This document shows positions 1 to 35,613 of a DNA stretch of 35,613 nt, piece after piece. The number at the start of each line of letters is the position of its first letter. Position 1 is the first letter of the stretch. The translations under genes and the position numbers were made by a program. Source of the DNA: Planctomycetota bacterium (GTDB lineage Bacteria > Planctomycetota > Brocadiia > SM23-32); assembly GCA_030628375.1 (NCBI GenBank), contig DAOVRD010000004.1, forward strand, positions 1 to 35,613, given 5' to 3'. The notes below the pieces were generated by a model that worked only from the letters and a program-made list of their open reading frames with translations, did no database searches and was not told where the DNA came from.

Positions 1-925
1 AAGCTTGCCCCGAGCTTGTCGAGGGGGGAGCCTGTGAAGTCGTCGAAGCGGCAGTGGTGGTTGTGGGTGCCGGCGTCGTCGGTTCCTCCGCGCCCGCCGT
101 GGACGTCATAGGCCCGGCGCTGGCGAGGGGTCCCTCGGCGACCGGCATTACGAACTCCGCCTCGAACAGCGTATGCCGCTCGTCGGTGTGCACGGGGCGC
201 ACGCTCTCCAGCAGCACGCCCTCGAAGGTGTTGCCGTTGCCCGTCAGGTCCACGGCGCGGGGCCCGATCTGCCGCACCAGGTCCTCCAGGTAGCGGGCCA
301 GGTTCTGGGGCGGCACCACTGCCGCCGCCGAGACGACGAAGCGCAACTCCGCCCCCCGCGTCGGCCCGCGCGACCGCGCCCCGCGCGCCCTCGGGATCTC
401 GCGCAGCGGATAGTCGCGCCGCATCTCGATGCGCATCTCCGACGGGTGCGTGCCCAGCGTCACGCCGCCGGCCGCGTAGTCCTGTGCCGTCGAGGTCCCC
501 GCGTAGGTGGGCGGCGCCGCCGGCACAGCGGCCGGCCACGGCTCCACGGATTTCTCCGGGCTGAGGAACTCCATCTGCACGTCGGCGAACCGGAACCCGT
601 GCACCTCGCCGATGGCGCCGACGCAGACGCTGCCCCCGAAGGTGGTGCGCTGACCCCGGTTGTCCTCGAACCCCACGGTGCCCGGCCCGCGCCGCGCCAA
701 CGCGCGCAGGTGCTCGTAGATGTAGCGCTCGGCGTCGCCCAGGTTCGCCCGCAGCCGCTGGCCCGTCAGGCGCAGCTCGATGACGCCCCCGCCGCTGTCC
801 AGGATGGCGGCGGATTCGCCGTGCGGCGTCAGGCGCAGGTTGCGGCGGTAGACGGTGGGCGTGCCGAACACGTGCGCGCCCAGCTCCATGTCCACGACGC
901 CATCGTTGAAGTAACCTTCAGCCAT
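1..925 (-). CDS. Phage virion protein of unknown role, 3' end outside window
   Basis: An open frame of 308 codons runs from ATG at 925 to the window edge without a stop. A strong AGGAGG lies 3 nt before the ATG. It starts MAEGYFNDGVVDMELG. I see two related segments: residues about 47-118 (ELRL..YIYEHLRAL..GTVGFEDN..TTFGGSVCVG..FADVQMEFL) and about 186-260 (ELRF..YLEDLVRQI..AVDLTGNGNTFEGVLLE..FEAEFVM). This points to an internal domain duplication. The residues nearest the window edge are Thr/Ser/Ala/Pro rich and partly encoded by a dispersed repeat. Position after the tail-tube-like gene suggests a tail component, but I do not recognise the family. Confidence 0.75.
   Translation of the reverse strand, partial: MAEGYFNDGVVDMELGAHVFGTPTVYRRNLRLTPHGESAAILDSGGGVIELRLTGQRLRANLGDAERYIYEHLRALARRGPGTVGFEDNRGQRTTFGGSVCVGAIGEVHGFRFADVQMEFLSPEKSVEPWPAAVPAAPPTYAGTSTAQDYAAGGVTLGTHPSEMRIEMRRDYPLREIPRARGARSRGPTRGAELRFVVSAAAVVPPQNLARYLEDLVRQIGPRAVDLTGNGNTFEGVLLESVRPVHTDERHTLFEAEFVMPVAEGPLASAGPMTSTAGAEEPTTPAPTTTTAASTTSQAPPSTSSGQA
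8..28. repeat. Possible dispersed repeat at the window edge
   Basis: The motif CCCCGAGCTTGTCGAGGGG resembles a dispersed imperfect palindrome (CCCCGAGC..TGTCGAGGGG) that I recall from many metagenome-derived genomes. It lies in the coding end of the partial virion gene. There is only one copy in this window, so its status as a repeat rests on recall. Confidence 0.3.
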
Positions 926-940
926 TGTCCTCCTCTGGAG

Positions 941-1009
941 GACAGCAGTCGGCATTCAGCCATCAGCCGTCAGTAGCTATCTGCTGCCTGCTGCCTGCCG
1001 TCTGCTGTC
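941..1009. repeat. Heptad-built imperfect palindrome
   Basis: Read in steps of seven, the left arm is CAGCAGT CGGCATT CAGCCAT CAGCCGT and the right arm is CTGCTGC CTGCTGC CTGCCGT CTGCTGT. The arms pair: GACAGCAG (941-948) matches CTGCTGTC (1002-1009), and the CAGC/GCTG cores stay in register while the other heptad positions mismatch. The outer right arm supplies the stop codon of the 80-aa gene that ends at 1008. Confidence 0.75.
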
Positions 1010-1250
1010 AAGCCTTCGCCGTTGACAGCCGCCTCATCTGTCGCTGGAGGCGTTTCACGTCCCTTTTCATCTGTTCCAGGATCGCCAGGTTGTGCTGGTG
1101 GAACCGCAGGTTCTCCTCCGAGAAATCAACCAGTATCTTGTGAAGCGTGCCCAGAGCGTGCTGCTCGCGACCGAGTTGTTCGGCCGCCTTCTGGTAGGCG
1201 TCGCGGACGCGCTCAAGGTCCGCATCGAAGGATGTTCCGATTTCTCTCAT
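1008..1250 (-). CDS. Small coiled-coil phage protein (80 aa)
   Basis: An 80-residue protein starting MREIGTSFDADLERV. The ATG at 1250 is preceded by AGGAGAAGAAGG. The sequence is almost entirely charged helix with heptad-like spacing (LERVRDAYQKAAEQL, ILEQMKRDVKRLQRQ), so a coiled coil is likely. It lies 22 bp downstream of the tail-tube-like gene, where tailed phages often carry small tail-assembly proteins, but I cannot assign it to a family. Its stop codon overlaps the arm of the heptad hairpin, so the natural C-terminus (RRLSTAKA) may have been altered by that repeat. A longer in-frame extension upstream lies inside the preceding gene and is unlikely. Confidence 0.65.
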   Translation of the reverse strand: MREIGTSFDADLERVRDAYQKAAEQLGREQHALGTLHKILVDFSEENLRFHQHNLAILEQMKRDVKRLQRQMRRLSTAKA

Positions 1251-1272
1251 GCGCCTTCTTCTCCTGTCTGCG

Positions 1273-2175
1273 TCAGGCCCCGAGGTCCAGTGTGTAGGAG
1301 ATGTCGTTGCCTTCGCCGTCGGTGCCCGCTTCCATGCGCAGCGAAGCCCGTGCAAGCCGGCCCGGCTCCGCATCTTCTTCGCCACCCTCGGGATGAAGCA
1401 CGGGCAGTTCCAGGCAAAGGCAATATCCCTCCGGGTGGAGGAGCGTCGCCTCAAAACCGATGACGCCCCCGGTGCGCACGGCGGCGTTGAAAGCGTCGCC
1501 GTCGTCCAGCTTCCTCATCTCCAGGCTGACGGCGCGCTGCCCGGCAAGCAGGAACGCGACGGTGCCTCCCCTGTTGGGCCCCTCCGCCAGGCTGTTCTTC
1601 ACCCTCAGCGTGAACTGCTCGACGCCGGTCACCGGAGTGCCGTCCAGCTTCAGTGCCGCCCGGTCGAACATGAAGGGCACAGGACTGATGCCGGAGTAGT
1701 CGAAGTCGTTCTCCGTCAGCCCCGCGTTCGCTTCCTCGGCAGCGGCCTGCAGCGCGAACCGGAACTCAACATCCCGGCCGGCCGCAGAAGCGATGACGTC
1801 CAGGTCGTCCACCATCACGCCCAGGTGCCGCCGCGGGTCGGCCGGCGTGCAGTAGTCCATGCAGTAGCTGGGCAGCGCGCCGGCCTCGCGGTCCAGCGCC
1901 ATTTCCAGCAGAAGGCCGGTCACCTGCGGCCACGGCAATGTGACGAACCTCCCGGTCACGATCTGGAGGTGACTGATGTGGACCGACCGTTTCCAGCCGC
2001 CGAACTGCGTCGCCGGGCGGAAGTGCGGGTTAGCCGCCTTCAGCTTGTAGCCGTCCCCGAAGACCGGCACGACGGACCAGGAGGGCTCCTCAGGGCAGCA
2101 CCCCCAGGACTCCTCCCGGCATATCCGCAGATGCCGTTCCCGAGCGCCGTGCCATTTCCCGGCCGGTCCGGTCAT
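1273..2175 (-). CDS. Putative phage tail tube protein
   Basis: A 300-aa protein whose ATG has GAGGGAG six bases upstream. The N-terminal part (WGCCPEEPSWSVVPVFG then PHFRPATQFGGWKRSVH, residues about 24-68) followed by alternating beta-type segments resembles the tail-tube families of long-tailed phages with Mu-type heads. The position right after the gp36/gp37-like connector genes fits. It sits about 50 bp after the gp37-like gene. No catalytic motif is visible. No sheath-like gene is seen nearby, which would favour a siphovirus-type tail, but downstream genes lie outside the window. Family assignment is by recall and context only. Confidence 0.55.
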   Translation of the reverse strand: MTGPAGKWHGARERHLRICREESWGCCPEEPSWSVVPVFGDGYKLKAANPHFRPATQFGGWKRSVHISHLQIVTGRFVTLPWPQVTGLLLEMALDREAGALPSYCMDYCTPADPRRHLGVMVDDLDVIASAAGRDVEFRFALQAAAEEANAGLTENDFDYSGISPVPFMFDRAALKLDGTPVTGVEQFTLRVKNSLAEGPNRGGTVAFLLAGQRAVSLEMRKLDDGDAFNAAVRTGGVIGFEATLLHPEGYCLCLELPVLHPEGGEEDAEPGRLARASLRMEAGTDGEGNDISYTLDLGA

Positions 2176-2228
2176 TGCTATCTCCCTCGGTGTTCGATCG
2201 GAACGCAGACCACAGCACGCACCTGCCC

Positions 2229-2678
2229 TTACAGAACCCGCCAGAGCAACTCGACTTCGATGGACGCCGTCCAGATGAGGCGAGCCCCTTCCTCCCGCGG
2301 CCGGGCCGCCCAGGATATCCCGCGCACCCGCAGGCCCGTCATGCCGTCGGACGCCAGGCCGAGCCGCGTCTCGTCACAGGCGTGTATGCGCTGGAGCACC
2401 AGCGCGACGAGTTCTTCGCAGGGCTGGACGTCCTGGCCGTCGGTGGCCACCGTGACGCGCAGCACCTGCGGGATCTCCCGCTCGACGTTGGCGATGTGAG
2501 TCTCCGCGCCTTCGACCGGCGCCACGCTGAGGGCGGGGCAGACGGCGGGCTCCAGGTTGTAGCGGCGGCTCAAGCCCGGACCGAAGTCGAAGTACGTCTT
2601 GACGCGGTTGCCTATCTCCGCGTCGCCTTGCAGGGCGGCTATCAAGCCCAGGCGCCCGTCTGTGAAGAAATTGCTCAC
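2229..2678 (-). CDS. gp37-like phage connector / tail terminator candidate
   Basis: A 149-aa protein with a GTG start; GAGGTGATC lies about 9 nt upstream. It begins MSNFFTDGRLGLIAALQ and contains a beta-rich middle and a C-terminal SIEVELLWRVL strand, typical of small neck or tail-completion proteins. Its place directly after the DUF1320 (gp36-like) gene corresponds to Mu gp37 (DUF1834 family). The role in closing the head-to-tail joint is inferred from position. No motif proves it. An 18-bp palindrome sits in the 101-bp gap upstream of this gene. Confidence 0.55.
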   Translation of the reverse strand: MSNFFTDGRLGLIAALQGDAEIGNRVKTYFDFGPGLSRRYNLEPAVCPALSVAPVEGAETHIANVEREIPQVLRVTVATDGQDVQPCEELVALVLQRIHACDETRLGLASDGMTGLRVRGISWAARPREEGARLIWTASIEVELLWRVL

Positions 2679-2732
2679 TGTGCGATCACCTCAGATCTCT
2701 GCGGCGAATGCCGTCCTCCCGGCCCGAAGCTT

Positions 2733-2750
2733 GGTCGCCGTACGGCGACC
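2733..2750. repeat. 18-bp perfect palindrome, copy 1
   Basis: GGTCGCCGTACGGCGACC is a perfect inverted repeat in the gap between the DUF1320 gene and the gp37-like gene. Its 16-bp core GTCGCCGTACGGCGAC recurs at 4315-4330. No T tract follows, so a simple terminator is unlikely. It could be a protein-binding or RNA-processing site. Confidence 0.85.
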
Positions 2751-2779
2751 GAGCCCTGCGACTGCGGGCCGGCGCCGGG

Positions 2780-3211
2780 TCAGAGCGGCTCGTCCCGGCC
2801 GAACAGCCTCTCCTGGGTCTGGTAGCGCACGGTCGGGGCGCCCTCGCTGGGGTCGGGCGCAGGCTCAACGCCGAGGGACACCGACCCGGCCACCACTTCC
2901 TTCAACCAGGCGATGTCGTCCTCATATTGAGCGCGCACGTCCTCGGTGACGCTGTCCCGTCCCAGGCGAAGGAAGTAAACCGCCAGGTTCACGGCGCGCG
3001 CCGTGAGCACGTCCGGGCATCCGTCGCCGGGCGCACTGACGGGCACCGAGAATCTGACGCCGAGGTAACTGTCAATCAGGGCCTCGGCGCTGCGGATCGC
3101 CTGCTCCACAACGGTCTCGTCGGGCTGGCCGTCGCCGTCGTAGTCGGCCAGCGCGGCGAGGTCCGCTTCGCTCAACCTCGTTTCAATGTCCTGGTAGGTG
3201 CAATAGGCCAT
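2780..3211 (-). CDS. DUF1320 (Mu gp36-like) phage protein
   Basis: A 143-aa protein with GGAGG five bases before the ATG. The start MAYCTYQDIETRLSEADLAA and the helical region with IRSAEALIDSYLGVRFSVPV, then CPDVLTARAVNLAVYFL, are characteristic of the DUF1320/gp436 family encoded next to the major head gene in Mu-like phages. It is thought to be a head-tail connector component that binds at the portal side. The sequence DYDGDGQPDE (residues about 23-32) looks like a short calcium-binding-type loop, seen in other members. It follows gpT after a 188-bp gap filled mainly by a heptad hairpin. Confidence 0.85.
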   Translation of the reverse strand: MAYCTYQDIETRLSEADLAALADYDGDGQPDETVVEQAIRSAEALIDSYLGVRFSVPVSAPGDGCPDVLTARAVNLAVYFLRLGRDSVTEDVRAQYEDDIAWLKEVVAGSVSLGVEPAPDPSEGAPTVRYQTQERLFGRDEPL

Positions 3212-3230
3212 GTCGTCCTCCGAACGATAG

Positions 3231-3302
3231 CAGGCTGTAGGCCGCAGGCCGTAGGCTGCAGGGCCTTACCTCCAGCCTCCAGCCTCCGGTCTGCCGTCTG
3301 TC
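3231..3302. repeat. Second heptad-built imperfect palindrome
   Basis: The left arm reads AGGCTGT AGGCCGC AGGCCGT AGGCTGC in steps of seven. The right arm reads CCTCCAG CCTCCAG CCTCCGG TCTGCCG TCTGTCC. The two arms are roughly reverse complementary (AGGCTG/AGGCCG against CCTCCAG/CCTCCGG). It fills most of the gap between the gpT and DUF1320 genes and is the same architecture as 941-1009 with a different heptad. Confidence 0.7.
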
Positions 3303-3399
3303 CTTCTCGCGGGGATGGCCCTGCCCGCTGGCGCTCCAAGAGCTGCGGCGGGCCGGGCTCCTTCATGGGAAGTCTCCCCGCGTTTCCACCGGGCTGCCG

Positions 3400-4284
3400 C
3401 TATGCGCCGGCGCTGGCCTGCACCAGCCAGGGCGCCAGGATGGCCACCGCACAGCGACGGCGCCCCTTGTAGGCATAGCGCTCGCGGTAGAAGGCGTCCT
3501 CGTCGTCGGGGTCGTCCTTGGCCGTGAACTCCGGGCCCTCGCGGTCCTGCAGGACCATCGGCCTGACAGGATCGCTGTCCACCACGAACCACGCCTGGTT
3601 GGAGCCGAAGCGGCTCAGCACCAGCAGGTCGCACTTCTTATAGTTCGGGTTGGACTCGCCGCCCTCGAGGTACTGGATATCGAGGATGCCCTGGGCGGCC
3701 GCCCTGTTGGCCGGCCCGCACACGAGCAAGTCGGGCTGCAGACCCAGCGGCGCCCCGTCGGGACCCGTGCGCATTTCCAGCGCGGTGGCTGCCGACTCGA
3801 AGTTGTCGGCCGTCAACGCGACGTCGCTGCGGTTCGCCCAGCTCAGCCCTCCCACCCACTCGTGGTTGGCGCTGAAGACGGTCGTGCCGTCTATCCACTG
3901 GTCGGCAAACCCGGCCAGCAGCACCTCGGCGGCCAACCGCAGCGGGTACAGAGCGGCGCGGCGGCCCAGTTGCCGCACGCCGGGCCTGTAGACGCCGATG
4001 TTGTCGTCGGCGATGTCGTTGCGATGGACCTGCACTATCCGCGCGAACGTCCTGTTGGGCACGCTCTGCACGAAGGCGCCGATGCTGGTGATGGTCACCT
4101 CATCGAGCACCTCTTCCAGGTCGCCCAGCAGCGTGGCCACGGGGTACTTCTCCGTGCCGCTGGTGCTGGGCACAACTTCCATCAGCCGCTGTATCTGCTC
4201 GTTCTCCGTCGATTGGACGGCCTCACTGAACGTCGCTTTGAGGCCGGTGAACACCGCCTCAAGGTTTCCCTGCGTGATCTCCAT
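3400..4284 (-). CDS. Mu-like major head protein (gpT family)
   Basis: A 294-aa protein, close to the usual gpT length, with GGAGG eight bases before the ATG. Typical gpT features are the N-terminal EAVFTGLKATFSEAV (residues about 10-24), WQ-like membrane-free alpha/beta layout, GTEKYPVATLLGDLEE, and the segment ALYPLRLAAEVLLAGF (residues about 110-125) followed by DGTTVFSANHE. It forms the capsid shell. It lies after the decoration-like gene and before DUF1320, as expected for Mu relatives. The C-terminus (YKGRRRCAVAILAPWLVQASAGA region) is intact. Assignment is strong from motif and context. Confidence 0.92.
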   Translation of the reverse strand: MEITQGNLEAVFTGLKATFSEAVQSTENEQIQRLMEVVPSTSGTEKYPVATLLGDLEEVLDEVTITSIGAFVQSVPNRTFARIVQVHRNDIADDNIGVYRPGVRQLGRRAALYPLRLAAEVLLAGFADQWIDGTTVFSANHEWVGGLSWANRSDVALTADNFESAATALEMRTGPDGAPLGLQPDLLVCGPANRAAAQGILDIQYLEGGESNPNYKKCDLLVLSRFGSNQAWFVVDSDPVRPMVLQDREGPEFTAKDDPDDEDAFYRERYAYKGRRRCAVAILAPWLVQASAGA

Positions 4285-4313
4285 CCTTCAAACCTCCGTC
4301 AAGAGTGCACTTT

Positions 4314-4331
4314 AGTCGCCGTACGGCGACT
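4314..4331. repeat. 18-bp perfect palindrome, copy 2
   Basis: AGTCGCCGTACGGCGACT lies between the stop of the decoration-like gene (4366) and the gpT start (4284). It shares the 16-bp core with 2733-2750 but differs in both outer bases in a compensating way (A..T against G..C), so pairing is preserved. Confidence 0.85.
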
Positions 4332-4365
4332 GAACGCCACGGTGCACGGGACCCGCCCCGAGGGA

Positions 4366-4830
4366 CTAGGCTCCCGCAGTCGTCGTCGTGGCCGCGCTCC
4401 AGCTCTTGCCGGCCAGCGCCGCCTCGTCAATGGACACCCAGCAGTCGCCGGCGCCCTCGACCTTGTCAATGACCCCCACCAGGACGTCGTTGGTGACGTC
4501 GTCGGCCGCGGCCACGGTATGGTCGTCGTAGGCGTAGACCTTCGCGCTGAGGGCGGACTGGTCCAGGCCCGAGGCGCAGTCGAGCCGGTACCGGCCTCGA
4601 CGCCTCACGACGACGCTGAGATCGCCTGCCTCGCCGGTCCGGTTGTCCGCCTGGGCGGTCGCCACGCCTTCGAAGACCAGCCCCGCCGTGTCGGCCGCCG
4701 GCACGGCATACCCGTCCGCATCGCTGCAGACCAGGGAGCCGGCGAAGATGTGCGTCTCAGCCGCTACGGGGATCGAGAGCAGATCGCCCAGGCTGTATTC
4801 CGTGTTCCTGTCAGACGTTAAAGCTGCCAT
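4366..4830 (-). CDS. Putative capsid decoration protein (DUF2190-like)
   Basis: A 154-aa protein. I chose the ATG at 4830 because AAGGAGGTG lies five bases upstream; an upstream in-frame start at 4866 lacks this. It begins MAALTSDRNTEYSLGDLLSI. The protein is small, beta-rich and Gly/Ala/Val rich, with phrases such as AETHIFAGSLVCSDADGYAV and VFEGVATAQADN that recall the DUF2190/recombination-associated-like decoration proteins found between the protease and major head genes of Mu-like phages. It would bind the outside of the capsid. The C-terminal tail is Ala/Thr rich (ATTTTAGA). Confidence 0.65.
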   Translation of the reverse strand: MAALTSDRNTEYSLGDLLSIPVAAETHIFAGSLVCSDADGYAVPAADTAGLVFEGVATAQADNRTGEAGDLSVVVRRRGRYRLDCASGLDQSALSAKVYAYDDHTVAAADDVTNDVLVGVIDKVEGAGDCWVSIDEAALAGKSWSAATTTTAGA

Positions 4831-4908
4831 AAATACACCTCCTTCAGATGCGCCAGGGGCGCACAAGGTCGGATGATGCCGGCCGTCCTTGGCGGCCGAC
4901 CCTTCGTC

Positions 4909-6225
4909 CTAGTCCGCCGCGTTAAGGAACGTGGCCGCCGAAAGGCCGAGCTGGCGGCAGACGGCCTGCTCGGCATCGGTGAGTTGCGGGCCTTCGATTG
5001 TGCGCGGCCCCCGCCGGGGCTGCGTCATCACGGGCATGGCGTTGATCACCTCCCGCGCGGCGTTCAGGTCGTTGATCGCCTCGTTCAGGTAGAACTCGCG
5101 ATGGGCCGGCGGGATCTTGCCCGCGCTGACGCCCTCGTCCACCAGTTGCTCGGCCTCCGACCTGCGCCGCGTCTGCTGCAGCGCCTCGATGGCGTTGAGG
5201 ACCTCCGCCTCCTGCGCGTCCCGGCCAAGCCCGAGCTTCCGGCGGATGGCCTCCAGGCCGGCGGCCGGCACTTTCAGCCGAATGATGGCCGCCTTGACGG
5301 CGGTCGGGTCGGCATCGGCGGGCACGCCGAGGGCATTCGCAATCTCCTCGGCAACGACCGGCGCGCGCGCGACCAGCTCTGCCTCCAGTTCCTTCACGCG
5401 GACGGCGTTGGCCATGATGACCTCAGCCACCCGACGGCCCTCGGCGCTCCCCACTTCGGCGGAGGCCCCGGCGGGCAACTCCAGCCCGAGCCCGGAGGCA
5501 ACCTGCTCGGGCTCTTTTGCGAGCGCCTGGGCAAGACTGTCCAGCACAGACATGCTCTCGCCTCCTTCTGTTGACGCTTCCCCGCCTGCGCCGGCAACGC
5601 CCACTGGCGCCGCCCGGCGGCTTCGGCGGGCTTCGGTTGTGCCGCCACCTTCCATAGCGACGGCCTCGCTGCATTCCGCGACCGATAGACCGTTGGAGTT
5701 CAGAGTCTCCAGCTCGGTCAGGAACGGCGTGTTAGTCAGCCCCACGCTGTGGACCATCATGAGCACCGGATCGGCGGTGACCCGGTCAGGGAAGTTGAAC
5801 CGGAGCAGTGGGCTCAGGCATCGGTACTGCCGCTGCGCGACGGCGCTGGCCGCTTCGGCGGTCCACAGCACACGCCCCCACAGCTCGGAGCCGTCGGCGC
5901 GCAGTTCCATCTCCCTGACCCATCCGGCCGCCGGCGCCCTCACCGCGCCCCTCGGCGCCGCGACACTGGCATGGTGGTAGTCAACGACCAGGTCCGTGCC
6001 GTGCGCCGCATAGTGGCGGTCGAAATAGTCGAGCGCGCTGTGCAGGTGTTCCGGCGTAATGATCTCGGGACGGCTCGGATGCCCCAGCCACATGCCGGTT
6101 CGGGCGATCATCACCCACTGCGGCGCCTGAGCGGGCGCCTCGCCCGAGATGTCAGGTCCGGCGGCCACCGGCACGGGGCTGCCGACTGCCTGTCGGGCGG
6201 TTCCAATGGCATTGCGCATGGTCAT
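4909..6225 (-). CDS. Mu-like gpI: capsid maturation protease / scaffold
   Basis: A 438-aa protein. The N-terminal half (residues about 35-190) matches the Mu I protease family: WVMIARTGMWLGHPSRPEII, TDLVVDYHHASVAAP (candidate catalytic His/Ser region), GWVREMELRADGSELWGRV, YRCLSPLLRFNF and VHSVGLTNTPFL. The C-terminal half (residues about 225-438) is Ala/Glu-rich helix suited to a scaffold, as in Mu where the scaffold is the C-terminal part of I. A low-complexity joint rich in Glu, Gly and Ala lies near residues 190-225. The start is 7 bp after the portal stop; GGAGG lies within the portal 3' end, 12 nt upstream. An internal ATG before SVLDSLAQAL (about residue 225) has GGCGAGA upstream and could give a separate scaffold product. 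Confidence 0.88.
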   Translation of the reverse strand: MTMRNAIGTARQAVGSPVPVAAGPDISGEAPAQAPQWVMIARTGMWLGHPSRPEIITPEHLHSALDYFDRHYAAHGTDLVVDYHHASVAAPRGAVRAPAAGWVREMELRADGSELWGRVLWTAEAASAVAQRQYRCLSPLLRFNFPDRVTADPVLMMVHSVGLTNTPFLTELETLNSNGLSVAECSEAVAMEGGGTTEARRSRRAAPVGVAGAGGEASTEGGESMSVLDSLAQALAKEPEQVASGLGLELPAGASAEVGSAEGRRVAEVIMANAVRVKELEAELVARAPVVAEEIANALGVPADADPTAVKAAIIRLKVPAAGLEAIRRKLGLGRDAQEAEVLNAIEALQQTRRRSEAEQLVDEGVSAGKIPPAHREFYLNEAINDLNAAREVINAMPVMTQPRRGPRTIEGPQLTDAEQAVCRQLGLSAATFLNAAD

Positions 6226-6232
6226 GGTTCTC

Positions 6233-7462
6233 TCATGCCTCCTTGCTGCGGACGAGGACGGCTTCGCCCTCGGCGGGTTCGGGAATGCCGAACTTCTGGT
6301 AGGCCCACCCGGTCGGGATCGGAAGTCCGGCCTCGCTCAGGGTTTTGACGGTGGCGGCCAGCTCGCTGAGGTCTTCGGGTTTCTCCGCGTCGAAGTGCCA
6401 GCGCGGCAGGGGGTAATCGCCTCCCAGGTTGAGCCGCACGATGGGGCGGATAAGCTGGTCGGTCAGGGTCTGGGCCAGGGCCAGCGCATCGGCCTCGATC
6501 AGGTCCCAGCGCACCTGGTTATGCACGTGCCCGAGGGCATACGAGCCGCCCTTCTCGCCGCCGGAGGTCAGGAGCTGTCCCAGGATGGCAAGCGTCATCT
6601 CCCGGCCGGCACGCTCGAGGATACGTTCGAAGATGGTCCCCTCGCCGGCCGATCGGCTGTCGAGCATCTCGATGCGGTTGCCTTCGCGCACCACGGCGGC
6701 GGCGTCCATGCCGAGGGCGCGGACCGCCTGCCAGAGTTCGCGCGCCTCGTCGCTGTCCCAGGGGACCTCCTCCCGCAGCCAGCCGATCCGAGGCGGCATT
6801 CCGTAGACTTCCGCGAAAGCCATCCAGTCCTTCCACGCCAGATGCCGCACAACGAACGCCCGCACGCAGGAGCGCAGCAGGCCCGTGCGCGCGCAGAATC
6901 CGCTGCGCGCTTTGACCCGGTGGATCACGAAGTTCAGCGAGGGGAACTCGACCCCTTTGCCGGAATCCTCGCACAGCAGGAGCGTCTCGCCGTCGTCGGC
7001 GGTCGTGAACCAGCGCTGCGGCCGCCAGATGAGGCGGCGCGGATGCCAGCGATCCGCTGCGGTCTCCCAGTCGATCTCCTGAACGCTGAACCCCTTCGGT
7101 ATGGCGTCCAGCAGGTCGAAGATCGCCTGGGGCAGGTCGGGGATCTCGCCCACCAGGCCGCGGCACAGCTTGGCGGCTTCCTGGGCACGGGGCGACCGGT
7201 CGGCGGGCTGAATCTCGAACTTGAGCCTCGCCACGCCCGTCTTGCGCGTGCGCAGATGGGCGTCCAGCTCCGCGTCCTTCTCCTCCATCCGCTCGAAAAG
7301 CTCAGCCTGAGCCGACAGGTCCCCGGACTCGGCGGCCACCAGCATCCGCTTGATGCGCCGGGGCTTGATGGTGTCTATGTCCACGTGTCCGACCACTGTC
7401 CGCACGCCGAAGCCGCTTGAAGACGGCTCGGCGATGGTCTGCTGCTTCGGCTTATGGCTCAT
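6233..7462 (-). CDS. Mu-like portal protein (DUF935, gp29 family)
   Basis: A 409-aa protein from ATG at 7462, chosen because AAGGA stands seven bases upstream; a longer frame would overlap the terminase end. Family signatures include PRRIKRMLVAAESGDLSAQ, LFERMEEKDAELDAHLRTRK (residues about 45-70), FEIQPADRSPRAQEAA, IPKGFSVQEIDWE, and RLIWRPQRWFT, all hallmarks of DUF935 portals. It forms the dodecameric ring through which DNA is packaged. The length is a little below Mu gp29. Immediately downstream there is no gpF-type minor head gene, which Mu has at this place. Confidence 0.92.
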   Translation of the reverse strand: MSHKPKQQTIAEPSSSGFGVRTVVGHVDIDTIKPRRIKRMLVAAESGDLSAQAELFERMEEKDAELDAHLRTRKTGVARLKFEIQPADRSPRAQEAAKLCRGLVGEIPDLPQAIFDLLDAIPKGFSVQEIDWETAADRWHPRRLIWRPQRWFTTADDGETLLLCEDSGKGVEFPSLNFVIHRVKARSGFCARTGLLRSCVRAFVVRHLAWKDWMAFAEVYGMPPRIGWLREEVPWDSDEARELWQAVRALGMDAAAVVREGNRIEMLDSRSAGEGTIFERILERAGREMTLAILGQLLTSGGEKGGSYALGHVHNQVRWDLIEADALALAQTLTDQLIRPIVRLNLGGDYPLPRWHFDAEKPEDLSELAATVKTLSEAGLPIPTGWAYQKFGIPEPAEGEAVLVRSKEA

Positions 7463-7500
7463 TGCAGTTCCTTTGCGCTGTTCATCTCGATCATTGGGCG

Positions 7501-9012
7501 TCACAGGCAACTGAAGTCGGTTCTTCCTTGCAGGCTCACGTAGCCGGCCGCCTCGGGCGCGGTCACGAACGCTTCCGGCAGCAGTTCATCGCACCCGGCC
7601 GCCGCGTCCGGCCCGTCCACGTAGCCGTCGGGGTAGCTGAGGAACTGCTCCTGAAGCATCTTCACGCCAGCGTTCGGATTCGTGGGGAACAGCCAGCACC
7701 CCCTCTCGAACTGCGCAGAAAGCTTTTCGATGCGCAGGTCTTTGGGGCGGGTGTGATTCACGTAACGGACCGGCAGGCGCACCCGCCGCTCGGCCTCCAG
7801 CATCCCCAGCAGCGGCCGGATCAGGGCATAGCCGCCGTTGGACTCGACGCCGATGAGGCGCGGCCGGAAGCGCCGGTTGAAGTCGAACAACATCCCCATC
7901 ATCTCCATCGGGGTCCCGCGCTCGATCCAGGCGTCCAGCACGTACCGCACGCCGCGGCCCCGGTCGGCGCCGACGGCCACGAGCGCCCGCGGACATCCCC
8001 TGGCGCCCTCGCTGACGGCGGGATCGAGGAACGCCACCACGTCGAGCTGGTGCAGATCAATCTCCTCGGCCCGGTAGGCCCCCATCCATTTGGCCTGAAA
8101 TGGCTTGGTGGGGTCTTCGGGTTCCAGCGCGTAGTTCCGCAGCCAGTTCCGCAGGCCGATGGTGGCCCGTATCCGCGACAGGGTGTCGTCGCTGAACCGC
8201 TCGGGCCAGACGCTGCGGCCCCCTTCGGTGACCTTCTGCAGGAACGCGCGGGCCAGCGGCCGGCGGGAGTCGTCCCGACTTTCGCTCAGACGATGGGCGC
8301 GCTCCATCATGCAGTCCGGCCCGAACATCGTGCCCAGCACCGTGAACACGAACCGGTCGGGCTCCAGCGCGGGCAGCACTTCGTCCATCAGCCAGTCCCA
8401 CAGGTTCTTCTCCCTTTCGGGGTTGCGGGCCAGCTCGGCGTCCTCCAGGTCGTCTCCCACGAATTCGGTGGGGCGGTGCTCGCCGTGCCGGCGTCCCCGC
8501 GGGCTCATCCCAATGCCGAACGCTTCGAACTTCACCGAGCCCCGATGCTCCGGCAGATTGACGGTCCATTCCGCCTGCGCGCCGCTCACCTCGATCTCGC
8601 CGTAGTCGCCGCGCACGCGGGAATTGTATTCGAGTTCCAGACGGACGAAGTCCATGTTCTGTGCGGCGAGCTTCTGCACCTGGCTGCCGTAGATGAAGTA
8701 GGGCGCCTCGCCGCGCAGCGCACGGTAGAGGGGCCGGGCCAGCGTGAGCAGCACGCTCTTGCCGGCGCCTCGGAAAGCGCAGACGAACGTGGGCATGCCC
8801 GGCTCGCCGGCGGCATCCGCCATGCGCTGGTGGAAGGCGGCGAACGGCGCGTCGAAGTAGTGCGGCAGGTAGGTCGTGCACCACTCCAGGAAGGGCCCCT
8901 CCATCCGCTCGCGCCGCGCGGCCTGGCCGGTGCGCGCGAAAGGCGTCGCCCGCTGCCCCATCAGCTCCAGCAGCTTCAGCCGGAGTTGTTCATGTTGTCT
9001 TGACCACTTCAT
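7501..9012 (-). CDS. Large terminase subunit (Mu gp28-like)
   Basis: A 503-aa protein with GAGGG eight bases before the ATG. The ATPase domain has Walker A AFRGAGKS (residues 79-86) and a Walker B-like FVGDDLED (184-191). The C-terminal nuclease domain shows the acidic residues expected of an RNase H fold: FLDPA (D330), IGVESNGG (E390) and DGPDA (about 467-470). It cuts and translocates phage DNA into the capsid with the small subunit. All motifs are present, so it is probably functional. It is separated from the upstream small gene by two GTAG palindromes (9056-9110). Confidence 0.92.
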   Translation of the reverse strand: MKWSRQHEQLRLKLLELMGQRATPFARTGQAARRERMEGPFLEWCTTYLPHYFDAPFAAFHQRMADAAGEPGMPTFVCAFRGAGKSVLLTLARPLYRALRGEAPYFIYGSQVQKLAAQNMDFVRLELEYNSRVRGDYGEIEVSGAQAEWTVNLPEHRGSVKFEAFGIGMSPRGRRHGEHRPTEFVGDDLEDAELARNPEREKNLWDWLMDEVLPALEPDRFVFTVLGTMFGPDCMMERAHRLSESRDDSRRPLARAFLQKVTEGGRSVWPERFSDDTLSRIRATIGLRNWLRNYALEPEDPTKPFQAKWMGAYRAEEIDLHQLDVVAFLDPAVSEGARGCPRALVAVGADRGRGVRYVLDAWIERGTPMEMMGMLFDFNRRFRPRLIGVESNGGYALIRPLLGMLEAERRVRLPVRYVNHTRPKDLRIEKLSAQFERGCWLFPTNPNAGVKMLQEQFLSYPDGYVDGPDAAAGCDELLPEAFVTAPEAAGYVSLQGRTDFSCL

Positions 9013-9055
9013 TACGACAGCCCTCAGTCCGCCACACGGCCTGGCGGATCAGCCA

Positions 9056-9110
9056 GTAGGGGCGCTTCGCGAAGCGCCCGCCGTTCGTAGGGGCACGGCG
9101 CGCCGTGCCC
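9056..9110. repeat. Two tandem GTAG-palindrome REP-like elements
   Basis: GTAG (9056-9059) precedes the perfect palindrome GGGCGCTTCGCGAAGCGCCC (9060-9079). A second GTAG (9087-9090) precedes the perfect palindrome GGGCACGGCGCGCCGTGCCC (9091-9110). The second directly abuts the stop codon of the 79-aa phage gene. Its palindrome is repeated exactly at 10498-10517 outside the phage genes. Confidence 0.9.
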
Positions 9111-9350
9111 TCACATCAGCAGTCCGCGCAAGTCGCGCGCGAACTGCTCCAGCGCCTTCAGTCGCTCCACGGCATCGCCGAACGTATCGGCGGCCGCCCG
9201 GACCTGCTCCGCGTCCACCTGATTCAGGGGCGTCATGCCGCTTGCCAGCCGTGCCAGTCCCTGGGCGGCGTGCGCCGCCTCCGCCTCGGCCTCCTGGCGG
9301 CGGCGCTGCAGGTCCACCAGCAGCTTCTCCACACCTTCATGCGTGAGCAT
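9111..9350 (-). CDS. Small coiled-coil phage protein (79 aa)
   Basis: A 79-residue protein starting MLTHEGVEKLLVDLQRRRQ, with GGAG eight bases before the ATG and a 14-nt overlap with the gene upstream. It is nearly all helical and charged, with AEAEAAHAAQGLARLASG in the middle. Its position just before the large terminase matches the small gp26-type protein of Mu relatives, but there is no diagnostic motif. It is probably co-translated with its neighbours. Function unknown. Confidence 0.7.
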   Translation of the reverse strand: MLTHEGVEKLLVDLQRRRQEAEAEAAHAAQGLARLASGMTPLNQVDAEQVRAAADTFGDAVERLKALEQFARDLRGLLM

Positions 9351-9633
9351 CTAGATGTCTCCTGTCGCATTCCTCGTGGGATACGAAACGTTCTCTGTCC
9401 TTACGCATCTCGGACTTGATGATCCGCAACTCTTCCAGAATCAGTTGCACGCGGGTGCTGAGGACGGGGACGCTGTCCACCAGCGGATCTCCTTTGCGCA
9501 AGCGGGACTCGATGCTTTCCAGGTGGTCCTCGACGCGCTGCCGCCACCGCCCCAGCCGAAACGCCACCACCCAGCCGCCAACGAACCCGCCGAACAGCGC
9601 TGAGAGGGCTGGCACGACCGTCTGAAACCACAT
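9337..9633 (-). CDS. DUF2730-like (Mu gp25-like) membrane/coiled-coil protein
   Basis: A 98-aa protein. The ATG at 9633 shares its first base with the TGA of the gene upstream, a sign of translational coupling. A single N-terminal membrane segment (TVVPALSALFGGFVGGWVVAF, within residues about 5-25) is followed by a charged coiled coil (RVEDHLESIESRLRKG) and a C-terminal HEECDRRHLDAHA. This layout matches the DUF2730/gp25 family next to the terminase genes in Mu-like phages. Its function in the phage is not established. A His/Cys-rich C-terminus is a small oddity. Confidence 0.7.
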   Translation of the reverse strand: MWFQTVVPALSALFGGFVGGWVVAFRLGRWRQRVEDHLESIESRLRKGDPLVDSVPVLSTRVQLILEELRIIKSEMRKDRERFVSHEECDRRHLDAHA

Positions 9634-10160
9634 CACGAGTGCTCCTTCCGCAGTGCGTCGACGAACAGTCGCACGGCCTTGCGCACGGGCGCCATCTCGT
9701 CCTCGGAGAGGGTCCGCAGGCAGAAGGTCACGAAACGCTTCATGGCGACGAGCTGCGCGCTGATGTCGTCCGCCTCCGCGCGCAGGTATTCCAGCACCTT
9801 GCAGATCCTGAGCATCCGCTCCTCCAGGCGTGGGTCGTCGTCCGCCTCCTTGCTTTTCTCCATGAGCTCTTCGAGCCGCTCCTCGAGCCTGCGGCAGAGC
9901 CGCTCGGGCAGCGATCCCGGCCCACGGGCGCCCCCGGAAGCCCGGCGTGGAGCGGCCGCCCTGGACGATGGCCTCGGCGGCTCCTCCGAACCGGAGGGTC
10001 CTCGCCGCCAGGGCCGGCCGGCTGCCGCCTCTTCCTGCGCCCAACGCCGCACCGTGCGAACTGAGACCTTCAGGGACTCGGCAATGACGGGCTTGGACGA
10101 CCCCTCTGCGTAGAGGGCACGCGCCTGCGGCACAAGCTTTGGCTTCGCGCTCTTTGCCAC
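9633..10160 (-). CDS. Small-terminase-like HTH protein (Mu gp27/DUF1804-like)
   Basis: A 175-aa protein from a GTG at 10160 with GAGGAG five bases upstream. A longer in-frame reading exists but has no ribosome site and runs through Pro/Arg-rich nonsense. Residues about 10-42 form a helix-turn-helix (ARALYAEGSSKPVIAESLKV, then SVRTVRRWAQEE), as in small terminases. A basic, Pro/Ser-rich linker follows (residues about 45-80), then a long helical region (LERLEELMEKSKEADD..). It would recognise phage DNA and hand it to the large terminase. It is the first gene of the cassette. Confidence 0.75.
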   Translation of the reverse strand: MAKSAKPKLVPQARALYAEGSSKPVIAESLKVSVRTVRRWAQEEAAAGRPWRRGPSGSEEPPRPSSRAAAPRRASGGARGPGSLPERLCRRLEERLEELMEKSKEADDDPRLEERMLRICKVLEYLRAEADDISAQLVAMKRFVTFCLRTLSEDEMAPVRKAVRLFVDALRKEHS

Positions 10161-10245
10161 GTCCGCTCCTCTTGACAAGATGACGCCGTCTCGATCCGAC
10201 TCATGTCCGTGGTCGGTGGGGGTGTTCCCCGTTCGGCGAGGCGGG

Positions 10246-10251
10246 ATTATA
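10246..10251 (-). promoter_or_regulatory. Possible -10 box for the phage cassette
   Basis: The minus strand reads TATAAT, a perfect -10 hexamer, about 86 bases before the GTG of the small-terminase-like gene. There is no good -35 hexamer at 16-18 bp, so it may need an activator, as Mu late promoters do, or be chance. Confidence 0.35.
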
Positions 10252-10299
10252 GGCGTCCTTGGAAAACGGTGTGTCCGATGAGGGTGCTCGGGACCCGTT

Positions 10300-10333
10300 A
10301 GGGCCTTCGTTTTTTTCTGGGGCCCTTTTTTTT
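10300..10333 (+). terminator. Orphan rightward terminator-like hairpin
   Basis: AGGGCC (10300-10305) pairs with GGCCCT (10321-10326) across a 15-nt loop, followed by a run of eight T (10326-10333). It points rightwards but no plus-strand gene lies to its left in the window. The stem is short, so confidence is modest. Confidence 0.45.
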
Positions 10334-10412
10334 CGCTCTCAAGGCCGCCAGGGGCCGGGCGCTCAAGGAGGATGGGCACGCCGCGCTGAGGCGCCGCGCC
10401 CGGCGAAAGCGG

Positions 10413-10441
10413 TTGAAGGTCGGCGCGCGCATGGCTATATT
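10413..10441 (+). promoter_or_regulatory. Sigma70-type promoter candidate for DUF192 gene
   Basis: TTGAAG (10413-10418), 17-bp spacer, TATATT (10436-10441). The hexamers match consensus at 4 and 5 of 6 positions. Transcription would start near 10448, about 100 nt before the ATG, and the transcript would include the GTAG palindrome. Confidence 0.5.
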
Positions 10442-10493
10442 GCAGGGGCGGCGCGCGCCGCGGCCGCCATAGTGGTAGGCCCGATCCGCTTTC

Positions 10494-10517
10494 GTAGGGG
10501 CACGGCGCGCCGTGCCC
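10494..10517. repeat. GTAG-palindrome REP-like element
   Basis: GTAG followed by the perfect palindrome GGGCACGGCGCGCCGTGCCC, identical to the copy at 9087-9110 inside the phage operon. Flanking bases also match (TTCGTAG before, CCCT and nearby AC after). It lies in the 5' leader of the DUF192 gene. Confidence 0.85.
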
Positions 10518-10550
10518 TTACAGCTCGCCACAGGCCGCAGGGAGTGAACA

Positions 10551-11645
10551 ATGAAGAAAACGGCCGCCGTGCTCGCCGCGCTCTGGCTGGGGGCGACGGC
10601 ACTGGCCGGGAGCCTGATCGCTCCCCTGCCGCCCCGGTCGCGCCTCGCACGCGACCTTGTGGTGTTCTGGGAAGGCTCGCGCCAGCAGGAACGGATCAGG
10701 CGGCCGGGCAATTACGAACTGGAGTTCCCTTCCAGCTACGTCAAGGGCCAGAAGGTCAAACTGACGGTTGACGTGAAGCGGGAGGAGAAACAGCCGGACG
10801 GGGCCGACCAGGAGCACCGCGACTGCACCGCCCAGGAGGCGCGGCAGTGGGCGCTTGAGGGATCTGGCGTGCGGGTGCGGTTCAGCGATACCGTTGCGCA
10901 GGCGCCGCTGCGCGGATTCGCCGAGGCGCAGCCGCCGGACGGCGGGAGCGTGCCCATCGGACTGGCGGTGGGAACCGCCAACGGGCCGGTCTGTCTGATA
11001 CCTGCGGACAGGTCCGACCTGATAGAGCTGGGCGGCGCCTTGCTGCCCGGCGACACGGTCAGCGTGCGGGGCCGCCTCTTGCGCTCGCGAACGGGGCAGC
11101 CGTGCGTCCTGGCCGACGGCATCAGGTTCGCGGGGTCCGCCGAGCCCCGGGACGAGCCGCCCTGGACCGTCAGCGTCCGGTGGGCGGGCCGCCAGGTGGC
11201 GGAGTTCTCCGAGGCAGCCGACTACGTCCTGCGGCTGCCCTATCCCAATGCTCCCGCTGCGGCGGAGGGCGTCCGGCTGAGGCTGCGGGAGTTCAAGGTC
11301 GTTGACCTGACAGTGGGCGGCCACCGGGTCGCCGCGGAACTGGCGGACACCCAGGCAACCAGAAGCTGGGGCCTGCAGGGCCGACGCGGGCTCGGACCCA
11401 ACGAAGGGATGCTCTTCCACTTCGGACAGCGCCTGAGGCCCGTCTTCAGCACCAAGACGGTCTCCTTCCCGCTCTCGGTCGCCTTCATCCTGTCCGATGG
11501 CACGATCGTCAACATCGGACAGCTAACCCCCGGCGACCGCCGATCGGTGACGTCCGCCGCGCCCGTCAACTACGTGCTGGAAATGGAAGGAGGCTGGTTC
11601 GTGAAACACGGCGTGGCCCCCGGCAGCAAGGTGGTGATCCCGTAG
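10551..11645 (+). CDS. Exported DUF192 domain protein
   Basis: A 364-aa protein with AGGGAG six bases before the ATG. The N-terminus (MKKTAAVLAALWLGATALAG) is a signal peptide, so the protein is exported. Residues about 255-364 form a DUF192 domain: VAAELADTQATRSWGLQGRR, GLGPNEGMLFHFG, FSTKTVSFPLSVAFI, and the end FVKHGVAPGSKVVI. DUF192 proteins are usually 120-160 aa, so this one carries about 210 extra residues after the signal; two beta-rich segments (about 30-90 and 130-195) are of no family I recognise. The biochemical role of DUF192 is not established. It stands alone, flanked by the phage cassette and a URO-D-like gene. Confidence 0.85.
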   Translation: MKKTAAVLAALWLGATALAGSLIAPLPPRSRLARDLVVFWEGSRQQERIRRPGNYELEFPSSYVKGQKVKLTVDVKREEKQPDGADQEHRDCTAQEARQWALEGSGVRVRFSDTVAQAPLRGFAEAQPPDGGSVPIGLAVGTANGPVCLIPADRSDLIELGGALLPGDTVSVRGRLLRSRTGQPCVLADGIRFAGSAEPRDEPPWTVSVRWAGRQVAEFSEAADYVLRLPYPNAPAAAEGVRLRLREFKVVDLTVGGHRVAAELADTQATRSWGLQGRRGLGPNEGMLFHFGQRLRPVFSTKTVSFPLSVAFILSDGTIVNIGQLTPGDRRSVTSAAPVNYVLEMEGGWFVKHGVAPGSKVVIP

Positions 11646-11742
11646 GAACGAACACTCACGGTTGAGTCCCAACGCGAAGAGGGAGACCGCTGCGTAAGAG
11701 CTACTCGTGACGTCGGCCCCACTCACTTCATAGGAGCAGCAA

Positions 11743-12921
11743 ATGTCTGCGAGGATGACGGCCAGGGAGCGCCTATGGGCGGCAGTCCGGCACGAGCAGG
11801 TGGACAAGGTGCCCTGCTCGCCGTGGCTCAGGCAGGCGCTGCCCATCCTGTACGACGACTTCACCACGGATCCCTTTGCCCTCGCGCTGAGGGCCGCCAG
11901 CCCGGACGAGATAGACCTGGACCCGCATTTCCTCACCGGCACGGGCGTGCCGAACTTCATCTGGAGCCTGACCGAGGACACCCACGGCCTTAAGGACGTG
12001 CGCATCAGCCTGTCCGTCGAGGACGACGGCGACTGCGACATCATCACGCGGACCGTCGAGACCCCGGCGGGACAGCTCCGCGACGTTCGCAAGAAACCCA
12101 AGCCCGGTCACACGGAATACGGCCTCGGCCCTGACCCGGCGTTCCTCGAAAGGTTGGTCAAAGGACCCGAAGACCTGGACGCGATGCGCTATCTGGTGCC
12201 GGACCCGGCGCACTACGACGTGGGCGCATCGTATCACGCCACGGCGGAGAAGGTGGGCGAGAGGGGCATGGTGAAGGCTCTGGTGCGCAGCCCGCTGGAT
12301 CACCAGGCCGGCTCCGTCCGCGCCATGACAGACTTGATGGTGGACTACTACGTGCAGCGCGACTTCTTCGACGAACACATGGGCATCTGGCGCGAGAAGA
12401 TGATGGCGGAGACCAAAGCCCTGCTGGAACGGGAGGTGAAGGTCATCTTCGGCAGTTGGTACTTCGCCTCGCTCAGCGTCGGGTGGTCGCCGGCCATCCA
12501 CCGCGAGGTCTTCCTGCCCGTGCTCAAGGCGCACGTGGAACTGGTGCATTCCTACGATGCGGTCTACAACTACTACGACGACGGCAAGTGCATGGGCATC
12601 GCCGACATGGTCAAGGAAGCCGGCGTGGACATCTTCGAGACGATCGGACCGCCGCCCGTCGGCGACGTGGACCTGGCGGAACTCAAGCGGCGCATCGGCG
12701 ACACCGTCTGCCTGATGGGCTACGGCGACATGCTCTACGTCATCAAGCGGGGCACCCCCGAAGACGTCGAACGCATGGTGAAATACGCCATGGAGTCGGC
12801 CGGCCCGCGCGGCTTCATCTTCGGCACCTGCGACAGCATCCGGGAGGGCACTCCGCGCGAGAACGTCAGGACTTACTTCGAAGCGGCGCGCAAGTACGGC
12901 CGGCTCTCTGCCGAAGGCTGA
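11743..12921 (+). CDS. Uroporphyrinogen decarboxylase-fold protein (URO-D family)
   Basis: A 392-aa protein starting MSARMTARERLWAAVRHEQV with AGGAG about six bases before the ATG. The start TARERLWAAVRHEQVDKVPC and later SWYFASLSVGWSPAIHREVF, YNYYDDGKCMGIADMVKEAG, VDIFETIGPPPVGDVDL, LKRRIGDTVCLMGYGDML, and GPRGFIFGTCDSIREGTP mark the URO-D/MtaA superfamily. Haem-pathway HemE is unlikely: there are no other haem genes nearby and the N-terminal Arg-rich HemE motifs are absent. Such paralogues are abundant in PVC bacteria and may act as corrinoid-linked methyltransferases or in unknown decarboxylations. No corrinoid-binding protein gene is adjacent, so the substrate is unknown. Confidence 0.82.
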   Translation: MSARMTARERLWAAVRHEQVDKVPCSPWLRQALPILYDDFTTDPFALALRAASPDEIDLDPHFLTGTGVPNFIWSLTEDTHGLKDVRISLSVEDDGDCDIITRTVETPAGQLRDVRKKPKPGHTEYGLGPDPAFLERLVKGPEDLDAMRYLVPDPAHYDVGASYHATAEKVGERGMVKALVRSPLDHQAGSVRAMTDLMVDYYVQRDFFDEHMGIWREKMMAETKALLEREVKVIFGSWYFASLSVGWSPAIHREVFLPVLKAHVELVHSYDAVYNYYDDGKCMGIADMVKEAGVDIFETIGPPPVGDVDLAELKRRIGDTVCLMGYGDMLYVIKRGTPEDVERMVKYAMESAGPRGFIFGTCDSIREGTPRENVRTYFEAARKYGRLSAEG

Positions 12922-12967
12922 CCGCCCGGCAGCCGCGCGCCGTCGGCCCGGACAAGGCCCAGCCGGG

Positions 12968-13933
12968 TCAGGAAGAGGAGAGGTAGTGCCGCACGTCGGT
13001 GAGGATGCGATCCAGGTCGTATCTGGGCGCAAGCCCGACCGCCTGCCTTAGCTTGCTGACGTCGGGCACGCGGTAGCGGATGTCCTCGAACCCCTCGGCG
13101 TAGGCCTCGGCGTATGGTATGTGAACGATCTCGGCCTCCGGGTTGACCAGTTCCCTGACCTTCTCGGCGAGCCGGTTGATGGTTATCGGCCTGTCGCTGC
13201 CGACGTTGAAGACCTCCCCCACGGCCTCGTCGCTGCGCATCAGGGCGCACATGGCATCCACCGCGTCATTCACGTGCAGGAAGCAGCGAACCTGCTCGCC
13301 GTCGTCGTAGACGGTGATCGGCCCCCCGTCGAGGGCCTGTTGGACGAAGCGCGGCACGACCATCCCGTAGTGGCCCACCTGCCGGGGCCCGACGATGTTG
13401 AAGAACCTGACGATGACGACCGGCAAACGCCGCGCCTTGCAGTAGGCCAGCCCAAGGAACTCGTCAATGGCCTTCGAGCAGCCGTAGCACCAGCGCGACC
13501 TGCTTGTGGGGCCGAACACCAGGTCGTCTTCCTCTTTGAAGCGCTCCTCCTCCCCCTTGCCGTATACCTCACTGCTGGACGCCAGCAGCACCTTCCTCTG
13601 CTTCTTGGCGCAGTGCCTCAGGACCAGTTCCGTGCCGTAGATGTTGGTCTCGATGGTTTTGACCGGCTCCGCCACGATCAGCTTGACCCCCACGGCGGCG
13701 GCCAGGTGGAACACGACGTCGGCCCGGTCCACAAGTTCCATAAGGAGCTGCTCGTCGTCCAGGCCGCCAAGGTGCAGATGGAACCTGTCGGAATCGCGGA
13801 TGGCGTCCAGATTGAACATCTGCCCGGTGGAGAGGTCGTCCAGGATGTAGACTTCGACGCCCTCGCCCAGGAGCCTCTCGGCAAGGTGCGAACCGATGAA
13901 TCCGGCTCCGCCCGTGATCAGCGCGCTCTCCAT
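12968..13933 (-). CDS. NAD-dependent sugar-nucleotide epimerase/dehydratase
   Basis: A 321-aa extended SDR protein from ATG at 13933. The longer upstream frame lacks a ribosome site and adds an unrelated stretch. The NAD-binding motif TGGAGFIGSH (residues 7-16) is followed by the acidic residue pair in LDDLSTG (31-37), HLAAAVGV (76-83), the SSSEVYG active-site Ser/Thr region (119-125) and YGCSK (Tyr150, Lys154). VRFFNIVGPRQVGHYGMVVP is the usual substrate loop. This resembles UDP-glucose 4-epimerase and UDP-glucuronate decarboxylase relatives. Its partner may be the GT4 glycosyltransferase in the divergent operon. The gene is convergent with the URO-D-like gene (46-bp gap) and divergent from the NDK-like operon. 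Confidence 0.88.
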   Translation of the reverse strand: MESALITGGAGFIGSHLAERLLGEGVEVYILDDLSTGQMFNLDAIRDSDRFHLHLGGLDDEQLLMELVDRADVVFHLAAAVGVKLIVAEPVKTIETNIYGTELVLRHCAKKQRKVLLASSSEVYGKGEEERFKEEDDLVFGPTSRSRWCYGCSKAIDEFLGLAYCKARRLPVVIVRFFNIVGPRQVGHYGMVVPRFVQQALDGGPITVYDDGEQVRCFLHVNDAVDAMCALMRSDEAVGEVFNVGSDRPITINRLAEKVRELVNPEAEIVHIPYAEAYAEGFEDIRYRVPDVSKLRQAVGLAPRYDLDRILTDVRHYLSSS

Positions 13934-14046
13934 CTGCCAGCCCTTTCGTCGGCAAAGCTCCGCAAGGAGGTCCACACCGCGCCCCGCGCCCCGCAACAGG
14001 GCCGTGCGCCCGCACGTGGGGCACGCCTGACAGGCCGCGCCGGGCA

Positions 14047-14052
14047 AGTATA
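14047..14052 (-). promoter_or_regulatory. Possible -10 box for the epimerase gene
   Basis: The minus strand reads TATACT, matching the -10 consensus at 5 of 6 positions, about 114 bases before the ATG at 13933. No clear -35 was found at the right distance. Confidence 0.3.
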
Positions 14053-14096
14053 ACGCAACGCCGCCCCGAATGGAAACAACCCGGTCCGTGGCCCGC

Positions 14097-14125
14097 TTGC
14101 AAGCTTCCGAGCCGTCTGCTATAGT
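14097..14125 (+). promoter_or_regulatory. Sigma70-type promoter for the NDK-like/purH operon
   Basis: TTGCAA (14097-14102), 17-bp spacer, TATAGT (14120-14125). The start site would be near 14132. A hairpin with CCCGTTCCCG and CGGGACGGG arms (14152-14172, one bulged T) lies in the leader of about 95-105 nt. Confidence 0.6.
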
Positions 14126-14223
14126 TCCCTGCGGGCACCTGTCGAGCTGTCCCCGTTCCCGGTCGGGACGGGCGCAGTCAAGGGGCGGCAGCCTACCGAT
14201 CATGCTCGGTCTCTACGGAAGCA

Positions 14224-15684
14224 GTGTCAGGAGCCATGGGGCAGTCAGTGAAGCACGGCGAAGAGCTTGCTTACGCTCTGGCAACGCCCTACAGCTTGCA
14301 CAAGAGCCGCACTGGTGGAATCCTGGCTCGCCTGCTGTGGGCCGACGTGAAGCTGGTGGCTGCAAGGATGTACGCCCCCCGGCCGCAGAGCGGCTTCATT
14401 GAAGAATACTGCGACGCCATCTACGACCCGTCCGAACGCGATGTCCCGCTGCGCTACCAGAAGATGATCATCGAATACGTGGTGCGGAACTTCGGCAGGC
14501 CCAACGTGCGGGGCCTCTCCAACCGCCTGGCCGTGCTGGTCCTGCGCGGCCTGGATGCGGTGCGCGAGGTCACCGAGGCCATCGGCCACATCACCCAGCA
14601 CGTGCGCGGCGACAGCCTCCGCGGCACATTCGGCGACTTCTTCCGCGAGGACAGCGAAGCCCTGGAGAACGACCCGGCATACCAGCCCAGAAGGCGGCTG
14701 CTGGAGAAGTACGAAAGCCTGCACAAGGTCGGTCCGGCACCGCGCAAGAACGATTTCTTCGAACCGGCGGTGCTGACCGGCACAAGCCCGGAAATGACGG
14801 AGGCGCACCTGAAGCTGTTCCGAAAGTACGCATACAGCGACGGCGGGTTCGTGCTGGACGCCGTGGACGAACTCGATTCGCCGACGACCGAGACCTCAAT
14901 GGTCGTGCTGAAGCCCGAGAGCTTCCGCCGCGGCGATCCGATGCCGGGAAACCTGATAGACTTCTTCGCCCGAACCGGGATGCGCATCACGGCCATGAAA
15001 GTGCTGGAACTGGGCGAGGAAGAAGCGCGGGAGTTCTACGCACTGAAGCTTCCGCAGTTCCGCGAGCAATTGAAAGGCATGGTCGCCGAGAGGGCCCGCC
15101 AGATAGTCCACCGCGCCCGTGTGCTGGCCCGGGAGGCCGTTGACCGGCTCGGCGCGGACCCCGCGGCCGCCTTCGAACCGGCCAGCGCTCTGGACGTAGT
15201 GAAGGCCGCCGAAACGCTGCTGAGCAGGGAGCCCGGACCGGGAGAGGTCAAACCGGCGGTGTTAGAGCGCCTATTCGAAGAACTCAAGCGGCGGCTCCGG
15301 GATCTCGACCCGCCGGACTCGCTGTACGATGAACTGGCCGAGGTGCTCAAGGACGCCAACGCGCGCGCCGAGTTCGATGTGCTCATCCAGTACATGACGG
15401 GCAAGGACCCGGCCACCGGACACTCGCTGCATGAAAGCGAAGAAGCCCGGTGCATGGCGATACTGTACTCCGGGCAGGACGCCCTGTCGGTCATCCGAGA
15501 ACGGCTCAAGGAGCTGCGGCGGGTCTACGGGCGAAACCTCCTGCAGAACCGTGCACATGCCAGCGATCCCGAAGAGGACCCGATCAAGGAGATGTCCGTG
15601 CTGGGCATGTCCACCTCGCCGCAGGGCGAGAGCATGCCGTGTGACGTGGAAAAAGTGGTCAACGAGTTCTACGGGCCCGAGTGA
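14224..15684 (+). CDS. Protein with two nucleoside diphosphate kinase-like domains
   Basis: A 486-aa protein. Start is GTG 14224 or ATG 14236; ribosome sites do not settle it. Residues about 13-140 look like a degenerate NDK domain: YALATPYSLHKSRTGGILAR replaces the usual start where IKPD lies, so the Lys is lost; LAVLVLRGLDAVREV and RGDSLRGTFGDF match later NDK motifs, but no His follows. Residues about 224-484 are a second NDK-like domain with VVLKPES (Lys230) and NRAHASDP (His445), which aligns with the NxxHGSD catalytic motif. A mainly helical insert of about 100 residues (about 287-385) splits it. Ordinary NDK is about 140-150 aa. It heads an operon with an MBL hydrolase, purH and a glycosyltransferase. 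Nucleotide kinase activity is inference. Confidence 0.75.
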   Translation: MSGAMGQSVKHGEELAYALATPYSLHKSRTGGILARLLWADVKLVAARMYAPRPQSGFIEEYCDAIYDPSERDVPLRYQKMIIEYVVRNFGRPNVRGLSNRLAVLVLRGLDAVREVTEAIGHITQHVRGDSLRGTFGDFFREDSEALENDPAYQPRRRLLEKYESLHKVGPAPRKNDFFEPAVLTGTSPEMTEAHLKLFRKYAYSDGGFVLDAVDELDSPTTETSMVVLKPESFRRGDPMPGNLIDFFARTGMRITAMKVLELGEEEAREFYALKLPQFREQLKGMVAERARQIVHRARVLAREAVDRLGADPAAAFEPASALDVVKAAETLLSREPGPGEVKPAVLERLFEELKRRLRDLDPPDSLYDELAEVLKDANARAEFDVLIQYMTGKDPATGHSLHESEEARCMAILYSGQDALSVIRERLKELRRVYGRNLLQNRAHASDPEEDPIKEMSVLGMSTSPQGESMPCDVEKVVNEFYGPE

Positions 15685-15721
15685 GTCGGCTGCCCTTCCT
15701 GCATTCAAAGTTGAGCGAAGC

Positions 15722-16378
15722 GTGGTAATCGTCGCCCTGGAAGTCGGACCCCTGCTCTCCAATGCCTACTTGCTGAAAGATGAAGAGGGCGAGGCCGGAG
15801 CCGTCATAGACCCGGGAGCCGAGGGCGAGCGGATTATCGCACGCTGCCGCAGCGAGGGCCTGGTGCCGCACTTCATTATCAACACGCACGGTCACATTGA
15901 TCATGTCGGCGCCAACGCCGCCCTGAAAGAGGCGTTTCCCGGCGCGCCACTGTGCATCGGGGCGCGTGACGCCGACAGGCTCACCGATGCAGCCGGCAAC
16001 CTGGCCGATCTGTTCGGCGTGCCGGCCATGAGCCGCCCGGCGGACGTGCTGCTGGAGGAGGGACGGGAACTGAGATTTGGGTCGGTGGTTCTGAGGGTGG
16101 TCGAGACGCCCGGCCACACGCCGGGCGGGGTGTGCCTGCTGGCCGCCGACGAGAGTCCGCCGCAGCTTTTCTGCGGCGACCTGGTGTTCCGGCTGGGAGT
16201 GGGAAGGACCGATCTTCCCGGCGGCAGCGCGCGGGAGCTGGCAGCATCCATACGGACGCGCGTCCTGACGCTGCCGGACGAGACGGTCATCTGGCCGGGG
16301 CACGGCCCGAAAACTACAGTCGGCGCGGAACGGTCGGAGAACCCGTACCTGGACCTCGCGGACCCTTCCTGCGCCTGA
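15722..16378 (+). CDS. Glyoxalase II-like metallo-beta-lactamase-fold hydrolase
   Basis: A 218-aa protein from GTG at 15722; no better in-frame start exists. The metal-binding motif THGHIDHVG (residues about 57-65) is complete. Further ligands are the His in TPGHTPGG (about 129-136), Asp in FCGDLVF (about 152-158) and His in WPGHGPKT (about 197-204). The N-terminal VGPLLSNAYLL is typical of GloB-like hydroxyacylglutathione-hydrolase relatives. It lacks the long C-terminal glutathione-binding part of true GloB, so it probably hydrolyses a different thioester or ester. It lies 37 bp after the NDK-like gene and 20 bp before purH, so co-transcription is likely. Confidence 0.88.
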   Translation: MVIVALEVGPLLSNAYLLKDEEGEAGAVIDPGAEGERIIARCRSEGLVPHFIINTHGHIDHVGANAALKEAFPGAPLCIGARDADRLTDAAGNLADLFGVPAMSRPADVLLEEGRELRFGSVVLRVVETPGHTPGGVCLLAADESPPQLFCGDLVFRLGVGRTDLPGGSARELAASIRTRVLTLPDETVIWPGHGPKTTVGAERSENPYLDLADPSCA

Positions 16379-16398
16379 AATACGAGAGGATCGAACAA

Positions 16399-18003
16399 GT
16401 GGCGAAGATCAATTGCGCGTTGATCAGCGTCTCGGACAAGACGGGCATTATCGAGTTTGCCCGTCGTCTGGCCGTGCTGGGCGTCGAGATACTATCCACC
16501 GGGCGCACCGCCCGCCTCCTGGGCGAACAGAACATCGAAGTGCAGGACGTGGCCGAGTACACGGGCTTCCCCGACATCCTCAACGGCGTGGTCAGGACGC
16601 TTCACCCCAAAGTGCATGCCGGCCTCCTGGCGCTGCGGGAGGATGAAAGCCACCGGCGCGAGATGGAGGAGCACGGCATCCGCGCCATAGACATGGTCGT
16701 TGTCAATCTCTATCCCTTCGTGGATGTCATCGGCAGGCCAGGGACCGAGCCGATGCAGGCGGTCGAGAGCATAGATATCGGCGGCCCGAGTCTCATCCGC
16801 TCTGCGGCGAAGAACTACACCCACGTCGCTGTCGTGACCAACCCCGAGACGTACGAAGCCCTGGTGGAAGAGCTGGAACAGAACGAGGGTTCCCTCTCCG
16901 AGAGGACGCACTTCGGCCTGGCGCTGGAAGCGTTCCGCCACACTGCCCGCTACGACAGCGTCGTCGCAGCGTACCTCAGCGGCATCGAAGGCGAACGTAA
17001 GGAAGGGCCCGCCAGGCTCGCGCTCGAATTCGTCAAGAGGCAAGATCTGCGCTATGGTGAGAATCCGCAGCAGGAGGCGGCTTTCTACGTGGAACAGCAT
17101 CTCAGAGAGCCATGCGTGAGCCGCGCCGAGCAGATCGCCGGCCCGGAGTTGTCTTTCAACAACATCCTCGACATCAACGCCGGCATCGAACTGGTCAAGG
17201 AGTTCGACCGGCCGGCCGCCATCGTCCTCAAGCATACCAATCCGTGCGGCGCCGGCGCGGACGACTCGCTGGCCGAAGCCTACAGGAAGGCATACCTGGG
17301 CGACCCGGTCAGCGCGTTCGGCTGCGCCGTCGTGCTGAACCGGCCGCTGGACGCGCCGACCGCCGAGGCGATAGCCGAACTGCGCGCCGAGCTGGACGGC
17401 CGGCCGGCCCCGTACTTCGTGGAGTCGCTGGTCGCGCCGGACTTCGACCCCGGCACCGTCGAACTGCTGCTCCGGAAAGCCAAATGGGCCCAGCGCACGC
17501 GCATCCTCAAGACGGGTCCCCTGGGTCCGTCGTCGGTGGACGAGACCGCCAGGGACATGCGACGCGTCACCGGCGGATTGCTGGTGCAGCAGCGGGACCT
17601 GCTCGGCTTCGATCGGGACAAGCTGAAGGTGGTCACCCGGACTGCGCCGGCAGAGGAGCATTTGGCGGACCTGGAGTTCGCCTGGCTCTGCTGCAAACAC
17701 GTCAAGTCCAACGCCATAGTGCTGGCGAAGGACCGGATGCTGGTCGGCGTGGGAGCGGGACAGATGAGCCGCGTGGACGCCACCATCATCGCGGTCCGCA
17801 AAGCCGGCGAAAGGGCGCGGGATGCAGTGCTGGCCAGCGACGCCTTCTTCCCGTTCCCCGACTCGGTGGAACGGGCCGCCCAGGCGGGCGTGAAGGCCAT
17901 TATCCAACCGGGGGGCTCCAAGGGCGACCCGGCCGTCATCGAGGCGGCGGACCGACTCGGCATCGCCATGGTGCTCACCGGCACGCGGCACTTCCGCCAT
18001 TGA
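16399..18003 (+). CDS. purH: Bifunctional AICAR transformylase / IMP cyclohydrolase
   Basis: A 534-aa protein from GTG at 16399 with AGAGGA eight bases upstream. It does the last two steps of purine synthesis: formylation of AICAR by 10-formyl-THF, then ring closure to IMP. The IMP cyclohydrolase half has ISVSDKTG (residues 9-16), STGRTARLL (33-41), GRVKTLHP-type VVRTLHPKVHAG (64-75). The transformylase half has RYGENPQQ (218-225), the catalytic Lys278-His279 in LKHTNPCGAG, FNNILDINAG, and AFFPFPDSVE then IIQPGGSKGD near the end. Length is standard. A gmk gene elsewhere in the window also serves purine nucleotides, but the two are unlinked. Confidence 0.97.
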   Translation: MAKINCALISVSDKTGIIEFARRLAVLGVEILSTGRTARLLGEQNIEVQDVAEYTGFPDILNGVVRTLHPKVHAGLLALREDESHRREMEEHGIRAIDMVVVNLYPFVDVIGRPGTEPMQAVESIDIGGPSLIRSAAKNYTHVAVVTNPETYEALVEELEQNEGSLSERTHFGLALEAFRHTARYDSVVAAYLSGIEGERKEGPARLALEFVKRQDLRYGENPQQEAAFYVEQHLREPCVSRAEQIAGPELSFNNILDINAGIELVKEFDRPAAIVLKHTNPCGAGADDSLAEAYRKAYLGDPVSAFGCAVVLNRPLDAPTAEAIAELRAELDGRPAPYFVESLVAPDFDPGTVELLLRKAKWAQRTRILKTGPLGPSSVDETARDMRRVTGGLLVQQRDLLGFDRDKLKVVTRTAPAEEHLADLEFAWLCCKHVKSNAIVLAKDRMLVGVGAGQMSRVDATIIAVRKAGERARDAVLASDAFFPFPDSVERAAQAGVKAIIQPGGSKGDPAVIEAADRLGIAMVLTGTRHFRH

Positions 18004-18029
18004 GCTTCACCCGCATACGGCATGACCCC

Positions 18030-19190
18030 ATGTCGCGATCGGCCATCAAGCCGTGCGTGCTGCACGTTGACGACCAGCCCGGCTGGCGCGGGGGCGAGCA
18101 GCAGATGCTCTACCTGGCCCGGGGCCTGCAGCGCAGGCAAGTCCCTACGGCCGCCGTGCTGCAGCGGGGCAGCGCTCCCGCCAGGATGGCCGGGCAGGAA
18201 GGCATAGACGTCCGCGCACTGAGAATGCGCGGCGAGGCCGACCTGGAAGCCGCCCGTCACATCGCAAAGATTGCCCGCGCCGGCCGGTTCAACGTCCTCC
18301 ACTCCCACACGGCCCACGCGCATACGCTCATCTTGCTGGCCGCACATCTGTGGCTGGCCAACTGCAAGGTCGTCGCGCATCGCAGGATTGAGTACGCGGT
18401 GGGCCGCGGCATGCTCGGACTGGGCAGGCTCAAGTACCGCTTCGGCACCGACGCCTACATCGCCATCAGCAACCGCCTGAAGGAAACGCTGCTGGAGGCC
18501 GGCGTGCCGGAGTGGAAGGTCTTCGTGGTGCACAGCGTCACGGACACGCAGAGGTTCGCCGAGGCAGGCGCCGATCGCGATGTGCGCACCGAGCTGGGGA
18601 TTCCTCAGGATGCCTTCGTTGTCGGCAACATCGGCGCCCTGGTAGGCCATAAGGACCACTGCAACCTGCTGGAGGCCTGCCGGCTCGTCAGGGACGCGGC
18701 CCCCGACACCTGGGTCGTCATCGTCGGAGACGGCCCGCTCCGGGGGCGGATCCGGGCCAGGGCCCAGAGCCTGCAGATGGGCGACCGCCTCATCATGACG
18801 GGCTTCCGCCAGGACGTGCCGCAACTGATCCGAGCCTTCGACATCTTTGCGCTGAGCAGTTCCGAAGAGGGCATGTGCAGCACCTTGCTGGAGGCGGCCG
18901 CCAGCGAGTGCCCCATAGTGGCCACAGACGCCGGGGGCGTCAGGGAGGCCGTGCTGCCGGACCGGACGGGCCTCGTCGTGCCCATCAGGTCGCCCGCCGC
19001 CCTGGCGGAGGGGATCCTCCAGTTGCGGCGCGACCCGCAAAGAGGCCGCGAGATGGCCCGACGCGGGAAACACCGCGTGGAAACCCACTTCAACGTGGAC
19101 TTGCTGACCGAGAGAACGCTCGAGGTATACGAGCGCGTCCTGCGGGGCACGGTGGGGGCGCAGTGGCCCCTGGGATACTGCGCAGACTGA
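18030..19190 (+). CDS. GT4-family glycosyltransferase
   Basis: A 386-aa GT-B fold protein, 26 bp after purH. I chose the ATG at 18030 giving MSRSAIKPCVLHVDD; an ATG at 18022 is out of frame. The N-terminal domain has GWRGGEQQMLYLARGL (residues 18-33, acceptor side) and HSHTAHAHTL (91-100). The C-terminal domain has GNIGALVGHKDH, VVIVGDGPLRG, GFRQDVPQLIRAFDIF and the E-x7-E donor motif in SSSEEGMCSTLLEAAAS (Glu280, Glu288). It transfers a sugar from a nucleotide donor to an unknown glycan or lipid acceptor. The last 19 residues (from about 368) are encoded by a 62-bp sequence repeated at 20804, so the original C-terminus may have been different. Confidence 0.88.
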   Translation: MSRSAIKPCVLHVDDQPGWRGGEQQMLYLARGLQRRQVPTAAVLQRGSAPARMAGQEGIDVRALRMRGEADLEAARHIAKIARAGRFNVLHSHTAHAHTLILLAAHLWLANCKVVAHRRIEYAVGRGMLGLGRLKYRFGTDAYIAISNRLKETLLEAGVPEWKVFVVHSVTDTQRFAEAGADRDVRTELGIPQDAFVVGNIGALVGHKDHCNLLEACRLVRDAAPDTWVVIVGDGPLRGRIRARAQSLQMGDRLIMTGFRQDVPQLIRAFDIFALSSSEEGMCSTLLEAAASECPIVATDAGGVREAVLPDRTGLVVPIRSPAALAEGILQLRRDPQRGREMARRGKHRVETHFNVDLLTERTLEVYERVLRGTVGAQWPLGYCAD

Positions 19191-19193
19191 CCG
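19132..19193. repeat. 62-bp direct repeat, left copy
   Basis: Identical to 20804-20865 at 61 of 62 bases (A against G at one position near the end). It covers the last codons and stop of the glycosyltransferase gene. It contains a hairpin GCGCAGT..ACTGCGC with a 12-nt loop just before the stop codon. Confidence 0.95.
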
Positions 19194-19221
19194 TCGTCCG
19201 GCTCCCTCTTGCAGTCGCTGG

Positions 19222-19263
19222 CCGTACGGATATCGCGTACAATCGTCCGAGATTTCCGTACGG
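19222..19263. repeat. 12-bp inverted repeat with CCGTACGG ends
   Basis: CCGTACGGATAT (19222-19233) and ATTTCCGTACGG (19252-19263) pair at 11 of 12 positions across an 18-nt loop. CCGTACGG is itself palindromic. It lies 29 bp inside the left 62-bp repeat and could be an element end or protein-binding site. Confidence 0.7.
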
Positions 19264-19349
19264 TTTCTTCGGAGGAAAGCTGGTGGAGTTTCAAGACCGA
19301 ACTTCCGGGTAGGGCCGTTTCGGCCTTGGGTGGCAGCGCCACGGCGGGG

Positions 19350-19406
19350 GGAAAATGGGGACTGGCAATCCCGAACGCAGTGAGGGGTGCCTGTATCCCA
19401 TTTTCC
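19350..19406. repeat. REP-like hairpin A
   Basis: GGAAAATGGGGACTGGCA (19350-19367) pairs imperfectly with TGCCTGTATCCCATTTTCC (19388-19406) across a 20-nt loop. The pattern AAAATGGGGAC.GGCA resembles REP-type repeats that flank RAYT transposases in other genomes, by recall. Confidence 0.65.
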
Positions 19407-19443
19407 GGCATCGCAGCGCTTTCAACTGTAACAGGCCACGAGG

Positions 19444-19489
19444 CGAAAAACGGGACAGGCACTAACGACGTGCCAGTCCCTGTTTTTCG
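19444..19489. repeat. REP-like hairpin B
   Basis: CGAAAAACGGGACAGGCAC (19444-19462) pairs imperfectly with GTGCCAGTCCCTGTTTTTCG (19470-19489) across a 7-nt loop. It shares the GGGAC.GGCA core with hairpin A, so the pair forms a two-hairpin REP unit. Confidence 0.7.
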
Positions 19490-19646
19490 ACCACCTGCGC
19501 GAAGTTGCCCGCCGAAACGGCATCAGGCCGTTTACGACCAGGCCGGCCTGATAACCGAAAAGGAAGCGGCAGATCTGCTGGCGAGGGCAGAGGAGTTCGT
19601 TGCGATGGTACGCCGCAAGCTCGGCTGGCCGGGATCCTCAACGTAG
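19486..19646 (+). pseudogene. Frameshifted coding remnant
   Basis: One frame reads FDHLREVARRNGIRPFTT then stops at 19551. An overlapping frame continues QAGLITEKEAADLLARAEEF and then VAMVRRKLGWPGSST to a stop at 19646. The two pieces look like one helical C-terminal region broken by a frameshift. The second piece recalls the ends of HEPN-type or toxin-antitoxin proteins, but this is weak. No start or upstream portion is visible; the REP-like hairpins begin where it would continue. Confidence 0.35.
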
Positions 19647-19661
19647 GAAGGAAGGCTACAA

Positions 19662-20747
19662 ATGGCCAAACTGAGGGGGCCCACGGAGCGCCGGGTCCTG
19701 AAGGACGATCGGCTCTTCACGCTGGACGTGTTCATCCTCGAGGGACTGATGACCGAGAAGTTCTCAAAGAAGAACGAAGTCATCTCACGGACCATCCAGA
19801 TCCGCGGGGACCAGGCGCTGGAGGACCTGCACCACACCATCTTCGACGCCTTTGACCGCGAAGAGGAGCACATGTACGAGTTCCAGGTCGGCGGTAAGAG
19901 GCCGATGGACCCGAAGGCCAGGCGTTACGTCCTTCCCATGGCACTAGAGGACCCGTTCTGGGACATGGAGCCTGCCGGTAGCGTGACGCACACATCAATC
20001 GGATCGCTCGGCCTGAAGGCGGGCGACGCCTTCGGCTACTGGTTCGACTTCGGCGACGACTGGTGGCACCGGATCAACGTGGTCAGCATCGAGGATGCGG
20101 CCCCACCCGGTTCGTACCCCAAGATCACAAAACGCGTGGGCGAGAGTCCGCCTCAATACCTGGACTGGGATGAGGAAGATGAGAATGGCGAAACCGCCCT
20201 TTCGGACAATGGCATCCCCGATCTCCTGGCCGACGTGCCGAACGCCTACGCCGCGCGGTGCACTGAACTCGTGGGCCTGACTGACGCCTTTTGCGATGCG
20301 CATCTGGACTCCGAGTACAGGGAGCTCTGCCGCGAGATGGCCGTCGCCATCTGCCAGGAAGGATCCCCGGTCCTCAAAGCGAGGAGCACAAGCTGGGCCG
20401 CCGGGATTGTGTGTGCCGTGGGATGGGTCAACTTCCTGACCGACCCCGACCAAACGCCGCACATGACCTCAGCCCAACTCGCGGAAGGGCTCGGCGTCTC
20501 CGTGGCGACGATGCAGGCCAAGGCCAGACTGATTCGCAAGATGCTGGACCTGATACAATTTGATCCGGACTGGTGTCTGCCCAGCAAGCTGGACGACAAC
20601 CCGCTGGTCTGGATGCTGGAGGTGAACGGATTCCTGATAGACATCCGCATGGTCCCCCGCGAGGCCCAGGTGGTTGCCTACGAGAAGGGGTTGATTCCTT
20701 ACGTCCCAGCCGATCGGCCAAAGGTGGTCAGAGAAGACAGTCAATAG
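19662..20747 (+). CDS. pRiA4b ORF-3-like / DUF6398 protein
   Basis: A 361-aa protein with AGGAAGGAAGG just before the ATG. Residues about 35-165 match the plasmid pRiA4b ORF-3-like fold: RTIQIRGDQALEDLHHTIFD, HMYEFQVGGKRP, GSLGLKAGDAFGYWFDFG and DDWWHRINVVSIE. Residues about 200-350 match the DUF6398-type helical domain: DAFCDAHLDSEYRELCREM, WAAGIVCAVGWVNFLTDPD and an HTH-like SAQLAEGLGVSVATMQAKAR. Such proteins are common on mobile DNA but their activity is unknown. The gene lies within the segment enclosed by 62-bp direct repeats, together with REP-like hairpins, which suggests it arrived as a cassette. Confidence 0.8.
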   Translation: MAKLRGPTERRVLKDDRLFTLDVFILEGLMTEKFSKKNEVISRTIQIRGDQALEDLHHTIFDAFDREEEHMYEFQVGGKRPMDPKARRYVLPMALEDPFWDMEPAGSVTHTSIGSLGLKAGDAFGYWFDFGDDWWHRINVVSIEDAAPPGSYPKITKRVGESPPQYLDWDEEDENGETALSDNGIPDLLADVPNAYAARCTELVGLTDAFCDAHLDSEYRELCREMAVAICQEGSPVLKARSTSWAAGIVCAVGWVNFLTDPDQTPHMTSAQLAEGLGVSVATMQAKARLIRKMLDLIQFDPDWCLPSKLDDNPLVWMLEVNGFLIDIRMVPREAQVVAYEKGLIPYVPADRPKVVREDSQ

Positions 20748-20803
20748 CTTCCGCCAACACCGCAAGCTGTTGCCTGGCATTCTCGATATGGGTGATGGGC
20801 CGC

Positions 20804-20865
20804 AGCGCGTCCTGCGGGGCACGGTGGGGGCGCAGTGGCCCCTGGGATACTGCGCGGACTGACCG
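20804..20865. repeat. 62-bp direct repeat, right copy
   Basis: Matches 19132-19193 at 61 of 62 bases. Here it is non-coding: it follows the pRiA4b-like gene by 56 bp and ends 7 bp before the stop codon of the convergent DUF2851 gene. Confidence 0.95.
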
Positions 20866-20872
20866 GCGACGC

Positions 20873-22444
20873 TCACGTCAGTGCCAACGTCTTGCCGGCG
20901 CGGTGGGCCAGATAGAGGACGCAGTTCTCGCAGCCGCCGGTGCGGCAGCAGTCCCTGTAGAGCTGATGGAGCCCCTGTTGACGGCGCGCGGAGTTGACGA
21001 CCTTCTGCGCCTCGCGCTCGTTCTCGAATATCGTCTGCTCCATGCGGCGAGTAACGGCGTTGGCCGGTCGGCGCGGCAGCCCCTCCCACAGGCCGCGCAG
21101 CTTGCCCACCAGAGCGCCCTCGTCCTCGCACTGGCCGTGTGCCAGCAGCATCGGCAGCAACACGTCCACCACGATGCTCGTGGCGCGCTCCTGGCCCACC
21201 AACGCCCGCGGCCGGCTCAACCGCTTGCCGGTGAAGGCGTAACGGTAAGACCAGTAAGGATGCTCCAGCTCCAGAAACGCGCCGACCAGGGCATCCCGCA
21301 CCGCGACATCGGCCCGCTGCCTGCCCTCCGGACGCGTCGTATTCACCAGCAGGAGGAAGTGATTGAACAGGCCGCTGTGAAGGTGCGCAGCGCACAGGCG
21401 GGCCAGCGCGGCGACGCGCCTCGCCGGGTAGTTGACGGGACGGGCCCCGGCGCGGTTCCAGTGGTCGGCCGACAGTCTGACCTGCGGCGTCGCATTGCCG
21501 AACGCCGCCCACCCCTCCTCCAGGCGCCCGCAGTAGGTCGTGGTCTCCGGGTCCGCATCGGCGGGCGGGCCCGCTTCCAGGAATCCCCCCACAGTGAAAA
21601 AGGCCGCTTCGAGCGCCGTGGATTTCTCCTCAACGCCGGCCTCCAGGGGCACCACCTTCCTCAGCGTCGCCATCGGCAGCACGCCGGCAAGCTGCAAGAA
21701 GGGCATTCGGTTGCTCTTGTAGCCCAGTGCCTCCGCGATCCGTTCGTAGAGAATCTGCTCGCGGTGATGATTCTCGAACAGCTCGGCCAGCGCCTCCGCA
21801 CGGCCCAGCAGCCGGTGGTCCCCGGCGGCGTCCAGCAGGCGACCCAGCCATTCCGGGCCGATCTCCCCGGAGCGGTAAGCACGGCCGCAGTATTTCCCCT
21901 CCACGACCGTCCACTGCTCCCCGGGGGCCCCGCCCTCCACGTCAATGATCTCCACGAGTTCTTCCAGGTCCCTGTCAACGGCCCTGCTGAGCGTGAGTTG
22001 CGGCACGGTCCGGCCGTTCTCGCTGGCGACAGTGGCCTCGTCCCTGTCGTTCCACATCACCACGTGCAGGCCGACGTCGTTGTACTCCGGCTGGCGGTGG
22101 TGGCCGTGGGAATACCAGGACGAGGCGAGGGTGTGCACTTCCACGTCGGCGACGACCCGGCCCGCGCCTTCCAGCAGGAACTCGGCGCGCATGAAATCGG
22201 GACCGCCCTCCACGTTCCACCATCCGGGCGAGAGCACTTCGAGACGACGCCCGTCGTCCGTAGTCAGCCCTTCACCGGTGAAGTGGCTGCCGAACCAGAC
22301 GCAGCGCACTATCTCCTCGCGCACGCTGCGGCCGGCCTGACCGTACGAAGCCCCCCTTTCGCCGACCTGCCCGGCGAACTCCGCCAGGAGTTGCCCGTAG
22401 AGGTCTGACAAAAGCACCGGTTGGTCTTTCTCTTCGCCGCCCAT
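20873..22444 (-). CDS. DUF2851 family protein
   Basis: A 523-aa protein. I chose the ATG at 22444 (AGGA seven bases upstream); an in-frame TTG five codons earlier is possible. Family features include LYGQLLAEFAGQVGERGASY near the start, the HFTGEGLTTDDGRRLEVLSP then GWWNVEGGPDFMRAEFLLEG region (residues about 55-95), VVADVEVHTLASSWYSHGHH, PEYNDVGLHVVMW and the C-terminal CCRTGGCENCVLY, whose three Cys could bind metal. The DVEVH and GPDF motifs recall PD-(D/E)xK nuclease-like cores, but activity is unproven. It lies 40 bp after the restriction-modification C-terminal half on the same strand, so the two may share a transcript. Confidence 0.85.
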   Translation of the reverse strand: MGGEEKDQPVLLSDLYGQLLAEFAGQVGERGASYGQAGRSVREEIVRCVWFGSHFTGEGLTTDDGRRLEVLSPGWWNVEGGPDFMRAEFLLEGAGRVVADVEVHTLASSWYSHGHHRQPEYNDVGLHVVMWNDRDEATVASENGRTVPQLTLSRAVDRDLEELVEIIDVEGGAPGEQWTVVEGKYCGRAYRSGEIGPEWLGRLLDAAGDHRLLGRAEALAELFENHHREQILYERIAEALGYKSNRMPFLQLAGVLPMATLRKVVPLEAGVEEKSTALEAAFFTVGGFLEAGPPADADPETTTYCGRLEEGWAAFGNATPQVRLSADHWNRAGARPVNYPARRVAALARLCAAHLHSGLFNHFLLLVNTTRPEGRQRADVAVRDALVGAFLELEHPYWSYRYAFTGKRLSRPRALVGQERATSIVVDVLLPMLLAHGQCEDEGALVGKLRGLWEGLPRRPANAVTRRMEQTIFENEREAQKVVNSARRQQGLHQLYRDCCRTGGCENCVLYLAHRAGKTLALT

Positions 22445-22484
22445 CCTGTGGTCCTGCAAAGCTTCTTTGCCCGCAGCCCTGTGC

Positions 22485-23828
22485 TTATTGGATCGGCCAA
22501 CCGCCGTGAGCGTTTATGACTTCATCTATGTCCGCCATCAGGCGGATGGTCTCGTTGAGCGCGACGACGACATTCTGGTAATGGTTCAGCTCATCAATGT
22601 CGAGCCGGCGCTGCCGGCGGTCCTTGAGCCATTTCTCGCACACCTGGTATCCACCGACGTGGAAGTCCCAGACTTCAGGCGGCACGCCGTCGAAGTACTG
22701 CTCCTTGTTCATATAGACCCGGCCCCGTTCGAGCTTCTCATTGACACCGGGCGCCTTGCTGCCGGGCGCGAGGTATATGGGATATCGCTTTGCGACCTGA
22801 TTGTCGCCGGGGACGGGGAAGCTGGTGATGTGTTCGTGGACCTTCGCCGATTCGAGCAGATGGAGGCCAACGAGTTCCGCGCCGAGCCGGCACAGCGCGC
22901 GGAACAGCGCGACGTCCGAGGTAACGGGCACGCGGGGGAAGTCGCTCTTGAGGAACTCGGCGTACCGCTGCCGGTAGCTCGGGCAATAGAAGACCGCATA
23001 TATGTAATCGAACACATCCTGCGGCCCGAACGTGTCCTGCAGGTCGCCGGCGCCATCAGCAACAAAGTCCATGCGGAGCCGCCGATCCAGCTCCGACACG
23101 AAGTCATGGCTCAAGTTGGACAGCGCCCCGGACTTCCCGCGAGGCCAAGGTGTTGCTGCCAAACGGTCGTCCTTGCCGCCCCTCCGGAGATAAAGGTACT
23201 GTGGGCAGATGGTGTTGATGTCGTAGGCCGCCATGCATTTGTGCCCCGCAATCGTCCGCGTACAGAATCCATCCCAGTGCTCACGCGTCTGCCTCGTCAC
23301 GATAAGCCCCAGATTCTCGCCTTCGAGGAAATTGGGCATGACCTCGGGGCGTGGCATGCAGATGAACCCGCGTGTGCGCGCGGTGTAGTAGGCGAAGCGC
23401 ACGTCAAACGGCCGGTACAAAACGCGCACTACCAGCTCCCGATCCGGACCCGTTGACCGCACGTCTTGCTGCGCAAGGTGCACCTTCCAATCGCGAACGT
23501 CTGGGCCGAGGGAATACTTCGCACGGGCTTCTTCAGCTTCAAGGCGGCCGAAATCCTGGACGCGCTTCCAGAGTTCCTCCCGCGTCCAGCCTATGGTCAG
23601 CCTATCGCGGGCCGTTACAATGCCAACGCTATGGACCGGCATGGCGTCCGTGATCTTCCAGCCCCGCATGTATTCCGCTTCCAGGGCGTAGTCTCGCGGG
23701 ACGAAGAGGTACAGGGGCTCGCGGGGCTTAATGTGCTGCCAGTCGGTGCTGTTAATGTGCGAGCGCTTCAGGGCCTCGTACTTCGCCTTGCGCAAGCCGT
23801 AAAGGTCGCTGTGATAGACGCGGCTCAT
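22485..23828 (-). CDS. Type ISP-like restriction-modification enzyme, C-terminal half
   Basis: A 447-aa protein starting MSRVYHSDLYGLRKAKYEAL, which in related single-chain enzymes follows the methyltransferase domain directly. AAGGA stands six bases before the ATG, and an in-frame TAA lies three codons upstream, so it is now a separate ORF. It should contain the target-recognition part: FYLFVP-like PLYLFVPRDY, VVRVLYRPFDVRFAYYT, GLIVTRQTREHWDGF, and PQDVFDYIYAVFYCPSYRQR. Together with the upstream ORF it makes about 1100 aa, a usual length. It may associate with the N-terminal half or be inactive. Confidence 0.8.
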   Translation of the reverse strand: MSRVYHSDLYGLRKAKYEALKRSHINSTDWQHIKPREPLYLFVPRDYALEAEYMRGWKITDAMPVHSVGIVTARDRLTIGWTREELWKRVQDFGRLEAEEARAKYSLGPDVRDWKVHLAQQDVRSTGPDRELVVRVLYRPFDVRFAYYTARTRGFICMPRPEVMPNFLEGENLGLIVTRQTREHWDGFCTRTIAGHKCMAAYDINTICPQYLYLRRGGKDDRLAATPWPRGKSGALSNLSHDFVSELDRRLRMDFVADGAGDLQDTFGPQDVFDYIYAVFYCPSYRQRYAEFLKSDFPRVPVTSDVALFRALCRLGAELVGLHLLESAKVHEHITSFPVPGDNQVAKRYPIYLAPGSKAPGVNEKLERGRVYMNKEQYFDGVPPEVWDFHVGGYQVCEKWLKDRRQRRLDIDELNHYQNVVVALNETIRLMADIDEVINAHGGWPIQ

Positions 23829-23890
23829 GCCTGTTCCTTACGAAGACTCCAGGAAAACCTCACGGGAACGCGCGCTCCCCCCTCAGGAAC

Positions 23891-23968
23891 CTAATCTTTT
23901 GCGTTGTGAAAGACGTGGTCTCCCGACTCGTCAACGTACAGCCTATAGCGCCCCTTCACTTGTCGCAT
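23891..23968 (-). pseudogene. DUF3800 N-terminal fragment (25 codons)
   Basis: Between the two restriction-enzyme halves the minus strand reads MRQVKGRYRLYVDESGDHVF then HNAKD and a TAG stop. YRLYVDESGDH is the hallmark N-terminal strand and catalytic-type DESGD motif of DUF3800 proteins, which are often linked to phage and defence genes. GGAGG lies nine bases before an in-frame GTG (23959), giving a start MKGRYRLYV typical of the family. Nothing after the stop resembles the rest of DUF3800 (usually about 200-250 aa). This is most simply the scar of an inserted and later deleted gene. Confidence 0.7.
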
Positions 23969-23978
23969 CCTCCGGAGC

Positions 23979-25940
23979 CTACGGCAGCTTGACCATCAGG
24001 CAGATTGCCACCCCCTGTTGGATGTCGAAGACGTTCTGGTCCTTCGACCCGTCGGGGCACATTTCCCGCTTCTTCGCGCTGCCGTGCAGATCCACTATAT
24101 AGATTTCGTCGAAGGTCTCCATCAGGCTCTGACGCATGCCGCGGAACGTGGGATTATCCAGGTAACCGTGATTGGTGATGAAAGCGAGGATGCCGGCGCC
24201 GGTGTGGTCTATGCGCGACTGCGCCCAGCGGATGAACTTGACGTAATCGTCCTGGAGCCACTTCGGGTTGCGCTCCCTCAGAGGCCCTCCGTCCACCTCG
24301 TAGTAGCTCTGCCGCCTGGCCCCGCCGGCCAGCGGATACCGTTTCTTGAGCAGGTTGTCGATCCAAGCCCCCTTGTTGGCTGAATGCCCGCTGTAGGGTG
24401 GATTTCCCAGCACGACCATAATCGGCAGGTCGCGTTTGATCTCGGCGGCGGCGTTCGCCTCATCGCTGATGATCCTGAAAGGCCCCGGCAGGGTCTGCGA
24501 AATGCCCTCTGGTTTCGACAGCGTGTTCGTGAGATAGATGCCCAGCCGCTCGTCGCCGGAGAAATCGTAGGCCCACTCCTTGCGCTCTTCTTCGGGCAGG
24601 TCCATGGCGGCAAGCTGCATGCCCAGCTTGAGATGCGCCACGGCGTAGGGAGCCACGAGCAACTCGAAACCGAAGATGCGCGGCAGCAGGTGCTTGCGCA
24701 CATAGCCTGACCAGAGCCCAGCGTTGTTGTGCTCCCGAAACCACTCGCGGATATGGTCCACCACAGCATAAAGGAACGTGCCGGTGCCGCAGGCGGGGTC
24801 CAGGACCAGAAGCCGGTGGCACTGGCCTTTGACCTTCTGTCCCTCCTCCATGCGTTCGTAATCAATAAGGGCACTGTCGGCCAACCCGAGCGGCATGCCG
24901 AACTTGTCCTTCAGCAGCCAGTCCACCGACCGCACGAGGTAGGAGACCACCGGCTCGGGGGTGTAGTAGACGCCGCGTGCCTCGCGCAGCTTCCGGTCGT
25001 AGGTGGCCAAGAATGTCTCGTAGAAGTGGAAGACCGGGTCCTTACGGCGCGTCGCCGTGCCGAACTCGGCCAGAATGCCATCCATGTCGGCGGCATGGAG
25101 CACCTGTACCAGGTCCTCTACGAACGGCGCATAAGGCTCTTCGCCAAAGTCCACGCCTGTAATGACGTCGAAGAGCTTGCGCAGGAAGGGATTAGTCTTG
25201 GGTATCTCGGCGGCCGCCGCCTGTCGGGTGAACGGGCCCCCGGGGTGGTTGCAGCGCGCGGCAAAGAGGCCATAGGTGATGGTCTGGGCATACATGTCTG
25301 CGAACTGAGCCGTCTTTTCGGGCCGCTCCAGGTCGGGGATGAGCACCCGGGCGAAACCCTTGCGCAGGTCGCTAAGGATGTGCGAGGGGTTGTGCGTCTC
25401 GAAGACCTGGACGATAACGTCGCGGATCATGTGCGTGATGCGCGCCATGCGCTCGGCGAGCGTCTTTGGCGACGAGATCGCGATAGCTTCATGGGCCAAG
25501 AAGTCGCCAAGGAGTCCTTCAACCGCGCTTGGGCCGTCCTTGTCCAACCTGAAGGCGCCGTCGTTGCCGACCCGGCCCAGTCGCGCAGTGGCCCTCAACT
25601 CGCCATCCACATACCAGCGGAACTCCGCATAATCGGTCAACACCAGATTCTCAAGCGAGCGGCGGTAGCGACGCAGTTGCTCGTCCTCTTCCCACTTGTC
25701 CAGCGACTGGCCAACGTCCTTGCACTCAACATAGCCCACCGTCACAGGGCCGGGCTTGCGGCTGACGACAAAGTCCGGCGCACCACACTCGACGCGCTTT
25801 GGCTCGTTGGTAGCGGTGAGTGCGGGCGCCAGGGCCTCGAGCAGTTCCTTCAGCGCCGGCCGGTGCGTGTGCTCCGTGGCATCGGCCCGCTTGAGGGCGT
25901 CCCCCACCTGCTTGATGTACTCACGGAATGGCTGGGCCAT
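23979..25940 (-). CDS. Type ISP-like restriction-modification enzyme, nuclease/methylase half
   Basis: A 653-aa protein. An N-terminal PD-(D/E)xK nuclease is seen as GAPDFVV (Asp56) and GYVECKDVG (Glu72, Lys74). After a helical linker comes an N6-adenine methyltransferase with motif I VLDPACGTGTFL (379-390) and motif IV GNPPYSG (512-518), plus GVYYTPEPVVSYLVRSVD (323-340) typical of this family. It ends FDIQQGVAICLMVKLP and a TAG, where intact relatives continue within a few residues to a VYHSDL-type segment; that part is the next ORF. No helicase domain is seen, so it fits the Eco57I-like/type ISP-related short form. It would methylate and cut DNA at a specific site if the halves still assemble. 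Confidence 0.85.
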   Translation of the reverse strand: MAQPFREYIKQVGDALKRADATEHTHRPALKELLEALAPALTATNEPKRVECGAPDFVVSRKPGPVTVGYVECKDVGQSLDKWEEDEQLRRYRRSLENLVLTDYAEFRWYVDGELRATARLGRVGNDGAFRLDKDGPSAVEGLLGDFLAHEAIAISSPKTLAERMARITHMIRDVIVQVFETHNPSHILSDLRKGFARVLIPDLERPEKTAQFADMYAQTITYGLFAARCNHPGGPFTRQAAAAEIPKTNPFLRKLFDVITGVDFGEEPYAPFVEDLVQVLHAADMDGILAEFGTATRRKDPVFHFYETFLATYDRKLREARGVYYTPEPVVSYLVRSVDWLLKDKFGMPLGLADSALIDYERMEEGQKVKGQCHRLLVLDPACGTGTFLYAVVDHIREWFREHNNAGLWSGYVRKHLLPRIFGFELLVAPYAVAHLKLGMQLAAMDLPEEERKEWAYDFSGDERLGIYLTNTLSKPEGISQTLPGPFRIISDEANAAAEIKRDLPIMVVLGNPPYSGHSANKGAWIDNLLKKRYPLAGGARRQSYYEVDGGPLRERNPKWLQDDYVKFIRWAQSRIDHTGAGILAFITNHGYLDNPTFRGMRQSLMETFDEIYIVDLHGSAKKREMCPDGSKDQNVFDIQQGVAICLMVKLP

Positions 25941-26051
25941 GGCCCCAACATGGTACTCGGCAAGGCCAAAGACTTCAAGAAGCTATTCGGGAGAATAGGT
26001 CGTTCCGCCGCCCCCCATGCCGCGCAATCCCTTCCAGATAGCGGACCACGT

Positions 26052-26609
26052 CTACGCACGCCCAAGAAACTGCCCCGTGCGCGTGTCCACCTGAATCCTG
26101 TCGCCGACCTTTATGTGCCCGGGCACTTTCACGCTCAGGCCGGTCTCCACCTCAGCGGGCTTGGTCACGGTCGCGGCCGTGTCTCCCCGCACGGCCGGCT
26201 CGGTGCGCGTCACCTCGAGCACCACGCTTGCCGGAAGCTCCACCGACACCGTCTTCCCCTCGTGGAGCCGCACTTCCACCTGCGCGTTGTAGGCCAGGTA
26301 AGGCAACGCCTCGCCCAGCGCGTCCTCGGGGATGTGTATCTGATCCCCCGTGCCGGGGTCCATGAACACGTAGCTGGACCCATCCTGGTAGAGATACTGC
26401 ACGCGACGGGTCTCCAGGAAGGCCTTTTCCACCTGCTGACCCGAGTTGAACCTCTCGGTGACCGTGCGCCCGCCGTCCATGCTCTGCAGCTTCATCTGGA
26501 AGTAGGCGCCCTTCTTGCCGACGAAGGTCTGCTGCGTGTCAACGACCTTCCAGAGCTGGTCCCGCCACTTTATGACGTTTCCCCTCTTGATCTGTCCGGC
26601 TCGCACCAC
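26052..26609 (-). CDS. efp: Translation elongation factor P
   Basis: A 185-aa protein from GTG at 26609; AAAGG is six bases upstream. A longer in-frame reading upstream has no support. EF-P enters the ribosomal E site and relieves stalling at proline runs. The three OB-like domains are complete: QIKRGNVIKWRDQLWKVVDT (domain I), VQYLYQDGSSYVFMDPGTGD (domain II), and VKVPGHIKVGDRIQVDTRTG at the end (domain III). The tip loop reads TFVGKKGAY, placing Lys32 where the modified Lys34 of E. coli stands, but the usual Pro two residues before is Val. Loop length matches EF-P. No modification enzyme gene (epmA or similar) is seen nearby. Confidence 0.93.
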   Translation of the reverse strand: MVRAGQIKRGNVIKWRDQLWKVVDTQQTFVGKKGAYFQMKLQSMDGGRTVTERFNSGQQVEKAFLETRRVQYLYQDGSSYVFMDPGTGDQIHIPEDALGEALPYLAYNAQVEVRLHEGKTVSVELPASVVLEVTRTEPAVRGDTAATVTKPAEVETGLSVKVPGHIKVGDRIQVDTRTGQFLGRA

Positions 26610-26685
26610 GCTGCGCCTTTCCTTTCCGTTGAGTACGCACCGGGCCCCAAACGCCTGGCAGCCCGCATCCCCCTCAGGGGCGGCC

Positions 26686-26714
26686 ATCATAATCCAAGAC
26701 GCCCAGCAATACAA
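26686..26714 (-). promoter_or_regulatory. Promoter candidate for efp
   Basis: On the minus strand TTGTAT (26714-26709), 17-bp spacer, TATGAT (26691-26686). The -10 matches at 5 of 6 positions, the -35 at 3. It would give a leader of about 70 nt. Confidence 0.4.
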
Positions 26715-26879
26715 CCGGTGCCGTCTGGACGCTGGGGAGGGTGGCCAGACCCCCACCCCGCGCGCCCAGGGGGGCCCAAAGGCTGACGAAAGCTGTCGGG
26801 GGGGACAGGCAAGGAAGTGCGCAAGCACCTATGACGCCAGCGGGGCCGCGCCGGACTACTTTCTGGCTGGCGCAGTCCC

Positions 26880-26908
26880 TTGACTGCCCATTGTGTGCCT
26901 GATACCAT
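26880..26908 (+). promoter_or_regulatory. Promoter candidate for fic
   Basis: TTGACT (26880-26885), 17-bp spacer, TACCAT (26903-26908). The -35 matches at 5 of 6, the -10 at 4 of 6. The predicted start lies inside the first 12-bp repeat cluster. Confidence 0.5.
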
Positions 26909-26955
26909 GGACATACGAATGGACACCGCACTGGACACACGAGAGGATATAAACG
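26908..26955. repeat. Tandem 12-bp repeats at the fic transcription start
   Basis: Four units in perfect 12-bp register: TGGACATACGAA, TGGACACCGCAC, TGGACACACGAG and the degenerate AGGATATAAACG. The array begins at the last base of the -10 box and covers the predicted start, so a bound protein would block transcription. Confidence 0.75.
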
Positions 26956-26986
26956 CCGGAAGTCCGCCCATAGAACGGGTTTAAAG

Positions 26987-27022
26987 AGGACAGAAGTGAG
27001 GACATACGAAAGGACGCATCCG
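26987..27022. repeat. Second cluster of 12-bp repeats over the fic start codon
   Basis: AGGACAGAAGTG, AGGACATACGAA and AGGACGCATCCG follow each other at 12-bp steps. AGGACATACGAA differs from the first unit upstream by one base. Part of this cluster codes RTYERTHP, which is common at Fic N-termini, so coding constraint may explain some of the similarity. Confidence 0.55.
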
Positions 27023-28180
27023 TGGCTGACATTCTCGGTGGATTTGTCTCACGCTCCCGCCGCCCTGTGGGTTATGCTGGGAGAATGCCAGTCCAAGTGC
27101 GAACACATTGCAGGCGCTCCCCTACGGCCTGAGACGGCAGAGAGCCTACACCGGTTGTTCCTGGCTAAGGGCGCCTTGGCTACCACCGCTATAGAAGGGA
27201 ACACACTGACCGAGGAACAGGTCATCGAACACTTGGAAGGGAAGCTCAAACTGCCTCCCTCCCAGGAGTACCTGGCGCAGGAAATAGACAACATCGTCAC
27301 GGCATGCAATGGCATCTTTGAGAAGGTGCGCACGGGGCGGGCGTCGCCCTTGACGGTCGAGAGCATAAAAGAGCTGAACCGTACGGTGTTGGATAAGTTG
27401 GACGTGGCAGAAGATGTTATTCCCGGCCAGGTTCGCACTCACCGCGTGACGGTCGCACGGTACCGCGCCGTCCCACCGGAAGACTGCGAGTTTCTGCTGG
27501 GTCGCTTCTGTGACTGGCTGAACGGCCTTTCAGCTACGGTTCCTGCAGGCATGTCAATAGCTTACGGAATACTCAGGGCCGTGCTTGGACATCTCTACTT
27601 GGCGTGGATCCACCCGTTCGGCGACGGGAACGGCAGGACGGCGAGATTAGTGGAGTTCCAGACCCTGGTCTCCGCAGGCGTTCCTACTCCGGCCGCGCAC
27701 CTGTTGAGCAATCATTACAACCAGACCCGAAGTGAGTACTACCGTCAGCTCGACACAGCAACACGGTCCGGCGGGGAGGTGGTACGGTTTCTTGTGTACG
27801 CGGTGACAGGCCTTTTGGACGGTCTCCGCTCACAGCTTGACCAAATCCGCCAACAAGAGTGGGATGTGGTGTGGCGCAATTACGTGCACGAGCGTTTCGG
27901 TGACAGGACGACGCCGAGTCAAGTCCGCCGTAGGCATCTTGTCCTCGACCTGTCACGGCAGGCTGGTTGGGTTCCCATCTCTGACTTGGGACAGATCAGC
28001 ACCCGTATTGCCAGGGCATATGCAACCAAGACGAGGAAAACGCTAATGCGCGATATCAATGCGCTTGAAGAGATGGGACTGGTTGCAAGAGACGGGCGTC
28101 GAGTCCGAGCCCGGAAAGACATCATCCGGGCTTTCCTGCCTGCCAAGGCCGCCACAGAGCAGGTCCCCCAGGAGGCCTGA
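26996..28180 (+). CDS. Fic family protein with C-terminal winged helix
   Basis: A 394-aa protein with a GTG start and GAGG six bases upstream. It begins MRTYERTHPWLTF, as many Fic proteins do. The active-site loop HPFGDGNGRT (206-215) is complete, so AMP or another nucleotide-derived group could be transferred to a target protein. An N-terminal inhibitory helix motif TTAIEGN (residues 63-69) is also present, so this is a class II, self-inhibited Fic. Residues about 315-385 (RRHLVLDLSRQAGWVPISDL then RKTLMRDINALEEMGLV) form a winged helix-turn-helix, which suggests DNA binding and perhaps self-regulation through the 12-bp repeats upstream. No antitoxin-like gene is adjacent. Confidence 0.92.
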   Translation: MRTYERTHPWLTFSVDLSHAPAALWVMLGECQSKCEHIAGAPLRPETAESLHRLFLAKGALATTAIEGNTLTEEQVIEHLEGKLKLPPSQEYLAQEIDNIVTACNGIFEKVRTGRASPLTVESIKELNRTVLDKLDVAEDVIPGQVRTHRVTVARYRAVPPEDCEFLLGRFCDWLNGLSATVPAGMSIAYGILRAVLGHLYLAWIHPFGDGNGRTARLVEFQTLVSAGVPTPAAHLLSNHYNQTRSEYYRQLDTATRSGGEVVRFLVYAVTGLLDGLRSQLDQIRQQEWDVVWRNYVHERFGDRTTPSQVRRRHLVLDLSRQAGWVPISDLGQISTRIARAYATKTRKTLMRDINALEEMGLVARDGRRVRARKDIIRAFLPAKAATEQVPQEA

Positions 28181-28211
28181 CGCTCGGCAACTACAGAGTA
28201 ATCAACGCCCG

Positions 28212-29177
28212 TTATCGCACATACACAAGGTAGCCAATATACCATGCGTAGCACACAAGCATCAGCAGCGCTTCCCAACGGTCCAACTTGCGCCTTTTCC
28301 CGGTGAACATGGCCACAAACAGGATCATGGTCGCAAGGATCAACATGTACCAATCCACGTTGAAAGAAGACGAAGGATGACTGACCGGGCGCACCACCGA
28401 ACTGATCCCCAGGACCATCAGCAAGTTGAAGATGTTGGAGCCAACGATGTTGCCCACGGCGATGTCGCATCGCTTTCGATAGGCCGCCACGGCAGAGGTT
28501 GCCAGTTCCGGCAGCGACGTGCCGCCGGCGATGACGGTGGATGCTATCAACTTCTGGCTGATGCCAAGGCCCCTGGCGATCTCCACGGCACCGTTCACGG
28601 CAAAGCGTCCTCCGAAGAGCAGCGCCCCCATCCCCGCGCCCATCATCACCACCGAAACCCAGAGCCGGTAAGTCCTCACCTCATACTGGTCCGACGACTC
28701 GACCCGGAAAAGGCCGAAGGTATATATAACGAAGATCGCGAAGAGCCCCAGCAGCACCAGTCCGTCCTTGCGGGACAGCCAATCGGCAGCCCCCGCGCCC
28801 CGCCAGCAGTCGTGCACCAGGAAGAACACCACAAGCGTGGCAACCAGTAGAAAGGGGATCTCTCGCCAGACGGTGTTCCTTTGAACGCTCAGCGGGTAAA
28901 TCAGCGCCGCAATGCCCAGGATCAGCAGCGTGTTCGCCATGTTGCTGCCGATGATGTTGCCGAAGACGATGCTGGAGTGTCCACGCGCCGCTGCGAACGT
29001 GTTGACCACCAGTTCAGGGGCCGATGTGCCCAAGGCAACCACCGTCAGACCGATCGCGATTTCGGAAATCGACATCTCTTTCGCAAGCGAAGACGCCCCC
29101 CGGACCAGCGCCTCCGCCCCGAGTACGAGCAGCACTATGCCCGCAACGAGGGACACCAGCGGCAACAGCCAACCCAT
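28212..29177 (-). CDS. CaCA-family sodium/calcium exchanger (YrbG-like)
   Basis: A 321-aa inner-membrane protein with about ten membrane segments; GGAGG is six bases before the ATG. The two inverted alpha repeats that form the ion sites are clear: GLTVVALGTSAPELVVN with GNIIGSNMANTLLILG (residues about 42-90), and ASTVIAGGTSLPELATS with GNIVGSNIFNLLMVLG (about 208-260). Each keeps the conserved acidic Glu in SAPE/SLPE. It exchanges Na+ (or K+) for Ca2+ across the membrane. The gene is convergent with fic (31-bp gap) and divergent from pheA. Confidence 0.93.
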   Translation of the reverse strand: MGWLLPLVSLVAGIVLLVLGAEALVRGASSLAKEMSISEIAIGLTVVALGTSAPELVVNTFAAARGHSSIVFGNIIGSNMANTLLILGIAALIYPLSVQRNTVWREIPFLLVATLVVFFLVHDCWRGAGAADWLSRKDGLVLLGLFAIFVIYTFGLFRVESSDQYEVRTYRLWVSVVMMGAGMGALLFGGRFAVNGAVEIARGLGISQKLIASTVIAGGTSLPELATSAVAAYRKRCDIAVGNIVGSNIFNLLMVLGISSVVRPVSHPSSSFNVDWYMLILATMILFVAMFTGKRRKLDRWEALLMLVCYAWYIGYLVYVR

Positions 29178-29497
29178 ATCGGCCCTCCCGTCCTTCCCGC
29201 CCAGAGACGCCCTTTAGGCGCCACGTATCCGCGCGAATCGCTCCACCGTCTCGTACTTCTCAAGCACTGGATTATACACGGGCCAAGAGGACCAGGCCAG
29301 CGTTGAGAAGTCGGGGCTGGCCCCCATGATGGGGCTCCGGCCTCTAACCCGCCCGAGCGTCGCGCATTCAGCTGGCCTCGTATCCGGTTGACATAAAGGC
29401 CATAATGCCTTAATCTTGAGGAGTGGGAGTTTTGTGCCTGCGACGCGGGGTGTTTTCAGCGAGTTTTCCCATCCTTTCCTGTGCTTAGGCCGCCTCT
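29178..29497. other. Divergent exchanger/pheA intergenic region (320 bp)
   Basis: No gene is supported here. The right part holds the pheA promoter candidate with an operator-like inverted repeat. The left part (29178-29380) shows no recognisable element to me. Confidence 0.7.
29388..29416 (+). promoter_or_regulatory. Promoter of the pheA-dut operon with operator-like repeat
   Basis: A perfect -35 TTGACA (29388-29393), 17-bp spacer, weak -10 TAATCT (29411-29416). Within the spacer lies AAGGC-CATAAT-GCCTT (29396-29411), an inverted repeat where a regulator could compete with RNA polymerase. The leader to the pheA ATG is about 75 nt. Confidence 0.55.
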
Positions 29498-30562
29498 ATG
29501 GAACTGGACGATCTGCGCAAGCGTGTAGACGAACTCGACGCGCAGATTGTGCGCCTGATCAACGAGCGCGCCAACGTTGCCCGCGATATCGGCAAGCGGA
29601 AGGCGCAAGACAACGACGCCCCCTACGTGCCCGCTCGGGAACAGGCCGTCTACGATAACATCGCCGCCCTCAACCAGGGCCCCCTGCCGGACAGGTGCTT
29701 CATGGCCGTCTACCGGGAGATCATGAGCGGCTGCCTGGCCCTGGAGATGCCCCTGAAGGTCGCCTACCTGGGCCCCGAAGGCACCTTCACCCACAGGGCG
29801 GCCCTGACGAATTTCGGGGATTCGGTTGACTACACCCCCGTGGCCACCATAGACGAGGTGTTCGGCGAGGTGGAGAGGGGCAGGACCAGCTACGGCGTTG
29901 TGCCGGTGGAGAACTCAACGGGTGGCGGGATCCACGAGACCTTGACCCGGTTTCTGGACAGCTCGCTGAATGTTTGCGCGGAGATCATCACGGAGATCCA
30001 CCACGCACTGATGGCCAAATGCTCCCTGTCCGAAGTCAAACGCGTATACAGCCGGGCGCAGGTCTTCAGTCAGACCCGGCACTGGCTGCAGACTCACGTG
30101 CCCGACGCCGAGGTGATGGAGGTCTCCAGCACCAGCGTAGCCGCCCAGATGGCCGCCGAGGAGCAGAACGCAGCCGCCATCGCCGACGCCAGCATGGCCT
30201 CCACACAGGGCCTGCAAGTGCTGGCCGATCATATCGAAGACTACCTGCACAACGTCACGCGCTTCTTCGTGCTCGCCACACACATGAGTCAGCCGACCGG
30301 CGACGACAAGACGGCCGTCCTTTGCAGCGTCAAGGACAAGGTGGGCGCGTTGCACGAGCTGCTGGCGTCGTTCAAGACACACGGCATCAACATGACGAAG
30401 ATCGAGTCTTTCCCATCTCCCTCCGCCGCCTGGCAGTATTACTTCTTCATTGACTTCCTCGGACATCCTGACGACGAAGAGACGCGTCTGGCCCTCGAAC
30501 AGATGAAAGCCGAGTGTGTCTCCTTCAAGGTTCTCGGTGCCTTCCCGCACTGTCGAACCTGA
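29498..30562 (+). CDS. pheA: Chorismate mutase / prephenate dehydratase (P-protein)
   Basis: A 354-aa protein that turns chorismate into phenylpyruvate, the route to phenylalanine. Residues 1-85 are an AroQ chorismate mutase (ELDDLRKRVDELDAQIVRLI, ERANVARDIGKRK). Residues about 86-265 are prephenate dehydratase: VAYLGPEGTFTHRAAL, YGVVPVENSTGGGIHET, and the catalytic NVTRFFVL (Thr-Arg-Phe). Residues about 275-350 are an ACT domain (KTAVLCSVKDKVGALHELL) for feedback by phenylalanine; the usual ESRP is ESFP here, which may change inhibitor binding. Start is the first ATG; the ribosome site is weak. It leads an operon, with tpiA 45 bp downstream. Confidence 0.96.
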   Translation: MELDDLRKRVDELDAQIVRLINERANVARDIGKRKAQDNDAPYVPAREQAVYDNIAALNQGPLPDRCFMAVYREIMSGCLALEMPLKVAYLGPEGTFTHRAALTNFGDSVDYTPVATIDEVFGEVERGRTSYGVVPVENSTGGGIHETLTRFLDSSLNVCAEIITEIHHALMAKCSLSEVKRVYSRAQVFSQTRHWLQTHVPDAEVMEVSSTSVAAQMAAEEQNAAAIADASMASTQGLQVLADHIEDYLHNVTRFFVLATHMSQPTGDDKTAVLCSVKDKVGALHELLASFKTHGINMTKIESFPSPSAAWQYYFFIDFLGHPDDEETRLALEQMKAECVSFKVLGAFPHCRT

Positions 30563-30607
30563 ACGCTCCGGTCGCATCGGCTACCTTAAATTGCAGGATG
30601 GGCAACC

Positions 30608-31375
30608 ATGAGACAACTTTTCGTCGCCGGAAATTGGAAGATGCGACTCAACGGCCGGCAGAGCATCCGCCTGGCCGGACGGCTGAGAGAACGTGTCGGG
30701 GACGTGACCGACGTTCGGCTCGCCGTATGCCCGCCCTTCGTCTACCTGAAGAGCGTCGCCGAGCTCCTGTCCGAATGCTCCATAGATGTCGGCGCCCAGA
30801 ACATGCACGCGGAGGAGGCCGGCGCCTTCACCGGTGAGGTGGCCGGACCGATGCTCCTGGACGTGGGGTGTCGCTACGTGATCCTCGGCCACTCCGAGAG
30901 GCGGCACGTGTTCGGCGAGACCGACGAGTTCATCAACCAGAAGGTCCTGAAAGCCCTCTCCCTTGGGCTGGAGCCCATCGTGTGTGGGGGAGAGACACTG
31001 TCCCAGCGGGAGGCCGTCCAGACGGAATCCGTCGTCTCTGACCAGTTGAAGTCGGGCCTGGCCGGCGTCACCGCGGAGCAGATGGCAAAGGTGACCATTG
31101 CCTACGAGCCCGTCTGGGCCATCGGCACGGGCAGGACGGCCACGCCGCAACAGGCCGAAGATGTCCACGCCCTGCTGCGTGCACTGCTGACCGAAATGTA
31201 CGGCGCCGACGTGTCCGCCGACACCGTCATCCAGTACGGCGGAAGCGTCAAGCCGGAAAACGCCGCCGAACTGATGGCGATGCCGAACGTGGACGGCGCA
31301 CTGGTGGGAGGGGCGAGCCTGGAGGCCGCCTCCTTTGAGGGCATCATCCGGGCTGCCCAGTCCGCCAGGAAGTAG
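30608..31375 (+). CDS. tpiA: Triosephosphate isomerase
   Basis: A 255-aa TIM barrel that interconverts dihydroxyacetone phosphate and glyceraldehyde 3-phosphate in glycolysis. AGGA lies nine bases before the ATG. All catalytic residues are seen: Asn9 and Lys11 in VAGNWKMR, His95 in ILGHSERR, Glu167 in IAYEPVWAIGTG with the mobile loop, and the phosphate-binding YGGSVKPENA and VGGASLE near the end. Length is standard. The neighbouring order tpiA-secG is common in several phyla. Confidence 0.98.
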   Translation: MRQLFVAGNWKMRLNGRQSIRLAGRLRERVGDVTDVRLAVCPPFVYLKSVAELLSECSIDVGAQNMHAEEAGAFTGEVAGPMLLDVGCRYVILGHSERRHVFGETDEFINQKVLKALSLGLEPIVCGGETLSQREAVQTESVVSDQLKSGLAGVTAEQMAKVTIAYEPVWAIGTGRTATPQQAEDVHALLRALLTEMYGADVSADTVIQYGGSVKPENAAELMAMPNVDGALVGGASLEAASFEGIIRAAQSARK

Positions 31376-31401
31376 GAGCCCCCGAACGCAAGGGCCGGAG
31401 T

Positions 31402-31815
31402 ATGGACCCCGAGGAATTCCGAGCAACGTTGAAGAAGGCAGCCATCATCGGCGCCTTTTTCGCGCTGGCCGTGTTGTTCTCCTTTCTGGGCTGGCGCACG
31501 GCGCTGGTGGCTTACGTGGCGACGGTTGGCGCCCTGGCCACTCTGGCCATACTGATTCAGAGCGGCCGCGGGGGCGGTCTCGCCGCATCGCTGGGCGGCA
31601 TGGGCGGCGATTCCCTGCTGGGCGCCCGTTCGGCCACGCCCATCGCCAAGGCCACTTACGTGATGCTGGGGCTTTTCCTGTTCATCTGCATGCTGGTGGC
31701 CCGGCTCGGACCGGCCGCCGAAGAAGCGCCGGGACTGCTGGCGCCCGAACCGGCCGCGCCGCAAGCCCCTGCGCCAGCGCCGCCGCCGGCCGCAGATGCC
31801 GACCAGGTCCCCTAG
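31402..31815 (+). CDS. secG: Protein translocase subunit SecG
   Basis: A 137-aa membrane protein, 26 bp after tpiA. Its core has a membrane helix (ALVAYVATVGALATLAILIQ, residues about 36-55), the loop SGRGGGLAASLGG then GGDSLLGARSATPIAKAT typical of SecG, and a second helix (YVMLGLFLFICMLV). SecG aids the SecYEG channel in export. It has one extra N-terminal membrane helix (AAIIGAFFALAVLFSFLGW) compared with the two-helix E. coli protein, and a Pro/Ala-rich C-terminal tail. Such variants are seen in PVC bacteria, by recall. Confidence 0.9.
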   Translation: MDPEEFRATLKKAAIIGAFFALAVLFSFLGWRTALVAYVATVGALATLAILIQSGRGGGLAASLGGMGGDSLLGARSATPIAKATYVMLGLFLFICMLVARLGPAAEEAPGLLAPEPAAPQAPAPAPPPAADADQVP

Positions 31816-31834
31816 TGCGGAGTGCCTCGGCAAC

Positions 31835-32722
31835 ATGATCAGCAGCATGACGGGATTCGGCATCGCCGAAACGCAGTGCGACCAGTGGGTGCTGCGCGTC
31901 GAAATGCGATCGGTCAACCGGAAGGAACTGCAGGTGACTTACCGGCTGCCCGAGCCCTTCTACCTGAAAGAGTCCGAGCTGCAGAAGCTCATTGAAGAGA
32001 AGATTCAGCGCGGGCACGTGAACTTTCGCTTGACGTGCACGCCCGGCGCGGGCGAGCCGGCGCTGCTGATCAATGAGGGACACCTGAGAAGCTGCATATC
32101 CAGGCTCAAGGCCGTCGCCAAGGCCGAAGGCATTCCCTTCCAGGCGGACCTGGCATCGCTGCTGCGGCTGCCGGGCGTGCTGAAGGACGTGACGAAAGAA
32201 ACGGAGCAGGGCGACTCGCTCTGGCCCCAGGTGCTGGCGACCGCGCGGACGGCCCTGGACGCAATGGTCGAAATGCGCCGCGCCGAGGGGAAGAACCTGC
32301 TCCCTCAGTTCGAGGAGCTTTGCTCTTCGATGGCGGGGCTCGTTGATTCCATCGAGCACGAGCAGGCCGGCGCGGTGGCCGGCTACCGCGATCGGCTTCG
32401 GGAACGGGTGAACAAGCTGCTGGAAGGCAGCCGGGTGTCAGTGGACGACGAGTCGCTGGCACGCCAGGTGGCCATCTACGCCGACCGCTGTGATGTAAGC
32501 GAAGAGATAGAGCGGCTCAGGAGCCACCTGAAGCAGTTCCGACAGGCGCTCGAAAGCGAAGATGCGCCGGTGGGGCGCAAGCTGGAGTTCCTGGGCCAGG
32601 AGATGATGCGCGAGGCGGGAACGATGGCGGCGAAGATGCCCACCGGGCCGCAGGTGGTTCAGGTGCTCGAATTGAGAAGCCAGGTTGACCGGCTTCGCGA
32701 GCAGGTTCGCAACGTGGAGTGA
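31835..32722 (+). CDS. yicC: YicC/YloC-family endoribonuclease
   Basis: A 295-aa protein starting MISSMTGFGIAE, the family signature; this ATG at 31835 fits better than an upstream in-frame start. Other family segments are VEMRSVNRKELQVTYRLP, IEEKIQRGHVNFRL, LLRLPGVL (residues about 108-115), RRAEGKNLLPQFEEL and the C-terminal APVGRKLEFLGQEMMREAGT, in which relatives have NTIGSK. YicC family members cleave RNA, and E. coli YicC helps degrade the small RNA RyhB. Placement directly upstream of gmk is widely conserved. Spacing to secG is 19 bp. Confidence 0.95.
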   Translation: MISSMTGFGIAETQCDQWVLRVEMRSVNRKELQVTYRLPEPFYLKESELQKLIEEKIQRGHVNFRLTCTPGAGEPALLINEGHLRSCISRLKAVAKAEGIPFQADLASLLRLPGVLKDVTKETEQGDSLWPQVLATARTALDAMVEMRRAEGKNLLPQFEELCSSMAGLVDSIEHEQAGAVAGYRDRLRERVNKLLEGSRVSVDDESLARQVAIYADRCDVSEEIERLRSHLKQFRQALESEDAPVGRKLEFLGQEMMREAGTMAAKMPTGPQVVQVLELRSQVDRLREQVRNVE

Positions 32723-32761
32723 GGGAAGTTCCGACGACCTCGTGCAGTGTGCCTTTGCCGG

Positions 32762-33367
32762 ATGCATGAGAAGAACAACGCCGATCCGCAGGTCAATCCC
32801 CGGCAGGTGTTCATCCTGTCGGGCCCGAGCGGTGTGGGCAAGAACAGCATCACGGCCGAGCTGTGCCGACGGGGCCTGGCCTCCAGGGCCGTGACAGCTA
32901 CCACGCGTCCCCCCAAGCCCGGCGAGGCGGACGGGAAGGACTACCATTTCATCGGAAAGGACGAATTCGAACGCTGGATCCAGCAGCGGCAATTGGTCGA
33001 ACACACCGAGTATCTCGGCCATTACTACGGCACGCCGTTTTTCTGCCTGGCGAGCGCGGCGGCTTCGGAACTGCCCGTGGTGCTGACCATTGACGTGGAC
33101 GGCGGCCTGCAGGTCAAGAGCAAGTGGCCGGAGGCGACCCTGATCTTCGTAAGGCCCCCTTCGGAGGCCGAGCTCAGAAGGCGCCTGGACGAAAGACGGC
33201 GGGACGATAGCGACAGCGTGGAACAGAGGCTGCAGCGCGCGCACGAGGAGTACGCTTATGCGGACAAGTACGACTTCTGCGTCGTCAACGACGACCTGAG
33301 CAAGGCCGTCGAAGAAGTCGCGCGCATCATTTCGCTGCGGCGCACATCCCAGGAAGATAGCCCTTGA
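32762..33367 (+). CDS. gmk: Guanylate kinase
   Basis: A 201-aa protein from ATG at 32762; a GTG five codons earlier is possible, and neither has a clear ribosome site. It phosphorylates GMP to GDP with ATP. The P-loop GPSGVGKNS (21-29) has Asn where Ser or Thr is usual right after Lys. GMP-binding motifs TATTRPPKPGEADGKDYHFI (residues about 50-69) and EHTEYLGHYYGTP (about 80-92) are intact, as is the LID region RRRDDSDSVEQRLQRAHEE. It is 39 bp after yicC and 16 bp before rpoZ, the common order. Confidence 0.96.
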   Translation: MHEKNNADPQVNPRQVFILSGPSGVGKNSITAELCRRGLASRAVTATTRPPKPGEADGKDYHFIGKDEFERWIQQRQLVEHTEYLGHYYGTPFFCLASAAASELPVVLTIDVDGGLQVKSKWPEATLIFVRPPSEAELRRRLDERRRDDSDSVEQRLQRAHEEYAYADKYDFCVVNDDLSKAVEEVARIISLRRTSQEDSP

Positions 33368-33383
33368 GGCGTGAGGTGCCTAC

Positions 33384-33641
33384 ATGAAGCGAGACGGGGA
33401 AGACCGCGTCGAAGACCTCAGCAAGAAGGTCGGCGGGAGGTTCAAGCTGACCTCTCTGTTGCAGAAACAGGCCCGCGATTACTACGCCGGCGGGCGGGCC
33501 TTCATGCCCAGCGTGCGCAACCTGGACGAGCTGTTCAACTACATCCTCGACGAGATCGAGGAAGGCAAAATCGCCCTGAGGCTCCCCGAAGAGCGAAAGG
33601 CCAAAGAAGAGGAAAGCGAGGAAGCGGCCGAGCAGTCCTGA
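33384..33641 (+). CDS. rpoZ: RNA polymerase omega subunit
   Basis: An 85-aa protein, 16 bp after gmk. It shows the omega pattern KVGGRFKLTSLLQKQARDYY (residues about 15-34), then LDELFNYILDEIEEGKIAL (about 47-65) and an acidic tail. Omega helps assemble and stabilise RNA polymerase by clamping beta'. The gmk-rpoZ pair is conserved in many bacteria, which supports the call for such a short protein. Confidence 0.9.
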   Translation: MKRDGEDRVEDLSKKVGGRFKLTSLLQKQARDYYAGGRAFMPSVRNLDELFNYILDEIEEGKIALRLPEERKAKEEESEEAAEQS

Positions 33642-33676
33642 ACTCCCTCACTCCCGTCGCCGGAAAGGAGCGTTAC

Positions 33677-34270
33677 ATGCACGGCGGATCGGCGGGAAAG
33701 AACATCATCCTCGGCGTTACGGGGAGCATTGCCGCTTACAAGGCGTGCTCCATTCTGCGCGCGCTCATGGACCGAGGGCACGCCGTTCGCGTGGTGATGA
33801 CGGCCTCGGCCCAGCGGCTCGTCACGCCCACCACGTTCCGGGCCCTCTCTGGCGGCCCCGTGGCGACCACGATGTTCATCGAGGAGGAGCAGGTGGGCCT
33901 GCAGCACGTCGAGCTGGCGGAATGGGTGGGGGCCCGTTCTGAGCCGGGCTCGGCAGGCGGAGGGGTGCTCGCCGTGGCGCCCGCGACGGCCAACTTCATC
34001 GGCAAGGCCGCCAACGGCATCGCGGACGAGATACTGAGCTGCTCCTGGATGGCGTGCGATTGCCCCAAGGTGCTGGCGCCCGCCATGAACGACCGGATGT
34101 GGAACAGCGACGCCGTGCAGCGCAACTGCCGATACCTGCGCGAGCTGCCCGGCGTGCACTTCGTGGGGCCCGTGGAAGGGAAACTGGCCAGCGGCAGGAT
34201 AGCGATGGGACACCTTGCCCCCGTGGCCGAAATCGTCGAGACCATTCACCGCGTGGCCACCGGGGGATGA
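33677..34270 (+). CDS. CoaC-like flavoprotein (phosphopantothenoylcysteine decarboxylase family)
   Basis: A 197-aa protein with AAAGGAG six bases before the ATG. It has the flavin-binding start [15 protein letters not shown], the catalytic His77 in [28 protein letters not shown] and the PAMN motif (APAMNDRMW, 134-142). The substrate clamp that normally reads LACG..G.GRM is [11 protein letters not shown] here, so the active-site Cys is Ser172. An insert of about ten residues rich in Gly and Ser (83-96) precedes the beta strand of [10 protein letters not shown]. The CoaB (synthetase) domain of bifunctional Dfp is missing. Position after rpoZ matches dfp/coaBC in many genomes. It may still act in coenzyme A synthesis or on another cysteine-type substrate. 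Confidence 0.85.
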
Positions 34271-34332
34271 GGGCGGCCGCCCTTCCCTGCTCGTTCGCAT
34301 CGTCCCTTGCCCGCGGTAGCCGGTGCAAAGGC

Positions 34333-34803
34333 ATGGCTGAAGAATCGCAAGGCGATCGGATCCGCGTTTACGTGCGCCGCAGGGAGGGCTGCGACGACCT
34401 GCCTTTGCCGCGCTACATGAGCCCCGGCGCCAGCGGGATGGACCTGCACGCAGCCGTTGACGGCGAACTGGTCATCCAGCCCGGCCAGGTGAAGCTCGTG
34501 CCGACCGGCATCCACCTCGCCGTCCCGCCCGGCTACGAGGCCCAGATAAGGCCAAGGAGCGGACTCGCCCTGAAGAACCGCGTCACCGTGCTGAACTCCC
34601 CGGGCACCGTGGACAGCGACTACCGGGCCGAGGTCGGCGTGATCCTGGCCAACCTGGGAGACCGGCCGCTGGTGGTGAAGCGCGGCATGCGCGTGGCCCA
34701 GATGGTCATCTGCCGAACACACCGCGCGGAACTCGTCGAGGTCGAGGAACTGGACCGGACCGACCGCCAACTGGGCGGCTTCGGCTCGACGGGCGTGGAG
34801 TGA
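34333..34803 (+). CDS. dut: dUTP diphosphatase
   Basis: A 156-aa trimeric dUTPase that hydrolyses dUTP to dUMP. I chose ATG 34333 ([14 protein letters not shown]), though an ATG at 34267 overlaps the coaC stop and would add 22 residues unlike the family. All five motifs are seen: [42 protein letters not shown] and [11 protein letters not shown]. The last base of its stop codon is the first base of the REP array, so the array abuts the gene. It is the last gene of the pheA operon. Confidence 0.96.
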
Positions 34804-35027
34804 TGTAGCGCAGCCTGAACTCAGGCGGGGGCGCCTGAGCTACATGGGGATGCTGCATGCAAATGTAGCGCAGCCGCCCTCGGCTGCGGCGAATCGCAAT
34901 GGCCAGAACTCAGGCGAGGGCGCCTGAGCTACATGCGGATGCTGCATGGAAATGTAGCGCAGCCGCCCTCGGCTGCGGCGAATCGGAATGGCCTGAACTC
35001 AGGCGGGGGCGCCTGAGCTACATGCGA
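34803..35027. repeat. Three REP units before the RAYT gene
   Basis: Units at 34803-34862 (a deletion form), 34863-34951 and 34952-35027. REP hairpins at 34869-34888 and 34958-34977 are identical. Inverted hairpins lie at about 34820-34838, 34910-34928 and 34998-35017. Trinucleotide ends CTACAT/ATGTAG mark both borders. Confidence 0.9.
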
Positions 35028-35037
35028 GGGCAAGCAG

Positions 35038-35562
35038 ATGACCAGGCAGTTCATCCCCGACCCACAGCGCCCTCACGCAAGCCCTGCCAGGGGATGCTAC
35101 AGGCGGAACCTGCCCCACATTCAGCCCGACGACAGGACGTTTTTCGTGACGTTCTGTACCCACCGGCGCTGGCAGTTGCCTGAGGCCATTCGTTCCCTCG
35201 TGCTGGACCATTGCTTGCGAGAGGACGGACGCAGGGCATGGCTACACGGTGTGGTCGTGATGCCCGACCACGTGCACATGGTCATCACCCCGCTCCGAGA
35301 TCGGCTGGGGAGGACGTATGGCCTGGCTGAGACAATGCAGGCCATCAAGGGCGCGTCCGCTCACAGCGTCAACGCCGCCCTGGGCCGCAAGGCGCGCGTC
35401 TGGCAGGCCGAGTCGTTCGACCACGTGCTGCGACGCGATGAGAACACAGCCGAGAAGGTGGACTACATTTGCGCCAACCCGGTTCGCAGGGGATTGGTCA
35501 GGGAACTCGGCGATTACCTGTGGCTGTGGCGGGAGGGCCAGAACTCAGGCGAGGGCGCCTGA
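35038..35562 (+). CDS. REP-associated tyrosine transposase (RAYT)
   Basis: A 174-aa Y1/HUH protein. The HUH motif is MPDHVHM (His78, His80). The catalytic Tyr is Tyr143 in VDYICANPVRRGLV, matching Tyr115 of E. coli RAYT. FFVTFCTHRRWQLP near the N-terminus and WQAESFDHVLRRDEN are also typical. Such enzymes bind and cut single-stranded REP sequences at GTAG-marked hairpins and are thought to spread them. The last eight residues (GQNSGEGA) and the TGA are encoded by the REP hairpin downstream. There is no strong ribosome site: GAGGGCAAGCAG precedes the ATG. Confidence 0.93.
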   Translation: MTRQFIPDPQRPHASPARGCYRRNLPHIQPDDRTFFVTFCTHRRWQLPEAIRSLVLDHCLREDGRRAWLHGVVVMPDHVHMVITPLRDRLGRTYGLAETMQAIKGASAHSVNAALGRKARVWQAESFDHVLRRDENTAEKVDYICANPVRRGLVRELGDYLWLWREGQNSGEGA

Positions 35563-35613
35563 GCTACATGGGGATGCCACATGGAAATGTAGCGCAGCCG
35601 CCCTCGGCTGCGG
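35536..35613. repeat. REP units after the RAYT gene, cut by the window end
   Basis: An inverted hairpin CTCAGGCG-AGGG-CGCCTGAG + CTACAT (35544-35567), then GGGGATGCCACATGGAA, then the next GTAG-CGCAGCCG-CCCT-CGGCTGCG unit (35589-35612) at the window edge. Confidence 0.9.

Follow-up and report, generated by a model that had tools for sequence, protein, structure and literature searches.

The window analysed here is a whole stretch of 35,613 nucleotides from a Planctomycetota bacterium (GCA_030628375.1, contig DAOVRD010000004.1). It contains a restriction-modification enzyme divided over two genes, with a short piece resembling the start of a DUF3800 gene between them. An initial annotation, based on the letters of the sequence, offered two explanations: a DUF3800 gene was inserted into the linker and mostly deleted, leaving a two-subunit enzyme, or the system is dead. 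Two questions follow from this locus. Do the halves still constitute a working enzyme, and was it DUF3800 that divided it?

Organisation of the locus

The nuclease and methyltransferase (RM) half, which corresponds to the N-terminal part, ends with GVAICLMVKLP-stop. The specificity (S) half, corresponding to the C-terminal part, begins with MSRVYHSDLYGLR. Both are intact, neighbouring open reading frames on one strand (Table 1). The spacer between them is 150 bp from stop to start, or 153 bp if the first stop is counted. The annotation had described two separate reading frames about 150 bp apart, the second with its own ribosome site, and both points agree with the present data: the ribosome-site-like AAGGA lies 6 nt upstream of the ATG of the S half. 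The two halves share one reading frame, and five stops in all are present between them, so that no single-base error joins the halves. This speaks against the sequencing error that the annotation had named as a threat to its interpretation.

Table 1. Positions of the features of the split enzyme in the window.
Feature	Position	Strand	Evidence
RM half, nuclease (D56, E72, K74) and N6-adenine methyltransferase, 653 aa	23979..25940	-	N6_Mtase 5e-07; PADLOC Type IIG PDLC03610 9.6e-183; 104/107 conserved columns; AlphaFold pLDDT 83.8
GGAGG, possible ribosome site of the DUF3800 remnant (9 nt before GTG 23959)	23969..23973	-	sequence
DUF3800 N-terminal remnant, 25 codons from ATG or 22 from GTG 23959	23891..23968	-	DUF3800 N-terminus HMM 37 bits, shuffles <=7.3; ends TAG 23891-23893
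Rest of spacer, no recognisable coding content, no repeats	23829..23890	-	unique in assembly; no Rfam match
AAGGA, possible ribosome site of the S half	23835..23839	-	sequence
S half, Type_ISP_C specificity domain, 447 aa, own ATG	22485..23828	-	PF18135 4.9e-87, profile 2-341/342; PDLC03610 659-1075; 46/47 conserved columns; AlphaFold pLDDT 92.1, pTM 0.90; DrdV 7lo5 1.4e-18

Neither direct repeats nor target-site duplications are seen around the spacer, no RNA motif of Rfam matches in the region, and a second C half was not found in the genome. A DUF2851 gene (20873-22459, minus strand) begins 26 bp past the S half and possibly belongs to the same transcription unit. On the plus strand, the flanking region encodes a protein with PRiA4_ORF3 and DUF6398 (19662-20747) and a Fic-domain protein (26996-28180).

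Class of the enzyme

Both halves match one 1096-aa Type IIG profile of PADLOC (PDLC03610). The best stretch of the RM half corresponds to 3-495 of the profile, and a second stretch passes on its own. The RM half carries the N6 methyltransferase, and the S half is covered over its full length by Type_ISP_C (PF18135). No helicase or translocase family was found in either half. Sequence matches in PDB are DrdV (7lo5), LlaGI and LlaBIII, the last matching in its methyltransferase part only, from residue 842 on.

The combination of a nuclease, a gamma N6-adenine methyltransferase and a specificity domain with no helicase is that of PDLC03610-like Type IIG enzymes, in which the specificity part is either the C-terminus or a separate subunit; here two adjacent genes fit one profile. 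With Type ISP enzymes the locus shares the Type_ISP_C domain, but neither the translocase between nuclease and methyltransferase nor the single polypeptide. With Type IIB enzymes (BcgI and BsaXI) it shares separate RM and S genes, but not the S subunit with two recognition domains: the S half is one Type_ISP_C match, and it aligns with DrdV's one specificity region. Because no helicase is present and both halves fall on one Type IIG profile, the enzyme is, judged by its sequence, a helicase-less Type IIG of the DrdV/Type_ISP_C kind. The initial annotation had proposed alignment to intact type ISP/Eco57I-like proteins; a true Type ISP enzyme is ruled out on the same grounds.

Integrity of the two halves

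The annotation had considered both halves to be long, intact frames, and their conserved residues point the same way. Nearly all positions strongly conserved among 150 single-chain relatives are retained in both halves (Table 1), and the medians of these 150 fused enzymes are the same as the values of the window halves within a percent. The invariant positions include the three nuclease residues, the SAM motif and NPPY. The nearest relatives are 66%/51% identical. AlphaFold predicts the S half with high confidence even on its own, with a fold match to DrdV, LlaGI and LlaBIII in their specificity parts. The pTM predicted for the RM half is 0.82.

The DUF3800 remnant

The small reading frame in the spacer reads (MRQV)KGRYRLYVDESGDHVFHNAKD-stop. 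An HMM built from seven other DUF3800 N-termini matches exactly this remnant with 37.0 bits (E 9e-11); the next best match in the window scores 5.5 and the best among 20 shuffled windows 7.3. The N-terminal motif of DUF3800 (PF12686), Y-x-Y/F-[VIL]-DESGD, is present. When the peptide is compared with 392 genomes of the phylum (window excluded), its two best matches are the N-terminus of DUF3800-type proteins, one of which is confirmed as PF12686. The full domain is absent: the remnant stops after 25 codons, no PF12686 match exists in the genome, and no DUF3800 C-terminus is seen by eye in the three frames after codon 25. No plasmid match was found for the peptide. These matches indicate that the remnant is a real DUF3800 start, as the initial annotation proposed. 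The ribosome site proposed for it is plausible for one start codon, as GGAGG is well placed before the GTG and abuts the ATG. The remnant is probably dead cargo without function.

Single-chain and split relatives

At the exact point of the split, single-chain relatives have only a short linker, with a junction such as IFVKEPGKNGPAKVHHAELWG, as expected from the statement in the annotation that the two segments are a few residues apart in such enzymes. The closest split relative (G010), 66% identical in the RM half, is cut at the same point. Its RM half ends with MIKLPDEGEKTDD-stop, and this end overlaps the start codon (ATG) of an antitoxin-like ORF with no Pfam match. This ORF is followed in the slot (L031 593-2113) by a very short ORF, 24-nt tandem repeats, a Y1 transposase and 90-nt repeats. 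By eye, the very short ORF is possibly a truncated toxin start. The S half starts with MTADVYHADLWG and runs off the contig.

Twelve further split loci were found, 11 cyanobacterial and one from Methylococcales. Together with G010, they have the breakpoint in common and differ in cargo, which across the 12 is HicAB, DUF433/DUF5615, PIN, DUF559 or an empty spacer. Among the cyanobacterial slots, L181 contains HicB-like ORFs, L182 HicB/HicA, L183 a non-coding spacer of ~180 bp, L184 DUF2281/DUF433/HicB-like/HicA, L185 DUF4926/PIN and two small ORFs, and L186 DUF6883/DUF4926/antitoxin-like/PIN; L182 and L184 are from single-contig genomes. The slot of L314 carries HicAB. The labels HicB-like and antitoxin-like were assigned by eye. 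L186 has another specificity half downstream (7784-8032, numbered on the RM-half strand), which carries an internal deletion and adjoins a DUF433/DUF5615-like pair similar to what L184 has in its linker. The stop codon of the RM half and the following ATG overlap (ATGA) in several cyanobacterial relatives, as in a coupling layout.

In Argonema antarcticum (L103), the slot contains HicB, a HicA fragment, DUF433, DUF5615, a HicB-like ORF and HicA. Here the 36-nt end of the RM gene (7804-7839) is repeated with 94% identity before the DUF433 gene (8281-8316). This copy suggests that cassettes were inserted one after another through recombination at the junction, and could be their footprint. In the family of Argonema, a split copy is present in 5 of the 5 genomes with a second half, Argonema included. 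In the Methylococcales locus (L104 7270-9147), a DUF559 nuclease, which has ctctccctgagggagagg repeats on either side, forms an in-frame fusion with the S half.

The parsed loci of Chloroflexota, Acidobacteriota and IMG/VR showed no linker split; the remaining Chloroflexota matches were judged by open-frame length only. L087 is flagged by a naive split test, but its break looks to be inside the C half and not at the linker. Repeat-like in-frame insertions (for example, PLLPSPFGRGAGGE) are present in the same linker of the fused enzymes L096, L097, L113 and L075, indicating that the linker tolerates insertions without splitting too.

The annotation had proposed a search for genomes with DUF3800 at the same place, and regarded two-ORF relatives lacking DUF3800-like sequence as evidence against its view. 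No intact DUF3800 lies between the halves in any parsed locus, and the DUF3800 matches of the phylum are not adjacent to close enzyme matches, in two search samples that overlap and are not identical. The split relatives carry antitoxin-like and transposase genes, HicAB, DUF433/DUF5615, PIN, DUF559 or an empty spacer, but not DUF3800. This counts in part against the annotation, and DUF3800 is rejected as a general cause of splitting.

Age of the split and selection

In a quick tree of 110 RM halves, at least 8 changes are required to explain the ten split rows, implying that splitting occurred repeatedly. The window falls in a group with G010 and G080 (support 83). Since G080, the sister of G010, is single-chain, the split of the window need not be old, and one old split common to the window and G010 is unsupported.

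Omega was obtained by simple Nei-Gojobori counts, with some high dS values. For the RM and S halves, respectively, it is 0.068 and 0.109 in the split pair L312/L313, 0.030 and 0.130 in L313/L314, and 0.045 and 0.148 in L312/L314. The corresponding ranges of single-chain pairs are 0.05-0.39 and 0.09-0.39, and pairs with exchanged specificity halves have higher C-half omega, up to 0.41. Both halves are under purifying selection in these three cyanobacterial split pairs, as in fused pairs. This indicates that split enzymes are kept as working enzymes, at least in those cyanobacteria, and the halves in the window are probably kept likewise.

The RM halves of L103/L315, L168/L169 and L163/L164 are 98-99% identical, and their specificity halves only 60-74%, in split and fused enzymes alike (fused L168/L169: N 98.9%, C 74.3%). 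This pattern corresponds to frequent exchange of target specificity. As single-chain enzymes show it too, such exchange is rejected as the reason for the split and cannot be offered as its advantage.

Origin and state of the split

We consider it reasonably likely that the window encodes a working RM and S pair of a split helicase-less Type IIG enzyme, organised like BcgI and BsaXI, in which the linker recurrently takes up small genes and the piece of DUF3800 is dead cargo. This reading is supported by the layout, by the conserved residues that both halves retain, by the recurrent splitting of relatives at the same place and by the purifying selection on cyanobacterial split enzymes, and the two proteins of the window probably assemble and work. 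A break at the linker would leave both domains whole, with the S half gaining a start codon. Small genes landing there would thus be likely to survive, while the enzyme would not outlast a break at any other place. Cargo could then build up and be lost again, and the window could be considered as an almost emptied slot, in which the first 25 codons of DUF3800 are left as a stub and the remainder is gone.

With no intact DUF3800 found in any slot, it is plausible but unproven that DUF3800 rather than an earlier cargo made the split in the window; DUF3800 could also have come in after a different split. The insertion and deletion proposed in the initial annotation accordingly stand in part: the DUF3800 start is real, and the order of events is presumed. 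Its suggestion that the split enzyme may still work fares better than its alternative of a dead system, given the conserved residues and the selection on comparable split enzymes.

A further step, which we regard as rather doubtful, is that cargo and enzyme are functionally coupled. The RM/S junction would then be a recurrent cargo slot in which small genes, toxin-antitoxin and others, are inserted, exchanged and lost while the split enzyme works, and the window an emptied slot with a DUF3800 stub. Coupling might consist of mutual stabilisation, or of the cargo serving as a back-up upon failure of the enzyme, as PrrC does for Type I.

It is also unlikely that the system was killed recently, DUF3800 or its carrier element having broken the gene, so that the enzyme no longer assembles and the halves have not yet decayed. 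The DUF3800 gene is itself truncated, and the split may be young, as the neighbouring G080 enzyme is fused. Against this, both frames are intact over 1100 codons with their conserved residues, purifying selection acts on split enzymes elsewhere, and the break lies exactly at the domain linker, with an ATG and a ribosome-site-like sequence belonging to the S half, an arrangement shared by 13 other loci.

An assembly artefact, in which a chimeric join or collapsed strain variants made the 153-bp spacer, is very unlikely. The source is a metagenome assembly in 412 contigs, with a completeness of 85.8% and a contamination of 4.1%, but the spacer DNA has no second copy in it, the breakpoint coincides with those of independent genomes, single-contig ones included, and one error cannot yield five in-frame stops and a DUF3800 start. 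Least probable of all is that the short ORF was retained as a leader or coupling peptide setting translation of the S half: its GTG spacing and the ATGA overlaps of cyanobacterial relatives would fit, but it ends ~60 bp before the start of the S half, which has its own ribosome-site-like sequence, and the spacer of L183 is non-coding.

Comparison with known systems

In a limited search of open-access papers, no report was found on repeated splitting of this Type IIG family with toxin-antitoxin cargo, nor any paper covering both DUF3800 and type ISP. The loci described here show that a single-chain Type IIG enzyme has repeatedly been turned into an RM and S pair in nature, the kind of step that is assumed in models linking Type I, IIB and IIG. 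They mark a split point expected to work in the laboratory. With toxin-antitoxin-type genes located within the transcription unit of a single restriction enzyme, any coupling of the two is also directly testable.

The closest known enzymes are Type IIG with Type_ISP_C (PDLC03610), of which DrdV (7LO5/7LVV) is the structural relative. The order of nuclease, gamma methyltransferase and specificity domain is the same and the folds match, but the known members are single chains, whereas RM and S are separate genes in the window. Specificity modules of Type IIG enzymes are either separate subunits or the C-terminus (PMC4081073). LlaGI and LlaBIII of Type ISP have homologous methyltransferase and specificity domains; unlike them, the window enzyme has no translocase domain and is not a single polypeptide.

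Separate RM and S subunits are found in BcgI (PMC3874165) and in BsaXI, whose activity is reconstituted by mixing both (PMC9159934). Their S subunits have two recognition domains in a complex of 2RM:1S, while the S half in the window has one Type_ISP_C domain, for which 1:1 would be the simplest guess. The gene of the PrrC toxin lies within the Type I operon of EcoprrI (PMC3874165), much as toxin-antitoxin-type genes lie within restriction-modification operons in the split relatives. The hsd subunits of EcoprrI are separate anyway, whereas the gene divided here normally encodes a single chain, and the coupling of cargo and enzyme is putative.
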